Below are positions 1-64,000 of a stretch of DNA of 64,000 nt, one piece after another; within the stretch, counting starts at the first letter, position 1; each line of letters starts with the position of its first letter. Source of the stretch: Sphingopyxis flava. GTDB taxonomy: Bacteria; Pseudomonadota; Alphaproteobacteria; Sphingomonadales; Sphingomonadaceae. The stretch covers positions 124,001 to 188,000 of the forward strand of contig NZ_FUYP01000003.1 of NCBI RefSeq assembly GCF_900168005.1. The letters are read 5' to 3'. The notes beneath the pieces were generated by a model. It was given only the letters and a program-made list of their open reading frames with translations, was not told the origin of the DNA and did not search any database. Position numbers and translations under genes: made by a program.

Positions 1-975
1 CCGCTGCCTGTCGGCGCTCCGCTCGCGATCGGTGCCGATGTCGAGGCTTATATGGCCAAGCAGCGCCACGCGGGACTGATTATCGTCCAGGATGGCAAGG
101 TCCGGCTCGAGAAATATGCGCTCGGCTATGGCTCTGATGGTCGTTGGACCAGCTTTTCGGTCGCAAAGAGCTTCACCTCTACGCTCGTGGGCGCCGCCGT
201 GAAGGATGGGCACATCAAGAGCCTCGACGATAAGGTGACCGCCTATATCCCTGGGCTTAAGGGATCGGCCTACGACGACGTCAGCGTGCGGCAGCTTCTC
301 ACGATGACCTCGGGTGTCAGGTGGAACGAGGACTATACCGATCCCAAGTCCGACGTTGCCCAGTTCAATTTGCAAAAGCCCGTGGCAGGCGAGGATGTAA
401 CCGTCAGCTATATGAAGACCTTGCCGCGCGAAGCGCCCGCAGGATCAAAGTGGGTCTACAAGACCGGGGAAACCAACCTGATTGGCGTTCTCGTCTCGAG
501 CGCCACGGGCAAAACCCTGTCCGATTATCTCTCGGAGAAGATCTGGAAACCCTTCGGGATGGAGCAGGACGCGGTATGGATGCTCGGGCCGACTGGCCAT
601 GAGATCAGCGGCTGCTGCCTGTCGGCCAGCCTGCGGGACTATGCGCGTTTCGGACAGTTCATCCTCGGAGGCGGCGTGGCGGACGGCGAGAAAGTGCTGC
701 CGGATGACTGGCTCGCTGCGGCAACGACTAAGCAGGCAGACATAGACGTGCCGGGCCGCGGATACGGCTATCAATGGTGGACCAATGACGACGGAAGTTT
801 CGCCGCACAGGGCATTTTTGGCCAGGGTATTTTTGTAGACCCGAAACGAAAGCTGGTGATCGCATCGAACGGCAATTGGCCCACCGCAACGGATCCTGAG
901 GGTGTCGGGGCCGAACGCGAGGCCTTTTACAAGCTGGTACAGGCAGCGGTGGACCGCGAGGCGCCCTCATCCTGA
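1..975 (+). CDS. Serine hydrolase, beta-lactamase family (5' end missing)
   Basis: The frame is open to the left edge, so the start lies outside the window; the Met at 52 is internal. The protein belongs to the class C beta-lactamase/penicillin-binding-like fold (PF00144), which covers esterases, D-amino peptidases and 6-aminohexanoate-type hydrolases. SVAKSFTS gives the SxxK motif (nucleophile Ser and Lys), and WVYKTGETN gives the Tyr-x-Asn-like second motif. The C-terminal region with GQGIFVDP sits where the KTG/HxG box usually lies. The substrate cannot be deduced; true beta-lactamase activity is not implied. The gene is followed by a strong GC hairpin at 978-1003. Confidence 0.88.
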   Translation, partial: PLPVGAPLAIGADVEAYMAKQRHAGLIIVQDGKVRLEKYALGYGSDGRWTSFSVAKSFTSTLVGAAVKDGHIKSLDDKVTAYIPGLKGSAYDDVSVRQLLTMTSGVRWNEDYTDPKSDVAQFNLQKPVAGEDVTVSYMKTLPREAPAGSKWVYKTGETNLIGVLVSSATGKTLSDYLSEKIWKPFGMEQDAVWMLGPTGHEISGCCLSASLRDYARFGQFILGGGVADGEKVLPDDWLAAATTKQADIDVPGRGYGYQWWTNDDGSFAAQGIFGQGIFVDPKRKLVIASNGNWPTATDPEGVGAEREAFYKLVQAAVDREAPSS

Positions 976-977
976 AC

Positions 978-1003
978 GCCGCCCCGGTTGAGGCCGGGGC
1001 GGC
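978..1003 (+). terminator. Terminator-like hairpin
   Basis: A perfect 10-bp inverted repeat, GCCGCCCCGG/CCGGGGCGGC, with a 6-nt loop lies immediately after the serine hydrolase stop. There is no T-tract, as is common in GC-rich alphaproteobacteria. It could serve both the upstream gene and the converging minus-strand gene that ends at 1058. Confidence 0.6.
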
Positions 1004-1057
1004 AATCGAGCCGATAATAAAGCGAAGCGGCGGCGCCTGCGCAGTGGCGACAGCCCA

Positions 1058-1444
1058 TCAGGCCGATGCGAGGCTCGCTGTCCGCTGCGCCGCCCATCCG
1101 GCGACGAGCGGCACGGCAACCCCGAGGGCGATCACCCACCAGGCGTCGGCCAACGTCACCGCGCGGTAGAGGCCAGCACCGATTACCGCGCCCGCGACAA
1201 TCCAGCCCGGTCCCGTGCGTCCCGAGACACGCATGGCGACCCATCCGCCCGCAAATGCGCCCACAAACCAGCCGATGATCAGCGCGGCGGTGGCGCCCGC
1301 AGGGATCAATATCTCGCCCGCCAACGGGTCATAGGCCTCGGGCGAGACTTCGCCGCCAGCATATTGCGCGATGAGAATGAGGGCGAAAGCGACGAAGATC
1401 CCGACCGCAGTTGCGACGAGCGAACGGAGAAATGTGCGGGCCAT
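1058..1444 (-). CDS. Small hydrophobic membrane protein, function unknown
   Basis: This 128-aa protein has about four predicted membrane segments: residues 8-27, about 48-70, about 82-98 and 102-120. They are separated by short charged loops, one of which is acidic (GGEVSPEAYDPLAGE). I do not recognise a characterised family. It is an isolated minus-strand gene about 60 bp downstream of the SDR gene (whose stop is at 1506), so it could be the distal member of the purF-SDR transcript. Start: ATG at 1444. Confidence 0.7.
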   Translation of the reverse strand: MARTFLRSLVATAVGIFVAFALILIAQYAGGEVSPEAYDPLAGEILIPAGATAALIIGWFVGAFAGGWVAMRVSGRTGPGWIVAGAVIGAGLYRAVTLADAWWVIALGVAVPLVAGWAAQRTASLASA

Positions 1445-1505
1445 GGCGGTGCCTCTTGCAGATGCGAATGACCTGCTTGCTACTCGGAAGAAAGCAAAGA
1501 TCGCG

Positions 1506-2240
1506 TTAAGCGTCGGCCATCACTTTCGGCAGCGCATGGTAGGCGGTACTGTCGAACCCCTCGGTCATCAATTTCGCAACAAACTCGCCGACCGCTGCCG
1601 GTTCCTTGATCCTCTGCGGATCCTCGCCCGGATAGGCGCGGGCGCGCATCTGGGTGCGCGTGCCGCCCGGATCGAGGATAGCGGTACGGACATTGGAGAT
1701 ATTGCGCATTTCCGCGCCATAGCTCGTCACCAGCACCTCAAGCGCCGCCTTCGATGCGGCATAGGCACCCCAATAGGCCCGGGGTTCGCGCGCAACGCCG
1801 GTCGACAGCGCGATCAGGCGGCCGCTTGCCGCGCGGCGAAGCAGGGGATCGAAATTAGCGATCAGGGCCTGCTGCGCGACCAGGTTCAAGGTCAAGAGCC
1901 TGTTGAATTCCTTGCCATCGATCGCGCCCACGGGAGTGAGCGTGCCGAGCATTGCGGCGTTGAGAACGAGCATGTCGAGATGCTGCCATCGTTCGGCCAT
2001 CGCACTCGCGAGGCGGGCGATGCTGTCGCCGTCGGTCAGGTCGAGCGGCGCAATGGTCGCGCTGCCGCCATTGTTGTGGATGCGGTCCTCAAGCGCTTCG
2101 AGTCCTCCCGCGGTCCGCGCGGTAATAACGACGTGGGCACCGCGCGCTGCGAGTGAAAAAGCAATCGCTTCGCCTATGCCGCGGCTCGCGCCGGTGACGA
2201 GCGCGACCTGACCCGCCAGCTCTTCAGACATCTTGTTCAT
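1506..2240 (-). CDS. SDR family NAD(P)-dependent oxidoreductase
   Basis: A classical short-chain dehydrogenase of 244 aa. The Rossmann motif VTGASRGIGEA is at residues 14-24, LNAA follows near residue 95, and the catalytic Tyr and Lys lie in YAASKAAL near residue 160. The C-terminal part includes TMHAL-type end sequence. The substrate is not evident. It begins 4 bp after the purF stop, so it is almost certainly co-transcribed with purF, but no purine role is known for such proteins. ATG at 2231 (MSEEL) is an alternative start. Confidence 0.9.
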   Translation of the reverse strand: MNKMSEELAGQVALVTGASRGIGEAIAFSLAARGAHVVITARTAGGLEALEDRIHNNGGSATIAPLDLTDGDSIARLASAMAERWQHLDMLVLNAAMLGTLTPVGAIDGKEFNRLLTLNLVAQQALIANFDPLLRRAASGRLIALSTGVAREPRAYWGAYAASKAALEVLVTSYGAEMRNISNVRTAILDPGGTRTQMRARAYPGEDPQRIKEPAAVGEFVAKLMTEGFDSTAYHALPKVMADA

Positions 2241-2244
2241 TCTG

Positions 2245-3702
2245 TCAGACTACCCGTTCAGCAAGCAGCGAAAATTGGTCTTCCAGCGCATGCTCGTCGA
2301 AATCGGTCAGCGTCGTTGGATAGTCGCCGGTAAAGCAGGCGTCGCAATATTGCGGAATATCGTCGTTGCGCTTCACTTCGCCAAGGGCGCGATAAAGACC
2401 ATCGATGGTCAGAAAGGAAAGGCTGTCGGCGTTGATGAAATTCGCCATCTGGCCGATCGTCATCTGCGCTGCGAGGAGCTTCGCGCGCTCGGGCGTGTCG
2501 ACGCCGTAGAAGCAGCTGTGCTGGGTCGGCGGGCTGGCGATGCGCATATGGACCTCGGCGGCGCCTGCATCGCGCATCATCTGCACGATCTTCAGGCTGG
2601 TCGTCCCGCGCACGATCGAATCGTCGATCAGCACGATACGCTTGCCTGCGATCAGCGCCTTGTTGGCATTATGCTTGAGCTTGACGCCGAGGTGGCGGAC
2701 CTTGTCGCCCGGCTGGATGAAAGTCCGTCCGACATAGTGCGAGCGGATGATGCCAAGCTCAAAGGGAATACCCGATTCTTGTGCATAGCCGATCGCCGCC
2801 GGAGTGCCCGAATCGGGGACGGGGATGACCAGATCGGCCTCGACAGGATTTTCGCGCGCAAGCTCCGCGCCGATCGCCTTGCGGACTGAATAGACGCTCG
2901 TGCCGTCGACGATCGAATCGGGACGCGAGAAATAGACATATTCGAAGATGCAAGGGCGCGCGGGCCGATCGGCGAAGGGATGGTGCGAGGTCAGTTCGCC
3001 ATCGCGAATGATGACAAGTTCGCCAGGTTCGACCGAGCGGACAAATTCGGCGCCGACGACATCGAGGGCCACGGTCTCGGACGCGAGAATGAAGGCGTCG
3101 TTGAGTTTGCCGATCACAAGCGGGCGGATGCCGAGCGGGTCGCGGCAGCCGATCATGCCCTCTGCGGTGAGGACGATCAGCGAATAGGCGCCCTCGACCT
3201 GCTTCAGCGCGTCGATGAAGCGGTCGAGCAAGGTGCGATAGCTCGAGGTTGCGACAAGGTGGATGATGACCTCGGTATCGCTGGTCGATTGGAAGATCGA
3301 GCCGCGGCGAACAAGAATTTTCCGCAACGCCGTCGCATTCGAGATATTGCCGTTGTGCGCGACGGCGAAGCCGCCGGTTGCAAGGTCGGCAAACAGCGGC
3401 TGGACGTTACGCAGCGCGGTTTCGCCGGTCGTTGAATAGCGGACATGGCCGATCGCAGATGCGCCGCCGAGCTGACGCATGATGTCGTCGCGGTCGAAAT
3501 TGCCCGCGACATGGCCCATCGCGCGGTGCGTCTGGAATTCCTTGCCGTCAAAGGCTGTGATACCTGCGGCTTCCTGCCCGCGATGCTGCAGCGCATGAAG
3601 ACCAAGAGCAACCACTGCGGCGGCGCTGTCGGCGCCATGAATGCCAAAGACGCCGCACTCCTCGCGGAGTTTGTCGTCGTCGAAGGGATGGGTCGTCAGC
3701 AT
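2245..3702 (-). CDS. purF: Amidophosphoribosyltransferase PurF
   Basis: First committed step of purine synthesis: PRPP plus glutamine give 5-phosphoribosylamine. The open frame extends to 3792, but I take the ATG at 3702, which gives 485 aa and places a short propeptide (MLTTHPFDDDKLREE) before the Cys of CGVFGIHG. In this family that propeptide is removed to expose the N-terminal nucleophile Cys. The glutaminase domain has GHVRYSTTGE and HNGNISN. The phosphoribosyltransferase domain has the PRPP loop VLIDDSIVRGTTS. YCDACFTGDYP lies near the C-terminus, as in related PurF. The gene is divergent from hisI and followed at 4 bp by an SDR gene. Confidence 0.95.
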   Translation of the reverse strand: MLTTHPFDDDKLREECGVFGIHGADSAAAVVALGLHALQHRGQEAAGITAFDGKEFQTHRAMGHVAGNFDRDDIMRQLGGASAIGHVRYSTTGETALRNVQPLFADLATGGFAVAHNGNISNATALRKILVRRGSIFQSTSDTEVIIHLVATSSYRTLLDRFIDALKQVEGAYSLIVLTAEGMIGCRDPLGIRPLVIGKLNDAFILASETVALDVVGAEFVRSVEPGELVIIRDGELTSHHPFADRPARPCIFEYVYFSRPDSIVDGTSVYSVRKAIGAELARENPVEADLVIPVPDSGTPAAIGYAQESGIPFELGIIRSHYVGRTFIQPGDKVRHLGVKLKHNANKALIAGKRIVLIDDSIVRGTTSLKIVQMMRDAGAAEVHMRIASPPTQHSCFYGVDTPERAKLLAAQMTIGQMANFINADSLSFLTIDGLYRALGEVKRNDDIPQYCDACFTGDYPTTLTDFDEHALEDQFSLLAERVV

Positions 3703-3834
3703 GATGATCCGGGGCGTTGGGGGCGGCAACTGGCGCGCATATAGGAGCGCCGGAGGCAAATGTCGCCCCCTTGTTTGGACTCTTTTCGGCAATGGGCCTT
3801 TTCAGGCGCCTTCCGCCTGTCCTAAAGCGGCGGC

Positions 3835-4215
3835 ATGGCCGACGCGCGCGATATCACCGACCGCTTCCTTCCCCGCTTCGATGCCGCAGGGCTGGTGAGC
3901 GCGATTGTCATCGACGCCGACACGCACGCACTGCTGATGGTCGCCCATATGAACGCGGACGCAATCCGGCTGACGCAGAATACGGGGCAGGCACATTTCT
4001 GGTCGCGCTCGCGCGGCGCGCTTTGGCGCAAGGGCGAGACTTCGGGCAACGGGCTGGAGGTGATCGAGATGCGCGTCGATTGCGATCAGGACGCTCTGCT
4101 TCTCATCGTGCGACCCGCGGGGCCGGCGTGCCACACGGGGCGTCGCTCCTGCTTTTACCGCCGCGTTGAGTGCGACGGGAGTCTCGCGTTCCTGGAAGAT
4201 GATGCGCAAGCTTAG
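3835..4215 (+). CDS. hisI: Phosphoribosyl-AMP cyclohydrolase HisI
   Basis: Third step of histidine synthesis: opens the purine ring of phosphoribosyl-AMP to give ProFAR. The 126-aa length is that of the stand-alone enzyme, without a HisE fusion. The family signatures are present: MVAHMN near residue 37, [18 protein letters not shown] near 62-79, and the metal-binding DCDQDALLL with [11 protein letters not shown] near 84-111, which carries the conserved cysteines. It is divergent from purF with a 132-bp spacer. The 3' end overlaps the start of the next gene by about 14 bp. The other his genes are not in this window. Confidence 0.95.
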
Positions 4216-4741
4216 CTGGCTCTTTGCCCTTGGCGTTCTTTTCCTGACCGGCTGCACTCGGCCCCAGTCAGAGCAGCAGGACCGGTCCGTAGACGAGGCA
4301 AACCCGCTCGAAATTGCAGCGCGGGAGCGCGGCGTGGTCCGGCTTGGTGCGGCTGAGCCGACCGGCGTGTTCGAGCGCACGCACGAGCTTGGCCGGGACG
4401 CGCTTTGCGTCGTTCCGGTCGGCACGGGGTCCTGGCGCTTTGCTGTCAGCGCCGCATTCGGCCCAGGCCTCTCCTGCCACGCCGCCGGTTCTGTGGCGCG
4501 CGAGGGGGAGGGGTGGCGCTTCACCTTCGCGAGCGCCGAGGATTGCAGCATCGTGCTGCACGAGGAAGAGGATGAGTTGCAGCTGCCCGGCAAGCTCCCG
4601 CTGCAATGCGAGGGTCTTTGTCCGGGCCGGACATCGCTCGCGGGACTTCGTTTGCCGCGTGCGAGTTGGTCGGCCGCCGATGCGAAACGCTTGCAGATGC
4701 GCAACCGAGAAGGCAATATGAGCCGGCCGTGCAGCGATTGA
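4202..4741 (+). CDS. Putative lipoprotein, function unknown
   Basis: A 179-aa protein starting [18 protein letters not shown]. This is a lipoprotein signal peptide with lipobox LTGC, so it is probably lipidated on Cys18 and exported. The rest is acidic with several Cys (CVV, SCHA, DCS, QCEGLC, CSD), which suggests disulfides in the periplasm. I recognise no known domain. The start was chosen because the signal peptide begins there; the reading frame is open further upstream. It overlaps hisI, so the two are probably translationally linked, but a histidine-related role is not implied. Confidence 0.7.
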
Positions 4742-4773
4742 GCCCCCGCGGACACCTCCAGATTCTGCGAGAC

Positions 4774-4789
4774 TTGACGTTCACGTCAA
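4774..4789. promoter_or_regulatory. Palindromic operator in front of the MerR gene
   Basis: TTGACGT-TC-ACGTCAA is a perfect 7-bp inverted repeat with a 2-bp spacer, 20 bp before the MerR start codon. MerR-type activators of acyl-CoA catabolism genes bind short palindromes of this kind, so autoregulation and control of the acyl-CoA dehydrogenase behind it are likely. The binding itself is inference. Confidence 0.6.
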
Positions 4790-4809
4790 CGGAAACTAAT
4801 CCTGTCGCC

Positions 4810-5241
4810 ATGACCGACGAATACGGCCACGCTCACATTGATACGCCCGACCATCTGGGACGCGAACAGTTCAGCATCACTGATCTGTCGACCGAATTCG
4901 GCGTGACGGCGCGCGCCCTGCGGTTCTACGAAGATGAAGGGCTGATCAGCCCTTCCCGCAAGGGACTGTCGCGCATCTATTCCAAGCGTGATCGGGCGAG
5001 GCTTGCCTGGATCCTTCGCGCCAAGCGCACCGGGTTCAGTCTCGCGGACATTCGCGAGATGATCGATCTTTACGACGTCGGTGATGGCCGCAAGCTGCAA
5101 CGCCAGGTGACGATCGAAAAATGCCAGGAGCGCATTGCGCTTCTGCGTCGCCAGCGCGACGATATTGACAGTGCTGTCGATGAGCTGTCACGCTTCATCG
5201 AAATGGTGAAGAAGGTCGACGCTGGCCAGAAGGCCGACTGA
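4810..5241 (+). CDS. MerR family transcriptional regulator (LiuR/acyl-CoA metabolism type)
   Basis: A 143-aa regulator. An acidic 25-residue N-terminal tail is followed by the MerR helix-turn-helix (FSITDLSTEFGVTARALRFYE) and wing (GLISPSRKGLSRIYS). A long dimerisation helix with repeated basic/acidic residues follows, and there is no separate effector domain or metal-binding Cys pair. The frame is open upstream to 4606, but the ATG at 4810 gives the normal family N-terminus and lies just after the operator-like palindrome at 4774-4789. The acyl-CoA dehydrogenase starts 56 bp downstream, so the pair probably forms one fatty or branched-chain acyl-CoA catabolic unit. Confidence 0.88.
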   Translation: MTDEYGHAHIDTPDHLGREQFSITDLSTEFGVTARALRFYEDEGLISPSRKGLSRIYSKRDRARLAWILRAKRTGFSLADIREMIDLYDVGDGRKLQRQVTIEKCQERIALLRRQRDDIDSAVDELSRFIEMVKKVDAGQKAD

Positions 5242-5297
5242 GCGCCTCCCAGGCAAGACCTGATCGCCCTGTAACCCGATTCCCGGAAGGATACCCC

Positions 5298-7097
5298 ATG
5301 CCCGTCTATCGCGCTCCTGTTCAGGATACGCTCTTCCTCATCAACGATGTGCTTGGCATCGATCGCTATGCGAGTTTGCCGGGCTTTTCCAACGCCACGC
5401 CCGACATGATCGAGGCGGTGCTGAGCGAAGCTGGAAAATTCTGCGAGGAAGTGCTCTTTCCGATCAACTATTCGGGCGATCAGCAGGGCTGCACGCGGCA
5501 TGCGGACGGGTCGGTCACGACGCCGGACGGGTTCAAGCATGCCTATAAGGCCTATTGCGATGCCGGCTGGACGCTGCTGACCCAGCCTGAGGAATTCGGC
5601 GGGCAGGGACTGCCGCATGTTGTTGGCTTTCCGGTCGAAGAATTTCGCATGGCGGCAAATCAGGCCTTCGCCATGTACCCCGGGCTGACCCAGGGTGCGA
5701 TCGCGGCGCTCCTCGCGAAAGGCTCGGATGAGCAGAAGCGGCTCTATGTTCCCAAGATGGTGTCGGGTGAATGGGGCGGTACGATGAACCTGACCGAGCC
5801 GCATTGCGGCACCGACCTTGGCCTAATTCGCACGCGCGCGGTGCCAAATGGCGACGGCAGCTATGCGGTGACGGGCACGAAGATCTTCATCTCCTCAGGT
5901 GAGCACGACCTTACCGAAAATATCATTCATCTTGTGCTTGCGAAGACCCCCGACGCACCCGACAGCGTCAAGGGCATCTCCCTGTTCATCGTGCCCAAGT
6001 TCCTCGTCAACGACGACGGGTCGCTCGGTGAGCGCAATGGCGTTTCGTGCGGCTCGATCGAACACAAGATGGGCATTCACGCCAATGCGACCTGCGTGAT
6101 GAACTATGACGGTGCAAAAGGCTGGATGGTCGGCGAGGAGAATAAGGGGCTGGCCGCGATGTTCATCATGATGAACGCGGCGCGCCTCGGCGTCGGCATT
6201 CAGGGGCTGGGTCAGGCCGATGCCGCGTTCCAGAATGCCGTCCAATATGCACAGGACCGCCGCCAGGGCCGCGCGCTGACTGGGCCCAAGGACCCGCAGG
6301 AAAAGGCCGATCCGCTGTTCGTTCATCCCGACGTGCGGCGCATGCTGATGGATGGCAAGGCGCTCGTGGAGGGGCTGCGCGCGCTGTGCCTATGGGGCGC
6401 GCTCCAGGTCGATCTGTCACATGTTGCAAAGAGCGAAGAGGAGCGCCAGCTCGCTGACGACCTCATCAGCCTGCTCACCCCGGTCATCAAGGGCTATGGC
6501 ACCGACAAGGGCTATGAGGTTGCGACCAACGCGCAGCAGGTATTTGGTGGCCACGGCTACATCGAGGAACAGGGCATGAGCCAATATGTCCGCGATGCCC
6601 GCATCACGATGATCTACGAAGGTGCAAACGGCGTGCAGGCGATGGACCTTGTCGGCCGCAAGCTCGCGCAGAACGGCGGGCGCGCGGTGCAGGCCTTCTT
6701 CGCAATCGTCGATACCGAATGCGCCGCGGCGAAGGACGGCCCGCTTGCTGACCTGGCCGCGCGGCTCGAGAAGGCAAATGGCGAACTCAAGGCGGCGACG
6801 ATGTGGTTCATGGCAAACGGCATGGCCAACCCCAACAATGTCGGGGCTGGCGCGCATCATTATATGCACATCATGGGCATCGTTGCCTTGGGCCTGATGT
6901 GGCTGCGCATGGGAGAAGCTGCCCAAAGTGCATTGGCTGAAGGCCGCGGCGACAGAGGCTTCCTCGACGCAAAGCTCGTGACGGCGCGCTATTTTGGTGA
7001 GCGCTTCCTGCCCGACGCGGGCGCACTGCGGCGAAAGATCGAGGCAGGCAGCGAGGCGATGATGGCGCTCGCTCCCGAGCAATTTTTCGCCGCCTGA
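5298..7097 (+). CDS. Acyl-CoA dehydrogenase with C-terminal extension
   Basis: An FAD-dependent acyl-CoA dehydrogenase of 599 aa, about 200 residues longer than the short-chain type. It has the extra C-terminal helical domain (PF12806-like) seen in FadE5-type enzymes. MNLTEPHCGTDLG is the flavin-contact segment, and KIFISSGEHD follows. The catalytic Glu is probably the one in MIYEGANGVQA near residue 440, and QVFGGHGYIEEQGMSQYVRDARI supports the fold. The chain length of the substrate cannot be read from sequence. RBS ggaag lies 8 bp upstream of the ATG. Probably controlled by the adjacent MerR regulator. Confidence 0.92.
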   Translation: MPVYRAPVQDTLFLINDVLGIDRYASLPGFSNATPDMIEAVLSEAGKFCEEVLFPINYSGDQQGCTRHADGSVTTPDGFKHAYKAYCDAGWTLLTQPEEFGGQGLPHVVGFPVEEFRMAANQAFAMYPGLTQGAIAALLAKGSDEQKRLYVPKMVSGEWGGTMNLTEPHCGTDLGLIRTRAVPNGDGSYAVTGTKIFISSGEHDLTENIIHLVLAKTPDAPDSVKGISLFIVPKFLVNDDGSLGERNGVSCGSIEHKMGIHANATCVMNYDGAKGWMVGEENKGLAAMFIMMNAARLGVGIQGLGQADAAFQNAVQYAQDRRQGRALTGPKDPQEKADPLFVHPDVRRMLMDGKALVEGLRALCLWGALQVDLSHVAKSEEERQLADDLISLLTPVIKGYGTDKGYEVATNAQQVFGGHGYIEEQGMSQYVRDARITMIYEGANGVQAMDLVGRKLAQNGGRAVQAFFAIVDTECAAAKDGPLADLAARLEKANGELKAATMWFMANGMANPNNVGAGAHHYMHIMGIVALGLMWLRMGEAAQSALAEGRGDRGFLDAKLVTARYFGERFLPDAGALRRKIEAGSEAMMALAPEQFFAA

Positions 7098-7143
7098 GGG
7101 GGCGCCCACGCAACCTTCGCCGCTGCCGTGCGTGGCGTCGGCG

Positions 7144-8631
7144 ATGAGCGAGGCCGATCCCATCCCGATCGTCGAAGCGGGGCGTAATTGCTGGCGGATC
7201 GAGCGCGCCGGCAAGGCGCGCATGATCGTCGACGCGGCGGATTATTACGAACTGCTCGCGCGGCTGATGGCCGATGCGAAAGAGCGGATCCTGCTGATTG
7301 GCTGGGATTTCGATCCGCGCATTTCGCTGACGCCCGATGCCGATGGCAGCGGCGAGGCGCTCGGCCATTATATGCTGCGCCTCGCGAAGAACTGCCCCGG
7401 GCGCGACATCGACATCCTGCGCTGGAATTTCGGCGGGCTGAAGCACTTCTTCATCCCGAGCATTCTTGCGATGATCGTGCGCTGGAAGGCCACGCGCTCG
7501 ATCAGTTTCCGGCTCGATAGCGCGCATCCCGCAGGGTGCAGTCATCATCAGAAGGTTGCGGTGTTCGATGATCATCTCGCGGTATGCGGCGGGATCGATG
7601 TGGGCGCGCGCCGCTGGGACACGCGCGAGCATCAGGACGACGACCCGCACCGGCTGGCGCCCGACGGCAAACCCTATATGCCGTGGCACGATTCGACGAT
7701 GATCCTGTCCGGGCCGGTCGGCGAAGCGCTTGCCGAACTTGGCAATGAGCGCTGGCAGCGCGCCACGAAAAAGCCGCTTCGCGACCTCAGCGGGACCGGC
7801 GAGCGCTGGCCCGCCGACCTTGAGCCCGATTTTCGCGACGTCGATGTGGCGATCTCGCGCACCCGCGCGGACTATGACGGCTGTCCCGAGGTCCGCGAGA
7901 TCGAGCAGCTCTATCTCGACCTCATCGCGAACGCCAGGCGCTTCATCTATCTCGAAAATCAATATTTCACCTGCGGCAAGATTGCCGCCGCCATCGCCGA
8001 GCGTCTGAATGGGGATGATCCGCCGGAATTTGTCATGGTGATGCCGAAGACCGCCGACGGCTGGCTCGAACAGGTGGCGATGGATGCGGCGCGGGTAAAG
8101 CTGGTACGCGAGATCGCGAAGGCGAAGCACGGTGACCGGTTGCGGGTCTATTATCCGCGCACCGCGCGCGGGGACCCCATCTATGTTCATGCCAAGACCG
8201 CAATCGTCGATGACCGGCTGATCCGCGTCGGGTCGGCCAATTTGAATAATCGCTCGATGGGGCTCGATAGCGAGTGCGACGTGACGATCGACGCAGCCCT
8301 TTCGGCGAACCGCGGGATCGAGCCGTCGATTGCCCGGCTACGCGAGACGCTGATCGGGGAGCATCTCGGCGTGGAGCCCGGCGAAGTGGCACGACACTTC
8401 GAGCGCACCGGGTCGCTCATCGAGACGATCGAGGCGTTACGCGGCGAGGGACGTTCGCTTGAACGTCTGGATCTTGCCGCACCTGGCCCCTTCGATGACT
8501 TCATCGCCGAAAATGAGCTGCTCGACCCAACGAGCCCCGATGCGATGTTTGAAAGCCTGACTGAGCGCGGCCTCAGGAAAAGCTGGCATCGCGGCAAAGC
8601 GTGGATGAAACGGCGGCGCCGGTCCAGATAG
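7144..8631 (+). CDS. Phospholipase D-like / cardiolipin synthase-like protein
   Basis: A 495-aa protein with two HKD motifs: HHQKVAVFDDHLAVCGG near residue 133 and HAKTAIVDDRLIRVGSANLNNRS near 349. Both active-site histidines, lysines and aspartates are present, as needed for a two-lobed PLD active site. There is no N-terminal membrane segment, unlike typical ClsA, so it resembles the soluble PLDc proteins (VTT-less PLD) of proteobacteria. It probably hydrolyses or transfers phosphatidyl groups. The very basic C-terminus (KRRRRSR) may contact membranes or nucleic acid. ATG at 7144 was preferred; GTG at 7132 is in frame. Confidence 0.88.
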   Translation: MSEADPIPIVEAGRNCWRIERAGKARMIVDAADYYELLARLMADAKERILLIGWDFDPRISLTPDADGSGEALGHYMLRLAKNCPGRDIDILRWNFGGLKHFFIPSILAMIVRWKATRSISFRLDSAHPAGCSHHQKVAVFDDHLAVCGGIDVGARRWDTREHQDDDPHRLAPDGKPYMPWHDSTMILSGPVGEALAELGNERWQRATKKPLRDLSGTGERWPADLEPDFRDVDVAISRTRADYDGCPEVREIEQLYLDLIANARRFIYLENQYFTCGKIAAAIAERLNGDDPPEFVMVMPKTADGWLEQVAMDAARVKLVREIAKAKHGDRLRVYYPRTARGDPIYVHAKTAIVDDRLIRVGSANLNNRSMGLDSECDVTIDAALSANRGIEPSIARLRETLIGEHLGVEPGEVARHFERTGSLIETIEALRGEGRSLERLDLAAPGPFDDFIAENELLDPTSPDAMFESLTERGLRKSWHRGKAWMKRRRRSR

Positions 8632-8646
8632 AAAACAGGCGCCGGC

Positions 8647-9498
8647 TCAGTCCGCAAGCGACAGCAGATGGCGTGCCTGCTTGAGATGCGGGGCATCGAC
8701 CATCTTGCCGTCCACCTGCAACACGCCGGCGCCCGGGTTGGACGCAAAGGCCTCGACGATGGCCTGCGCGCGCGCGACCTCGTCCGCGGACGGAGTGAAG
8801 GCGTCATTGATCGGCGCGACCTGCGAGGGGTGGATCGCCATCATGCCATTAAAGCCGTCGCGCCGTGCCCGTGCGGCATAGGCGGCAAGACCTGTCTCGT
8901 CCTTGATGGCCGGGAAAACCGTATCGATCGCGGCGACGCCCGCTGCATGGGCTGCGAACAATGTCAGTGCACGCGCGACCTGATAGGGCTCGGTATAGCG
9001 GCCGTCGGACTCGCGGCTCGTTGCAGCACCGATCGCGGCGGGAAGATCCTCTGCGCCCCAGGTGAGCCCGACAAGCCGCTCCTGGACCTCGCGGTAGCTG
9101 CCGAGCGTGAAGATCGCCGATGGCGTCTCGGTGGCGATTGGCAGAATGGCCGGTAACGACGCATCGGGGGCGGATTCGCTCCGCAATATGGTATCGAGCT
9201 GTGCGATGCTCGGCGCGCCTTCGGCCTTCGGTAGCATGATCGCATCGGGCCGGGCGCCGATGACGGCCGCGACATCAGCGGCGGTCATATGACCCTCGAG
9301 CGGGTTGACGCGCACGAGCGTCACGACTTCGCGCGGGCCCGCGAGATAATCCGCAATTTCGCGGCGCGCCGCCTCCTTGTTCGCGGGCGAAACCGAATCC
9401 TCAAGATCAAGGATGATCGCGTCGGCCCCCGACGCCGCGGCCTTCGCAAAGCGTTCGGGCCGGTCGCCCGGGACGAAGAGAAGCGAACGAAGACGCAT
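8647..9498 (-). CDS. HpcH/HpaI (CitE-like) CoA ester lyase
   Basis: A 283-aa TIM-barrel lyase of the malyl-CoA/citramalyl-CoA type (PF03328). It starts [31 protein letters not shown] carries metal-binding Asp/Glu residues, LVRVNP the substrate Arg, and TWGAEDLPAAIG the second metal ligand. The family cleaves beta-hydroxy or citramalyl-type CoA esters using Mg2+. The ATG at 9498 overlaps the MaoC stop by one base (TGATG), which is why it was chosen over the longer frame to 9543. As the last gene of the mccB-mccA operon, it may act in breakdown of a branched-chain CoA ester; the exact substrate is not known. Confidence 0.9.
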   Translation of the reverse strand: MRLRSLLFVPGDRPERFAKAAASGADAIILDLEDSVSPANKEAARREIADYLAGPREVVTLVRVNPLEGHMTAADVAAVIGARPDAIMLPKAEGAPSIAQLDTILRSESAPDASLPAILPIATETPSAIFTLGSYREVQERLVGLTWGAEDLPAAIGAATSRESDGRYTEPYQVARALTLFAAHAAGVAAIDTVFPAIKDETGLAAYAARARRDGFNGMMAIHPSQVAPINDAFTPSADEVARAQAIVEAFASNPGAGVLQVDGKMVDAPHLKQARHLLSLAD

Positions 9499-9950
9499 CA
9501 GACGTCCCTTTTCTTGATCAGCGCCGATCGTTCGCACTGGCAAACGACCTCATCGCGCTGGTTGATGCAGCGGTGGTGGAAGGTCACGATACCCGCATTG
9601 GGCCGCGATTTCGATTCCTTGAGACCGACGACTTCGCTCGTGGCGCGCAGCGTGTCGCCGATGAACACCGGCTTCGGCATGACCAGCTTGTCATAGCCAA
9701 GGTTGGCAACGAGCGTGCCGAGCGTGGTGTCGCCGACCGACAGCCCCACCATCAAGGAGAAGGTGAAGGTGCCGTTGACGAGTATCTGCCCGAATTCGGA
9801 CGCTTTCGCCGCCTCAATGTCGAGGTGCAGCGGCTGCGGATTGTGCGTCATCACCGTGAAAAGCAGATTGTCGGTCTCGGTGACCGTGCGGCGGATGTCG
9901 TGCGTCAGCGTGTCGCCGAGGGTCCACTCTTCGAAATATTTGCCGGCCAT
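9498..9950 (-). CDS. MaoC family dehydratase (single hotdog)
   Basis: A 150-aa hotdog-fold (R)-specific enoyl-CoA hydratase-type protein. [23 protein letters not shown] leads into [14 protein letters not shown], the place of the Asp/His catalytic pair, and [13 protein letters not shown] forms the central helix region. It hydrates or dehydrates an acyl-CoA. It overlaps mccA by 1 bp on one side and the CitE-like lyase by 1 bp on the other, so translation is coupled. Its position suggests it may hydrate the unsaturated product of the carboxylase reaction; this is inference. Confidence 0.88.
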
Positions 9951-11791
9951 TATGCCTTTTCCTTCTCGATCTTCACCAAGAGTGCCTCGACCTCGACCTG
10001 CGCGCCAGCGACGGCATTGAGTTCGGCAACGATCCCGTCGAATGGCGCGATGAGGCTATGCTCCATCTTCATGGCTTCAAGCGTAAGCAATTTCTGTCCC
10101 TTGCTCACCGTCTCGCCCGCTGCGACATCTACCGCGATGATCTTGCCCGGCATCGGCGACAGGATCGTCCCGTCGCTCGCGGTGCCGCCTGCACCGCCAG
10201 CCGCACGCCAGGGCGTGAGCTGCCAGACTGCGCCGCGCTCGGCGATCAGCATCGCGGGCGCAGGCTTTTCGGCTCCCGGGCCATGAAGCCTCACATCGAC
10301 ACGCTTGCCATCGAGCAGGAACGGGGCGCTGCGCACCTCGGATGCATTAAGACGAAAGCCAGCGTGCTCGGAGCGCGGTACCATCGCCGTTGCAGCATTG
10401 GTGAGCGCCTGCTCGGACGGCATCGGCTCCGCGGTCAGGCTGTCGCCGTCGCGGCCGATCAGGCCGGTGTCAACCGCGCCCGCCACAAAGTCCGGGTGAT
10501 CGAGCGCGGCGATGAGAAAGGCCGAATTGGTCTTCACCGGCCAGATCGCGCTGTCCTCGAGCATCTCTTGCAGAAGCTCGCGTGCCTCCTCGCGATCTTC
10601 GCCATGGGCGATGAGTTTCGCGATCATTGGATCGTAAAAGGGTGAGACCTCGGCCCCTTCATAGACGCCGGTGTCGACACGGCCGAGATGTTCGGGAAGC
10701 TGGAACAGTTCAAGCATCCCGATCGAAGGCAGGAAACCCCTGGCGGGGTCTTCGGCATAAAGCCGCGCTTCCAGGGCCCATCCGTTGATCGCAAGCTCCT
10801 CCTGCGTCAGCGGGATCGGCTCGCCGCTTGCGACGCGAAGCTGCCATTCGACGAGGTCGACGCCGGTGATTTCTTCGGTCACCGGATGTTCGACCTGCAG
10901 GCGGGTGTTCATCTCCATGAACCAGATGCGATCGGCGCGCAGCCCCTCGCTCGCGTCGGCAATAAATTCAATGGTGCCCGCCCCGACATAGTCGACGGCC
11001 TTGGCCGCCCGAACGGCGGCGGCGCAAAGCTCGGCGCGCGTCGCCTCGTTCATGCCGGGGGCAGGGGCTTCTTCGATGACTTTCTGGTGTCGCCGCTGGA
11101 GCGAGCAGTCGCGCTCGAACAGATGGACAACATTGCCGTGGGTATCGCCGAAGACCTGAACCTCGATATGACGCGGGGTCAGAATATATTTCTCGATGAG
11201 GACATGATCATTGCCGAATGATGCCGCGGCCTCGCGCTGGCATGAGGCGAGAGCATCGGCGAAATCTGCCGCCGCATCGACTTTGCGCATTCCCTTGCCG
11301 CCGCCGCCCGCAACGGCCTTGATGAGGACGGGATAGCCAATTTTTGCCGCCTGCTCGGCGAGAAACGCCGGATCCTGATTCTCGCCCATATAGCCTGGTG
11401 TCACTGGCACCCCGGCGTCGGCCATCAGCTTCTTCGCCGCGTCTTTGAGCCCCATTGCAGTGATCGAGGAAGCTTTGGGACCGACCCAGACGAGGCCGGA
11501 GTCGATAACGGCCTGGGCGAACTCGGCGTTCTCGGAGAGAAATCCGTAGCCGGGATGGATGGCCTCTGCCCCCGAGCGCTTCGCCGCGGCAATGATCTTC
11601 TCGCCCACGAGATAGGATTCGCGCGCCGGCGACGGCCCGATATGCACAGCCTCGTCGGCTTCGCGCACATGCATCGCCTGCGCATCGGCATCCGAATAGA
11701 CCGCTATGGTCCTGATACCCATGGCCCTTGCGGTGCGGATGATACGGCAGGCAATTTCGCCGCGATTGGCGATGAGAAGGGAGGTGATCAT
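9950..11791 (-). CDS. Acyl-CoA carboxylase alpha subunit, probably 3-methylcrotonyl-CoA carboxylase
   Basis: A biotin-dependent carboxylase of 613 aa. It has a biotin carboxylase N-domain ([17 protein letters not shown]), an ATP-grasp with glycine-rich [11 protein letters not shown] and [13 protein letters not shown], and a C-terminal biotinyl domain with EAMKMEH (biotin on Lys575). Neighbouring mccB and an isovaleryl-CoA dehydrogenase at 17.5 kb make 3-methylcrotonyl-CoA the likely substrate (leucine breakdown). Propionyl-CoA or geranyl-CoA carboxylases share the architecture and cannot be excluded. Start ATG overlaps the preceding stop as ATGA. Confidence 0.92.
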
Positions 11792-12093
11792 TTGGCTTCG
11801 CTAACCTCGAAGTGCAGAACATGCGGCTCCTTCTCGATCAGGAAGTCCGCGTCGAATTCATAATATTTTGCGGCGTCGACCGGCGTTCCGGCGAAGGCCT
11901 CGATGGCCGCAAGATCATCCCAGAAGGTCAGCATTTCGAAATGCACCATCCCCTCGGATTCGCGGTGGAGGCACCATGCGCCGCGATTGCCGGGCACCGA
12001 CCTGTAATCGGGAATGGCGACGTCGAGCATCAGCTGCCGGTAGGCCTCGGCCTTTGGCCGTGGGACAATGCCATGCCAGCGCCGCGCGATCAT
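11788..12093 (-). CDS. ABM-like dimeric alpha-beta barrel protein
   Basis: A 101-aa protein starting MIARRWHGIVPRPKAEAYRQLML. It has the look of the antibiotic-biosynthesis-monooxygenase/NIPSNAP-like ferredoxin fold (ARRWHG at the start, MVHFEMLTFWDDLAAIEAFAG in the second half). Such proteins are small monooxygenases, heme-binding or CoA-pathway accessory proteins. No catalytic residue can be assigned. The ATG at 12093 overlaps the NTF2-like stop as ATGA; upstream ATG at 12105 is possible. It overlaps mccA by 4 bp, so it belongs to that operon. Confidence 0.75.
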   Translation of the reverse strand: MIARRWHGIVPRPKAEAYRQLMLDVAIPDYRSVPGNRGAWCLHRESEGMVHFEMLTFWDDLAAIEAFAGTPVDAAKYYEFDADFLIEKEPHVLHFEVSEAK

Positions 12094-12566
12094 GGCTTGG
12101 GGCATCCTGTTCTGCGCTGAGTCCAGGTGATGTTGAGGACGCGCCAGGTCCCATCCTGCTTCAGGAGGTCGACATGATTGATTCCGCAATGCGACAGTTT
12201 GCCGTCGAGTGTGAAAATATAGGGCGACCAGACCATCGCGATGGGCCCATCGACATGAACATGCGGGTCGACGAGCTTTTCCACCGGAGCGCCCGGAATA
12301 TCGGGCAGCCGCTGCGCGAATTCGCTCCAGCTACTGAAATGGAATTTTTCCGTGCCGTCGTCGCCGATCGAGGCTGCCGTGGGCCGGCCCTCAGGCACGG
12401 TAAGCGCCGCGATGGCAGCGGGGTTCTTCGCTGCGAGCGCTTCGAACATCTGCTCAAGGATGGCAAGCACCGCCCGGGATTCATCGTCTGATCCGTGCAT
12501 CGCATGCTGCGCAAGGGCAGGGGTAGCGGCGCAAAGCGCAAGCGCGGCAGCTGCCTTTCGATACAT
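12090..12566 (-). CDS. Exported NTF2-like/SnoaL-like protein
   Basis: A 158-aa protein with a clear Sec signal peptide (MYRKAAAALALCAATPALAQ, cleavage after ALAQ or ALA). The mature part resembles the NTF2/DUF4440 cone fold: a helix with MFEALAAKNPAAIAAL, then strands ending in VHVDGPIAMVWSPYIF and WRVLNITWTQRR. It is probably periplasmic. No enzymatic residue can be named. It lies between mccB (12-bp gap) and the ABM-like gene (ATGA overlap). An exported protein inside a cytoplasmic catabolic operon is unusual. Start was chosen at the signal peptide Met; the frame is open to 12581. Confidence 0.75.
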   Translation of the reverse strand: MYRKAAAALALCAATPALAQHAMHGSDDESRAVLAILEQMFEALAAKNPAAIAALTVPEGRPTAASIGDDGTEKFHFSSWSEFAQRLPDIPGAPVEKLVDPHVHVDGPIAMVWSPYIFTLDGKLSHCGINHVDLLKQDGTWRVLNITWTQRRTGCPKP

Positions 12567-12577
12567 TGTTTCTCTCC

Positions 12578-14176
12578 TCACATCCGGAACACCCCAAAGC
12601 CGCGGTCCGAAAGCGGGGCATTCAGCGTCGCCGCAAATGCAAGCCCCAGGACATCGCGTGTTTGGGCCGGGTCGATGATGCCGTCGTCCCAGAGCCTCGC
12701 GGTGGCATGATAGGGATTGCCTTCATCTTCATATGTCTGGCGGATCGGCGCCTTGAAGGCTTCGGCCTCTTCCGCCGTCCATGTGTCGGCGTCGCGGTGG
12801 ACGGTCGCCAGCACCGACGCGGCCTGCTCGCCGCCCATCACGCTGATCCGTGCATTGGGCCAGGTGAAGAGAAAGCGAGGGCTATAGGCGCGCCCGCACA
12901 TGCCGTAATTGCCTGCCCCAAAGCTGCCGCCGATGAGCACCGTGATCTTTGGTACCGTCGCAGTCGCGACGGCGGTCACCAGTTTTGCACCATGTTTGGC
13001 AATGCCCTCGGACTCATATTTTCCGCCCACCATGAAGCCGCTGATATTCTGGAGGAAGAGGAGGGGGATGCGGCGGTGCTGCGCCAGTTCGATGAAATGC
13101 GCGCCCTTGACCGCGCTTTCGCTGAACAGCACGCCGTTGTTTGCGAGGATCGCGACCGGAATTCCCCAGATGTGCGCAAAGCCGCAGACGAGCGATGCGC
13201 CATAATTCGCCTTGAACTCGTGAAACTCGCTGCCGTCGACGATGCGGGCGATGACTTCGTGCACATCATAGGGCGCGCGGACGTCCTGCGGGATGATGCC
13301 GTACAGCTCTTCGGAATCATATTTCGGCGGCCGCGGATCCTTCATCTCGACCCTGAAACCTTCGTCGGCGCCGAGATGACTGACGATATCGCGGACGATC
13401 GTCAGCGCATGCTCGTCATTCTCGGCGAGATGATCGACGACGCCCGATTTTTTCGCGTGGAGATCGCCGCCGCCGAGCTCCTCGGCGCTGATTTCCTCGC
13501 CTGTGGCTGCCTTGACGAGCGGCGGACCGGCAAGGAAGATTGTGCCCTGATTGCGCACGATGACGGTCTCGTCGCTCATCGCGGGCACATAGGCGCCGCC
13601 CGCGGTACAGCTTCCCATCACGCAGGCGATCTGGGGAATGCGCTTGGCACTCATATTCGCCTGATTGAAGAAGATGCGCCCGAAATGGTCGCGGTCGGGA
13701 AAGACCTCGGCCTGATGCGGAAGATTTGCGCCGCCTGAATCGACGAGATAGATGCACGGCAGACGGTTTGCCTCGGCGATCTCCTGCGCGCGAAGATGCT
13801 TCTTCACGGTCATCGGGTAGTAAGTGCCGCCCTTCACCGTTGCATCGTTGCACACGATCATGCACTGGCGGCCTGAAACGCGCCCGATGCCGCAGATGAG
13901 GCCTGCACCTGGCACTTCGCCCTCATAGAGGTCGCACGCGGCAAGCTGGCCGATTTCGAGAAATGGCGAGCCGGGATCGAGCAGCCGTTCCACGCGTTCG
14001 CGGGGGAGCAGCTTGCCGCGGCTCGTGTGGCGCTCGCGCGACTTCTCATTGCCGCCTAGCGATGCTTGCGCCACGCGCGACCAAAGCTCGTCCCTCAGCG
14101 CGCGATTATGTGCGGCATTGGCACGAAAGGTCTCGCTATCGATCTGGACCATGCTTTGCAGGACCGGTGCGCTCAC
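12578..14176 (-). CDS. Carboxyl transferase, methylcrotonyl-CoA carboxylase beta subunit
   Basis: The carboxyltransferase partner of mccA; it moves CO2 from biotin to the acyl-CoA. It is 532 aa with the paired crotonase-like domains of PF01039. Signatures include [25 protein letters not shown], the acyl-CoA pocket [23 protein letters not shown], and the second domain with [21 protein letters not shown]. The start is a GTG at 14176, with AGGAG nine bases upstream, giving the normal family N-terminus [15 protein letters not shown]. The longer frame to 14269 is not needed. First gene of the six-gene minus-strand operon. Confidence 0.92.
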
Positions 14177-14324
14177 GTTCTTCTCTCTCCTGTCGCGGGC
14201 CGCTTGGGTAATCCGGCGCTTGTCGATTGAGAAGCGCCGCAGGCCGAAATTGGTTGGCATTGAAACCAAATCATCACAGGCCTATCCCCCTTGCATATTT
14301 CCCAAAGCTTGAGGTTATCAGCCC

Positions 14325-16412
14325 ATGAAAAAGACCGTTTTCACTCTTTTGCTGTCCACGGCCGTGATCGTTGCGGGTCCTGTTGCCTGCACGAGCGGCA
14401 AGGATGATAGCTCGGCCGCCTTCTCCGTCGGTACCGAGCTCGGGATCGACAAGGCCGCGATGGACACCAGCGTGAAGCCGGGTGACGATTTCTATGCCTA
14501 TGCGAATGGAAACTGGCAGAAAATAACCGAAATTCCCGCCGACCGTTCCTCGACCGGCGCCTTCTACGCCGCCTTCGTCGAGACGGAGAAGCGCAACCGC
14601 GAACTGGTCGACGCGATCGTCAAGGGTACGCCCAAGGAAGGCAGCGACGAAGCGCGCATCGCCAATTTCTACAAGGCCTATATGAACACACAGGGCATCG
14701 ACGCCGCGGGCATGAAGCCGGTCGAAGCCGATCTCGCGCGCTTCGCCGCGATCAGCGACAAGGAAGAGCTGTCGAAAGTGCTCGGCGAGCAGATCCGCGC
14801 CGACGTTGACCCGCTCAATGCGACCGACTTCAATACCGAAAATCTTTTCGGCATCTTCGTCACCCAAGGCCTCGCGACCCCCGGCGAGGTGCTGCCCTAT
14901 ATGCTGCAAGGGGGGCTCGGTATGCCCGAGCGGGAATATTATCTCTCCTCCGACGCCAAGATGGCGACGCTGCGCACGGCCTATCAGGCCTATGTTGCCA
15001 AGCTTCTGACCGCTGCTGGCATTGCCGACGCTGACGCGAAGGCAAAGCGCATCTTCGATCTTGAGATGAAGATCGCCAAGGCGCATGCGACGCGCGAGGA
15101 GAGCGAGGATTTCACCAGGTCGGCGACCGTCTGGAACAAGGAGGAATTCGCCAAGAAGGCGCCAGGCATCGACTGGCCGGCCTTCTTTGCGGCGGCGAAG
15201 CTCGACGGCGCGACAAAGTTTGCCGCCTATCATCCAGGCGCCATCACCGGCCTGTCGGCGCTCGTGGCCTCGCAGCCGCTCGACGCCTGGAAGGACTGGC
15301 TGACGTTCCACCAGATCAACAGCCATGCCGATGTGCTGCCGAGCGCGATCGATCAGGCGCATTTTGCCTTCTATGGCACGACCCTGTCGGGGACGCCCCA
15401 GCAGCGCAGCCGCGACAAGCGAGCCCTCGCGGCGCTCGACACCTATCTCGGCGACGCGGTTGGCCGCGCCTATGCGGAAAAATATTTCCCCGCCTCGGCC
15501 AAGGCCGAGGTCCGCGACATGGTCGAAGGCATCAAGGCTGCCTTTGCAAAGCGGGTTGAGGCGATTGACTGGATGGCCCCCGAAACCAAGAAGGAGGCGC
15601 TGAAGAAAGTCGAAACAATCGCGGTAGGCGTTGGCTATCCCGATAGCTGGCGCGACTATGGCAGCTATTCGGTCAGCGCGGACAATGCCTATGCAAACGC
15701 GGTCGCGGGTGAGAAGGCGGAATATGCGCATCAACTCGCCAAGATCGGCAAGCCGATGGACAAGGGCGAATGGTGGATGGTCCCGCAGACGGTCAACGCG
15801 GTCAACCTGCCGGTTCAGAACGCGCTGAACTTCCCTGCCGCGATCCTCCAGCCGCCCTTCTTCAACCCGCAGGCGGACCCGGCCTATAATTATGGCGCGA
15901 TCGGCGCGGTCATTGGCCACGAGATCAGCCACAGCTTCGACAATAATGGCGCGGCCTTCGATTCGACCGGCGCGCTGCGCAACTGGTGGACCGCCGCCGA
16001 TCTCAAGAAGTTCGAGGAAGCGGGCGCCGCGCTTGCAGCGCAGTATGACGCGTACAGGCCGTTTCCCGACCTTGCGGTCAACGGCAAGCTGACGCTCGGC
16101 GAGAATATCGCTGATGTGGCAGGACTTCAGGCCGCCTATGACGCCTACCGGGCGTCGCTGAAAGGCAAGGAGGCGCCGGTGATCGACGGCTTTACGGGCG
16201 ACCAGCGTTTCTTCATTGCCTATGCGCAGACCTGGGCGACCAAGATGCGCGACGAGGCGCTTCGCGCGCGGATTGCGACCGACGGACACGCACCCGGCAT
16301 GTACCGCGCGCTGACGGTGCGCAACATCGATGCGTGGTACAAGGCTTTCGACGTCAAGGAAGGTGACAAGCTCTACCTCGCGCCCGACAAGCGCGTGCGC
16401 GTGTGGGGATAA
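14325..16412 (+). CDS. M13 family metallopeptidase (PepO/neprilysin-like)
   Basis: A 695-aa exported zinc peptidase. The N-terminal signal sequence ends in VAGPVACTSG and may be a weak lipobox at Cys24. The active site HEISHSFDNNGAAFD gives the HExxH zinc ligands, and ENIADVAGL gives the downstream Glu/Asp, matching the M13 pattern. The C-terminus is RVRVWG, close to the RCRVW end of neprilysins. It probably degrades small peptides in the periplasm. It is a single plus-strand gene inserted between two minus-strand leucine catabolism blocks and divergent from mccB. Confidence 0.93.
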   Translation: MKKTVFTLLLSTAVIVAGPVACTSGKDDSSAAFSVGTELGIDKAAMDTSVKPGDDFYAYANGNWQKITEIPADRSSTGAFYAAFVETEKRNRELVDAIVKGTPKEGSDEARIANFYKAYMNTQGIDAAGMKPVEADLARFAAISDKEELSKVLGEQIRADVDPLNATDFNTENLFGIFVTQGLATPGEVLPYMLQGGLGMPEREYYLSSDAKMATLRTAYQAYVAKLLTAAGIADADAKAKRIFDLEMKIAKAHATREESEDFTRSATVWNKEEFAKKAPGIDWPAFFAAAKLDGATKFAAYHPGAITGLSALVASQPLDAWKDWLTFHQINSHADVLPSAIDQAHFAFYGTTLSGTPQQRSRDKRALAALDTYLGDAVGRAYAEKYFPASAKAEVRDMVEGIKAAFAKRVEAIDWMAPETKKEALKKVETIAVGVGYPDSWRDYGSYSVSADNAYANAVAGEKAEYAHQLAKIGKPMDKGEWWMVPQTVNAVNLPVQNALNFPAAILQPPFFNPQADPAYNYGAIGAVIGHEISHSFDNNGAAFDSTGALRNWWTAADLKKFEEAGAALAAQYDAYRPFPDLAVNGKLTLGENIADVAGLQAAYDAYRASLKGKEAPVIDGFTGDQRFFIAYAQTWATKMRDEALRARIATDGHAPGMYRALTVRNIDAWYKAFDVKEGDKLYLAPDKRVRVWG

Positions 16413-16433
16413 TGGCGGGCAGGGGCGGGGCAC

Positions 16434-16721
16434 TCAGTCGGTCCCGCCCTTGCTGCCCGGCTCACCCGGCTTTTCCTTCAGGATCAGATAGCGATAGACG
16501 CCGACGCAGTTGATGCCGAGAAGGGCAATATTCTGCCACCCGATGCCCTCGCTGTCGGATTGCAGAAAGCCCCAGGCGATCAGGGCGAGACTGCTCGTCA
16601 CGAAGATGACGAAGGCCCAGCCTGTCCAGCGCCGCCCGAGATTGAGCGAGACGAGGAGCGCGGCGAGCGTTGCCGCTCCGGCGCCATAATATTGCAGTGC
16701 GTCGAGCAGCCTGTCGCTCAT
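16434..16721 (-). CDS. Small two- or three-TM membrane protein
   Basis: A 95-aa hydrophobic protein: TM segments near residues 10-25, 33-51 and 61-78, then a charged tail (KEKPGEPGSKGGTD). Its ATG overlaps the stop of the VOC gene (ATGA), which fixes the start and places it last in the ivd operon. The WTGWAFVIF...WGFLQSDSEGIGWQN stretch resembles short PnuC-like or DUF proteins, but I cannot assign a family. It converges on the M13 peptidase with only 21 bp between. Confidence 0.75.
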   Translation of the reverse strand: MSDRLLDALQYYGAGAATLAALLVSLNLGRRWTGWAFVIFVTSSLALIAWGFLQSDSEGIGWQNIALLGINCVGVYRYLILKEKPGEPGSKGGTD

Positions 16722-17131
16722 TTCCCGGTCTTCCCGAAAACGAACTCGAGCTTCAATCCGTCGGGATCGGCGAAGAAGAGCGCATAATAGGTCGGGCCGT
16801 AACGCGGATAATCGGCGGGCGCGTCGAATTTTGTCGCTCCGATGTCGCGCAGGAGTTTGTGGAGCGCATCGACGTCCTCGCGGCTGTCCGCGGCCCATGC
16901 AAGGTGATGGAGACCGGGAGAGTAGCGATCATGCACGCGGGCCGCACCCTCGCCGCGCGCTTCGATGATCCCGAGCGAATGGAACGGTTCCCCCGCGCGA
17001 TCCCAATCGCTGCCATGGTCATGGTCGGCAACGCGGCGATAGCCGAGGAAGCCGAGAACCGCGTCGTAGAAGAGACGGAAGCGATGCTTGTCGGTGACCG
17101 TGAGGTCGATATGGTGGAGAAATCCGCGCAT
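16718..17131 (-). CDS. VOC family (glyoxalase/dioxygenase-like) protein
   Basis: A 137-aa vicinal-oxygen-chelate protein starting MRGFLHHIDLTVTD. HHIDLTV carries the first metal ligand, HHLAWAA the second, and FADPDGLKLEFVFG the terminal Glu motif. The full set of ligands suggests a metal enzyme of the glyoxalase/lactoylglutathione-lyase-like class; the substrate is not evident. It begins 2 bp after the stop of the preceding membrane gene and is coupled to the next gene by an ATGA overlap, so it is co-transcribed with ivd. Confidence 0.85.
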   Translation of the reverse strand: MRGFLHHIDLTVTDKHRFRLFYDAVLGFLGYRRVADHDHGSDWDRAGEPFHSLGIIEARGEGAARVHDRYSPGLHHLAWAADSREDVDALHKLLRDIGATKFDAPADYPRYGPTYYALFFADPDGLKLEFVFGKTGK

Positions 17132-17133
17132 GG

Positions 17134-17484
17134 TCAAGCGAACGCGCCGATCAAGGCAAGGATGCCGGCGCCGCTGAGCGCTGGCCAGGCAATGTGACGG
17201 CCTTGTGTGTAAACGGCATTGAACAGGCCGGTCGCAAGCCAAGCTGCGCCGATCGCTGCATTCAGCCTGGCGGGCACGCCTGGCCAGGCCACCGCCATCG
17301 CGGAAATCAGCATCAGCACCGAGGTTGCATGCCAGGCAAAGCGGACGATCCGCCGCGATAGCGGATCGGCGAGCGGCCCGGCTCTGCTCTGCAGCAGGGG
17401 CAGGATCAGCCTGCGGTAACCGAGAAGCGAATGAAGGAGGGCGGCCGCGACCATGAGGGCTGCTGACAGCCAGAGCCAGATCAC
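17134..17484 (-). CDS. Four-TM membrane protein, function unknown
   Basis: A 116-aa protein with about four hydrophobic helices ([61 protein letters not shown]). The start is GTG at 17484, overlapping the ivd TGA as GTGA, which supports translational coupling. No family is recognised. Membership in the ivd transcript suggests a membrane role near acyl-CoA or branched-chain metabolism, but there is no direct evidence for that. Confidence 0.75.
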
Positions 17485-18650
17485 GCGCCGGCGCCGATGA
17501 GTTCGCGGCCGATCAGCATGCGGCGGATCTCGTTCGTCCCTGCACCGATGTCGAGAAGCTTCGCGTCGCGCCAGTAGCGCTCCACCGGCCAGTCTTTCGT
17601 ATAGCCCGCGCCGCCCAGCGCCTGGATCGCCTCGCCTGCGACCTTCACCGCATTTTCGCTCGCGAGCAGGATCGCGCCTGCTGCGTCGAAGCGTGTCGTC
17701 TGTCCGGCATCGCAGGCTTTCGCAACATTGTAGACATAGGATCGCGCCGACTGGAGCGCGACGTACATGTCGGCTATTTTTGCCTGCATCAGCTGAAACG
17801 AGCCGATCGGCTTGCCGAACTGCTTGCGCTCGCGGACATAGGGAATGACCGTGTCGAGGCAGGCCTGCATGATGCCGAGCTGGAGCCCGGCGAGGACGAC
17901 GCGCTCATAATCGAGCCCCGACATCAGAACGCCGACGCCGCCATTTTCAGGGCCCATGACCTGCTCCTCGCTGACCTTGCAGTCGGTGAAGACGAGTTCG
18001 GCAGTAGGTGAGCCGCGCATGCCGACCTTGTCGATCTTCTGCCCGATGGCAAAGCCCGGCATGCCCTTTTCGATCAGGAAGGCCGTGATGCCGCGCGATC
18101 CCGCGTCGGGCGACGTCTTGGCATAGACAACCAGCGTGTCGGCATGGGTCGCGTTGGTGATCCAGAATTTCGTACCGTTAAGCACATAGCCGCCCGCAAC
18201 CTTCTCGGCCTTCAGCTTCATCGAAACAACGTCGCTGCCCGCGCCAGCTTCGGACATGGCAAGGCTGCCGACATGCTCGCCCGAGATCAGCTTTGGCAGA
18301 TATTTTGCTTTCTGGGCGTCGTTGCCCCAGCGGCGGATCTGATTGACGCAAAGGTTCGAGTGCGCGCCATAGCTGAGGCCGATCGCCCCCGAGGCACGCG
18401 ACACTTCCTCGACCGCGATCACATGCTCCAGATAGCCAAGCCCGAGCCCGCCCCATTCCTCTTCCACCGTGATGCCATGGAGCCCGAGCTCGCCCATCGC
18501 GGTCCAAAGCTCATCGCGCGGAAACCAGTCGTCGCGGTCGGCCCTGTCGGCAAGCGGCGCGATCCTCTCATTGGCGAAGCGGGCTGTGGTATCGCGGATC
18601 ATGTCGGCAGTTTCGCCAAGGGCAAAGTCGAAGTCGGGGGTGGCGCGCAT
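17481..18650 (-). CDS. Isovaleryl-CoA dehydrogenase
   Basis: An FAD acyl-CoA dehydrogenase of 389 aa that oxidises isovaleryl-CoA to 3-methylcrotonyl-CoA in leucine breakdown. [18 protein letters not shown] and [10 protein letters not shown] are flavin/substrate segments. The catalytic base of the isovaleryl type sits in the segment [10 protein letters not shown] near residue 245, and this Glu is present. [26 protein letters not shown] completes the fold. The frame is open to 18740, but the ATG at 18650 gives the family N-terminus, with AAGGT upstream. The partner carboxylase is encoded at 9.9-14.2 kb. It is divergent from a LysR gene. Confidence 0.9.
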
Positions 18651-18734
18651 GGGGGTACCTTCGCTCAAAGGCGGTTGAGGTCCATGATTGTGCCTCAAAA
18701 GCTCAGCATATGGAAATTGAAAGTCGCCTCGGTA

Positions 18735-18757
18735 TATCATAAGAATTATTTATGATA
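18735..18757. promoter_or_regulatory. Inverted repeat overlapping the LysR start codon
   Basis: TATCATAA-N7-TTATGATA is an 8-bp perfect inverted repeat in an AT-rich patch within otherwise GC-rich DNA. Its right arm covers the ATG of the LysR gene at 18752. It resembles a LysR-type operator (ATC...GAT half-sites, T-N11-A spacing). It may give autorepression and control of the divergent ivd gene 85 bp away. Binding is inferred. Confidence 0.5.
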
Positions 18758-19654
18758 AAACGTGCGCACATCCGGCAATTCCTTGCTGTCGTCGATGCTG
18801 GCAGCTTCACGCAGGCGGCGCTGCGCATCCGCGTCACGCAGCCGGCACTCTCGACCGGAATCGCGGAACTTGAAAAGCTCGTGGGCACATCGCTCTTCAT
18901 CCGTAACCGGCGTCAGGTCCGGCTGACGCAGGCCGGCGGCCGCTTTCTGCCGATCGCGCGCGACCTTGAACGCGGATTCCAGACCGCGGACGCATTTGCC
19001 GAAAACGCCCCGGTCCCCGCGAGTGAACTGAAGCTCGGGATCATCCGTTCGGTACCCGGCGAGCTGCTCCAGACCATAGTTCGGATCCTGCGCCCTGGCT
19101 TTTCCATCGAGCTTGTCGAGAGCCGCGATTCTGAGCTGCGCGCCGCGCTCGGCAGCGGTCGTCTCCAGATGGCGTTATTGCCGCTTCGTGCCGGCGAACG
19201 CGGTACGCATGTGACACCGCTCTATGAAGAGCCGCTCAGCTTGTTCGTCGCAGCAGACCACCCGCTTGCGGGACGTATCGAGGTCGCGCCCGAGGAACTG
19301 GCGGCCGAGACGATGATTGCGCGCCGCTCGTGCGAATTTCTCGACGCGACGAGCCGCTTCTTCACCCGCCATGGCGTACGCCCGCGCTTTGCGCTGCGCA
19401 GCGAAAGCGACCAGCGGTGCCTGCGTATGGTCGCGGCGGGAATCGGGATCACGACCGCGCCCGTGTCCCTCGCGATCGAAGGCGTCGTGCCGCTCGCGGT
19501 TGCAGGATATGATTTCCGCCGCGAACTCGGATTGCTCGTCGATCCTGCATGGAGCGGACTCGCGGGCGTTGCCCCGCGGCTCAGCGAGGCGATGGAGGCG
19601 ATCCGCGCCGCCGGCGCCGAATGGCGTACCGCGCGGGTTGACGCCGCGGCATGA
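18752..19654 (+). CDS. LysR family transcriptional regulator
   Basis: A 300-aa regulator. The winged HTH is at residues 1-60 ([36 protein letters not shown]), followed by the linker helix and a substrate-binding type effector domain (about 88-290). The effector cannot be told from sequence. It is divergent from ivd across about 100 bp and lies 82 bp upstream of cysD, so either leucine catabolism or sulfate assimilation could be its target. The inverted repeat overlapping its own start favours autoregulation. Start: ATG at 18752. Confidence 0.9.
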
Positions 19655-19736
19655 AGCTTGCGGGGCAAGTCTGGTTTGCATGGGCAAAAGGCCATACAGT
19701 TTGCGCAGCGTCGCGGCTCACGGCAAGGGCGGGGGC

Positions 19737-20642
19737 ATGATCGATACGCTGACTCATCTCGACCGGCTCGAGGCCGAGAGCATCCATATCATGCGCGAAG
19801 TGATGGCCGACGCGGTCAAGCCCGTGATGCTTTACAGCGTGGGCAAGGACAGCGCGGTGATGCTGCATCTTGCACGCAAGGCCTTTTATCCATCGCCGCC
19901 GCCCTTTCCCTTGCTTCACGTCGATACGACGTGGAAATTCCGGGCGATGTACGAGTTGCGCGACCGCATGGCCGCGGAGAGCGGCATGGAATAGATCGTC
20001 TATCAAAACCCCGAGGCGCTGGAGCGCGGGATCAATCCTTTCGATCACGGACCCTTGCACACCGACATGTGGAAGACCGAGGGGCTGAAGCAGGCACTCG
20101 ACCTTCAGGGCTTTGACGTGGCGTTCGGGGGCGCGCGGCGCGATGAGGAGAAGAGCCGGGCGAAGGAGCGCATCTTCTCGTTCCGCACCGCGAGCCACGG
20201 CTGGGATCCCAAGCGTCAGCGGCCCGAGCTTTGGAACCTTTATAATGCGAGGAAGGCAAAGGGTGAGAGCATCCGTGTCTTCCCGATCTCGAACTGGACC
20301 GAGCTCGACATCTGGCAATATATCGCGCGCGAGAATATCCCGATTGTTCCGCTCTATTTTGCGGCGCCCCGTCCCACTGTGATGCGCGATGGTCTGCTGC
20401 TGATGGTGGACGACGATCGTTTTCCGCTGAACGAGGGCGAAGTGCCGGCCCTGCGCTCGGTGCGCTTCCGAACGCTCGGCTGTTATCCGCTCACGGGCGC
20501 CGTCGAGAGCGAGGCGGCGACGCTTTCCGAAGTCATCCAGGAGATGCTGCTCACGACCACCAGCGAGCGACAAGGGCGCATCATCGACAAGGACGGCGGC
20601 GACGCGAGCATGGAAAAGAAGAAGCAGGAGGGGTATTTCTGA
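19737..20642 (+). pseudogene. cysD: cysD, sulfate adenylyltransferase small subunit, interrupted by in-frame amber codon
   Basis: CysD is the ATP-sulfurylase subunit that makes APS from ATP and sulfate, with GTPase partner CysN. Read through, the frame from the ATG at 19737 gives about 301 residues, normal for the family: PP-loop [40 protein letters not shown] and [13 protein letters not shown]. Codon 86 is TAG (19992-19994), inside GME[12 protein letters not shown]. Homologues carry Leu here (for example CELLVHKNPEG in E. coli), so TTG to TAG is a one-base change. Both flanks stay in one frame and are well conserved, so damage is recent or the base is wrong. The stop TGA overlaps the cysN ATG. 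Confidence 0.85.
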
Positions 20643-22543
20643 TGACCGACCCCATCTACGTCACCGACGCGCTGATCGCCGAGGATATCGACGCCTATCT
20701 CGCGCGCCATGAGCAAAAGTCGCTGCTCCGCTTCATTACGTGCGGCTCGGTCGACGACGGCAAGTCGACGCTGATCGGACGCCTCCTCTATGACAGCAAG
20801 ATGATCTTCGAGGACCAGCTTGCGGCGCTTGAAGCCGACAGCAAGCGCGCCGGCACGCAAGGGCAGGAGATCGATTTCGCGCTGCTCGTCGACGGCCTGG
20901 CCGCCGAGCGCGAGCAGGGGATCACCATCGACGTTGCCTATCGCTTCTTCACGACCGAGAAGCGCAAATTCATCGTCGCCGACACGCCGGGCCACGAACA
21001 ATATACGCGTAACATGGTCACCGGCGCGTCGACTGCCGATCTTGCGGTGATCCTGATCGACGCGCGAAAGGGCGTCCTCACGCAGACGCGACGGCACAGC
21101 TTCCTCGCGCATCTTCTCGGCATCCGTCACATCGTGCTCGCGGTCAACAAGATGGACCTCGTCGGATACGATAAGACGGTGTTCGACCGCATCACGCTCG
21201 CCTACCGCGCCTTCGCAAGCGAAATCGGCATCACGAACTTTACCGCCATCCCGATCTCTGGCTTCAAGGGTGACAATATCACCGCGCCGAGCGTGAACAC
21301 GCCGTGGTACAAGGGGCCGACACTCATCGAGCATCTGGAGAATGTCGAGCTTACAAGCGCGAGCGATGAGGCAAAGCCGTTCCGGCTGTTCGTGCAGTGG
21401 GTCAATCGCCCCAATCTCGATTTTCGCGGCTTCGCGGGGCAAATTGCGAGCGGCAGGGTAAGACCCGGCGACGCGGTTCGCATTCTCCCGAGCGGCAAGA
21501 CGACGACAATTGACCGGATTGTGACGCTCGCAGGGGATCTTCCCGAAGCCGTCGCGGGTCAGTCGGTGACGCTGACGCTTGCCGAAGAGATCGACTGCTC
21601 GCGCGGCGACGTGATCGCGGCGGCCGAGAGCCCGCCCGAGGTAGCCGATCAATTCGAGGCCACGCTCGTCTGGATGGCCGACGAGGCCATGATCCCGGGG
21701 CGCGCCTATTGGCTGAAGCTTGGGACGCAGACGGTCTCGGCGACGGTGCAGGCCCCAAAATATGAGATCAACGTCAATACGCTTGATCATCTCGCGGCCA
21801 AGACGCTCGATCTGAACGGCATTGGCGTGGTCGAACTGACAACCGACAAGCCGATCATTTTCGAAGCCTATGCCGACAACCGGACGCTCGGCGGGTTCAT
21901 CCTCATCGACAAGCTTACCAATGCAACCGTCGCTGCAGGGATGCTGCACTTCAGTCTGCGCCGAGCGCAGAATGTGCATTGGCAGGCGACGGACGTCAGC
22001 CGCGAGGCGCGCGCTGACCTCAAGAACCAGAAGCCCGCCTTGCTGTGGTTTACCGGCCTTTCGGGGTCGGGCAAGTCGACGATCGCCAATCTCGTCGAGA
22101 AGAAGCTGTACCGAATGAACCGGCACAGTTTCCTGCTCGACGGTGACAATGTCCGCCACGGGCTCAATCGCGATCTCGGCTTCACAGAGGCTGACCGGAT
22201 CGAGAATATCCGCCGCGTCGGCGAGGTTGCAAAGCTGATGACCGACGCCGGGCTCATCGTTATCACGGCCTTCATTTCGCCGTTCAAGGCCGAACGCGAC
22301 ATGGTGCGCGCTCTGCTTGCGCAAGGCGAGTTCTTCGAAATCTTCATCGACACGCCGCTCGAAGAAGCCGAGCGGCGTGACGTGAAAGGCCTTTACAAGA
22401 AGGCCCGGTCGGGACAGCTCAAGAATTTCACCGGAATCGACAGCCCCTATGAGGCACCGGCCAATCCCGAAATTCACATCGACACCACCCGGATCACGCC
22501 CGAAGAGGCTGCCGACCTGATCGTCGAACGGCTGCTAGGCTAA
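20642..22543 (+). CDS. cysN: Bifunctional sulfate adenylyltransferase large subunit / APS kinase (CysN-CysC)
   Basis: A 633-aa fusion. Residues 1 to about 440 form the GTPase subunit of ATP sulfurylase with [15 protein letters not shown] (G1), [12 protein letters not shown] (G3) and NKMDLVG (G4), followed by EF-Tu-like beta-barrels. Residues about 455-633 form the APS kinase CysC, with its P-loop [11 protein letters not shown] and the segment [16 protein letters not shown]. Together they activate sulfate to PAPS. The ATG overlaps the cysD stop (TGATG). The fusion (NodQ-type) is common in alphaproteobacteria. Its activity as ATP sulfurylase depends on CysD, which is interrupted here. Confidence 0.95.
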
Positions 22544-22629
22544 GGACGGCGAGGAGTTTTTCAGGACGAGGGGTACGCGCAGGGCCGGCGGCGATGGAGC
22601 GCTGGACAAAGAGGGGTTGAAAGCCTGGC

Positions 22630-23373
22630 ATGGCGGAAAATGACGATCAATTGGCCGCGCGGCTCGCGGCGACGGCAGGCGAGATATTGCTCGACTTGCG
22701 CCGTGCGGGCGATCTGGAGGGCAAGGCGCTCGGGCAGGCCGGCGACGCGGCGGCGAACGCGATGCTGTGCCGCGAACTGCGCGCTGCGCGCCCCGGCGAC
22801 GGGCTGTTGTCGGAGGAAGAAAAGGATAATCTGACCCGTCTCGCGCAATCACGCGTCTGGATCGTCGATCCGCTAGACGGCACGCGCGAATATGGCGAGG
22901 GTCGCAGCGACTGGGCGGTGCATGTCGCGCTTGCGATCGACGGCATCGCGGCGGTCGGCGCGGTCGCGCTGCCGGGCCTCGGTCTCACGCTGACCTCTGG
23001 CGCGCCTCTTGCGCTCGCCAAAGCGAACAGTCCGCCAAAGATGCTTGTCAGCCGCACGCGGCCAGCGGCCGAGGCGGTCTTTGTCGCCGAAGCGCTCGGC
23101 GCCCAACTCCTGCCGATGGGCTCAGCAGGCGCCAAGGCGATGGCGGTCGTGCGCGGCGAGGCGGATATCTACCTCCACAGCGGAGGCCAATTTGAATGGG
23201 ACAATTGCGCACCCGTCGCGGTCGCAGCAGCGGCCGGACTCCACGTCAGCCGCGCGGACGGTTCACCGCTACGCTACAATAATGCCGACACCTATCTTCC
23301 CGACCTGCTTATCTGCCGCAAGGAATTGGCGTCTGATGTACTGCGCCTGGCGGCAGAATATTCGCCCGCGTGA
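22630..23373 (+). CDS. cysQ: 3'(2'),5'-bisphosphate nucleotidase CysQ
   Basis: A 247-aa inositol-monophosphatase-fold enzyme that removes 3'-phosphate from PAP, the by-product of PAPS reduction. Metal-binding motif WIVDPLDGTREY is near residue 78 and WDNCAPVAVAAAAG near 190; LSEEEKDN provides the first acidic cluster. It lies 86 bp behind cysNC, so it completes the sulfate activation operon. The start at 22630 is supported by the family N-terminus; the upstream RBS is weak. Confidence 0.9.
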   Translation: MAENDDQLAARLAATAGEILLDLRRAGDLEGKALGQAGDAAANAMLCRELRAARPGDGLLSEEEKDNLTRLAQSRVWIVDPLDGTREYGEGRSDWAVHVALAIDGIAAVGAVALPGLGLTLTSGAPLALAKANSPPKMLVSRTRPAAEAVFVAEALGAQLLPMGSAGAKAMAVVRGEADIYLHSGGQFEWDNCAPVAVAAAAGLHVSRADGSPLRYNNADTYLPDLLICRKELASDVLRLAAEYSPA

Positions 23374-23449
23374 ACGGACCCCCATTGCCAGCTTCAGCGT
23401 TGCGCCGTAACCCGTTGCATCAAGAAACCGAATAACTGGGAGATGCGCG

Positions 23450-24586
23450 ATGACTGACCTGCCTGACACCAATCTCGTCATGCTCACGCTGGTAAAGCCC
23501 GAAGGCGAGCTTGAAGTCTTCCTCGAGCGGCGGCCGATGCCCAACCCTGCGCCGCACGAGGTGCTGGTGAAGGTGCTCGCAACGCCCATCAACCCATCTG
23601 ATCTTGGACTGCTCCTGGGCGCGGCAGACATGTCGACGGCGCGCGCCTCGACCCGCGACGGGCTGCCCCTTGTCACGGCCGATATTCCCGCGCCCGGCAT
23701 GCGCGCGATGGCGGGGCGCATCGGCGATGCGCTTCCCATCGGCAATGAAGGCTGCGGACTCGTCGTCAAGGCCGGTTCCTCGCCCGAGGCGCAGGCACTG
23801 CTTGGCAAGACCGTCGCGCTCATTGGCGGCGAAATCTATGCCGAATATCGCTGCCTTCCGGCGCAGATGTGCATGCTGCTCCCCGATGGCACCGACCCGC
23901 GCGACGGTGCCTCCTGTTTCGTCAATCCGCTCACCAGCCTGGCTTTCACCGAGACCATGCGCATGGAGGGGCACAGCGCCCTCGTCCACACCGCCGCCGC
24001 TTCGAACCTCGGCCAGATGCTGGTCAAGATTTGCGCAAAGGACGGCATCCCGCTGGTCAATATCGTGCGCAGCGAGGCGCAGGTCGCTCTCCTCAAGAGC
24101 ATCGGCGCGGCGCATGTGATCAACAGCAGCGATGAGGATTTCATGGACCAGCTCACCGCCGCCTTGACCGAGACCGGCGCCACCTGTGGTTTCGACGCAA
24201 TCGGTGGCGGCAAACTGGCAGGGCAGATCCTGGCTTGCATGGAGGCAGCGGCGGTCAAACGGATGGCGAGCTACAGCCGCTATGGCTCGGATACCTTCAA
24301 GCAGGTCTATATTTATGGCGCCCTCGATCTTGGTCCGACCATCCTCAACCGCAGCTTCGGCCTGACCTGGTCGCTCTCGGGCTTCCTCTTGACCCCCTTC
24401 CTCCAGAAAGCGGGTAGGGAGGTGAACATGCGCCTTCGCCAGCGCGTGGTCGATGAACTCACGACCACTTTCAAGAGCCATTACAGCCACGAAATCTCGC
24501 TGACCGATGCGCTGGCGCTCGATATCATCGCTGAATATAATGCAAAGCGGACGGGCGAGAAATATCTGATCCGCCCCCACGGGTAA
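23450..24586 (+). CDS. Zinc-binding dehydrogenase / quinone-reductase-like MDR
   Basis: A 378-aa medium-chain dehydrogenase/reductase. It has the N-terminal GroES-like domain (VLVKVLATPINPSDLGLLLG) and a Rossmann domain (ALVHTAAASNLGQMLVKICAKDGIPLVNIVR). No structural-zinc Cys cluster is visible, so it is more like quinone oxidoreductases or crotonyl-CoA-type reductases. An unusual feature is the 25-residue insertion with MSTARASTRDGLPLVTADIP. The substrate is unknown. RBS GGGAG is well placed before ATG at 23450. It is a single gene, convergent with the GNAT gene. Confidence 0.85.
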   Translation: MTDLPDTNLVMLTLVKPEGELEVFLERRPMPNPAPHEVLVKVLATPINPSDLGLLLGAADMSTARASTRDGLPLVTADIPAPGMRAMAGRIGDALPIGNEGCGLVVKAGSSPEAQALLGKTVALIGGEIYAEYRCLPAQMCMLLPDGTDPRDGASCFVNPLTSLAFTETMRMEGHSALVHTAAASNLGQMLVKICAKDGIPLVNIVRSEAQVALLKSIGAAHVINSSDEDFMDQLTAALTETGATCGFDAIGGGKLAGQILACMEAAAVKRMASYSRYGSDTFKQVYIYGALDLGPTILNRSFGLTWSLSGFLLTPFLQKAGREVNMRLRQRVVDELTTTFKSHYSHEISLTDALALDIIAEYNAKRTGEKYLIRPHG

Positions 24587-24618
24587 GGGGTACCGGGGGT
24601 TCGACCGGGGCCCTTCGC

Positions 24619-25110
24619 TCAGACGAGCTTGCGATACATCACGAACGCGTCGACATATTCCCCGCTGGGAAGGCGAAAGGCCTCGGGCAGCCCGCCCACG
24701 ATCTCGAAACCCAGCGATGTCCAGAGACGCACGGCGCGCTCGTTCGTGCTGACAACGAAATTGAACTGCATGGCTCGATAGCCGCTGGCCCGGGCACGGT
24801 GGATGGAATGCTCGCACATCTGGCGAGCAATGCCGCGCCCTGCGGCATCGGCGCGCGTCATATAGCCGCAGTTGCAGACATGGCCGCCGCCGCCGCCCTG
24901 GTTCGCCCGCAAATAGTAAGTGCCCAGGATTTCACCCTTTTCCTCCTCCTGGGCAGCGAACACCTGCTTGTCGGGGGCAAACCACATCGCGAGGGCTTCG
25001 TCCTCGCTCATCCCCGGGTCGCAGGAATAGGTCGAGCCTTCGCGGATCGTCGGCATGATGATCGCGGCTATGGCGGGAACATCGGCCGGCACGGCAGGTC
25101 GGATAATCAT
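24619..25110 (-). CDS. GNAT family N-acetyltransferase
   Basis: A 163-aa Gcn5-related acetyltransferase. IIRPAVPADVPAIAAII is the N-terminal strand-helix, and the acetyl-CoA loop is in TRADAAGRGIARQMCEH (R/Q-x-x-G-x-G/A pattern). ERAVRLWTSLGFEIVGGLPEAF is the C-terminal motif B. The glycine-rich segment NQGGGGGHV is unusual. The acceptor substrate is unknown; amino acid or drug acetylation is typical of this group. Single minus-strand gene. Confidence 0.88.
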   Translation of the reverse strand: MIIRPAVPADVPAIAAIIMPTIREGSTYSCDPGMSEDEALAMWFAPDKQVFAAQEEEKGEILGTYYLRANQGGGGGHVCNCGYMTRADAAGRGIARQMCEHSIHRARASGYRAMQFNFVVSTNERAVRLWTSLGFEIVGGLPEAFRLPSGEYVDAFVMYRKLV

Positions 25111-25252
25111 CCCTTCCTCTTAGCAGCCCGCCGCGCGATGCAAATCATGCCGCGACAAGGAACAGGGGATGAAGAGATCGCCCCGGGAAACAAGCGGCGC
25201 GGCGCGCCTCCTCTCCTCGTTGTTCCCTGCGATGGCGCGCGGGGCGCCGCCG

Positions 25253-26404
25253 CTACCGCTTCATGCATTGGCGTGCGTCGTCGCGCTTATACTCGCCGCA
25301 GTTCCACAGCGCCTTTTCGAACCCTGCCTTGTCGTCGCGAAGGTAGGAAAAGCTCATTGCCGCGCGCTGGGTCTCGTTCATCGCGTCGCTCGCCGGCTTC
25401 AGCGTCGGGTTGGTCCAGCCCATGAACTTGCAATAGGGTTTTTCGCCGCATAGCCGCAGGGCGAGTGTGACGAAGCTTTCGGGCGGTGCTCGGCGTTCTA
25501 GCTGGACGTAGAGCGTATCGCGGCCCGCCGCCTCGCCTGCACCCGGCACGAGGCGCACCTCCTTCGCGAGCGTATCGACCTCGGCATCGGCGAGCGCGCT
25601 TGGAAGGGAGAGTGCAAGCGCGTGGAGCGGGGAAATCGCGGCGAGCTTGGCGACCGGTGCGTCCTGGCCCGACACAGCACCGCGAAAGGCGCCCGGAGTC
25701 CCCCAATAGCCGGGCCAGCGGAAAAAGAGGTGCGTGTTGGCGATTGCGATCTTCTGGAGGCTGTCGCTCCAATAGGGCCGTACCCAGTCGGTATGGTAAT
25801 GGGTTGCGAGCCCGACGCGCGGGTCCGTGATCCCCGAGAGCATCATCTCCGCAAGCACCTGCGCGCGGCTCCAGGCTGCGTTAGAATAGCGGCGGTTCAG
25901 CGCGCCATCGCAGGTGAAGGTGAACTGGCACCCGGTCGCACGCTCGGAGCCTTGGAATACCACGGCACAAATCGACTTGGGAAAGGCGGGGTGCCTGACC
26001 CGGTTGATGACGACCTGTCCGACGGCTTGCTGGCCTTTCGCATCATCGCCCGCTTCATAGAGCATCGCCGCGGCGAGGCAGTCCCGCGCGCGGCCGCGGT
26101 TCTCCGTGTCGCCGGGATAGGTAAAGGGGCGCGCCGCGGCGAAACCCTTGAGAACGAGAGGGATGCGCGCATTGGCCGCGCGCGCGTCCTCGGGCGCGAC
26201 CGGTGCGAGTTCGGTGGGCAGGACTTCGGGCACTATTTCGGCGGGCGGCGCCGCAGGGCGGGGGAGTGCAGCAGCGTCCATTCGGCCGCCGGGTGCGCTC
26301 GCATAAAGAACGGCGACGATGGCGGCCACCGAGAGCAGGACGAACAGCCACCCCGGCCATTCGCGCCGCGTCGGCAACGTCTCCTGGCGCGCGTTGAGGC
26401 GCAT
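25253..26404 (-). CDS. Cell wall hydrolase, SleB family
   Basis: A 383-aa protein with an N-terminal membrane anchor (WLFVLLSVAAIVAVLYASAP, residues about 19-38) and a Pro/Ala-rich linker. A SleB-like hydrolase_2 domain follows (AAMLYEAGDDAKGQQAVGQVVINRVRHPAFPKSIC, then GCQFTFTCDG). The catalytic Glu is the one in MLYEAG. SleB domains act as lytic transglycosylases on peptidoglycan. The C-terminal 150 residues are family-specific. It starts 9 bp after the cysK stop, so it is probably the last gene of the hydrolase-cysK transcript. Confidence 0.85.
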   Translation of the reverse strand: MRLNARQETLPTRREWPGWLFVLLSVAAIVAVLYASAPGGRMDAAALPRPAAPPAEIVPEVLPTELAPVAPEDARAANARIPLVLKGFAAARPFTYPGDTENRGRARDCLAAAMLYEAGDDAKGQQAVGQVVINRVRHPAFPKSICAVVFQGSERATGCQFTFTCDGALNRRYSNAAWSRAQVLAEMMLSGITDPRVGLATHYHTDWVRPYWSDSLQKIAIANTHLFFRWPGYWGTPGAFRGAVSGQDAPVAKLAAISPLHALALSLPSALADAEVDTLAKEVRLVPGAGEAAGRDTLYVQLERRAPPESFVTLALRLCGEKPYCKFMGWTNPTLKPASDAMNETQRAAMSFSYLRDDKAGFEKALWNCGEYKRDDARQCMKR

Positions 26405-26413
26405 GGTGCAAAA

Positions 26414-27334
26414 TCAGATCTCGGGCAGGAAATCGGGCACCGACAAATAGCGTTCGCCAGTGTCGTAGTTGAACCCCAGAATGCGGGTACCTGGCGGCAG
26501 ATCGCGCAGCTTCTGCGCGATCGCGGCAAGCGTCGCGCCCGACGAGATGCCGACAAGCAGGCCCTCTTCCGCCGCCGACCGCAACGCCATCGCCTTGGCC
26601 TCGGCGGCGTCAACCGTGATCACCCCGTCGAGCAGATCGGTATGCAGGTTGCGCGGAATGAATCCTGCGCCAATGCCCTGGATCGGGTGCGGACCAGGCT
26701 GGCCACCCGAAATGACGGGGGAGGCCACGGGTTCGACTGCAAAGACCTTGAGATGCGGCCAATGCTCCTTCAGGAACTTGGCGCAGCCGGTAATGTGCCC
26801 GCCGGTCCCGACGCCGGTGATCAACACGTCGATGGGTGTGCCCTTGAAATCGGCGAGGATTTCAGGTCCGGTCGTGCGGTAGTGGATGTCGACGTTGGCG
26901 TCATTCTCGAACTGCTGCGGCATCCACGCGCCGGGCGTGGTCTCGACGAGCTCGATCGCGCGTTCGATCGCGCCCTTCATGCCCTTTTCGCGCGGCGTCA
27001 GGTCGAACGTCGCGCCATAAGCGAGCATCAGTCGGCGGCGTTCGATCGACATGCTCTCTGGCATGACGAGGATCAACTTGTAACCCTTGACCGCGGCGGC
27101 CATCGCAAGGCCGATGCCGGTGTTTCCCGAGGTCGGTTCGACGATGGTGCCGCCGGGCTTCAGGCTGCCGTCCTTTTCGGCCGCCTCGATCATGGCAAGG
27201 CCGATACGATCCTTGATCGAGCCCCCCGGATTGCTCCGTTCCGACTTGATCCAGACTTCTGCGTCCGGAAACAGATTGGCCATGCGGATGTGCGGGGTAT
27301 TGCCGATGGTTTCGAGGATCGAATGGACTTTCAT
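26414..27334 (-). CDS. cysK: Cysteine synthase A
   Basis: A PLP enzyme of 306 aa that condenses O-acetylserine with sulfide. [14 protein letters not shown] carries the PLP Lys (about residue 42). [15 protein letters not shown] binds the substrate carboxylate. [17 protein letters not shown] and the Ser of GISSGA hold the cofactor phosphate and pyridine N. The gene lies 4 kb from the cysDNQ operon, on the opposite strand and outside that operon. ATGA overlap with the upstream hydrolase gene fixes the start at 27334. Confidence 0.95.
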
Positions 27335-28002
27335 CGTCGCTGTGCACCTTCTTGATATGCGAACCGTGGATCGCGCCGCGCGAAGCGATGCGGCCAGTCC
27401 CCCGAGCGGGTCCAGAGCGCCTCATCCGCGAGGGCGGGTGTTGGCGCGGGTTGTAACGATGCGAGCAGATACTGTCCATAAGGCCAGTCGCCGAGTGCCG
27501 AATCCGCGTTGATATGCCCGAACGGACCGGCGTTGACGAAGCGCGCCCCCCAGTTACGCGCGAGGCGCCAGACATGCGCGGTGGAGGCATAAGGATCATT
27601 CTCGCTTGCGACCGCGATGAATGTCTGGCGCGGCATCAGCATTGGCGACGGGGTGAAACTTGCGATCCGCCCCTGGCGGGGCAGGCGCGCAAGGTCGGGC
27701 GGGGCGACGAGCAGCGCGCCCGCCACCCTTGCGCGAGCAAGGCCGTTGGCGGCGGCGAACCAATGGGCAAAGGCATGGCACCCGAGGCTGTGCGCCGCGA
27801 TGAGCACCGGTGAGCCCTGAGCATCGATTGCGTCGGCTATCGCGGCCACCCACTCATCCTGGTCAGGATCGTCCCAATGGCCAAGTTCGACTCGCTCGGT
27901 GGACGTGAACTTCTGCTCCCAGAGGCTTTGCCAGTGGGCGGGGCCACTGTTGTGAAGCCCCGGAATGGTCAGGATCTTATAGTGAATATTGGACGCTTGC
28001 AT
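27331..28002 (-). CDS. RBBP9/YdeN family alpha/beta hydrolase
   Basis: A 223-aa serine hydrolase. [18 protein letters not shown] is the family N-terminus. [13 protein letters not shown] holds the nucleophile Ser (G/AHSLG box). The catalytic Asp is probably in [15 protein letters not shown], and the His in [14 protein letters not shown]. The substrate is unknown (small serine hydrolase). GGAG lies 8 bp upstream of ATG 28002, preferred over the GTG at 28011. It overlaps cysK by 4 bp. Confidence 0.88.
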
Positions 28003-28132
28003 GGCGGTCACTCCATATCGGGATGAAGGGAAGGCCGCGGTGACGGGTGAGTCCGATATAATTCAACTAAACAAATAGACAATAGCCATTTGACGAACCG
28101 GGGCCGGGGTGCGGCGAGCGGTGAGGCTCAGA

Positions 28133-29437
28133 TTATCTGAACTGCGACTCGAAGGTTTTGGCCCGTCGCAGCTCGGGGAAAAGCCACGACCAGAGCGCCG
28201 TGACCCCGATTGCCGCAGCGCCGCCCACGGCGACCGCGCCGACCGGGCCGATGAGCGCCGCCATGGCGCCCGCGCGCATTTCGCCAAGCTCGTTCGAGGC
28301 CGAAATCGCGAGCCCGGAAGCGGCACTGACCCGCCCGCGCATATGATCGGGTGTGTTGAGCTGAATCAGCGTGCCGCGCACGAAGACCGAGAACATGTCG
28401 GCCGCGCCCATGATCACAAGCAGGCCCAGCGAGAGGAAAAAATGTGTCGAGAGTCCAAAGCCGAGCGTCACGGCCCCGAATACAGCGACCGCCCAGAGCA
28501 TCTTGACGCCGACATTGCGCTCGATCGGCCGGATCGCAAGACCAAGCGCGACCCCCGCTGCGCCAACGGCAGGCGCCGCGCGCAAGAAGCCGAGACCCTC
28601 TGACCCCGTATGAAGAATATCGCGCGCATAGACGGGCAGCATTGCGGTGGCGCCCGCGAGTAGCAAGGCAAAGAGGTCGAGCGTGATCGTGCCGAGGAGA
28701 AAACGTTCGCTCCACACGAACTGCAACCCGTCGACCATCTCGCGCAGCGGATGACGCCGCACTTCGGCGGGAGGCGGTTGAACGGGGCGAACGCGGCTGA
28801 TTGTGAACGCCGAGAGCGCGAGGAGGATAGCAGCAAAGATATAGACCGACGCGGCATCGGCGGCATAGATGAGCCCCCCCGCGGCAGGACCGATTACGGA
28901 TGCGGACTGCCATGCGATGCTGCTCATCGCAATCGCGCGCGGCAGGACCGCGGGCGGAACGATGTTGGGCGCGATGGCGCTCATCGCGGGGCCGGAAAAG
29001 ACGCGCGCCACGCCATGAAGGGCAGCGAGGCTGAACAGGAGCGGTAGCGTCAGCGCATCCTGCGCGGTGAACCACCAGAGCGTTGCCGCGATGCAAAGAT
29101 CGATAAGGTTCGAGAAAATCGCCACGCGGCGCCGCTCGAAGCGATCTGCCGCCCAGCCCGCAACCGGGGTCAGCACTGCAAGCGGAGCGAACTGGAAGAG
29201 GCCGAGGAGGCCGAGCTGAAAAGAGGCCTCCTTGATGGACATGCCATAGTCGGTACGTGCGGTGTCGTAGAGCTGGTAGCCGATGACCACGACCATCGCG
29301 ATCGTCGCCATTACCGCGGTGAAACGCGCGAACCAGAAATATCTGAAGTCGGCAAATCGAAGCGGGGAGATGGGTTTGCCGGGGGCGGCGGGCGGCAAGG
29401 CCGGGTCAACCGATGGTGGAGGGGGTATCGTCGCCAT
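28133..29437 (-). CDS. MFS transporter (enterobactin exporter-like)
   Basis: A 434-aa major facilitator with about 12 hydrophobic helices. The motif A-like loop GWAADRFERRRVAIFSNLID lies between TM2 and TM3, and a similar segment lies in the second half. It resembles MFS_3 (EntS-like) exporters. The substrate is not known. RBS AAGGG is seven bases before ATG. It is a single gene, divergent from the DUF885 lipoprotein. Confidence 0.88.
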   Translation of the reverse strand: MATIPPPPSVDPALPPAAPGKPISPLRFADFRYFWFARFTAVMATIAMVVVIGYQLYDTARTDYGMSIKEASFQLGLLGLFQFAPLAVLTPVAGWAADRFERRRVAIFSNLIDLCIAATLWWFTAQDALTLPLLFSLAALHGVARVFSGPAMSAIAPNIVPPAVLPRAIAMSSIAWQSASVIGPAAGGLIYAADAASVYIFAAILLALSAFTISRVRPVQPPPAEVRRHPLREMVDGLQFVWSERFLLGTITLDLFALLLAGATAMLPVYARDILHTGSEGLGFLRAAPAVGAAGVALGLAIRPIERNVGVKMLWAVAVFGAVTLGFGLSTHFFLSLGLLVIMGAADMFSVFVRGTLIQLNTPDHMRGRVSAASGLAISASNELGEMRAGAMAALIGPVGAVAVGGAAAIGVTALWSWLFPELRRAKTFESQFR

Positions 29438-29564
29438 GTGCCCTTCGCCCTAACGCGCTTTATTGCACCGCACCAGATGGCACGCCCGTTGTTCGTCGAT
29501 TAACGGATGCGCGCCGGGGCATTGGGTGGCAGAAGCGCCAGGACGGACAGAGGGAGAGACTGGT

Positions 29565-31295
29565 ATGACACGCAAATTGACCAGCTTCGGCGGGGCTGCG
29601 CTCGCGGGTGCACTCCTCATTCTCGCCGGCTGCAACGCGAGTGACAACAGCTCCGTCACCGCTCCTGCGACGTCGACAGCCACGAGGTGGAGCGCATTTC
29701 GCGATGCCTTTCTCGCCGGCTATTTTCCTCTCAGCCCGACATTTGCTGTCTATCAGGGCAAGCATGAATATGATGGCCAATTACCCGATTGGTCGCCGGA
29801 GGGGATCGAAAAGCAGGCGGCATTCCTCGAAAAGGCGATCAAGGACGCCAAGGCGTTCGACGGCGACATGTCGGATGCGGAAAAATTCGAGCGTGACTAT
29901 CTGGTCCGGGTCGCCGAGGGGCAGCTTTTCTTTCTGCGCGATACCGATTTTGCACAAAAGAATCCGGCCTTTTACGTCGGCGCTCTCGACCCCAATGTCT
30001 ATATTGCACGCCACTATGCAGACCCTGCAACGCGGATGAAGGCGTTCATTCAATATGCCGAGAAAATCCCGGCCGCTGCAGCGCAGATCAAGGCGAACCT
30101 CAAGCTGCCGCTGCCGGCGACCTTCGTGAAATTCGGCACTGCGGGGTTCGGCGGCTTCGCCGAATATTATACCGGCGATGCCAAGGCGGCCTTCGCCGCC
30201 GTGAAGGACCCCGCGCTCCAGAAACAGTTCGACGAGGCGGCCGCCAAGGCGGCGGCAGCGATGCGGGACCTTGCCGCCTATGTCGGATCGCAGCCGGGCA
30301 CGGCTGACGGCTATGCGCTCGGCGCCGACAAATTTGCAAAGCTGATCCTCACAAACGAGGCTGTCGACACGCCGCTCGATGAGCTTGAACAGATCGGCGA
30401 GGCCGATCTCAAGCGCAATCAGGATGCTCTCAGGGCGGCGTGTGCGGCCTATGCTGCGGGGGCGACGATTGCAGACTGCATGAAGCGGATGAACGCGGAC
30501 AAGCCCGCCGACGGCCCCGTCGCCGAGGCGCGCCGCCAGCTGCCGCAACTCCGCGCGTTCCTCATTGAAAAGGACCTGGTTTCGATCCCCGGCACCGAAC
30601 AGGCCGAGGTCGAGGAATCCCCGCCTTACAACCGCCAGAATAGCGCCTACATCGATATCCCCGGTCCCTATGAGAAGGGTCTGCCGTCGGTCTATTACAT
30701 CTCGCCGCCTGACCCCGCTTGGGACAAGGCAACGCAGGATGCCTTCGTGCCGGGCAGGAAGGACCTGCTCTTCACCTCGGTTCACGAGGTATGGCCGGGT
30801 CATTTTCTGAACTTCCTACACTCGAACCGCGCCGAGAGCATCTTCGGCAAGCTTTTCGTCGGCTATGCCTTCGCCGAGGGCTGGGCGCATTACACCGAGG
30901 AGATGATGTGGGAGGCGGGCCTTGGGGATGGCGATCCCGAGACGCACATCGGCCAGCTGTCGAACGCGCTGCTTCGCGATTGCCGTTTCCTGTCGGCGAT
31001 CGGGCTCCACACCAAGGGCATGACCGTTGCGGAGAGCGAGAAGATGTTCAAGGAGCAGTGCTTTCAGGACGAAGGCAACGCGCGTCAGCAGGCCGCCCGC
31101 GGAACCTACGACCCGCTTTATCTCAACTATACGCTCGGCAAGCTGATGATCCGCAAACTGCGCGATGATTGGACCAAGGGCGACCGATCGAAGTGGAAAG
31201 CCTTCCACGACGAATTCCTGTCCTATGGCGGCCCGCCGATTCCGATGGTGCGCGCAGCGATGATGAAAGAGAGTGCGCCGAGGGCGATTTTCTGA
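29565..31295 (+). CDS. DUF885 family lipoprotein (M3-like metallopeptidase fold)
   Basis: A 576-aa exported protein. The lipoprotein signal MTRKLTSFGGAALAGALLIL is followed by AGC (lipobox LAGC) near residue 22. SVHEVWPGHFLNF gives a HExxxGH zinc motif, and YAFAEGWAHYTEEMM supplies the downstream Glu, both typical of DUF885. It is predicted to be a periplasmic peptidase. The start was set at the signal peptide Met with GAGGGAGAG upstream. A hairpin follows at 31301-31323. Confidence 0.9.
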   Translation: MTRKLTSFGGAALAGALLILAGCNASDNSSVTAPATSTATRWSAFRDAFLAGYFPLSPTFAVYQGKHEYDGQLPDWSPEGIEKQAAFLEKAIKDAKAFDGDMSDAEKFERDYLVRVAEGQLFFLRDTDFAQKNPAFYVGALDPNVYIARHYADPATRMKAFIQYAEKIPAAAAQIKANLKLPLPATFVKFGTAGFGGFAEYYTGDAKAAFAAVKDPALQKQFDEAAAKAAAAMRDLAAYVGSQPGTADGYALGADKFAKLILTNEAVDTPLDELEQIGEADLKRNQDALRAACAAYAAGATIADCMKRMNADKPADGPVAEARRQLPQLRAFLIEKDLVSIPGTEQAEVEESPPYNRQNSAYIDIPGPYEKGLPSVYYISPPDPAWDKATQDAFVPGRKDLLFTSVHEVWPGHFLNFLHSNRAESIFGKLFVGYAFAEGWAHYTEEMMWEAGLGDGDPETHIGQLSNALLRDCRFLSAIGLHTKGMTVAESEKMFKEQCFQDEGNARQQAARGTYDPLYLNYTLGKLMIRKLRDDWTKGDRSKWKAFHDEFLSYGGPPIPMVRAAMMKESAPRAIF

Positions 31296-31300
31296 CCGGA

Positions 31301-31323
31301 CGGCGCGGCCCGCTGCCGCGCCG
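31301..31323. terminator. Hairpin between convergent genes
   Basis: CGGCGCGG-N7-CCGCGCCG is a perfect 8-bp stem with a 7-nt loop, right after the DUF885 stop and directly beside the rsmB stop on the opposite strand. A bidirectional terminator is likely. Confidence 0.6.
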
Positions 31324-31324
31324 G

Positions 31325-32617
31325 TTACCCGGGCGCGCGCAGCCGCGCGACGAAAAAGCCGTCGAGACCGCCGGCATTGGCGAGCATGGAGGGCAGGGTG
31401 CGGACGAATCCGCGCCTGTCGGGGACCACGCCTCGCGGCAATTCTTCTGGCTGCGCTGCCACGATCGCCCAGGCCGGATGGTCGGCGTGGAAGGCCGCGA
31501 TCTGATCCTCACCCTCGGCCTGCTCGAGCGAGCAGGTTGCGTAGACCAGCAAGCCGCCGGGTTTCAACCAGCGCGCGGCGCGCTCCAGCAGTTCCCCCTG
31601 CAGCGCCGCCATTGCTGCAATCTGCGCGGGTTCAATCCGGTGCAGCACGTCAGGGTGACGGCGAAAGATGCCGGTCGCCGAGCAGGGCGCGTCGAGCAGT
31701 ATCGCGTCAGCGGGAGCATCGGGCTCCCATGCGCGGATGTCCCCTTGTGCGATGTCAGCCAAAAGGCCGGTGCGGTTGAGGTTGGCTTTCAGCCGTTCGA
31801 GGCGCTTGGCGCTTGAATCGACGGCCGTGACGTTCCAGCCCGCGGCAGAAAGCTGCATCGTCTTGCCCCCCGGTGCGGCGCAGAGGTCGAGCGCGCGCCG
31901 GCCATGTCCCGCTCCAAGCAGCCGCGCGGGGGTGGATGCGGCAAGGTCCTGTACCCACCAGCCGCCTTCGCGAAAGCCTGGCACTTCTTCGATCGCGCGG
32001 CCGCGGGGCAAGCGGCGATGTCGCGGTGCGAGCGCGGGAAATTCGCCCCATTCGGTACCGTCCGGTTCGGCCGCAAAGCTGAGATCCATGAGGGGCGGGC
32101 TGCTCCATGCTGCCGAGGCGGCTGCCGCCGTCGCTTCGCCCCACTGAGCGTTCCAGCGCGCCGCGACCTCAGACGGCAGGCTGGCGGTCGCAGGCAGGTT
32201 CCAGGCCTCCTGCTGCGCGCGCGACAGGAGCGCGTGGACGAGGCGACGCGGCCCGCCGTCAACGAGCGGCAGTGCGGTGGCGACTACCGCGTGCGGCGGG
32301 GATTTGAGCACGAGTAATTGCGCAAGGGCGATGCGGAGGACGGCGCGCGACTTGACGTCATCGGGAAGTGGCTGGGCCGTTGCCTGGTCGATCAATATGT
32401 CGATATCGACCATCCAGCGCAGCGCCTCGGACACGATCGCGATCGCAAAGGCCCGGTCCGCCGGCGCGAGGCCTTGCGTCGCTGCATGAGCGGCGATGTC
32501 GAGCGGGTCGCCGCGGCGCAGCACGGCGTCGATCAGGCGCAGCGCCGCGCGGCGCGGCGCGGTACCTGCCGGCTCGCCGGCGGGAGACCGGCGCCGAGCG
32601 CGCCGACGCTCAGTCAT
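31325..32617 (-). CDS. 16S rRNA (cytosine-C5)-methyltransferase, RsmB-like
   Basis: A 430-aa two-domain enzyme. The N-terminal NusB-like RNA-binding domain (about 20-145) includes RAVLRIALAQLLVLKSPPHAVV. The C-terminal SAM methyltransferase domain has CAAPGGKTMQLSAAGWNVTAVD, LLDAPCSATGIFRRHPDV and YATCSLEQAEGEDQI. Both active-site cysteines are present (PCS and TCS). Members methylate C967 of 16S rRNA or a related position. Start ATG at 32617; the longer frame uses a GTG at 32626. Confidence 0.9.
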   Translation of the reverse strand: MTERRRARRRSPAGEPAGTAPRRAALRLIDAVLRRGDPLDIAAHAATQGLAPADRAFAIAIVSEALRWMVDIDILIDQATAQPLPDDVKSRAVLRIALAQLLVLKSPPHAVVATALPLVDGGPRRLVHALLSRAQQEAWNLPATASLPSEVAARWNAQWGEATAAAASAAWSSPPLMDLSFAAEPDGTEWGEFPALAPRHRRLPRGRAIEEVPGFREGGWWVQDLAASTPARLLGAGHGRRALDLCAAPGGKTMQLSAAGWNVTAVDSSAKRLERLKANLNRTGLLADIAQGDIRAWEPDAPADAILLDAPCSATGIFRRHPDVLHRIEPAQIAAMAALQGELLERAARWLKPGGLLVYATCSLEQAEGEDQIAAFHADHPAWAIVAAQPEELPRGVVPDRRGFVRTLPSMLANAGGLDGFFVARLRAPG

Positions 32618-32699
32618 TGGGGCCACGATGCGAGAGGTTGGCGTGAACGCGTAAAGTCATTATCTGGCTCTCATCTTTCATACTATCCAGGATGGTCGG

Positions 32700-32906
32700 A
32701 TGACCCAAGAGAGCAAGTCCAACATTGGCGGCACGCCGCGCGCCATGAAGCGCCCCGCTCATGTCAAGGCGCCCGCTGACTGGACGAACGAACCGATCCC
32801 GGCGCCGAAGGCGATCGTCCCCGAACCTGACGAGGCCCAGCCGGGCGGACGCAATCCGGTGCGCTATGGCGACTGGGAACTCAAGGGTCTCGCGATCGAC
32901 TTTTGA
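32700..32906 (+). CDS. DUF1674 family protein (SDHAF4-like)
   Basis: A 68-aa soluble protein whose C-terminus NPVRYGDWELKGLAIDF is the family signature (YGDWE-x-G-x-x-x-DF). Eukaryotic SDHAF4 assists insertion of FAD into the succinate dehydrogenase flavoprotein. Bacterial members are thought to do the same, but no sdh genes lie nearby. The N-terminus is Pro/Lys rich and likely disordered. Start: ATG at 32700, after the divergent rsmB. It is convergent with the cytochrome b gene. Confidence 0.88.
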   Translation: MTQESKSNIGGTPRAMKRPAHVKAPADWTNEPIPAPKAIVPEPDEAQPGGRNPVRYGDWELKGLAIDF

Positions 32907-32923
32907 CGTGCCGCGCAGCGCGG

Positions 32924-33484
32924 TCAAAAGGGATTCATCCGCGCCGGGATCCCCGAGCGATCGACAAACTGATGTTTGAGCGCCGCCGCAATATGGATCA
33001 CAACCAGCGCCAGCATTGTGAGCCCCAGTAACTCGTGCCGCTCATGCATCAATTCGGCGAGAGCCTTGTCCGGCGCCGCGATTGATGGAACAGTGAATAG
33101 CCCGAAGACATCGATCGGGCGATCCGCGGCCGACATCCACACCCAACCCGAAAGCGGTAGCATGAGCAGCAGCGCATAGAAAAGAAAATGCACAATCCTG
33201 CTGAGCGACCGCTGCCACCTCGAAATGCTTTCGGGAAGTGGCGGCGGCTTGTGCAGTAGCCGCCAGACGATCCGGACCATCGTGAGCGCGAGGATCGCGA
33301 TGCCGAGCGCCTTGTGAACGCCCATCGCGGCGCGGTGCACGTCGCGGGGCATCCCTTCGGTCAGCATCGCGAGGCCGATGTTCGCAATAACCGCGAGGCC
33401 GATCAGCCAATGAAGCCATATGGCCACCTTCGTATAGCGTGGTTCCCTGGTCGAACCGGCGAAGGGGCTTGCGGCGGTGGCCAT
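32924..33484 (-). CDS. Cytochrome b (b561-type)
   Basis: A 186-aa membrane cytochrome b561. There are four TM helices with heme-ligating His: WLHWLIGLAV, MGVHKALGIAI, RIVHFLFYALLLMLPLSG, and HERHELLGLTMLALVVIHIAAALKHQ. Such proteins pass electrons to periplasmic or quinone partners (superoxide:quinone oxidoreductase in E. coli CybB). GAGGAG lies nine bases before the ATG. It follows sapC with 13 bp between, so the two are probably co-transcribed. Confidence 0.92.
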   Translation of the reverse strand: MATAASPFAGSTREPRYTKVAIWLHWLIGLAVIANIGLAMLTEGMPRDVHRAAMGVHKALGIAILALTMVRIVWRLLHKPPPLPESISRWQRSLSRIVHFLFYALLLMLPLSGWVWMSAADRPIDVFGLFTVPSIAAPDKALAELMHERHELLGLTMLALVVIHIAAALKHQFVDRSGIPARMNPF

Positions 33485-33497
33485 AGGTTCGAACTCC

Positions 33498-34277
33498 TCA
33501 GGCGCTCGGAGCTTCCGTCACCAGTTGCATCTTGCCGCTTTTCACCTGTTCGGCAAACACTTCGCGCATCAGCTGCAGCGAGAAGAGGTGGGCGAAGATG
33601 AGGCCGAGCATTCCGTTCTGCATCATCTTGCGCAGCACGTCACCGCGCAGTTCGCGCAGTTTCGCCTCATCCACCATCTGGAAACCGCGATAGATATAGG
33701 GCTGACTGCTCCCCTCAGGGGTAATGCTGACCTCGCCGTCCATCAGCAAGTCGGCCTTCTTCAGTTCCTCCATGAACATGCCGGTGCGCTGGCCCGCTTC
33801 CTCAAAATTCTTGCAGAATTCCAGGATCGCGTTGGTGGCCTCGGTAGGCTTGCCATCTTCGAACAGCTGGTCGCCCTCGTCGAATTTGCCGATCGCGCCT
33901 GCGGTCGGGTCGAAGCAGAGCGACAATTCGTCCGAATCCGGGCGAAGACGCGCGAGAAGGAAAGGGTAGCGGCGGATATAGGCCGGGATATAAACCGGAT
34001 TGATCAGTTTGCCATCCGCGTCGACGAAGGTGTTCATGCCCTCGTTCATACCCATCAGCGCGAGCGGGACAGGGTTGTCGCCCGCAGAGAAGACGATCGG
34101 GAAAAAGCGGCACGCCGACGAAAATTCGTCAGTGGTCAGCGGCACGGCGTGCTGGTCGACCAGGAAGTCGGCGCTATCCATCGAGCGAGCACGGAAATCG
34201 GCATGATCGACGCTCGAAAGCGGTGCAAGGTCCTTGTAGAAAAGCGGCAGATTGGCGTTGGCGGGCGCAGTGGCCAT
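33498..34277 (-). CDS. SapC family protein
   Basis: A 259-aa protein of the SapC family (PF07277), named after a Campylobacter S-layer-associated protein. Characteristic blocks are LAPLSSVDHADFRA, HAVPLTTDEFSSACRFFPIVFS, GMNEGMNTFVDADGKW-like and YRRYPFLLARLRPD. There is no signal peptide, so it is probably cytoplasmic or peripheral. The biochemical function is unknown. RBS GGAG is six bases from the ATG. Widespread in sphingomonads. Confidence 0.88.
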   Translation of the reverse strand: MATAPANANLPLFYKDLAPLSSVDHADFRARSMDSADFLVDQHAVPLTTDEFSSACRFFPIVFSAGDNPVPLALMGMNEGMNTFVDADGKLINPVYIPAYIRRYPFLLARLRPDSDELSLCFDPTAGAIGKFDEGDQLFEDGKPTEATNAILEFCKNFEEAGQRTGMFMEELKKADLLMDGEVSITPEGSSQPYIYRGFQMVDEAKLRELRGDVLRKMMQNGMLGLIFAHLFSLQLMREVFAEQVKSGKMQLVTEAPSA

Positions 34278-34385
34278 GGTGTAGCTCCGAAGCGGGGACC
34301 CGAGGCGGGCCGAAAAAATGACAATGGCGCGCCTTATTGGCCCGCGCGCCGCGACGCAAGGGCCGATGCCAGCTGTGCCGCCCCT

Positions 34386-35810
34386 TCACTCAATCAGCTT
34401 GCCCGGATTGAACAGGCGATCCGGATCGAGTCCCGCCTTGACACCGCGCAGCGCTGCGAGCCGTGCGGGACTGTCGAGTTCGGCGAGCAAGGCGCGTTTC
34501 ATCTGCCCGATGCCATGCTCGGCGGAGATCGATCCGCCAAGTTCAAGAACATGGCGGTAGACGAGGCGGCTCAGCCCCTCGCCATGTACGGAAAGCCAGT
34601 GCGCGCCGTCCACATCAAGCGGGGGCTGGACGTGGTGATGTACGTTGCCGTCACCCAGATGCCCGAACGACAGTGCGCGCGCGCCAGGGTAGGCGGTAGC
34701 GAGCCGCGCTGGGTTCTCGGCGATAAAACGCGGCATAAGATCGACCGGAACGCTGACGTCGTGCTGGAGCGCAGGACCTTCGGCGCGTTCGGCTTCGGAA
34801 ATTGAATCGCGCAGTCGCCAGAAGGCCTCGCATTCGGCCTCGTTCTTGGCGATCACGACGTCAGAGATCAGTCCCGCCTCGAGCGCCTCGCCAAGCTGCG
34901 CCTGAAGCGCCCCGCCGAGATCATGATCATTATCGCCTGCCAGCTCGACCAGCGCGTACCAGGGATGAGGCGCATCGAGAGGCGCGCGCGTTTGCGGAAT
35001 ATGGCGCAGCACTGCGGTGAGGCAAGCGTGCGGAATGATCTCGAACCCTTCAAGCTGGCGGCCGAGCGCGGCATCAAGACAGCGCAGTAGCCTCAGCGCG
35101 GTTTCGGGCGATTCGAGGCCGATCCACGCGGTCGCGCGCGCGGCGGCAGCAGGCACCAGCCGCAGGCAGGCGGCAGTGACGACGCCGAGCGTCCCCTCGG
35201 CGCCGCAGAGAAGATGTTTGAGGTCGTAGCCGCGGTTGTCCTTCTTGAGCGGTGCCAGCCCCCCGAAAATGCGGCCGTCGGGCAATATAGCTTCGATTCC
35301 AGCTACGAGGGCGCGCATCGTGCCGTGCCGCAGGACCTGCGTCCCGCCCGCGTTGGTCGACACAAGACCGCCAATCGTCGCCGACCCCTTGCCGCCCAAT
35401 GTCAACGGGAAGCGAAGGCCCTGCTCGAGCACTGCATTGTGGAAGACCTCGAGGATGACGCCAGCTTCCACCACCGCAAGTCGCGCCGCCGCGTCAATCG
35501 AGCGGATGCGGTTCAGGCGCCGCAGGCTGAGCAGGAGCTGATTGCCACTGGCGTCGGGCGTGGCGCCTCCGACCATGCCGCTGTTCCCCCCCTGGGGGAC
35601 GAGCGCCGCGCGTTGCGCGGCGCACAGGCGCACCACCGCTGCTACCTCTTCGGTCGTTGCGGGCGAGAGCATTGCTGCTGCGCGCCCGTGATATTTCCCG
35701 CGCCAGTCGGTGAGCCACGGCTCCATTGCCTCCGGATCGTCGCTATACCCTTTGGCGCCGAGCAGGGCTTGCAACTGGTCAAGCAGGCGAGGGGACGGGG
35801 GCAGCGTCAT
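34386..35810 (-). CDS. FAD-binding oxidoreductase, D-2-hydroxyacid / D-lactate dehydrogenase type
   Basis: A 474-aa member of the VAO/GlcD family. FAD_binding_4 domain: LVPQGGNSGMVGGATPDASGNQLLLSL and GLVSTNAGGTQVLRHG. The C-terminal FAD-oxidase domain has SFGHLGDGNVHHHVQPP (metal/FAD His) and SAEHGIGQMKR. The motif set matches D-2-hydroxyglutarate and D-lactate dehydrogenases. Electrons would go to a quinone or ETF. The exact substrate is not determinable. Start: ATG at 35810. Confidence 0.9.
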   Translation of the reverse strand: MTLPPSPRLLDQLQALLGAKGYSDDPEAMEPWLTDWRGKYHGRAAAMLSPATTEEVAAVVRLCAAQRAALVPQGGNSGMVGGATPDASGNQLLLSLRRLNRIRSIDAAARLAVVEAGVILEVFHNAVLEQGLRFPLTLGGKGSATIGGLVSTNAGGTQVLRHGTMRALVAGIEAILPDGRIFGGLAPLKKDNRGYDLKHLLCGAEGTLGVVTAACLRLVPAAAARATAWIGLESPETALRLLRCLDAALGRQLEGFEIIPHACLTAVLRHIPQTRAPLDAPHPWYALVELAGDNDHDLGGALQAQLGEALEAGLISDVVIAKNEAECEAFWRLRDSISEAERAEGPALQHDVSVPVDLMPRFIAENPARLATAYPGARALSFGHLGDGNVHHHVQPPLDVDGAHWLSVHGEGLSRLVYRHVLELGGSISAEHGIGQMKRALLAELDSPARLAALRGVKAGLDPDRLFNPGKLIE

Positions 35811-35993
35811 GGTTGTTCGATCCGGTTGGTCACGCCCGGCTTGACAGCAAGGCCTGAAAGCAATTCATTTGTGGTTCAATCGCAGGCGTTAAAGGGGGCG
35901 ATGGACGAACAGGACCGTTTCGTCCAGCCGGCATTGGGAGCCAAGGGTGAGTAGCTTTATCGGGATCGGCGCGAAAAGCGCGATATTGCGCGC

Positions 35994-36521
35994 GTGTTGA
36001 CGGCAGCTGCCTTGTTTCTCGCCGCAGTGCCCGGCGCCGATGCGGAAATTCCCTTACCGCAGCCAGCGCCGCTCGTCGCGATCGCGCCTCTGCCCGAACT
36101 GCCATTGGCACCTTTTTGGCAGGTGATTATCGAGGAACAAATCATCATTCGCGTCCCGGCAAAGCGCACGCCGCTGACCAATTTTACGGCTCCCCCGGCG
36201 CCGCGGGCACGGCTGCGTGACGATCAGCCCGTCGTGTGGAAAGAGAAAAAGGCCCCCAAATGCATCGCCATGCGAGACATAAGGGGCATGCAGGCAGTGC
36301 AGCGCGACAGTATCGATCTGATTACCCGTCAGAGCCAGCGCCTCAGGGCACAGCTCAACCGCGGCTGCCAGGCGCTCGACTTCTACGCGGGCTTCTACAT
36401 GAAGGGAAACAAGGACGGACGACTCTGCGAGGATCGCGACGAGATCCATGCACGCAGCGGCGCGCGGTGCGAGATCGACAAATTTCGCTTGCTGGTGGCA
36501 GTGCCACGGGGCGACGATTGA
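35994..36521 (+). CDS. Exported or membrane-anchored hypothetical protein, possibly with an upstream amber codon
   Basis: A 175-aa unknown protein: hydrophobic start (LTAAALFLAAVPGADA), proline-rich segment, then a C-terminal domain with five Cys (KCIA, GCQA, LCED, RCEID region). The GTG start at 35994 has no good RBS. In the same frame, an ATG at 35901 has an excellent RBS (AAAGGGGG) and opens 17 codons that end in TAG at 35952. The frame then continues without a break into this gene, so the original start may be 35901 and the TAG a sense codon lost. With that start the hydrophobic segment would be an internal anchor, not a signal peptide. Confidence 0.6.
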   Translation: MLTAAALFLAAVPGADAEIPLPQPAPLVAIAPLPELPLAPFWQVIIEEQIIIRVPAKRTPLTNFTAPPAPRARLRDDQPVVWKEKKAPKCIAMRDIRGMQAVQRDSIDLITRQSQRLRAQLNRGCQALDFYAGFYMKGNKDGRLCEDRDEIHARSGARCEIDKFRLLVAVPRGDD

Positions 36522-36635
36522 GGCGGGTAATTCACCGCCTTCCTTGACTTTTCGTTGCGATTTGCCCAAGGGCCGCGGCAGCAATGGCGGACGTGGGCGC
36601 TGTGCTGACCCATTTTTTCCGGACATGATGACCTT

Positions 36636-37997
36636 ATGAAATTTGCCGACCTCGGCCTTTCCGATGAACTTCTGCGCGCCGTTACCGAAGCGGGCTATGA
36701 CGAACCAACACCGATCCAGGCGGGCGCGATCCCGTCCGTGCTGATGATGCGCGACATGATCGGCATCGCCCAGACGGGAACGGGCAAGACCGCCTCCTTC
36801 GTGCTGCCGATGATCGATATCCTTGCCCATGGCCGCGCCCGGGCGCGCATGCCGCGATCGTTGATCCTCGAGCCGACCCGGGAACTTGCAGCGCAGGTGG
36901 CGGAGAATTTCGAGAAATATGGCAAATACCACAAGCTCTCGATGGCGCTTCTAATCGGCGGCGTGCAGATGGGCGATCAGGTCAAGGCGCTCGAAAAGGG
37001 CGTCGACGTTCTCATCGCGACGCCCGGCCGCCTCATGGACCTGTTCGAGCGCGGCAAGATATTGCTGACCGGCTGCGACCTGCTCGTGATCGATGAAGCC
37101 GACCGGATGCTCGACATGGGCTTCATCCCCGACATCGAGAATATCTGCACCAAGCTGCCCGCGAATCGGCAAACCCTGCTCTTCTCGGCAACGATGCCGC
37201 CGCCGATCAAGAAGCTGGCGGACAAGTTTTTGTCGAACCCGAAGACGATAGAGGTCGCGCGCCCGGCAAGCCGGAACGAAAATATCGAGCAGTTCCTGGT
37301 GAAGACCAGCGAGCGCGGCAAGCGCGAGGCGCTACGCAATCTGCTCGATGCCGAGGACGTGAGCACCGCGATCATCTTCTGCAATCGCAAGACGACGGTT
37401 CGCGAGCTTGCAAAATCGCTCCAGCGTTCGCGCTATGCGGCGGGCGAGATCCACGGCGATATGGACCAGTCGAGCCGCATTGCTGAGCTCGACCGCTTCA
37501 AACGCGGTGATATCAACATCCTTGTTGCCTCCGATGTCGCAGCGCGCGGGCTCGACGTAAAGGGCGTTACCCACGTCTTCAATTTCGACGCGCCCTGGCA
37601 CCCGGATGACTATGTCCACCGGATAGGCCGCACCGGTCGCGCGGGCGCAAAGGGGCGCGCTTTCACGCTCATTACGCCGTCCGACGATGAAGCAATAGAT
37701 AATATCCAGAAGCTGACCGGCTATAAAGTCCCTTTCCACGACGCGGGCAAAGGCGGAACCACACCAGCGAAGGACGAAGAGCGCGAAGCTTGCGAGCCGC
37801 GCCGTGAAAAATCGGACCGCGGCGGTCGCGGCAAGGCGAAGCGCGCCGAGGGGGCGGAGAAGCCATCGGCGAATCCCAAGAAGGCTGGCGAGCGCAAATC
37901 CGCTCCGGCGCCGCGTCGCTCACAGGACGATGACGGTCCCGACGATGGATGGAATGGTCCGATGCCCGACTTCTTGTCGGTGGGCTTCGGGAACTGA
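36636..37997 (+). CDS. DEAD-box RNA helicase, RhlE-like
   Basis: A 453-aa ATP-dependent RNA helicase. Q motif GYDEPTPIQ; motif I AQTGTGKT (about residue 47); Ia PTRELAAQ; II VIDEADRM; III SAT; V ARGLD; VI HRIGRTGRAG. The C-terminal 75 residues are Lys/Arg/Ala rich (RGKAKRAEG, KPSANPKKAGERKSAP) and end DFLSVGFGN, like other alphaproteobacterial RhlE. Likely acts in ribosome assembly or mRNA decay. Start ATG at 36636. Confidence 0.93.
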   Translation: MKFADLGLSDELLRAVTEAGYDEPTPIQAGAIPSVLMMRDMIGIAQTGTGKTASFVLPMIDILAHGRARARMPRSLILEPTRELAAQVAENFEKYGKYHKLSMALLIGGVQMGDQVKALEKGVDVLIATPGRLMDLFERGKILLTGCDLLVIDEADRMLDMGFIPDIENICTKLPANRQTLLFSATMPPPIKKLADKFLSNPKTIEVARPASRNENIEQFLVKTSERGKREALRNLLDAEDVSTAIIFCNRKTTVRELAKSLQRSRYAAGEIHGDMDQSSRIAELDRFKRGDINILVASDVAARGLDVKGVTHVFNFDAPWHPDDYVHRIGRTGRAGAKGRAFTLITPSDDEAIDNIQKLTGYKVPFHDAGKGGTTPAKDEEREACEPRREKSDRGGRGKAKRAEGAEKPSANPKKAGERKSAPAPRRSQDDDGPDDGWNGPMPDFLSVGFGN

Positions 37998-38011
37998 GAA
38001 CGCAGCCCCGG

Positions 38012-39028
38012 TCAGAGCCGGACCAGCATCTTTCCGATATTGGCGCCTGCGAAGAGCCCGAGGAAGGCGTCGGGCGCCGCCTCGAGGCCGTGGTGCACGG
38101 TCTCGCGCATCGTGACCGCCCCGCTCGCGATCAATCCGCCCATGTCGGCATAGAATTCTTCCATGCAGTCGAAGAACTGGTCGGTGTAGATAAAGCCTTC
38201 CATGCGGATCCGCGCCGGAATAGTGCGAATAAGATGATGCATCTGTTGCGGATGACCGTCATTGTAGACGTCAATCATGCCGCAGATGGCGAAGCGCGCG
38301 AAATCGTTGGCGCACGCGAACGCTGCGTCAAGATGCTCGCCGCCGACATTGTCGAAATAAATGTCGATCCCCGGTTTGCCGAGCGAATCCAATGCCGCAG
38401 CAAGGCCATCCAGGACCGGTCCAGCCTTGTAATCGACCACAGCATCGGCACCCAATTCACTGATCCAGGCGCATTTTTCGGCGCCGCCGGCTGATCCGAT
38501 CACAATCATCTCGCGCGCCTTGGCGATTTGCACCACCGCCGATCCCACTGCGCCTGCTGCCGCGGAGACGAACACGGTGTCGCCAGCTTTGGCGGCCGCG
38601 ACGCGCAGGAGACCAATCCAGGCGGTGCCCCCCGTCAGTCCCATATTGTGAAGAAACGTCTGTGGAGGCATTCCTCCGGCGAGAGAGTCGGCGGGAAGCT
38701 TGAAGGGCGACATGTCGAGTCCGATCACACCGCCATCGCGCCAGCCCCCCATGTGCAAGATGAGGTCGCCGGGCGCGAACCCATCCATATGGCTCTCGAT
38801 CACCTCGCCGATCGCACCGCCGGTCATCGGTTGGCCAAGTTGAAAGCTCGCGGTGTAGCTTTTCGCGTCATTCATTCGCCCGCGCATATAGGGATCAACA
38901 GACAGCCAATGATTGCGAACGCGAAGCTGGTCTCGTGCGAGCGGCGCTTCGGGTAGCTCGCGCAATGCGAAATCGTCCATCGTCGGCAGTCCTTGCGGAC
39001 GATTGAGCAGATGCCAGGCCTTTGCCAT
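38012..39028 (-). CDS. NADP-dependent oxidoreductase (LTB4 dehydrogenase/CurA-like MDR)
   Basis: A 338-aa MDR without zinc ligands. Motifs: LRVRNHWLSVDPYMRGRMND (family start), LTGGTAWIGLLRVA, VFVSAAAGAVGSAVVQIAKAREM (nucleotide-binding) and YFDNVGGEHLDAA. Such enzymes reduce the double bond of alpha,beta-unsaturated carbonyls with NADPH. RBS GAGGAT precedes the ATG. It is convergent with the helicase, with only 14 bp between stops. Confidence 0.92.
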   Translation of the reverse strand: MAKAWHLLNRPQGLPTMDDFALRELPEAPLARDQLRVRNHWLSVDPYMRGRMNDAKSYTASFQLGQPMTGGAIGEVIESHMDGFAPGDLILHMGGWRDGGVIGLDMSPFKLPADSLAGGMPPQTFLHNMGLTGGTAWIGLLRVAAAKAGDTVFVSAAAGAVGSAVVQIAKAREMIVIGSAGGAEKCAWISELGADAVVDYKAGPVLDGLAAALDSLGKPGIDIYFDNVGGEHLDAAFACANDFARFAICGMIDVYNDGHPQQMHHLIRTIPARIRMEGFIYTDQFFDCMEEFYADMGGLIASGAVTMRETVHHGLEAAPDAFLGLFAGANIGKMLVRL

Positions 39029-39123
39029 ATATCCTCACCCCCACTTTTTGTCCGGCCGAGGGCTCTTGGGTCAGAAAAGCCGTTGCCACTGTCAAGCTTG
39101 CTGGCTAAGAGGCCGCCGGTCGC

Positions 39124-39199
39124 GGGGCCGTAGCTCAGATGGGAGAGCGCTGCAATCGCACTGCAGAGGTCAGGGGTTCGATTCCCCTCGGCTCCACCA
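39124..39199 (+). tRNA. tRNA-Ala (anticodon CGC)
   Basis: A 76-nt cloverleaf with encoded CCA. The acceptor stem GGGGCCG/CGGCTCC contains the G3-U70 pair that marks alanine tRNAs. The anticodon stem CTGCA/TGCAG holds loop ATCGCAC, giving anticodon CGC at loop positions 3-5. The T-arm is AGGGG-TTCGATT-CCCCT. The minor-codon tRNA for GCG fits a GC-rich genome. Confidence 0.92.
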
Positions 39200-39423
39200 C
39201 GACCCTTCACCTTCCATGCCGAAGCGTGCCGTCCGTGGACAGAATGCGTCCCCGGCCGTAGCTCTCATGCCGCGCGAGGTAGAAGCGCTGCGCCGACCAC
39301 GAGCATGATGGAAAGAGGAGAATTGCGCTGCGGACCAGCATGTTCGCAGCTTCGCTGAACGGGGTTGCCATAGCTGGCGGCGAGCGATCTCGCCTTCCAG
39401 ATCAGCTCCGGCGACAAAAGGAT
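39200..39423. other. Intergenic region, no gene seen
   Basis: No convincing gene. It contains an 11-nt copy (39254-39264) of the tRNA-Ala 5' part GGCCGTAGCTC, but the following bases do not fold into a tRNA. It separates tRNA-Ala from the 3' end of the helicase gene. Confidence 0.4.
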
Positions 39424-41757
39424 TCAGGCGAGCTTCACGAATCCGTCTAGAACGCGCTTGGTGCCCGCCTGCTCGAACTCGACCTCGAGCTTGTTGCCAT
39501 CGATGTCCGTGATCGCGCCGTACCCGAATTTCTCATGGAAGACCCGCATGCCGATCGCGAGATCGGAACGCGGCTTGGCGCCGACTGAGGCCGCAGGCGC
39601 CTTTTCGCTTGGTGCAGGGGCGCGCGTGATCGTCGACGCGCCGGCCACCGCGCGCTGCCAGGCCGGACCGCGCGTCATCGTTCGCGCAGGGTTTCGCTCG
39701 GCGACATGTGCAAAGGGATCGCCCTGAGCCGACCAGTTGGCGCGCCACAGACTCTGACCGCCGCCGAAACTGTTCTCGCTCTCGACGAACTCGGGCGGGA
39801 TCTCCGCGATGAACCGGCTTGGAATGCTGCTCATCCACTGGCCGTAGATGCGACGGTTCGCGGCGTGATAGATGCTCGCGCGCTGCCGCGCGCGGGTGAT
39901 TGCCACATAGGCGAGGCGCCGTTCCTCCTCGAGGCTTGCGGTGCCCCCCTCGTCCATCGCCCGCTGGGACGGGAAGACGCCATCCTCCCAGCCGGCAAGA
40001 AAGACATAGTCGAATTCGAGCCCCTTGGCGGCATGGATCGTCATGATCGTCACAGTCTCGCTCTGGTCGTCATTGTCGCGGTCCATGACGAGGCTGACAT
40101 GCTCAAGGAAGGCTTCGAGCGACTCATATTCCTCCATTGCCCGAACGAGTTCCGAGAGGTTTTCAAGCCGCCCCGCGGCCTCGGCGCTGCGGTCGGCCTG
40201 AAGCATTGCGGTATAGCCCGATTCGTCGAGGATCAGCTGGGTGAGCTCGGGGTGCGACAAGTCGTTCGCCTTGGCCTGCCAGCTGCGCATCCGGGCGATG
40301 AAATTGGCAAGCTGGCGGCGTGCCTGCGCCGTCAGCTCGTCGGTCTCGGTGATCCGCGCTGCCGCATGGAACAGCGGAGTGCGTTCATGCCGAGCGAACT
40401 GGTGAATCCGTGACACGGCCTTGTCCCCAAGCCCGCGCTTGGGGACGTTGACGATGCGCTCGAATGCCAGATCATCGGCGGGCGACTGGACAAGGCGCAG
40501 ATACGCGAGCGCATCGCGGATCTCGGCGCGTTCGTAAAAGCGAAACCCGCCGACAATGCGGTAAGGCATGCCTATCGCGATAAAGCGATCCTCGAACTCG
40601 CGCGTCTGAAACTGAGCGCGGACGAGGATCGCGGTTCGATCGAGGCTGATCCCGCGGCGCTGAAGGCTTTCAAGTTCCTCCCCAATCCGCCGTGCTTCCT
40701 CAGGACCGTCCCACACGCCCACAACCTCGACCTTGTCACCTTCGTCGAGCTTGGTCCACAGCGTCTTGCCAAGCCGACCGCTGTTCTGCGCGATCAGCGC
40801 GGAGGCGGCCGCGAGGATCTGGGGTGTCGAACGGTAATTCTGCTCCAGGCGGATCACTGTCGCGCCCGGGAAATCCTTCTCGAAGCGCAAGATATTAGCA
40901 ACCTCAGCACCGCGCCACGAATAGATCGACTGGTCATCGTCGCCGACACAGCAGATATTCTTGCGCGCCTGCGCGAGCAGCCTGAGCCATAGATACTGGC
41001 TGGCGTTGGTGTCCTGATACTCGTCGACGAGAATATATTTGAAGCGCTGCTGATACTGTTCGAGCACGTCGCGGTGGGCCCTCAGGATAACGAGCATGTG
41101 GAGCAGCAGGTCGCCGAAGTCACAAGCGTTCAAGGTCTTCAGCCGCGCTTGATAGAGCGCATAGAAATGCTGTCCTTTGCCGTCGGCATAGGCTTCCTTG
41201 TCTGCCGCATCGAGGTCGGACGGGGTGAGGCCGCGGTTCTTCCATTTGTCGATGAGCCCCGCTAGCTGGCGCGCCGGCCAGCGTTTCTCGTCGAGACCTT
41301 CGGCCTGGATCAGCTGCTTGAGAACGCGAAGCTGGTCGTCGGTGTCGAGAATCGTGAAATTGCTCTGTAATCCCACCAGCTCGGCGTGGCGGCGTAACAT
41401 TTTTGCCGCGATGCTGTGGAAGGTGCCAAGCCACTGCATGCCCTCGACGGCGTCGCCGATCATCCGTCCGATACGCTCACGCATCTCGCGAGCCGCCTTG
41501 TTGGTGAATGTCACCGCAAGGATTTCGGACGGCCATGCGCGACGCGTCGCAATGATGTGCGCGAGTCGGGCGGTGAGCGCCGCGGTCTTGCCGGTCCCGG
41601 CTCCCGCGAGCATCAGCACCGGTCCCTCGGTCGTCAGCACCGCCTGCCGCTGCGGGCTGTTCAATCCCTGCAGATAGGGCGGGTCTGAAGGATCAGGCGG
41701 CGGATTATCGGACGAGGAGGCGGGGAGGCTGTTCACGCGCGAACGATTAGGGAACAT
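39424..41757 (-). CDS. UvrD/PcrA-family ATP-dependent DNA helicase
   Basis: A superfamily 1 3'-5' helicase of 777 aa. LAGAGTGKTAAL (Walker A, about residue 49), AVTFTNKAAREMRERI (Ia), ILVDEYQDTNASQYLW (II), CCVGDDDQSIYSWRGAE (III), LEQNYRST (IV), TIMTIHAAKGLEFDYVFLAGWEDGVFPSQ (V) and YVAITRARQR (VI). The C-terminal domain is the usual UvrD type, with a KRVLDGF end. It acts in nucleotide excision repair or replication-conflict resolution. Start ATG at 41757 was preferred over the longer frame to 41898, which runs into the TetR remnant on the other strand. Confidence 0.9.
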   Translation of the reverse strand: MFPNRSRVNSLPASSSDNPPPDPSDPPYLQGLNSPQRQAVLTTEGPVLMLAGAGTGKTAALTARLAHIIATRRAWPSEILAVTFTNKAAREMRERIGRMIGDAVEGMQWLGTFHSIAAKMLRRHAELVGLQSNFTILDTDDQLRVLKQLIQAEGLDEKRWPARQLAGLIDKWKNRGLTPSDLDAADKEAYADGKGQHFYALYQARLKTLNACDFGDLLLHMLVILRAHRDVLEQYQQRFKYILVDEYQDTNASQYLWLRLLAQARKNICCVGDDDQSIYSWRGAEVANILRFEKDFPGATVIRLEQNYRSTPQILAAASALIAQNSGRLGKTLWTKLDEGDKVEVVGVWDGPEEARRIGEELESLQRRGISLDRTAILVRAQFQTREFEDRFIAIGMPYRIVGGFRFYERAEIRDALAYLRLVQSPADDLAFERIVNVPKRGLGDKAVSRIHQFARHERTPLFHAAARITETDELTAQARRQLANFIARMRSWQAKANDLSHPELTQLILDESGYTAMLQADRSAEAAGRLENLSELVRAMEEYESLEAFLEHVSLVMDRDNDDQSETVTIMTIHAAKGLEFDYVFLAGWEDGVFPSQRAMDEGGTASLEEERRLAYVAITRARQRASIYHAANRRIYGQWMSSIPSRFIAEIPPEFVESENSFGGGQSLWRANWSAQGDPFAHVAERNPARTMTRGPAWQRAVAGASTITRAPAPSEKAPAASVGAKPRSDLAIGMRVFHEKFGYGAITDIDGNKLEVEFEQAGTKRVLDGFVKLA

Positions 41758-41788
41758 CGGCGCCCCTGTCCAGCGCGGCGCGTGTGGC

Positions 41789-42010
41789 TTGGGCTGGATC
41801 ACGCCCGCTCGCATTCGGAACGTCGCAGAACAGCTTTTGCAGAAATTCGGCACCGAAGCGGTGTCGCTGAGGAAAATTGCAGCGACAGGGAGCAACAATA
41901 TTCTCCCGTCTCATTCTGGTGACAAGGCAGGGTTGGCGAGGGCGCTTATCGAAGGCCGCCTTGCTGCGCATGTAAAGGGATGGCGCTCGACATCGAGACG
42001 CGCGGCGTGA
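41789..42010 (+). pseudogene. Decayed TetR family regulator fragment
   Basis: The 73-residue frame contains a TetR HTH: RNVAEQLLQKFGTEAVSLRKIAA, then a shortened GSNN...HSGDKAGLARALIEGRLA. Normal members read roughly SLRKIAAAAGQGNN-x-YHFGDKAGL, so a few residues are missing or changed. The frame then ends at 42010 after unrelated residues. There is no ligand domain downstream in any one frame, only short frames to about 42254. It starts from TTG without an RBS. Probably a remnant. Confidence 0.55.
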
Positions 42011-42389
42011 AAATGCTCGTCATGGGTGCCATGGCCACCGCCTCTTTCGCGCTATGCTCGGCGGCGCGGTGACCGAGATGCTGGGATCCTGCGATGCTAC
42101 TTCGCCCCGCCCATGGGGCTCGCGCCCGACATGCGCGACGGGCCATCGACGATCGCGCCATTCTTCATGGCGCGCTCCTGGGAATGGCCGGCAAGCTGCG
42201 TTTTAAGCGCGAAAGTCGCATCCGACGATGACCCGCCCTTGCCGAAGGCGCAATGACGCGAGGCTTGATGGTCCGATCTTCACCGGCTGGAGCTTCGGCC
42301 GCAGGGCCGTATCGAACGGCGGCCGATTTGGCCAGAACGCATGTTCATGTTACTCCATGTATCGATTCAACAGAGGGAGTGAATGCCAA
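42011..42389. other. Intergenic region, probable decayed coding DNA
   Basis: No intact gene. Three plus-strand frames (about 42026-42256 and others) read like pieces of coding sequence but change frame several times, which fits decay of the TetR gene or another gene. It ends in a more AT-rich stretch (42330-42390) that probably holds the promoter of the channel gene. Confidence 0.4.
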
Positions 42390-43586
42390 GTGCAAATTGG
42401 AAGCTATGTATTTGATCCGGATATTGCGGTTGCAATTGTTGAAAAGATTGCGCTCGCCGCTCTGATCCTCGTTGTAACCTGGATCCTTGCCAAAGGCGCA
42501 AAATGGGCTTTTGCCAAGCTGGTCGACAGGTTGCAATTCTTCCGACGAAGCACAGCATCCGGAGAAACCGTAGGAATTTCTCTCGGCAGGATCGTTTCGC
42601 TGCTCATTTGGCTGTTCGGCCTTCTGGCAATTCTTCAATTGTTCAATCTTGCCGGCGTGATGACGCCGGTCCAGACACTTCTCAACAACATCATGGACTT
42701 CATTCCCAGGCTGATCGGCGCGGGGCTGATTTTCTTCATCGGCGCAACCGTGGCGCGGATCATTCGCGATATCGTCGTGACCGTCCTGCAAACCGTCGAC
42801 TTCGACAAATGGGTCAACCGAGGCGGAGCCGAGGCGCTGACCGGCAATTCCCAGATCAGTAAGACCATCGGCGTAATCGTATATGTGCTGATCATCATTC
42901 CCGTTGCCATCCTCGCACTCGACGCGCTCGGACTGGAAAGCATATCGGCGCCCGCAAGCGATATGCTGAGGTTGATTCTCGATGCCCTCCCACGGATCGT
43001 CGGCGCCGCGCTCCTTCTCGGTATCGGCTATCTTGTGTCGCGTTTCGTCGCGCAGATTCTGGGCGAGATTCTTCCCGGTCTCGGCGCCGACCGTGCCATC
43101 GGAGCAACCGACCTCCTGCCCGCGGGAACCGCCGTATCGGGCGTGGTTGCACGGGTCGCGCAGATCGCGATCATTCTGTTCTTCGCGATCGCGGCGACGC
43201 GGCTGCTCGGCTTCCCCGAGTTGACCGCAATTCTGGACCGGGTTCTCGAGCTCGGCGGTCGGGTTGTGTTCGGCGCTGCGGTCATCATCGTCGGTTTCCT
43301 GATCGCGCGGCTGCTGGAGCGGGTCATCGGGGGCGCCGGTGAAACCAGCCTCGCCGCGGGCATCGTCAAATGGGCCGCGACGATCCTGTTCACCTTCATG
43401 GGGCTTCAGTTCATGGGCGTGGGCGAGGAAATCGTGCAATTGGCATTTGGCGCGCTCGTCGTCGGAGGCGCGGTTGCCGGGGCTCTTGCCTTCGGCCTTG
43501 GGGGGCGTCACTGGGCGTCACGGCAGCTCGAGAAATTGGACGGTGCGCCGAACGAGGGGGCGGATCACATCCCTCCCGCCGTTTGA
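42390..43586 (+). CDS. CmpX-type mechanosensitive channel / conserved-TM-helix protein
   Basis: A 398-aa membrane protein with repeated units of the 'conserved TM helix' family (PF05552), as in CmpX and related MscS-like proteins. GRIVSLLIWLFGLLAILQLFN, MDFIPRLIGAGLIFFIGATVARII and LPRIVGAALLLGIGYLVSRFVAQIL are the repeat helices; there are about ten hydrophobic stretches. A role in osmotic or membrane-stress release, or in lipid homeostasis, is plausible. The start is uncertain: GTG at 42390 is preceded by AGGGAG, while ATG at 42357 is also in frame and gives 11 extra residues. Confidence 0.8.
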   Translation: MQIGSYVFDPDIAVAIVEKIALAALILVVTWILAKGAKWAFAKLVDRLQFFRRSTASGETVGISLGRIVSLLIWLFGLLAILQLFNLAGVMTPVQTLLNNIMDFIPRLIGAGLIFFIGATVARIIRDIVVTVLQTVDFDKWVNRGGAEALTGNSQISKTIGVIVYVLIIIPVAILALDALGLESISAPASDMLRLILDALPRIVGAALLLGIGYLVSRFVAQILGEILPGLGADRAIGATDLLPAGTAVSGVVARVAQIAIILFFAIAATRLLGFPELTAILDRVLELGGRVVFGAAVIIVGFLIARLLERVIGGAGETSLAAGIVKWAATILFTFMGLQFMGVGEEIVQLAFGALVVGGAVAGALAFGLGGRHWASRQLEKLDGAPNEGADHIPPAV

Positions 43587-43602
43587 GCGCGGAGCGGCTT
43601 GA

Positions 43603-43635
43603 AGCGAGTAGGGGGGGACGCCGATCCCCCTCGCT
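43603..43635 (+). terminator. Terminator-like hairpin after the channel gene
   Basis: AGCGAG-TA-GGGGG pairs with CCCCC-TCGCT, leaving a two-base bulge and a short loop. It lies 17 bp after the channel gene stop and just before the structured region at 43653. No T-tract. Confidence 0.5.
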
Positions 43636-43652
43636 CACACCGCCGGGCACAG

Positions 43653-43897
43653 GTGCGGCATCGCAAAGTACGACGTAATCGCCGGCAAGGCCGACAAACC
43701 CGTGCCGGTTGAGCCCTGCGAGGGCTGTGACTCGGGAGTCTGCGGTCTACCGGCGAATGGTAAATCTTGCCTCGGCCCGGATGAAAGGGGTGAGAGAAGC
43801 CGACGACCCGAATGGGCAGAATGATCGAACAGATCTGGATCAGGAAAACCAGTTCAGGACAATGAGTGAGAAGCTCACCAATGAGATTTGGGCCTGA
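43653..43897 (+). ncRNA. Structured RNA-like region, possible 5' part of a group II intron
   Basis: It starts GTGCGG, matching the GTGYG 5' end of group II introns, 18 bp after a terminator-like hairpin. Stem-loops are frequent: GCCCT-GCG-AGGGC (43713-43725), GACTC-GG-GAGTC (43729-43740), TACC...GGTA. A 62-codon plus frame ends with a peptide MSEKLTNEIWA that could be the start of a lost intron-encoded protein. Neither domain V nor a reverse transcriptase is present. Its GC content is lower than that of its neighbours. Alternatives: a different structured RNA or a random decayed region. Confidence 0.3.
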
Positions 43898-44068
43898 TCG
43901 TCGGATCAAAATACGGACCAGCGACCTTCGAAAGGGCCGCAATCAAGGCCTGACAGAAGACCGCACTCGATCACCCGTTCAAAAGGTCAGAACCCTCTTG
44001 CATGCCGGGCGGCAACCACAGAAGTCCTGACCCTAGCGGCGAAGTGCGCAGTGCTCTAGCGACATTCC
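43898..44068. other. Intergenic region before the DUF2269 gene
   Basis: No gene recognised. It is moderately AT-rich for this genome and probably contains the promoter of the DUF2269 cassette. The ATG of DUF2269 has a weak RBS. Confidence 0.4.
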
Positions 44069-44539
44069 ATGGACCTCTATTCCTTCGTCAAAACGCTGCA
44101 CATTGTAAGTGCAACAATCCTATTCGGAACCGGGATCGGCATCGCCAATTTCATGTTCTTCGGAAGTCGCAGCCCCGTTCCGGTCGAGCGCGCCTTTGCC
44201 GCGCGCATGACGGTTAAGGCCGATTTCCTTTTTACCCTGCCTTCGGTGATCGTGCAGCCGCTGAGCGGCGCATGGCTGGTATGGCAGGGCGGCTTCCTGT
44301 GGAGCGATTATTGGCTGGTCGTCACCTATGGTCTCTATCTGCTGGCGGCGCTGTGCTGGGTGCCGGTCGTCTTCATCCAGATACGCATGAAGTCGATGCT
44401 GGAAGCGCACGCGCACGGCGAAGCAATTGATGAAGCCGCCTATGATCGCCTGTTTCGCAGATGGTTCGCGCTGGGCTGGCCCGCGTTCGGCGGACTGGTC
44501 GTCATCTTCTGGCTGATGGTGACCAAGCCCACATGGTAG
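44069..44539 (+). CDS. DUF2269 family integral membrane protein
   Basis: A 156-aa protein with four TM helices: VKTLHIVSATILFGTGIGIANFMFF, LPSVIVQPLSGAWLVW, YWLVVTYGLYLLAALCWVPVVFIQIRM and LGWPAFGGLVVIFWLMV. It fits the predicted integral membrane family PF10027. The conserved His in LHIVSA, near residue 12, may bind heme in some relatives. Its stop overlaps the start of the saccharopine dehydrogenase-like gene by 7 bp, which marks a co-translated cassette. Confidence 0.82.
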   Translation: MDLYSFVKTLHIVSATILFGTGIGIANFMFFGSRSPVPVERAFAARMTVKADFLFTLPSVIVQPLSGAWLVWQGGFLWSDYWLVVTYGLYLLAALCWVPVVFIQIRMKSMLEAHAHGEAIDEAAYDRLFRRWFALGWPAFGGLVVIFWLMVTKPTW

Positions 44540-45648
44540 CGCGCGTCCTGATCATCGGCGGCTATGGCAATTTCGGCAGCTATATCGCGCGCAGCCTTGC
44601 CAATGACGGGAGCATCCGCCTGCTGATCGGTGGACGATCGGCGGACAAGGCAAATGCGTTTTCGGCATCGCTCGAAGTGGCCAATGCGGCCGAGGGTCAT
44701 GCGATCGATATCGATGGCGACCTCGACGCAGCACTCGACCGTATCGCGCCCGACATCGTCATACACACCACAGGACCTTTCCAGACGCAGGATCATCACG
44801 TCGCCAGGGCATGCATCGCGCAGCGCTGTCATTATCTCGACCTCGCCGATGCGCGGGAGTTCGTGGCGACGATCGACCGGCTCGATGCCGAGGCAAAGGC
44901 GAAAAATGTGCTAGTCGTCAGCGGCGCCAGTTCCGTCCCCTGTCTGACCGCAGCCGTGATCGACGCCTATCTCCCATCCTTCGCCCGGCTGGAGGCTGTC
45001 GATTATGGCATCAGCGCTGCTCAACACACCAATCGAGGTCTGGCAACAACCTCCGCGGTGCTCAGCTATGTGGGCAAGCCGATACAGATGCTGCGCGATG
45101 GCGTGATGAAAACCGTCTATGGCTGGGAAGATACGCATGTCGTCCGCTATCCCGGCCTTGGCACCCGTCTCTTCGGCAACTGCGACATCCCCGACCTGAC
45201 GCTGTTTCCCGAACGCTATCCCACGCTCCGATCGATGCGCTTCTGCGCCGGCCATGAGTTGAAGGCCCTCCATATCGGCACGCGCGCCTTGGGCGCCCTG
45301 GTACGGTTGGGGATGATCGTATCGCTCCGCGACCATGCCGGACCGCTGCTCAAGCTCGCTTTCGCATTCGACCGCTTCGGGTCCGGGCAAAGTGGCTTCC
45401 ACATGTTCATGAGGGGCCTCGGCCATGACGGCAATCCGCTGGAACGACGCTTCTGGATCGTCGCGCGGTCAGGCCATGGCCCCTATATCCCGTGCATGCC
45501 GGCGATTCTGCTGGCCCGGCGACTGGCAGGAGACAAGGATATACAACCCGGCGCGATGCCCTGCGTCGATTTGATTGATCTCGACAGCTACCTTGCGGCG
45601 CTGTCAAATCTCGATATCGAGATCATTCGGGACGAAATCGATGCCTGA
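44533..45648 (+). CDS. Saccharopine dehydrogenase-like NAD(P)-binding protein
   Basis: A 371-aa protein. The N-terminal Rossmann fold VLIIGGYGNFGSYIARSL (GxGxxG-like) is followed by GGRSADKANAF and TGPFQTQDHHVARACI. The middle and C-terminal parts are those of the saccharopine dehydrogenase NADP-binding family (PF03435), in which many members act on lipids or are of unknown activity. The start at 44533 overlaps the DUF2269 stop; the end overlaps the DCC gene. A lysine pathway role is not suggested by the context. Confidence 0.85.
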   Translation: MVARVLIIGGYGNFGSYIARSLANDGSIRLLIGGRSADKANAFSASLEVANAAEGHAIDIDGDLDAALDRIAPDIVIHTTGPFQTQDHHVARACIAQRCHYLDLADAREFVATIDRLDAEAKAKNVLVVSGASSVPCLTAAVIDAYLPSFARLEAVDYGISAAQHTNRGLATTSAVLSYVGKPIQMLRDGVMKTVYGWEDTHVVRYPGLGTRLFGNCDIPDLTLFPERYPTLRSMRFCAGHELKALHIGTRALGALVRLGMIVSLRDHAGPLLKLAFAFDRFGSGQSGFHMFMRGLGHDGNPLERRFWIVARSGHGPYIPCMPAILLARRLAGDKDIQPGAMPCVDLIDLDSYLAALSNLDIEIIRDEIDA

Positions 45649-46093
45649 AGTCTCAAAGCAATCGTTCAGCTATCGCGATGATCCGTCGGTTCCCGATTTC
45701 GGTGACGGCAGGGCGCTGTTCATATTCGATGGCATCTGCGCATTATGCTCGGGCGGCGCGAGCTGGATCATGCGATATGACAGCCGGGCGCTCGTCAACT
45801 TCTCGCCCGCGCAGGAAGCGCTGGGTCGAGCGCTCTATGCCCATTACGGTATCGAGATGGACGAGAGCTATCTGCTGATTGCGGATGGCCGCGCCTACAC
45901 CGCCTCTCGCGGCTATCTGGAACTCTGCCGGATATTGGGGGGCTGGTGGCATGCCCTCCGTATCTCCGCCATCGTCCCCGAGCGCCTGCGCGACTGGCTC
46001 TATGCGCTGATCGCCCGAAACCGATATCGCTGGTTCGGCAAGGCCGACTATTGCGCTCTGTTGACTAAAGAGCAGCGCGGGCGATTACTTTAG
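45641..46093 (+). CDS. DCC family thiol-disulfide oxidoreductase (DUF393)
   Basis: A 150-aa protein with FDGICALCSGGASWIMRYD, the D-G-x-C-x-L-C motif typical of DCC proteins (PF04134), then FSPAQEALGRALYAHYG and SRGYLELCRILGG. Members are predicted thiol-disulfide oxidoreductases near the membrane. ATG at 45641 overlaps the saccharopine dehydrogenase stop, so the three genes form one cassette with tight coupling. The substrate is unknown. Confidence 0.85.
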   Translation: MPEVSKQSFSYRDDPSVPDFGDGRALFIFDGICALCSGGASWIMRYDSRALVNFSPAQEALGRALYAHYGIEMDESYLLIADGRAYTASRGYLELCRILGGWWHALRISAIVPERLRDWLYALIARNRYRWFGKADYCALLTKEQRGRLL

Positions 46094-46283
46094 AATGGCA
46101 AGCCAACACCTGTTTGAATGGCCGCTGCCCAAACCACTTCGTGGATTGGCGTTCGCGAGAATGACAAAGATCGGGACGATGGGAACGCTCCACTCCAATT
46201 GACCCAGCGCCTCTTTCGTCTTGCGCGAAGCGGGGCAAACCGTCCAAAGCGGCGCCGGCACAAGCAGGGAAGGGGCGATTGAC

Positions 46284-47555
46284 ATGGATTTGGGACCCTA
46301 TCGCTTGCACCGGCGCGTCCTGGTCGCGAGCCTCGTCGGTACCGCGGTCGAATTCTATGATTTTTACATTTATGGCACCGCCGCGGCGCTGGTCTTCGGG
46401 CCGCTCTTCTTCCCGTCCGAATCGGAGTCGGCGCAGCTGATGCTCAGTTTCATGAGCTTCGGTCTCGCCTTTTTCGCTCGGCCCGTCGGCGCGGTCGTCT
46501 TCGGTCATTTCGGCGACCGCATCGGCCGCAAGTCGACGCTCGTCGCCTCGCTGATGCTCATGGGCTGCTCGACGCTGCTCATCGCCTTTCTTCCGACCTA
46601 TGCAATGGCGGGATGGGTTGCGCCGCTGCTGCTTTGCACCTTGCGTTTCGGGCAGGGATTTGGGCTCGGCGGCGAATGGGGCGGCGCTGCGCTTCTCGCG
46701 GTCGAGAATGCACCGCCCGGTTGGCGCGGACGGTTCGGCATGGCGCCGCAACTGGGTGCACCCGTCGGTTTTATCGCAGCAAACGGCCTGTTCCTGCTGC
46801 TCGGGCTATGGTTGAGCGATGCCGAGTTTGCGGCATGGGGCTGGCGCATCCCCTTCCTCGTTTCGGCCGTGCTGGTGGGGCTCGGATTGTGGGTGCGGCT
46901 GAAGATCCACGAGACGCCCGCCTTTGCCGAGGCCTTGAAACGCGAACCGCCGGTTGGAGTCCCGTTTGGCGCGGTCCTGCGCGACCATGGCGTCGCGCTG
47001 CTCGCGGGGACCTTCGCGGTCGTCGCCTGCTTCGCAATTTTCTATCTGGCGACGAGCTTCGCGCTTGCGCACGGGACAACCGCGCTCGGCTACGCGAAGG
47101 AGCAATTCCTGCTGATTCAGCTCGGTGCGATCCTGTTCATGGCGACGGGGATCGTCTTCGCTGGATATTGGAGCGACGCGGCGAGTGCACAGCGCGTGCT
47201 GAGTTGGGGCTGCGCGGCGACTGTGGGAATCGGTTTCCTGTTCGGGCCATCGCTCGCATCGGGGTCGTGGATTGTCGTCGGGCTGGGCCTCTCGGCGTCG
47301 CTGTTCGTGATGGGGCTCGTTTACGGCCCGCTCGGCGTGTGGCTCCCCGCGCTCTTTCCGGTAAGGGTGCGCTATACGGGCGCATCGGTGGCGTTCAACG
47401 TCGGCGGTATACTGGGCGGCGCCGGCGCGCCGATCGCCGCCCAATGGCTAAGCGAGAGCGGCGGGACGAACTTTGTCGGGCTCTATCTGGGTATCGCGGG
47501 GTTGCTGAGTCTCCTCGGGCTCTTGCTGGTCAGATCGCGCGCCGCAACAGCGTGA
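46284..47555 (+). CDS. MHS family MFS transporter
   Basis: A 423-aa metabolite:H+ symporter of the sugar-porter-like MHS type (KgtP, ShiA, proline/betaine family). ASLVGTAVEFYDFYIYGTAAAL is the family start, FGHFGDRIGRKSTLVASL the motif A loop, and LGGEWGGAALLAVENAP another signature. It imports a carboxylate or an amino acid derivative, not identified. RBS AAGGGG is placed before ATG 46284; the frame starts at 46221. Its 3' end overlaps rsmD by 26 bp on the other strand. Confidence 0.9.
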   Translation: MDLGPYRLHRRVLVASLVGTAVEFYDFYIYGTAAALVFGPLFFPSESESAQLMLSFMSFGLAFFARPVGAVVFGHFGDRIGRKSTLVASLMLMGCSTLLIAFLPTYAMAGWVAPLLLCTLRFGQGFGLGGEWGGAALLAVENAPPGWRGRFGMAPQLGAPVGFIAANGLFLLLGLWLSDAEFAAWGWRIPFLVSAVLVGLGLWVRLKIHETPAFAEALKREPPVGVPFGAVLRDHGVALLAGTFAVVACFAIFYLATSFALAHGTTALGYAKEQFLLIQLGAILFMATGIVFAGYWSDAASAQRVLSWGCAATVGIGFLFGPSLASGSWIVVGLGLSASLFVMGLVYGPLGVWLPALFPVRVRYTGASVAFNVGGILGGAGAPIAAQWLSESGGTNFVGLYLGIAGLLSLLGLLLVRSRAATA

Positions 47556-48075
47556 GACGCGCCTTGCCGACCTTGCGCTCAACATCGATCTCGAAGCCGG
47601 CGACCTCGACAACCTCCCTGTCAGCGGTTTCAATCGAGACCCAGCTTTCAGGGCCAACCCAGCCAAGGCGGGTGAGCTTGTCGAGCGCGACGCTGCCGGC
47701 TCCGGTGCCATAGGGCGCGTCGAAGAGCAGCAGGTCAAGCGCACGCGGTGCAGGCCCGAGCTCGAGGACCGACCCGGCGCGAACCTCAGCGCGGCCGGCG
47801 GCGTCGAGGGCTGCGAGATTCTTGCGCAGCGCCTCGAGCGCATCACGGTCTTGTTCGCTAAAAAGGCAGCGTTCCGCGCCGCGCGATAGCGCTTCGATGC
47901 CGAGCGCGCCCGACCCTGCAAAAAGATCGGCGACATATAGCCCTTCGAAGCTGCCGAGGCGGCTTGCGAGCATCGAGAAGAGCGTCTCGCGTGTGCGGTC
48001 TGCTGTGGGCCGCGTCGCATCATTCCTGGGCGCGAGCAGCTTGCGGCCGCGCCATTCGCCCGCAATCACCCTCAT
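47530..48075 (-). CDS. rsmD: 16S rRNA (guanine966-N2)-methyltransferase RsmD
   Basis: A 181-aa SAM methyltransferase that modifies G966 of 16S rRNA during 30S assembly. The start MRVIAGEWRGRKLLAP and TRPTADRTRETLFSML are family hallmarks. VADLFAGSGALGIEALSRGA binds SAM, and LLLFDAPYGTG carries the DPPY-type motif (here DAPY). ATGA overlap with the pseudouridine synthase gene gives co-translation. It overlaps the MFS gene tail to tail. Confidence 0.93.
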   Translation of the reverse strand: MRVIAGEWRGRKLLAPRNDATRPTADRTRETLFSMLASRLGSFEGLYVADLFAGSGALGIEALSRGAERCLFSEQDRDALEALRKNLAALDAAGRAEVRAGSVLELGPAPRALDLLLFDAPYGTGAGSVALDKLTRLGWVGPESWVSIETADREVVEVAGFEIDVERKVGKARLTLLRRAI

Positions 48076-48920
48076 TTGTCGAGGCGCCGCCGAAACTGGA
48101 ACAATTCATCGCGCGGGACGATCTCGACCGCTCCGACCGCGAGATCGCCGACGGTGAACTGGCCGTAGCGCGTGCGGATCAGCCGGCTGACCTGGAGTCC
48201 GAGATGTTCCAGAACGCGGCGTACTTCGCGGTTCTTGCCTTCGGTCAGCGTGAGTTCGATCCACTGGTTGCGCCCGGTGCGGCGCTCCAGATTGGCGTCG
48301 ATCTTGCCGTAGCGAACACCGTCGATCGTGATGCCCTCGACCAGATCTTCAAGCCGCGTCTGGCTGATGTCGCCAAAGGCGCGCGCGCGATAGGTACGTT
48401 CGACACCGCTCGCGGGCAGTTCGAGCTGGCGTTTGAATTCGCCGTCGTTGGTGAGGAGCAACAGTCCCTCAGTGTTATAATCGAGCCGCCCGACCGGCAT
48501 CAGGCGGGGCAAGCCGTCCGGCAGGAGGTCATAGATTGTCTTGCGCCCCTTGGGGTCGCGCGCAGCTGTGAGGCAACCCGAGGGCTTGTGGAAGCGGTAG
48601 AGGCGGGTGGAGACGGGCTTCGCCACCGGATTGCCGTCGACCGTGAGCCCCTCGAGCGAGTTGAGGAGCGGTGCGGGCTGCGACACGGTCTCGCCGTTCA
48701 GCGCAATCCGCCCTTCCGCGATCATCCGCTCGACATCGCGGCGCGATCCGACGCCGGCGCGCGCGAGCAGCTTTGCGATCCGCTGCGGCCCATCTTCGCG
48801 CTCGGGCTCGGTCGCCTTCGGCTTGCACGGCGACGCTGCGCGAGCCGCGCGGCGCCCCTTTGGTGCATCCCGGCCGGGCGATGATCGGGACGCGGATCGG
48901 GGTGGGCGACGGTTCGTCAT
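48072..48920 (-). CDS. Ribosomal large subunit pseudouridine synthase, RluB/RsuA-like
   Basis: A 282-aa pseudouridine synthase. The basic N-terminal extension is followed by an S4 RNA-binding domain (RIAKLLARAGVGSRRDVERMIAEGRIALNG). The catalytic domain has PVGRLDYNTEGLLLLTNDG, where the Asp of RLDYNTEG is the catalytic residue, then RTYRARAFG. It modifies 23S rRNA (RluB-type) or 16S rRNA. Upstream of rsmD with an ATGA overlap. Confidence 0.9.
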   Translation of the reverse strand: MTNRRPPRSASRSSPGRDAPKGRRAARAASPCKPKATEPEREDGPQRIAKLLARAGVGSRRDVERMIAEGRIALNGETVSQPAPLLNSLEGLTVDGNPVAKPVSTRLYRFHKPSGCLTAARDPKGRKTIYDLLPDGLPRLMPVGRLDYNTEGLLLLTNDGEFKRQLELPASGVERTYRARAFGDISQTRLEDLVEGITIDGVRYGKIDANLERRTGRNQWIELTLTEGKNREVRRVLEHLGLQVSRLIRTRYGQFTVGDLAVGAVEIVPRDELFQFRRRLDK

Positions 48921-48921
48921 C

Positions 48922-48946
48922 GGAACGGATGGGCCTTCTTATCGTT
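48922..48946 (+). promoter_or_regulatory. EcfG-type (general stress sigma) promoter
   Basis: GGAAC (48922-48926), a 16-bp spacer, then CGTT (48943-48946) match the alphaproteobacterial sigma-EcfG consensus exactly. It lies about 130 bp before the response regulator start and on the same strand. Activity is inferred from the match. Confidence 0.6.
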
Positions 48947-49075
48947 TTTCGGGAAGAAAAGTGTTGCGCTGCGATCACGCTCATAACCGGAAAAGTGCCG
49001 CTTCGTCGATGGGAAGCAGAAGCGATATTGCACAAGGGAAAGGGGCGCGTCATGGCGCGGTGAAATGGAGTTTCT

Positions 49076-49513
49076 ATGCTCTTTGCGACTCGCCCCTCGT
49101 GCATCAAGAGGCTGCTGATCATCGAGGATGATCCGCTGGTCGCGTTCGATTATGAGCATACACTCAAGCAGAGTGGTTACACAATCGTCTCCACGGTTGA
49201 TACGGGCGAAGCGGCAGTCGCCGTGATGGCTACCGAAGCGGTCGACGCGATTGTGCTCGACCTCGGACTCGCAGGCCATATGACCGGGCGCGAGGTCGCG
49301 CGGCTCGCGCGTGACCGCGGCGTCGCGGTACTCCTCGTGACCGGACAGTGTCCGAAGGATGCCGCAGACATCGCGCTTGCCTGCCTCAACAAACCCCATC
49401 CTCCCGCGGCGCTGGTAGGGGCACTGCGCGCGATCGAGACGATGATTTGCCAGAACAAGCTGCCGCGCAAGGTCAACGGGCTACAAACTTATTGGCGGCC
49501 TGAGGCCGCCTAA
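49076..49513 (+). CDS. Single-domain response regulator
   Basis: A 145-aa receiver protein with no output domain. The acidic pocket is E17-D18-D19 (LIIEDDPLV), the phospho-acceptor is Asp62 (IVLDLGLAG), with Thr89 (LLVTGQ) and Lys106 (CLNKP). All residues needed for phosphorylation are present. The FATGY motif of SdrG-type general-stress regulators is not exact. The start has GGAG five bases before ATG. The EcfG-type promoter upstream suggests a link to the general stress response. Confidence 0.85.
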   Translation: MLFATRPSCIKRLLIIEDDPLVAFDYEHTLKQSGYTIVSTVDTGEAAVAVMATEAVDAIVLDLGLAGHMTGREVARLARDRGVAVLLVTGQCPKDAADIALACLNKPHPPAALVGALRAIETMICQNKLPRKVNGLQTYWRPEAA

Positions 49514-49615
49514 GCCTCACCCCGCCGATTAGCGGCTTCCAATTTGCTCACGACGCTTTAGGCCGGACGTTCATGCAGAGGAGGTTTGCTCGACCGAGCG
49601 GCCGAGGGAGGGACG

Positions 49616-51013
49616 ATGCAGCTGGGCTTCGATAGTGCGATCCTGGTCGCGGTGATTGCCGCGATCATCGGCCTTGCCTATGTCATTCCGGCCTTTGCTC
49701 CCTACAGGCGGCCGATGCCCATCGTCGCATTCCTGCTGGGGATATCGAGCGGCTTTCCTCTGACCCTTCTGCTGGCGACGATGACCTTCTGGCTGTCGAA
49801 GGTGGGTATCGAGAAGTCCACGATCGGTTTTGCAATCGGCCTTACAACGCCGTACACGCTGAAATTCCTGTGGGCACCGCTTGTCGACCGCTTGCCGATA
49901 CCGGTGCTGACCCGGCTGCTGGGCCAGCGGAGAAGCTGGCTTTTCGTGATCCAGGCGCTGCTTGTCATCGCGATCTGGCAATTGGGCGCGAGCAACCCCT
50001 CGAACGATCATCTCGCCCCCTTTGCGATATGGGCGATCATCGTGGCCTTCCTGTCCGCAACGCAGGATATCGTCATCGATGCCTACCGCATCGAGATATT
50101 GAGTGATGCTGAACTGCCGCACGGCACCGCGATGAACCAGTTCGGCTACCGCACCGGCAACCTGATCGCAGGAGTTGGCACGATCGCGCTTGCATCGCCG
50201 GAAGGGTTCGGACTGGGTTGGGCGGCGGCCTATGCCTTCACGGGGCTCGCCGTGCTCCCTGCGGCGATCGCCGCGCTTCTGGCAGGCCCAGGGCGTTTCC
50301 ATCCATCGCAGGCGCGCGGCGGCGCCCAGGGGTTTGCGGCGTGGCTCAACGAAACCGTGGTCAGCCCTTTTCGCGAATTCCTCGGGCGGCATGGCGCGGC
50401 GCTGATCCTGCTGTTCGTCCTGATCTACAAGGTTGGCGATGCCATGGGACAGGGGATGCTCAACCCGATGATCGTCGAACTCGGCTTCACCGACACGGAA
50501 TTTGTCGCGATCAACAAAGGCGTCGGCTTTGTAGCCCTGATCATCGGCTCGGCGTGCGGCGCGCCCTTCATCGCCTGGCTCGGCATGGGGAGGGCCCTGC
50601 TGATTTCAGGACTGCTGATGATGTTCAGCAATCTTCTGTTTGCCGCGCTTGCATCCGCGGGTCATTCACCGCTCATGCTGGCGATCGCAGTGGGGACCGA
50701 GAATTTTACCAGCGGGATCGGCCTCACTGTCTTCGTGACCTATCTCTCCGGCCTGTCGAGTCTGGCTTATACGGCGACGCAATTCGCCTTGCTTTCCTCC
50801 TTCGCGGCGGTCGGGCGCACATGGCTCGCGGCGCCCGGCGGCTATGTCGCAGAGACGCTGGGCTGGGTCGGCTTCTGGCTGTTCACCGTCGCGATTGCTG
50901 CACCGGGCATGATCTTGCTGTGGCTGCTGTGGAAGCGCGGATTCGTCGTCCAGACGGTGCGGCAGCCGAGCACCGAGGATGACGGGCATGAGGTGGCGCC
51001 GAAGGGCGGCTAG
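49616..51013 (+). CDS. AmpG-like MFS permease
   Basis: A 465-aa membrane protein with about 12 TM helices of the AmpG/PAT family: LLLATMTFWLSKVGIEKSTIGF, LKFLWAPLVDRL, LSATQDIVIDAYRIEIL, YRTGNLIAGV, GTENFTSGIGLTVFVTYLSGL. AmpG proteins import anhydromuropeptides in cell-wall recycling, but homologues exist with other substrates such as peptides and siderophores. GAGGGAGGG precedes ATG 49616. It converges on folC with a 1-bp gap between stops. Confidence 0.88.
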   Translation: MQLGFDSAILVAVIAAIIGLAYVIPAFAPYRRPMPIVAFLLGISSGFPLTLLLATMTFWLSKVGIEKSTIGFAIGLTTPYTLKFLWAPLVDRLPIPVLTRLLGQRRSWLFVIQALLVIAIWQLGASNPSNDHLAPFAIWAIIVAFLSATQDIVIDAYRIEILSDAELPHGTAMNQFGYRTGNLIAGVGTIALASPEGFGLGWAAAYAFTGLAVLPAAIAALLAGPGRFHPSQARGGAQGFAAWLNETVVSPFREFLGRHGAALILLFVLIYKVGDAMGQGMLNPMIVELGFTDTEFVAINKGVGFVALIIGSACGAPFIAWLGMGRALLISGLLMMFSNLLFAALASAGHSPLMLAIAVGTENFTSGIGLTVFVTYLSGLSSLAYTATQFALLSSFAAVGRTWLAAPGGYVAETLGWVGFWLFTVAIAAPGMILLWLLWKRGFVVQTVRQPSTEDDGHEVAPKGG

Positions 51014-51014
51014 C

Positions 51015-52331
51015 CTATTCCGGCAGCTCCCCGTTGAGTTCGAGCACGGTGCCCGCGAGATAGAGCGAGCCGGCGACCAGGACGATTTCCTCAGCAGGAT
51101 CGACGCTCAGGCGAGCGAGCGCCGCCTCGACAGACTGCGCTTGTCGTGCGTCGGGGCCGAAGGCCGCGGCGTCATGGTGATCATGGCCGGGAACAGGCAC
51201 CACCGTCACCGATGCGAGGCGGGGCGCGAGCGGCGCGAGGATCGCCTGGGGATGCTTGTTCGCGAGCATGCCGGTGACGAGGTGGATCCGGCGCGGCTCC
51301 GTCTCGAAGTGGCGCGCGAGCTGGATGCCCGCGTCGGCATTGTGCGCGCCGTCTAGCCACACTTCGGTCGCGGGCGGAAGCAGCGCGACAAGTGGTCCGC
51401 CTTTGAGTCGTTGCAATCGCGCGGGCCAGAAGGCGTTTGCGACCCCCTTCGCGATCGCTTCGGCGTCCGGCTTCGCGCCTGGTGCGAGGTGGAGCATGGC
51501 GATGGCGAGGCCTGCGTTGCGCATCTGGTGCGCGCCGGCCATCCGGGGGCGCAACAGACCGGGCAGCGCACCGTCCATCGACGTCCAGCGGAACGCGTCG
51601 CCGGCCGGCTCGACCGACCAGGCATCACCCTCGACGAAGGGGGAGACGCCCGCGGCTTCGGCGCGCGCGGCGATGATATGGCCGAGCGGCGGCGGATAGG
51701 CGAGGGTGGCGAGCGCGGCGCCCGGCTTGACGATGCCGGCCTTTTCCCACGCGATCCGGGTGGCGGGTTCGGACGGGGTGCCGTCCTCCGGCGCGAGAAG
51801 GAAGGCTTCGTGATCGATACCGAGCGAGGCAATGCCGCACGCCGCGGGCGGCGGGATGATGTTGGTCGCGTCGAGGCGGCCGCCCAGCCCGACTTCGATG
51901 ATGCAGTCGTCCGCGGGCGTGCGCGCGAACGCGAGGAAGGCGGCCGCAGTCGTGACCTCGAAGAAGCTGGCGTGCAAACCCTCAGCCTCGTCGAGCACCT
52001 CGGCGAGCAGCGCAGCCAGGAGAGCGTCGTCAATAAGCCTGCCCGCGAGCCGGATGCGCTCGTTGAAGCGGACGAGGTGCGGGCTGGTATAGGCGTGGAC
52101 GCGGCGTCCCTGGGCCTCGAGAATTGCGCGGATATAAGTGCAGGTCGATCCCTTGCCGTTGGTTCCTGCGACGTGAAACGTGCGGGGCAGGCGCTCTTGC
52201 GGATTGCCGAGACGCTCGCATAGCTCGGCGATCCGTTCGAGGCCCAGGATGTCGCGCCCTGGCGACAGGGCCGCGAGGCGATCAAGCTGGGCCTGCACTT
52301 CGGGGTCGGAGCTATGGGCGTGGTCGGGCAT
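51015..52331 (-). CDS. folC: Bifunctional folylpolyglutamate / dihydrofolate synthase
   Basis: A 438-aa Mur-ligase fold enzyme: adds glutamate to dihydropteroate and to tetrahydrofolates. VAGTNGKGSTCTYIRAIL is the ATP P-loop, TSPHLVRFNERIRL the folate-binding region, and LEVGLGGRLDATNI (read here IIEVGLGGRLDATN) the omega loop. The C-terminal domain includes VTGMLANKHPQAIL. It is the last gene of the trp-accD-folC block, although 125 bp separate it from accD. Confidence 0.93.
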   Translation of the reverse strand: MPDHAHSSDPEVQAQLDRLAALSPGRDILGLERIAELCERLGNPQERLPRTFHVAGTNGKGSTCTYIRAILEAQGRRVHAYTSPHLVRFNERIRLAGRLIDDALLAALLAEVLDEAEGLHASFFEVTTAAAFLAFARTPADDCIIEVGLGGRLDATNIIPPPAACGIASLGIDHEAFLLAPEDGTPSEPATRIAWEKAGIVKPGAALATLAYPPPLGHIIAARAEAAGVSPFVEGDAWSVEPAGDAFRWTSMDGALPGLLRPRMAGAHQMRNAGLAIAMLHLAPGAKPDAEAIAKGVANAFWPARLQRLKGGPLVALLPPATEVWLDGAHNADAGIQLARHFETEPRRIHLVTGMLANKHPQAILAPLAPRLASVTVVPVPGHDHHDAAAFGPDARQAQSVEAALARLSVDPAEEIVLVAGSLYLAGTVLELNGELPE

Positions 52332-52396
52332 GGCGGGCGGACCTGGCAGAAGCGCGGCGCTGCGAGCGATGCGAAGCTATCCCGAGCGGGTTTATT

Positions 52397-52436
52397 GAGC
52401 TCTGGAATAGCGTCGCTTCGCTCCTCGTAATGACGA
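52397..52436. repeat. Probable dispersed intergenic repeat
   Basis: The stretch GAGCTCTGGAATAGCGTCGC followed by TTCGCTCCTCGTAATGACGA resembles a short intergenic repeat common in sphingomonad and other alphaproteobacterial genomes (CTCTGGATTGC...CGCTTCGCTCCTCGCAATGACG). Only one copy is in this window, so identification rests on recall. Confidence 0.4.
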
Positions 52437-52456
52437 TAGTGACGATAGAGGAAAGC

Positions 52457-53308
52457 TTACGCCGCTTTTTCGGGTGCCAGATAGGCGATCAACCGCCCCA
52501 GCGTCGCAGGCAGATCCTTGCGGTGCACCACCATGTCGATCATCCCGTGGTCGAGCAGATATTCGGCGCGCTGGAAACCCTCGGGCAGCTTTTCGCGGAT
52601 CGTGTTCTCGATGACGCGCTGCCCCGCGAAGCCGATCAGCGCCCTGGGCTCGCTGATCTGGACATCGCCGAGCATCGCATAGCTCGCAGTGACGCCGCCC
52701 GTGGTCGGGTCGGTCAGCAGCACGATATAGGGCAGACCGGCGCGGCGCAGGCGCGCGAGCGCGACGGTCGCCCGCGGCATCTGCATGAGCGAGAGCGTGC
52801 CCTCCTGCATCCGCGCGCCGCCGGCAGCGGTGACCGCGACATAGGGGCAGCCGCGCTTGATCGCCTCTTCGACGCCGGCGACAAAAGCTTCACCGACCGC
52901 GACCCCCATTGATCCGCCCATGAAGGCGAAATCCTGCACGCCGACAACGACAGGGCGGCCGTCGATGCGGCCGAAGCCGTTCTGATAGGCGTCGCGGTCG
53001 CCGGTCGATGCGCGCGCCGCCTTGATGCGGTCGACATATTTCTTGGTATCGCGGAACTTCAGCGGGTCCTCTGGCGCCGCGGGGGCGGGAAGAATTTCGT
53101 GCAAGCCCCGGTCGAAGAGCTGCGCGAAGCGCTCCTTGGCGCCGATGCGGTCATGATGGTCGCAGCGCGGGCAGACGTTCAGATTGTCTTCCCACTCCTT
53201 GACGAACACCATCTGCTGGCACTGGCGGCACTTGTGCCACAGATTGTCCGCCGTATCGCGCTTCGCAGTGAAGGGCAGGGCGTTGCGGACGCGGTCGAGC
53301 CAGCTCAT
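52457..53308 (-). CDS. accD: Acetyl-CoA carboxylase carboxyltransferase beta subunit
   Basis: A 283-aa subunit that carboxylates acetyl-CoA to malonyl-CoA with AccA. N-terminal Zn ribbon: [12 protein letters not shown] and [12 protein letters not shown] (CxxC-x15-CxxC). The carboxyltransferase core includes [18 protein letters not shown] and SGGARMQEG (here [17 protein letters not shown]). ATG overlaps the trpA stop (ATGA), so accD is co-translated with the trp genes. Confidence 0.95.
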
Positions 53309-54096
53309 TCAGCGATCTCCTTTGCGCCGTGGATAGCATCGGCGAGGGTACGGGTGAAGGCTTCGAGCGGCGCCGCGGCGGCGTCACCATGCTCGGCGAT
53401 GATGTCGACAAAGGCCGATCCGACGACGACGCCATCTGCAACTTTCGCGATTGCTGCGGCCTGATCGGGCGTGCGGACGCCAAAGCCGACCGCCACGGGA
53501 AGGTCGGTTGCCGTCTTGAGACGCGCCACCGCATCCTCGATGCTCGCCTGCGCCGCCTGCTGGAGCCCGGTGATGCCAGCGACCGAGACATAATAGAGGA
53601 AACCGCCCGCGCCGTTCAGCACGTCGGGCAGGCGCGCGGCATCGGTGGTCGGGGTAGCGAGACGGATCAGGTCGACCCCGGCGGCGCGCAGGCTGGGCCC
53701 CAATTCGGCATCCTCCTCCGACGGAATGTCGACGCAGATGACGCCATCGACGCCAGCCTGAGCACATTCGGCGGCGAACCAGTCGGCCCCTCGGATCGTC
53801 ATCGGATTGGCGTAGCCCATCAGAACGAGCGGAGTGTCTGGGTGGCGCTGGCGAAAGGCGGCGGCGATCGCGAAGATGTCGGCAGTGGTCGTGCCTTTGG
53901 CGAGGCTGCGCAGGTTTGCGGCCTGGATCGCCGGGCCGTCGGCCATCGGATCGGTGAAGGGCATGCCGAGCTCGATCACATCGGCGCCCCCCGCGACGAG
54001 CGCGTCGAGGTTCGCGGCGGTGTCGCCATCGCCGGCAGTAATGAAGGTGACGAGGGCGGGGCGGGGTTTGGCGAAGGCGGCGGCGAAACGGGTCAT
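53305..54096 (-). CDS. trpA: Tryptophan synthase alpha chain
   Basis: A 263-aa TIM-barrel lyase that releases indole from indole-3-glycerol phosphate. [19 protein letters not shown] contains the catalytic Glu and Asp, and GYANPM and [15 protein letters not shown] are signatures. The ATG at 54096 overlaps the stop of the 68-aa membrane gene, not that of trpB, so a small extra gene separates trpB and trpA. Ends with ATGA overlap to accD. Confidence 0.95.
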
Positions 54097-54299
54097 TCTG
54101 CCCACCTCTTCCTGGGCTCCGGCCAGAGACGATCGAATAGCTTGTCACCCTTCATGACGCTGAAAGCGATACCGATCGACAGGCCAAGATACCGGCTCCA
54201 GAGGTACGGCATTACAAGGCTGGCCAAGAATAGGACAACAGACCCCAGCGCCACGCCAATGCCAACTTTAAACAGGAAACGAAGAGACGCGCGCTTCAC
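54093..54299 (-). CDS. 68-aa membrane protein inside the trpBA gene pair
   Basis: It starts with GTG at 54299, overlapping the trpB stop (GTGA), and its TGA overlaps the trpA ATG (ATGA). The sequence [18 protein letters not shown] begins with a basic tail and has two TM helices (residues about 10-30 and 35-50), then a basic C-terminus ([10 protein letters not shown]). No domain is recognised. Coupling on both sides argues for a translated gene. Function unknown; perhaps a membrane anchor or a neutral insertion. Confidence 0.75.
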
Positions 54300-55507
54300 A
54301 GTTCAACCCCCAAAGCATCGGCCACGGTGAAGATGTCCTTGTCCCCCCGGCCCGAGCAGTTGACGATCATCAGCTTGTCCTTGCCCAGCGTCGGCGCGAT
54401 GCGTTCGGCGGCGGCGATGGCGTGCGCTGACTCGAGCGCGGGGATGATGCCTTCGAGCTTGGTCAGCTTCTGGAAGCTCGCGAGTGCTTCGGCGTCGGTG
54501 ACGGGTTCGTAGCGAACGCGGCCGATGTCGTGGAGCCATGCATGTTCGGGGCCGATCCCCGGATAGTCGAGCCCCGCCGAAATGCTGTGCGCCTCGGTGA
54601 TCTGGCCGTCCTCGTCCTGGAGCAAATAGGTCTTGTTGCCGTGGAGGATGCCGGGGCGCCCGCCCGCAAGGCTCGCGGCATGTTTCTTGTCCAGCCCTTC
54701 GCCTGCGGCCTCGACTCCGACGATCTCGACCCCCGCGTCATCGAGGAAGGGGTGGAAGAGGCCGATCGCGTTCGATCCGCCGCCGACGGGAGCGATCAGC
54801 ATGTCGGGAAGGCGGCCTTCGGCTTCCAATATCTGCGCGCGGGCTTCGTTGCCAATCACCGACTGAAAGTCGCGAACGAGCTCGGGATAGGGGTGCGGAC
54901 CCGCGACGGTCCCGATTATGTAGAAAGTATCGTGGACATTGGCGACCCAGTGCCGCAGTGCCTCGTTCATCGCGTCCTTGAGCGTCTTCGCTCCGCTTTC
55001 GACCGCGACCACCTCGGCGCCGAGCAATTTCATGCGGAAGACATTGGGCTGCTGGCGCGCGACGTCGACCGCGCCCATGAAAATGGTGCAGGGAAGGCCG
55101 AACAGCGCGGCAACGGTTGCGGTTGCGACGCCGTGCTGACCCGCGCCTGTCTCTGCAATGATCCTCGTCTTGCCCATGCGTTTCGCAAGCAGGATCTGGC
55201 CGATGCAATTGTTGATCTTGTGTGCACCGGTATGATTGAGGTCCTCGCGCTTGAGGTAGATTTTTGCGCCGCCAAGATTTGCGGTCAGCCGTTCGGCGAA
55301 CCACAGTGGGCTCGGGCGTCCGACATAATGCTCGAGCAGACGTTCGAACTCCGCCTTGAAAGCTGCGTCCTGCTGCGCCGCGCGATAGTGACGCTCCAGA
55401 TCGAGGATCAGCGGCATGAGGGTCTCGGCGACGTAGCGGCCGCCGAAGGCGCCGAAATGGCCGCGGTCGTCGGGGCCGGTGCGAAGGCTGTTGGGTCGGT
55501 CGGTCAT
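54296..55507 (-). CDS. trpB: Tryptophan synthase beta chain
   Basis: A 403-aa PLP enzyme that joins indole and serine. [19 protein letters not shown] carries the PLP Lys. [18 protein letters not shown] is the family segment, and [16 protein letters not shown] binds the PLP phosphate. CSGRGDKDI ends the sequence. It overlaps trpF by 4 bp and the 68-aa gene by 4 bp. Start: ATG at 55507. Confidence 0.96.
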
Positions 55508-56133
55508 CGTCCCGCCGCTTTAAGGAACGCGGCGATCTTGTCCACATCCTTGACGCCCGGCGCGCTCTCCACGCCCGAGGAGACATCGAGGAGCGGCGCG
55601 CTGGTCGCGGCCATCGCCTCGGCGACATTGGAAGGGGTCAGTCCCCCGGCAATCCCCCAATCCATCCTATGGCGATGGTTGACGAGCAGGCTCCAGTCGA
55701 AACGCGTGCCGGTGCCGCCCGGTAGCGCCTGTGCGGGGGCGTCGAAGAGCAGGCGGTCGACGATCCCCTCATATTGCCGCGAGCGCTCAAGCGTTCCTGC
55801 ATCCCGGAGCCCGACTGCCTTCCATGCCTCGGCGGACACATGCTGCTTGACAGCGGCGATCCACTCGGGGGTTTCGCTCCCGTGAAACTGGATGATATCG
55901 GGCCGCACAGCGCTGTAGGCCGCCCCCGTAAGCTGGGGCGAGGCGTTGACGAGGAGGAGGGCAACCTTCACCGCCGAGCCCGCCCGCTGGCGAAGCTCGG
56001 CCGCGGTCTTGAGATCGACGTGACGCGAGCTCGGCTCATAGTGAACAAGCCCGATGTGGGTAGCGCCAAGCTGGATCGCCGCATCGAGCGTTTCCGGCGT
56101 TGAGAGGCCGCAGATCTTAACGAGTGGGGGCAT
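55504..56133 (-). CDS. trpF: Phosphoribosylanthranilate isomerase
   Basis: A 209-aa TIM-barrel Amadori isomerase in tryptophan synthesis. [10 protein letters not shown] carries the general base Cys near residue 8, and [10 protein letters not shown] the Asp general acid near residue 128. The phosphate site is [12 protein letters not shown]. Upstream gene of the trpF-trpB-68aa-trpA-accD operon. The other trp genes are elsewhere. Confidence 0.95.
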
Positions 56134-56168
56134 GATTTGTCTCTGCTAGGCTGTTCGCATCGAGCGAT

Positions 56169-56184
56169 GCCGAGGGCCCTCGGC
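56169..56184. other. 16-bp perfect palindrome between pyrF and trpF
   Basis: GCCGAGGGCCCTCGGC is self-complementary without a loop, about 36 bp upstream of the trpF start and downstream of pyrF. It could be a terminator of pyrF or an operator of the trp operon. Confidence 0.35.
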
Positions 56185-56243
56185 CTTGCGCTGCTTAGAG
56201 GGGTGCTCGACTGAGCTCGGCACCCACGGCGGTGAAACTTGTC

Positions 56244-56918
56244 TTAAAGCGTCGCTTCGATCTCGCGCGCTGCAAGGTCAGGGTCTTCCGATTGGCTGAT
56301 CGGGCGCCCTACAACGAGGATGGATGCCCCGTCGGCCATCGCCTGCGCCGGGGTGACCACCCGTTTCTGATCGCCGGTCTTGCCGTTGGAAGGACGAACC
56401 CCGGGAACCACGAAAAATCCGCTTGGCCAGGCGTTCCGCGCGGCTTTCACCTCGTGACCGGAGCAGACGATCCCGTCGAGCCCGCTTTCCCGTGCCAGCG
56501 AGGCGAGCCGGACCACCTGGTCATGCAAGGATCCTTCAACTCCTGTGTCGGCAAGATCCAAGCTGTCGAGGCTGGTCAGCACGGTCACCGCCACCACCTT
56601 CGTGTTGAGGCCCGCCGCCGCTTTAGCCTCTTCGAGCATCGCACGGCCGCCGGCGGCATGAACGGTAAGGACAGCCGGCTCGAGCGGACGCAGCGCCTGG
56701 ATCGCCTTTGCTACCGTGTTGGGAATGTCGTGCAGCTTGAGGTCGAGGAAGATGGGCAGTCCAAGCTTGGCAACTTCATGCACCCCGTGGTGACCGTTGG
56801 CGCAGAAGAATTCGAGCCCGAGCTTGAAGCCCCCGACATGGTGGCGAACGCGCTGCGCCAGCGTCAGCGCAGCGTCGAGATGCGGGGTATCGATGGCAAG
56901 ATAGAGCGGAGACGTCAT
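56244..56918 (-). CDS. pyrF: Orotidine 5'-phosphate decarboxylase
   Basis: A 224-aa TIM-barrel enzyme producing UMP. FLDLKLHDIPNTVAKAI carries the catalytic Lys/Asp array (D-x-K-x-x-D). PGVRPSNGKTGDQKRVVTPAQAM is the phosphate loop, and the C-terminal VVGRPISQSEDP fits. Overlaps the lapA gene by 4 bp (ATGA), so the two form a transcript leading toward trpF. Confidence 0.95.
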   Translation of the reverse strand: MTSPLYLAIDTPHLDAALTLAQRVRHHVGGFKLGLEFFCANGHHGVHEVAKLGLPIFLDLKLHDIPNTVAKAIQALRPLEPAVLTVHAAGGRAMLEEAKAAAGLNTKVVAVTVLTSLDSLDLADTGVEGSLHDQVVRLASLARESGLDGIVCSGHEVKAARNAWPSGFFVVPGVRPSNGKTGDQKRVVTPAQAMADGASILVVGRPISQSEDPDLAAREIEATL

Positions 56919-57259
56919 TGGTGATCCAGCGGCGATGGAGGAATGTCATTGACCGGTGCCGACGCCGGGGCAGGCGGAACGGGTGCGGGTTCTGCGGCGC
57001 GATTGGCCATCGCGCGCAGGTCGGCGAGCTGCCGCTCGCTGGTGTCGAGCCGACGTTTCAAGGACCAGCGTGCGGCGCGCAGCGCGATCCACATCGGGAG
57101 GCTCCCGAGGAGAAAAGCAACGACGATCAGCACCGGCAATTTGGTGTCGAGTACCTGACCTGGCCAGATCGTGACGGTCACCGGATTCCAGTTCGCCATG
57201 GCGAACAGGACGAGCAGGACGGTCAGCAAGACCCAGATGATCGTACGCAGGATTCCCAC
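56915..57259 (-). CDS. LapA domain-containing membrane protein (LapA/DUF1049)
   Basis: A 114-aa protein. Two TM helices (residues about 5-22: RTIIWVLLTVLLVLFAMANW, and 41-60: VLIVVAFLLGSLPMWIAL), a coiled basic stretch (RAARWSLKRRLDTSERQLADLR) and a Pro/Ala-rich tail. This is the LapA/LapB-type (DUF1049) fold; in E. coli LapA works with LapB in lipopolysaccharide assembly. Start: GTG at 57259, with GAGGAG nine bases upstream. Confidence 0.82.
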   Translation of the reverse strand: MGILRTIIWVLLTVLLVLFAMANWNPVTVTIWPGQVLDTKLPVLIVVAFLLGSLPMWIALRAARWSLKRRLDTSERQLADLRAMANRAAEPAPVPPAPASAPVNDIPPSPLDHQ

Positions 57260-57330
57260 TTGGCGTTGCTCCTCGTTCGGCCCCTCGCATTTCCTATGCG
57301 AGTTTTGCCCGGGTTTCCAGCCCAACCAGT

Positions 57331-58647
57331 CTAGGAGGCGCCGAACACGCGCGCAAAGATCGTGTCGACCTGCTTTAGATGATAGCCAAGATCAAAGAGC
57401 TGGGTGAGTTGATCTGCCGACAGCCGCGCAGTGACATCGCCGTCAGCCTTGAGCAATTCGAGGAGCGAGATTTCGCCGTCCGACTCCCATACTTTCATCG
57501 CGTTACGCTGGACCATGCGATAGCTGTCCTCGCGGCTCGCACCCGCCTGCGTCAGAGCCAGAAGGACGCGCTGGGAGTGAACGAGGCCGCCCATCCGGTC
57601 GAGATTCTTCTGCATCCGCTCAGGATAGACGACGAGCTTGTCGATAACCCCGGTGAGCCGCGCGAGCGCGAAATCGAGAGTGATCGTCGCATCGGGGCCG
57701 ATGAAGCGCTCAACCGACGAGTGGCTGATATCGCGCTCGTGCCAGAGCGCCACATTCTCCATCGCGGGGATCGCGGCACTGCGCACCATGCGCGCAAGGC
57801 CCGTCAGATTCTCGGTGAGCACGGGGTTACGCTTGTGCGGCATCGCCGAGGAGCCTTTCTGCCCCGGCGAAAAATACTCCTCGGCTTCGAGGACTTCGGT
57901 ACGCTGAAGGTGACGAACCTCGACCGCGAGCCGCTCGATCGACGATGCGATAACGCCAAGGGTTGCAAAAAACATTGCGTGACGGTCGCGCGGAATGACC
58001 TGCGTTGAAACGGGCTCGATCGAAAGGCCGAGCTTTTCCGCGACATGCGCCTCGACCCGGGGGTCGATATTCGCAAAGGTGCCGACCGCGCCCGAAATGG
58101 CGCAGGTCGCAATCTCTGCGCGGGCGGCTAGCAGCCGATCCTTGCCGCGCGAAAATTCGGCATAGGCTTCAGCGAGCTTAAGGCCAAAGGTCACGGGCTC
58201 GGCGTGGATACCGTGGCTGCGTCCAATCGTCGGGGTCAGCTTGTGCTCAAAGGCTCTGCGCTTGATCGCGTCAAGCAGCGCGTCGATATCCGCCAGCAAA
58301 ATGTCGGCCGCCTGCGTCAGCTGCACAGCGAGACAGGTGTCGAGAACGTCGCTCGACGTCATTCCCTGGTGCATGAAGCGCGCTTCCTCCCCGACATTAT
58401 CGGCCACCCAGGTCAGGAAGGCGATGACGTCGTGCTTCGTCACCGCTTCGATCGCGTCGATTGCGTCGACGTCGATCGCAGGCTTTGTGGCCCACCAGTC
58501 CCACAGCGCTTTGGCAGCAGACTTGGGCACTGTACCGAGTTCGGCAAGCGCGTCGGTCGCGTGCGCCTCGATCTCGAACCAGATTCGATAGCGATTCTCG
58601 GCCGACCAGATAGCTGTCATCGTGGGCCGGGCGTAACGCGGAACCAT
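57331..58647 (-). CDS. purB: Adenylosuccinate lyase
   Basis: A 438-aa fumarase/argininosuccinate-lyase fold enzyme; catalyses two purine steps (SAICAR to AICAR, and adenylosuccinate to AMP). VPRYARPTMTAIWSAENRYRIW-type start, TSSDVLDTCLAVQL, GRSHGIHAEP, and the signature SSAMPHKRNPVLTENLTGLAR with the mobile serine loop. First gene upstream of the lapA-pyrF-trp block on the minus strand, 71 bp from lapA. Confidence 0.95.
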   Translation of the reverse strand: MVPRYARPTMTAIWSAENRYRIWFEIEAHATDALAELGTVPKSAAKALWDWWATKPAIDVDAIDAIEAVTKHDVIAFLTWVADNVGEEARFMHQGMTSSDVLDTCLAVQLTQAADILLADIDALLDAIKRRAFEHKLTPTIGRSHGIHAEPVTFGLKLAEAYAEFSRGKDRLLAARAEIATCAISGAVGTFANIDPRVEAHVAEKLGLSIEPVSTQVIPRDRHAMFFATLGVIASSIERLAVEVRHLQRTEVLEAEEYFSPGQKGSSAMPHKRNPVLTENLTGLARMVRSAAIPAMENVALWHERDISHSSVERFIGPDATITLDFALARLTGVIDKLVVYPERMQKNLDRMGGLVHSQRVLLALTQAGASREDSYRMVQRNAMKVWESDGEISLLELLKADGDVTARLSADQLTQLFDLGYHLKQVDTIFARVFGAS

Positions 58648-58847
58648 TGGATTTCCTTCCTTTTATTACGATTTGTCGCGGAATAGGCGCGAAATCGCGA
58701 CCAGCCGCCCCCTAGCAGGGGCCGAACGCTTCGCCAATCGCTGGAGAACCGCAACCTCGGCCAAGCTGGCCAGTTGAGCTCTTGCCCCTTCAAGAGGTTG
58801 GCGGGGAACCGTCTCAAAGGCGCCGCCACCGGTACAGGAGATTTATG

Positions 58848-59432
58848 ATGCTGAAACACATGCTTTTGATCGGCGCTGCAGCCGTGAGTTTTCCCGCGCT
58901 TGCGCAGGAAGCCCCGCCTGCAGGTGAGGATCCTCAAACGCCGCCGGCGGGTGAAACGGCCCCGGCTGATCCCACTACCCAGACCCCGCCGACCGACCCT
59001 GGTACCGCGCCATCAGCGGACCCGGCCACTCCGGCCGATCCGGCGACCCCCGCGGAGCCGGCTACGCCGGGTGACCCTGGAACGCCGGCCGATCCCGCGA
59101 CGCCTGCCGATCCTGCAACACCCGCTGATCCGGCAACCCCGCCGGCGAGCGAGCCCGGCGCACAAAGCGGCGCGGCTGCAACGCCCGGCCAAGTCGCGCA
59201 GATCGTGAACCAGGAGTTCCCGACTTATGACAGCGACGGTAACGGCGGCCTCGATGAGACCGAGTTTGGAACCTGGATGAAGAAGCTCCGCACGGCGACG
59301 GACCCCACGGTCGATCCTGAATCGGAGCAGGTCAAATCCTGGATCGGTCAGGCCTTTGCTGCCGCCGACGCCGACAAATCGGGCGGAGTCAGCAAGGAAG
59401 AGTTGACCAGTTTCCTGTCGCGCGGCGCCTGA
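58848..59432 (+). CDS. Exported EF-hand protein with Ala-Asp-Pro repeats
   Basis: A 194-aa protein. Signal peptide MLKHMLLIGAAAVSFPALAQ, then about 85 residues of low-complexity Ala/Asp/Pro/Thr repeats (PADPATPADPATP units), then two EF-hand loops (DSDGNGGLDETEF and DADKSGGVSKEEL), each with the acidic ligands of a calcium site. It is likely periplasmic or surface-associated and calcium-binding. ATG at 58848 is placed seven bases after AGGAG; ATG 58845 is in frame. Confidence 0.85.
   Translation: MLKHMLLIGAAAVSFPALAQEAPPAGEDPQTPPAGETAPADPTTQTPPTDPGTAPSADPATPADPATPAEPATPGDPGTPADPATPADPATPADPATPPASEPGAQSGAAATPGQVAQIVNQEFPTYDSDGNGGLDETEFGTWMKKLRTATDPTVDPESEQVKSWIGQAFAAADADKSGGVSKEELTSFLSRGA
59017..59142 (+). 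repeat. Tandem repeats encoding ADPATP units
   Basis: About seven imperfect 18-bp copies coding for PADPATP-like hexapeptides inside the EF-hand gene. The repeat unit is typical of length-variable cell-surface linkers. Confidence 0.7.
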
Positions 59433-59463
59433 TCCAAACCGATCGACGCCCTTGACCGGGTGG

Positions 59464-59493
59464 TGCGGCCGCCGGAGTGATCCGGCGGCCGCA
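59464..59493. terminator. Strong 12-bp hairpin between convergent genes
   Basis: TGCGGCCGCCGG-AGTGAT-CCGGCGGCCGCA is a perfect 12-bp stem with a 6-nt loop, 31 bp after the EF-hand gene stop and 14 bp from the stop of the Rnk-like gene. Probably a bidirectional terminator. Confidence 0.75.
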
Positions 59494-59506
59494 TCCGCGA
59501 TTCCGG

Positions 59507-59911
59507 CTACTGGGCGCGCTCGACCCTCACGATCGAAAGCCGGCGTTGCTGGCCGTCGCGGTCGGGCCAAAGGATGGATTGGCCTTCGCGCAGGCCGATC
59601 AGACCGGCTCCGACGGGGGTCATGATCGATATCCGGCCCGCCGCGATGTCGGCATCGCCAGGGTAGACAAGCTCGACGGTGCGTGAGGCGCCGTTCGCCT
59701 CGTCGACGAATTCGACGCGCGAATGCATTGTCACCACATCGGCGGGTATCTTGGTCGCGGAATAAATTTTTGCGCGATTGATTTCTTCCAGCAATAGCGC
59801 GCTGACCTCGGGCGAACGTTCCTGTCGCGCTAGCGCAAGGTCGGTCAGCGTATCAGCCTCGGTGTCGATCATATGGATAGGCGGCCGCTTGGCGGCGCTG
59901 CGGGTTTTCAT
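59507..59911 (-). CDS. GreA/GreB C-terminal domain protein, Rnk-like
   Basis: A 134-aa protein, the length of Rnk. The N-terminal helical part ([29 protein letters not shown]) resembles the Rnk hook domain. The C-terminal GreA-type FKBP-like domain ([52 protein letters not shown]) binds RNA polymerase in this group. Rnk is a nucleoside diphosphate kinase regulator/RNAP-binding factor without the Gre coiled-coil acidic tip. Start: ATG at 59911. Confidence 0.88.
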
Positions 59912-60453
59912 CGTTCGAACCTTCAATTTGAGCAAACATACGCCTGCCGCATGTCGCAATCAGGAAAGGAGAAAGTTGGCCCCGGGCTCGGGGCATGACG
60001 CGCCGGACCCGGGGCTAAAGGCCCGCGAGGCGTTGACCCGCGTGCGAGTGGAGTCGGGAAAGGGCGCGCAGATTCTGCATCGTGTCATGATGTCCGCGCC
60101 GCGCTCCCAAGTCAAATCCTGACGTGCTGCGCCAAAGCGAGCGTGAGAAGATTCTCGTCGTCCGCATCTGCAATCATGCGATGATCGCGAAAACGCTGTT
60201 CCACGCCGCGCCGCGGTGACGGCCAAGCTGCTCCATGTCGCCGGATGGCCGGGCGGAACCGGCGCTGCGGCGGACGACCATCAAGACGGGCAGGCACACC
60301 GCATTGGCCTTTCATGGAAACAATCGCCTTGTGGGGGCCAATCAACGGTCATAAAAAAGACCGACAGCGTTGCGGACCAATTCCTGCATCGAAAAAGATT
60401 TCAGCGCGTTCCCATGCGGGAATAGGGGGTTGGCGGTCGAGGACGGACAACAG
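59912..60453. other. Intergenic region of about 540 bp, no certain gene
   Basis: No gene recognised. It holds the promoter regions of the divergent Rnk-like and YdbH genes. An 8-bp GCCCCGGG/CCCGGGGC repeat (59979-60015) and the small hairpin TTCCC-ATGC-GGGAA (60410-60423) just before the YdbH start are visible. The minus frame 60112-60345 gives an Arg-rich peptide without family features. Confidence 0.4.
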
Positions 60454-63400
60454 GTGCAGGCCATTACCGATCCCGAAGCGCCAAGGACTCCCAAGCGATT
60501 GTTCAAGAAGCGCTGGCTGACGGCGGGCGCCGCTGCGGCCATGGCGCTCGGGCTGTGGGTGGCGCGCGAGCCGATCGCGGACCGCTATATTCGTGACGAA
60601 CTCGACGGCCGCGGCATTCCCGCACGCTACACGATTGAAGAGATCGGCTTTCGCACAGAGCGCCTCAGCGACGTGGTCATCGGCGATCCGGCGCGGCCCG
60701 ACCTTACGGCGAGGATCGTGGAAGTCTCGATCGGCTACGGTATATCCGGGCCCTATATCTCTGAAATCCGGGCGGACGGCGTACGGCTTTACGGCCGCGT
60801 CGTCGAAGGTCAGCTGTCGCTCGGCGCGCTCGACAAGTTCCGGGACCCGGCCGACAAAACACCGTTCGCGCTGCCGGACATTTCGGTGATTCTCGCCGAT
60901 GCCCGTGCGCGCGTCGAAACCCCGTGGGGTGATGTGGGCGCGGTGCTCAATGGCGGCGGCAATCTCAGGAAGAATTTCGCCGGCAAGCTCGCCCTGGTCG
61001 CCCCTGTTCTGGTTGCGGCGGGATGCTCCGCGCAAGAGCTGAGCTTCTACGGCGACGTGCGCGTGCGGAACGTTCGCCCGACGCTCACCGGAGCGCTGCG
61101 GGGCGAGCGTCTGGTCTGCGGCAATGTCGGCGCTGCGGTGGATAGTCCCCAGATCGCGATCGACGTTTCGCTCGCCGAGACTTTGCAAAGCTGGCGCGGC
61201 ACGGCCGATGCGCGCCTCGCCAAGCTCGAGGCGGGCCGCATGAACGCTAAGAAACTGGGGTTGCGCGCCCGCTTTTCGGGCAGCGCCGCGCGCACGACGC
61301 TAGACGGTTCGGCCGAGGTCGCCGAGCTGAGCGCAGGCGATTTTTCCGCGCGCCGCGTCGAGATGTCGGCCAAGGCTGAGGTCGGACATGGCTCGCCGCA
61401 GGTCGAAGGCGATGTTCGCTTCGTCGAGGCCAGCGCCAGCCCGGAGCTGCGCCGTTCCATGGCCGCGAGCGCCGCGCGTCTTGACGCAAGCCCTCTCGGC
61501 CCGCTCGCCGCGAAAGCGGCTGCGGCGCTATCGCACATGCTCGCCGACGCGAGCGGCAGCAGCGGCTTTGCGCTCAGCGGCGAGGGCCGCGCGGCGCACT
61601 TTGAACTTGTCGCGCCGCAGTTGCGAAGCGCGAGTGGTGCCAGCGTCGCCGGGAGCGCTGGGAGCCGTATCGCATGGCTGCTCGCGGAGCCAACCCCCCT
61701 CGTCACGATCGCAGGTGACTGGACGTTCGGGGGCGGCGGCCTCCCTTCGGGGTCGCTGGCGCTTGATCGGCGCGCCGACGGGACGACGCGCGGCGAGGCG
61801 CGCTTTGCCCCTTACGCTGCCGACGGCGCGCGGCTTGAGCTCGACCCGGTTCGCTTTTGGGGCGGTCAGGATCAAATGCTGCGCTTCGCGACGCGCGCGA
61901 CCCTGTCGGGACCGCTCGCGGACGGCCGCGTCGAGGGGCTGACGGTGCCGCTGGCTGGAACAATCGCCTCGAGCGGTGAGATCAGCCTCGCGGGCGGTTG
62001 CACCCGCGTCGGTTTCGATCGGCTCGCCGCCTCCGGCTTCCGCATTGCTCGCGCCGGGATCGATCTTTGCAGTCGCCCGCGGGCGCCGCTGTTTCGCGCC
62101 GGGCCGGCTGGTCTGCGTGGTACCGTCCTCACCCGCGACATTGCCCTGCGGGGCACCAGCGGCACCGGGCCTTTCGCCTTCGATGCAGGGCGGGGCGAGG
62201 TCGACCTCTCCGCAATGCGATGGATGCTCGCCGGTGCCGATGTCCGGCTAGGCGAGGGCGATAGCGTCACGCGCTTTGCCGCCGACCGCATCAGTGGGCG
62301 CGGCGTGAGCGGCGGCATGCAGGGGAGTTTGTCGGGCGCGAGCGGCAAGATTGGCGCCGTACCGCTCGTCCTGTCAGACATTGCCGGGAGCTGGCGCTGG
62401 CAGGGCGGCGCGCTGACGCTCGATGGGAGCTTGGGACTCAGCGACGCCGAGCCCGATCCGCGCTTCTTTCCTCTGGTGAGCGATACAGCGACCCTGCGCT
62501 ACGCCGAGGGGGGCATCGACGCGGCGGCCAGTTTCCGCGAGCGCAAATCGGGGCGCAAGATCCTCGATGTCGTCATTCGCCATGACCTCGAGCCTGGTAC
62601 TGGCTTTGCCGATCTCGATGCTCCGGAGATCCGTTTTGACGAAGGCTTCCAGCCCGACCAGCTCACCCGCCTCGCGCTCGGCGTTGTCGCGAATGTGCAA
62701 GGGTCGGTGGTCGGTGGGGGCCGCATCGAATGGTCGCCCCAGGCCGTCACGAGTCGCGGGACCTTTGCCACCGCAAACACCAACCTCGCTGCCGCCTTTG
62801 GACCGGTGAAGGGGCTGACAACGACGCTGACCTTTGTTGACCTCATCAATTTGCGAACAGCTCCGGCGCAGATTGCGACGATCGCAGAGATCAACCCCGG
62901 CATCCCGGTGATCGACGGGACGATCGAATACCGGCTTCTCGGCGACAATCGGGTTCGCATCGAGGGTGGGCGCTGGCCCTTGGCGGGGGGTGAACTGGTG
63001 CTTCATCCCGCGACGCTCGATTTCAATGCCAGCGAACCCCGGCGCCTGTCCTTCGATATCGTAGGGGTCGATGCTGCGGCCTTCCTGCAGCAATTCGGAT
63101 TCGAGAATATTCATGCGACCGGCACGTTCGACGGAACGCTGCCGGTCGAGTTCGACGGGCTCGGTGGCCGCATCGTTGGCGGTCGCATCGATTCGCGGGG
63201 CGGCGGCGGGACGCTTGCCTATGTCGGCGAGCTGTCGAACCATAATCTTGGTGCGATCGCCAATTTTGCCTTTGGCGCACTGCGCAGCCTAAAATATGAC
63301 GACCTCACGATCATGCTGAACGGGGATCTCGACGGCGAAATGGTGACCGATATCCGCTTTGGCGGCGTGGGGCAGGGCGAAGGCGCGACACAGAATTTCC

Positions 63401-63615
63401 TGACACGCCAAATTGCGAAGCTGCCGTTCGTCTTCAATGTGAAGATCCAGGCGCCCTTCCGCCAACTTATTTCCTCCGCGAAAGGCTTTTACGACCCGAC
63501 GCTGGTGATCGAACAGAATCTGCCGACCCTGCTGCGCGTGCAGCAAGAGGTCGATGCCGCCAAAGCGGGCGCTGAATCGCCCGTTCAGCCCCCAGAAAGC
63601 GAGCCCGTGCCATGA
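60454..63615 (+). CDS. YdbH family envelope lipid-transport protein
   Basis: A very large protein of 1053 aa with one N-terminal TM anchor (RWLTAGAAAAMALGLWVARE, about residues 20-38) and a long repeat-poor beta-rich body. This is the TamB/AsmA-like family including E. coli YdbH, which bridges inner and outer membrane and carries phospholipids. The C-terminus FGALRSLKYDDLTIMLNGDLDGE is characteristic. The start is uncertain: GTG at 60454 has GAGGA upstream; TTG codons at 60370 and 60430 are in frame. The next two genes are its usual partners. Confidence 0.87.
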   Translation: MQAITDPEAPRTPKRLFKKRWLTAGAAAAMALGLWVAREPIADRYIRDELDGRGIPARYTIEEIGFRTERLSDVVIGDPARPDLTARIVEVSIGYGISGPYISEIRADGVRLYGRVVEGQLSLGALDKFRDPADKTPFALPDISVILADARARVETPWGDVGAVLNGGGNLRKNFAGKLALVAPVLVAAGCSAQELSFYGDVRVRNVRPTLTGALRGERLVCGNVGAAVDSPQIAIDVSLAETLQSWRGTADARLAKLEAGRMNAKKLGLRARFSGSAARTTLDGSAEVAELSAGDFSARRVEMSAKAEVGHGSPQVEGDVRFVEASASPELRRSMAASAARLDASPLGPLAAKAAAALSHMLADASGSSGFALSGEGRAAHFELVAPQLRSASGASVAGSAGSRIAWLLAEPTPLVTIAGDWTFGGGGLPSGSLALDRRADGTTRGEARFAPYAADGARLELDPVRFWGGQDQMLRFATRATLSGPLADGRVEGLTVPLAGTIASSGEISLAGGCTRVGFDRLAASGFRIARAGIDLCSRPRAPLFRAGPAGLRGTVLTRDIALRGTSGTGPFAFDAGRGEVDLSAMRWMLAGADVRLGEGDSVTRFAADRISGRGVSGGMQGSLSGASGKIGAVPLVLSDIAGSWRWQGGALTLDGSLGLSDAEPDPRFFPLVSDTATLRYAEGGIDAAASFRERKSGRKILDVVIRHDLEPGTGFADLDAPEIRFDEGFQPDQLTRLALGVVANVQGSVVGGGRIEWSPQAVTSRGTFATANTNLAAAFGPVKGLTTTLTFVDLINLRTAPAQIATIAEINPGIPVIDGTIEYRLLGDNRVRIEGGRWPLAGGELVLHPATLDFNASEPRRLSFDIVGVDAAAFLQQFGFENIHATGTFDGTLPVEFDGLGGRIVGGRIDSRGGGGTLAYVGELSNHNLGAIANFAFGALRSLKYDDLTIMLNGDLDGEMVTDIRFGGVGQGEGATQNFLTRQIAKLPFVFNVKIQAPFRQLISSAKGFYDPTLVIEQNLPTLLRVQQEVDAAKAGAESPVQPPESEPVP

Positions 63616-63827
63616 CGATATCCAACAAGGAAAGCAGGAGGCTGAACTTTGACGGCCGATATCTGGCAACCCTCTGCGCCATGGCGGGTCTTTCCGCCTG
63701 TGTGCAGATCGAAACGCCCGACAAGCCGATCGAAATCAACCTCAACATCAACATCAAGCAGGAAATCATCTACAGGCTCGATGGCGATGCGAAGAAATTG
63801 ATCGAGCAGAATGAGGACATCTTCTGA
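63612..63827 (+). CDS. YnbE family lipoprotein
   Basis: A 71-aa lipoprotein that overlaps YdbH by 4 bp (ATGA). YLATLCAMAGLSACVQIETPDKP contains lipobox LSAC. The body IEINLNINIKQEIIYRLDGDAKKLIEQNEDIF is the family signature of YnbE. In E. coli it anchors YdbH at the outer membrane. The N-terminal extension (MTISNKESRRLNFDGR) is longer than usual. Confidence 0.88.
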   Translation: MTISNKESRRLNFDGRYLATLCAMAGLSACVQIETPDKPIEINLNINIKQEIIYRLDGDAKKLIEQNEDIF

Positions 63828-63855
63828 TCGAACACGAGCATAGAGGGTGATGATC

Positions 63856-64000
63856 ATGCGTTGGAAAAACTGGAAATTGGGTGGGATGGCGATGGGGACA
63901 GTGGCGGTGACCGCCGCGATTGCGGTCGCGATCCCCTCGGCGATGGCGCAGCGAGACCCCGCTTATGAGGCGGCGCGCGCGGCAGGGCAGATCGGCGAAC
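63856..64000 (+). CDS. YdbL family (DUF1318) protein, cut at window end
   Basis: The first 48 codons of a DUF1318 protein: signal peptide MRWKNWKLGGMAMGTVAV...SAMA, then QRDPAYEAARAAGQIGE, the family's conserved start. ATG 63856 is preferred; ATG 63850 is in frame. GAGGG lies eight bases upstream. In E. coli YdbL is the third member of the YdbH-YnbE-YdbL operon. The 3' end is outside the window. Confidence 0.85.
   Translation, partial: MRWKNWKLGGMAMGTVAVTAAIAVAIPSAMAQRDPAYEAARAAGQIGE

Follow-up and report, generated by a model that had tools for sequence, protein, structure and literature searches.

An amber codon within cysD of Sphingopyxis flava: a probable nonsense pseudogene of very recent origin, with an intact second cysD in the genome

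The sulfate activation operon and its amber codon

The operon considered here lies in a window of 64,000 nucleotides of Sphingopyxis flava (C72:124001-188000), which forms part of a 119-contig draft assembly of 4,155,299 bases (completeness 100, contamination 0.14). Four genes follow one another on the forward strand: a LysR-type regulator (18752-19654; Pfam LysR_substrate and HTH_1), which keeps the same place in G008 and G016, the two relatives nearest in DNA; cysD, for the small subunit of sulfate adenylyltransferase (19737-20642); cysNC, for the large subunit fused to APS kinase (20642-22543); and a cysQ-like gene of the 3'(2'),5'-bisphosphate nucleotidase/inositol-phosphatase family (22630-23373). 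The cysD gene comprises 301 codons, its product ends in GYF, and its frame is interrupted by a single internal stop, the TAG at 19992-19994 (codon 86). With this codon read through, the protein matches the CysD model NF009214 over residues 4-301 at 523.3 bits, above the curated cut-off of 413 bits. It resembles the CysD of CysDN(C) sulfate adenylyltransferases (NF009214, TIGR02039) in its full-length match, its SVGKDS loop and the order cysD-cysNC-cysQ, and differs by the one amber codon, which deprives the gene of the uninterrupted frame of a CysD. The initial annotation of this DNA had reported the amber codon, conserved flanks on both sides of it and intact cysNC and cysQ genes downstream, and the sequence, the translation, the end-to-end model match and the two open frames agree with it in all these respects.

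The window cysNC encodes 633 residues and scores 1076.2 bits against NF004035. Its ATG overlaps the stop codon of cysD (TGATG) and a GGAGG motif ends 10 bases upstream, so that it may be translated independently of cysD; polarity from the stop within cysD may also lower its translation. The cysQ-like gene has a profile match, with a score against TIGR01331 (104.4 bits) that lies under the cut-off of 228.8.

Homologues had been said to carry leucine at codon 86, and they do so without exception in our comparisons: in all 31 other aligned CysD rows and in all 87 further loci, which comprise the 80 best genome-contig matches listed and seven loci from genus genomes, a few of them overlapping the 31-row alignment, and none of which has a stop within the match. 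The accompanying proposal, that a single base change turned TTG into TAG, holds only if the ancestor had TTG, which is the codon in 17 of the 87 loci and in four of 25 other genus-level rows (CTG in 16, CTC in five); it does not fit the nearest relatives, G016 and G008, which both have CTG. G051 and Sphingopyxis microcysteis, with about 96% protein identity to the window CysD, have CTC, and with these neighbours more than one mutational step may have been required. In the 14 window genes counted, TTG makes up 42 of 713 leucine codons.

Descent of the window copy and isolation of the stop

Judged by synteny and by the CysD protein tree, the window cysD is the vertically inherited, ancestral chromosomal-type copy. 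The locus is syntenic with those of G008 and G016; the protein, which is 94-96% identical to most genus orthologues, falls among 22 other genus rows (90/82) that are poorly resolved among themselves, and the product of a second cysD on contig C68 (see below) stands apart with G015 and G017 (100/95). Against eight rows, the dN/dS of the window gene ranges from 0.038 to 0.063 (0.045 and 0.047 for the nearest two), compared with a median of 0.052 and a range of 0.016-0.099 among relatives (78 pairs from 13 rows). At columns that are invariant in 22 genus rows, a set that leaves out C68, G015 and G017, the TAG is its only private change. With a normal dN/dS and the TAG as sole private change at these columns, the gene must have broken only very recently, unless the stop itself is spurious; it has no decay outside the TAG, and a sequence error would leave the same picture.

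A search of 80 genomes of the genus gave cysD matches in 74 (69 of the 70 of good quality), and a stop within the match was found in the window's own genome alone. The frame is thus broken here and free of stops in the other matching genomes, as in a nonsense pseudogene, and a stop common to the genus or conserved in it can be rejected. The short matches in G062 and G076 extend to contig ends. In G004, one match (C18) is cut by a contig end, and another (C12), in mid-contig, contains ambiguous letters and has its middle out of register, probably through an assembly fault.

The remainder of the window was compared with the same two relatives. For G008, 73 ORFs were compared and 47 had a match, the listed identities being those above 55%; 28 match at 70% identity or more by hand count. 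Stops occur in three of these; one is cysD, and the other two lie outside real genes, in a 5' leader and in a stretch that extends out of frame ahead of accD. For G016 the same threshold is reached by 14 of 56 ORFs, and stops occur in a single one of them, in a frame upstream of the cysNC start and outside any gene. Stop-bearing rows at 55-70% identity (five in G008, two in G016) look like shadow frames, going by the one of the seven that was viewed. The comparison with G008 and G016 turned up no further broken gene among those window genes that are well conserved.

When genome contigs were scanned with cysD, the top seven of the best 80 loci listed, at 91-96%, were six from Sphingopyxis and one from a MAG of the Sphingomonadales; these 80 loci include no further assembly of the species of the window, in a scan that may omit the window's own genome. 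A literature search on titles and the openings of abstracts found no cysD loss in Sphingopyxis, which the full printed record may still hold.

Further sulfate activation loci in the genome

Four places in the genome match PF01507: two cysD genes, one in the window and one on C68, a gene of the cysH type on C60 and, weakly, a site on C72. The gene on C68 (9597-10508) is intact, scores 515.1 bits against NF009214 and encodes, as read, 304 residues within a 305-residue ORF with a GTG start; its product and the window protein share 86% identity. An intact cysNC of 641 residues and a cysQ-like gene come after it. The initial annotation had suggested a genome search for a second cysD and had named an intact copy as evidence against its reading; such a copy is present. 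The stretch 1460-12735 of C68 holds this accessory cysDNC-cysQ operon together with a divergent LuxR-like gene (Pfam GerE, 19.2 bits, below the cut-off), a 2-oxoacid dehydrogenase-type acyltransferase, FAD oxidases and a flavin reductase.

Whether C68 belongs to the same genome was judged from its ends and its composition. Three other contigs of the assembly (C19, C57 and C25) contain its last 106-108 bases at 99-100%, which ties C68 to the window's genome, and the G+C content of C68 (0.634) is that of the window. Against this, its first 300 bases have no strong link to other contigs (the best is a 45-base match at 80%) and its tetranucleotides are less typical: typicality is 0.907 for C68 and 0.858 for C71, whereas pieces of the window lie at 0.945-0.970 and three further stretches of this genome at 0.953-0.977. 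Contamination is unlikely, given the low value for the assembly, the matching G+C and the end bases shared with three contigs, and we read C68 as accessory DNA of this genome. Since the tetranucleotide make-up of C68 and C71 is less typical than that of the other stretches examined, the C68 operon was probably acquired, and the C71 locus described below would have been acquired likewise.

Operons of the kind found on C68 lie on sphingomonad plasmids. With positions 7000-13919 of C68 as query, 443 plasmid records matched, each over less than 80% of the query; the highest-ranking among them is pABRDHK22 of Novosphingobium sp. EMRT-2 (NZ_CP039697.1). This plasmid has the same order (cysQ, cysNC, cysD, divergent gene), its CysD is 89% identical to that of C68, and its divergent gene, annotated as LuxR family, is 48% identical to the C68 counterpart; the flanks differ, with esterase and efflux genes on the plasmid and the acyltransferase and FAD oxidases on C68.

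A third cysNC, on C71, is intact (637 residues; 88% identical to that of C68 and 78% to that of the window) and is followed by a cysQ-like gene and an acyltransferase gene. Immediately 5' of this cysNC is GGGTACTTCTGA, apparently the final three codons of cysD with their stop, as in C72 and C68. Adjoining these bases, from about 11309 onwards, is the end of an element (11297-11546 for the 12 bases and the element end together), and the contig stops inside it. Four further places carry the element end at 95-98% and one more has part of it at 86%, and the transposase fragment of its copy on C60 is of the ISAs1 type (155.3 bits, cut-off 70). A third cysD was not found anywhere in the assembly, so that cysNC is intact at all three loci and cysD at one. 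From the 12 bases and the operon pattern, cysD appears to have been lost from C71 beside an ISAs1-type element; as the remnant consists of these bases and the contig ends within the element, unassembled DNA may yet contain a third cysD.

Reductase-type genes are present as well. The cysH-type reductase P0002 on C60 is intact (286.7 bits, cut-off 154), and sulfite/nitrite-reductase-type domains occur without stops on C60 and C27. C72 itself carries, roughly 45 kb away from the sulfate operon, a weak PAPS-reductase-type domain (C72:98930-99139; 22.5 bits, at the Pfam cut-off) in a 315-residue ORF (L004 904-1851). Since C68 holds an intact cysD and an intact cysNC together with a cysQ-like gene, the strain should be able to activate sulfate, and auxotrophy is not expected. 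The earlier suggestion of a sulfate auxotroph, or of the use of another sulfur source, is not supported by these genes; cysD does look damaged at two of the three loci, but with the C68 pair and the reductase-type genes in place the chance of a true sulfate auxotroph is vanishingly small.

Origin and meaning of the interrupted gene

Three readings would leave a working CysD at the window locus. The initial annotation had raised read-through of UAG and proposed a search for an amber suppressor tRNA. The frame downstream of the stop is indeed intact and under normal constraint, but none of the 44 tRNAs found by an Rfam search, all typed with ARAGORN, has the anticodon CUA, and the anticodons of tRNA-Leu(CAA) and tRNA-Gln(CTG) are the usual ones. 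The set lacks Ile(GAT) and Ala(TGC) and may therefore be incomplete; these two tRNAs usually sit in rRNA operons. RF1 (prfA) is also intact (498.6 bits, cut-off 423.25), and TAG is the ordinary stop of four of the 29 window genes checked. A suppressor tRNA or an altered code is accordingly rejected and a dedicated read-through is unlikely, with background read-through conceivable; with the stop also confined to one genome of the genus, it is very improbable that some full-length CysD is made here by near-cognate or suppressor reading. An ORF of 195 residues with a TTG start (20055-20642) follows the TAG, and might supply a re-initiated C-terminal piece that forms a working subunit with the 85-residue N-terminal piece. 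Such a split CysD would be unnecessary beside the intact C68 copy and would be based on a stop absent from every other genus genome searched; we regard it as extremely improbable.

The main rival is an error of sequence or assembly, with leucine as the true codon and a fully functional window operon. It would account for a TAG that is the sole private change at invariant columns and is unseen in the other genus genomes searched, the assembly is a many-contig draft, and TTG, one base away from TAG, does occur in relatives. Most genus rows, the two nearest included, nevertheless have CTG, and to turn it into TAG an error would have to affect two neighbouring bases; TTG is rare in the window genes counted; the well conserved window genes that were compared have no other break; and another cysD of the same genome, on C71, appears damaged too. 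On this evidence we consider an error rather unlikely.

We think it quite probable, from the comparisons of sequence above, that the window cysD is a recent nonsense pseudogene, tolerated through the second, probably acquired, cysD on C68. The ancestral-type gene would recently have gained UAG at codon 86, where translation would stop after 85 residues. The fragment keeps the SVGKDS loop, which we take to be the ATP-binding loop, and lacks the remaining 215 residues, so that no working CysD is expected from this locus. Sulfate activation would be kept by the C68 operon, with its intact CysD, its own CysNC and a CysQ-like protein, provided that these are expressed and suffice. Owing to this redundancy, both the amber change in the window and the apparent loss of cysD beside the insertion sequence on C71 could persist. 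The outcomes considered by the initial annotation (auxotrophy, another sulfur source, read-through or error) left out redundancy, and its list was incomplete in view of the intact C68 gene. The intact cysNC genes of C72 and C71 may remain in use, and their products may pair with the CysD of C68. Extending the pseudogene reading in this way leads to a more tentative one, possible but with the balance somewhat against it: a takeover caught early, in which the acquired C68 cysD is the only CysD of the cell and serves three CysNC in trans, the ancestral cysD having just been lost by a nonsense change and the third copy by an insertion sequence. In that case the cell would rely on accessory DNA, which may be borne on a plasmid, for a core step of biosynthesis.

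The stop is a real feature of the sequence, and not an unusual one; most probably cysD became a nonsense pseudogene only very recently, with another copy to cover its loss. Bacterial nonsense pseudogenes with a redundant paralogue are a known general kind, with which the present case shares a gene that is intact but for one stop and an intact second copy in the genome; what is additional here is the third locus, where cysD was apparently lost beside an insertion sequence. The window alone hints at a broken core pathway and the rest of the genome indicates that the break is probably covered, which makes this a clear example of a pathway gap that needs a genome-wide check before a phenotype is inferred from it. 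A real stop would mean that an ancestral gene was lost very recently from a genome that holds another copy, and would suggest that an enzyme may lose its subunits independently of one another.
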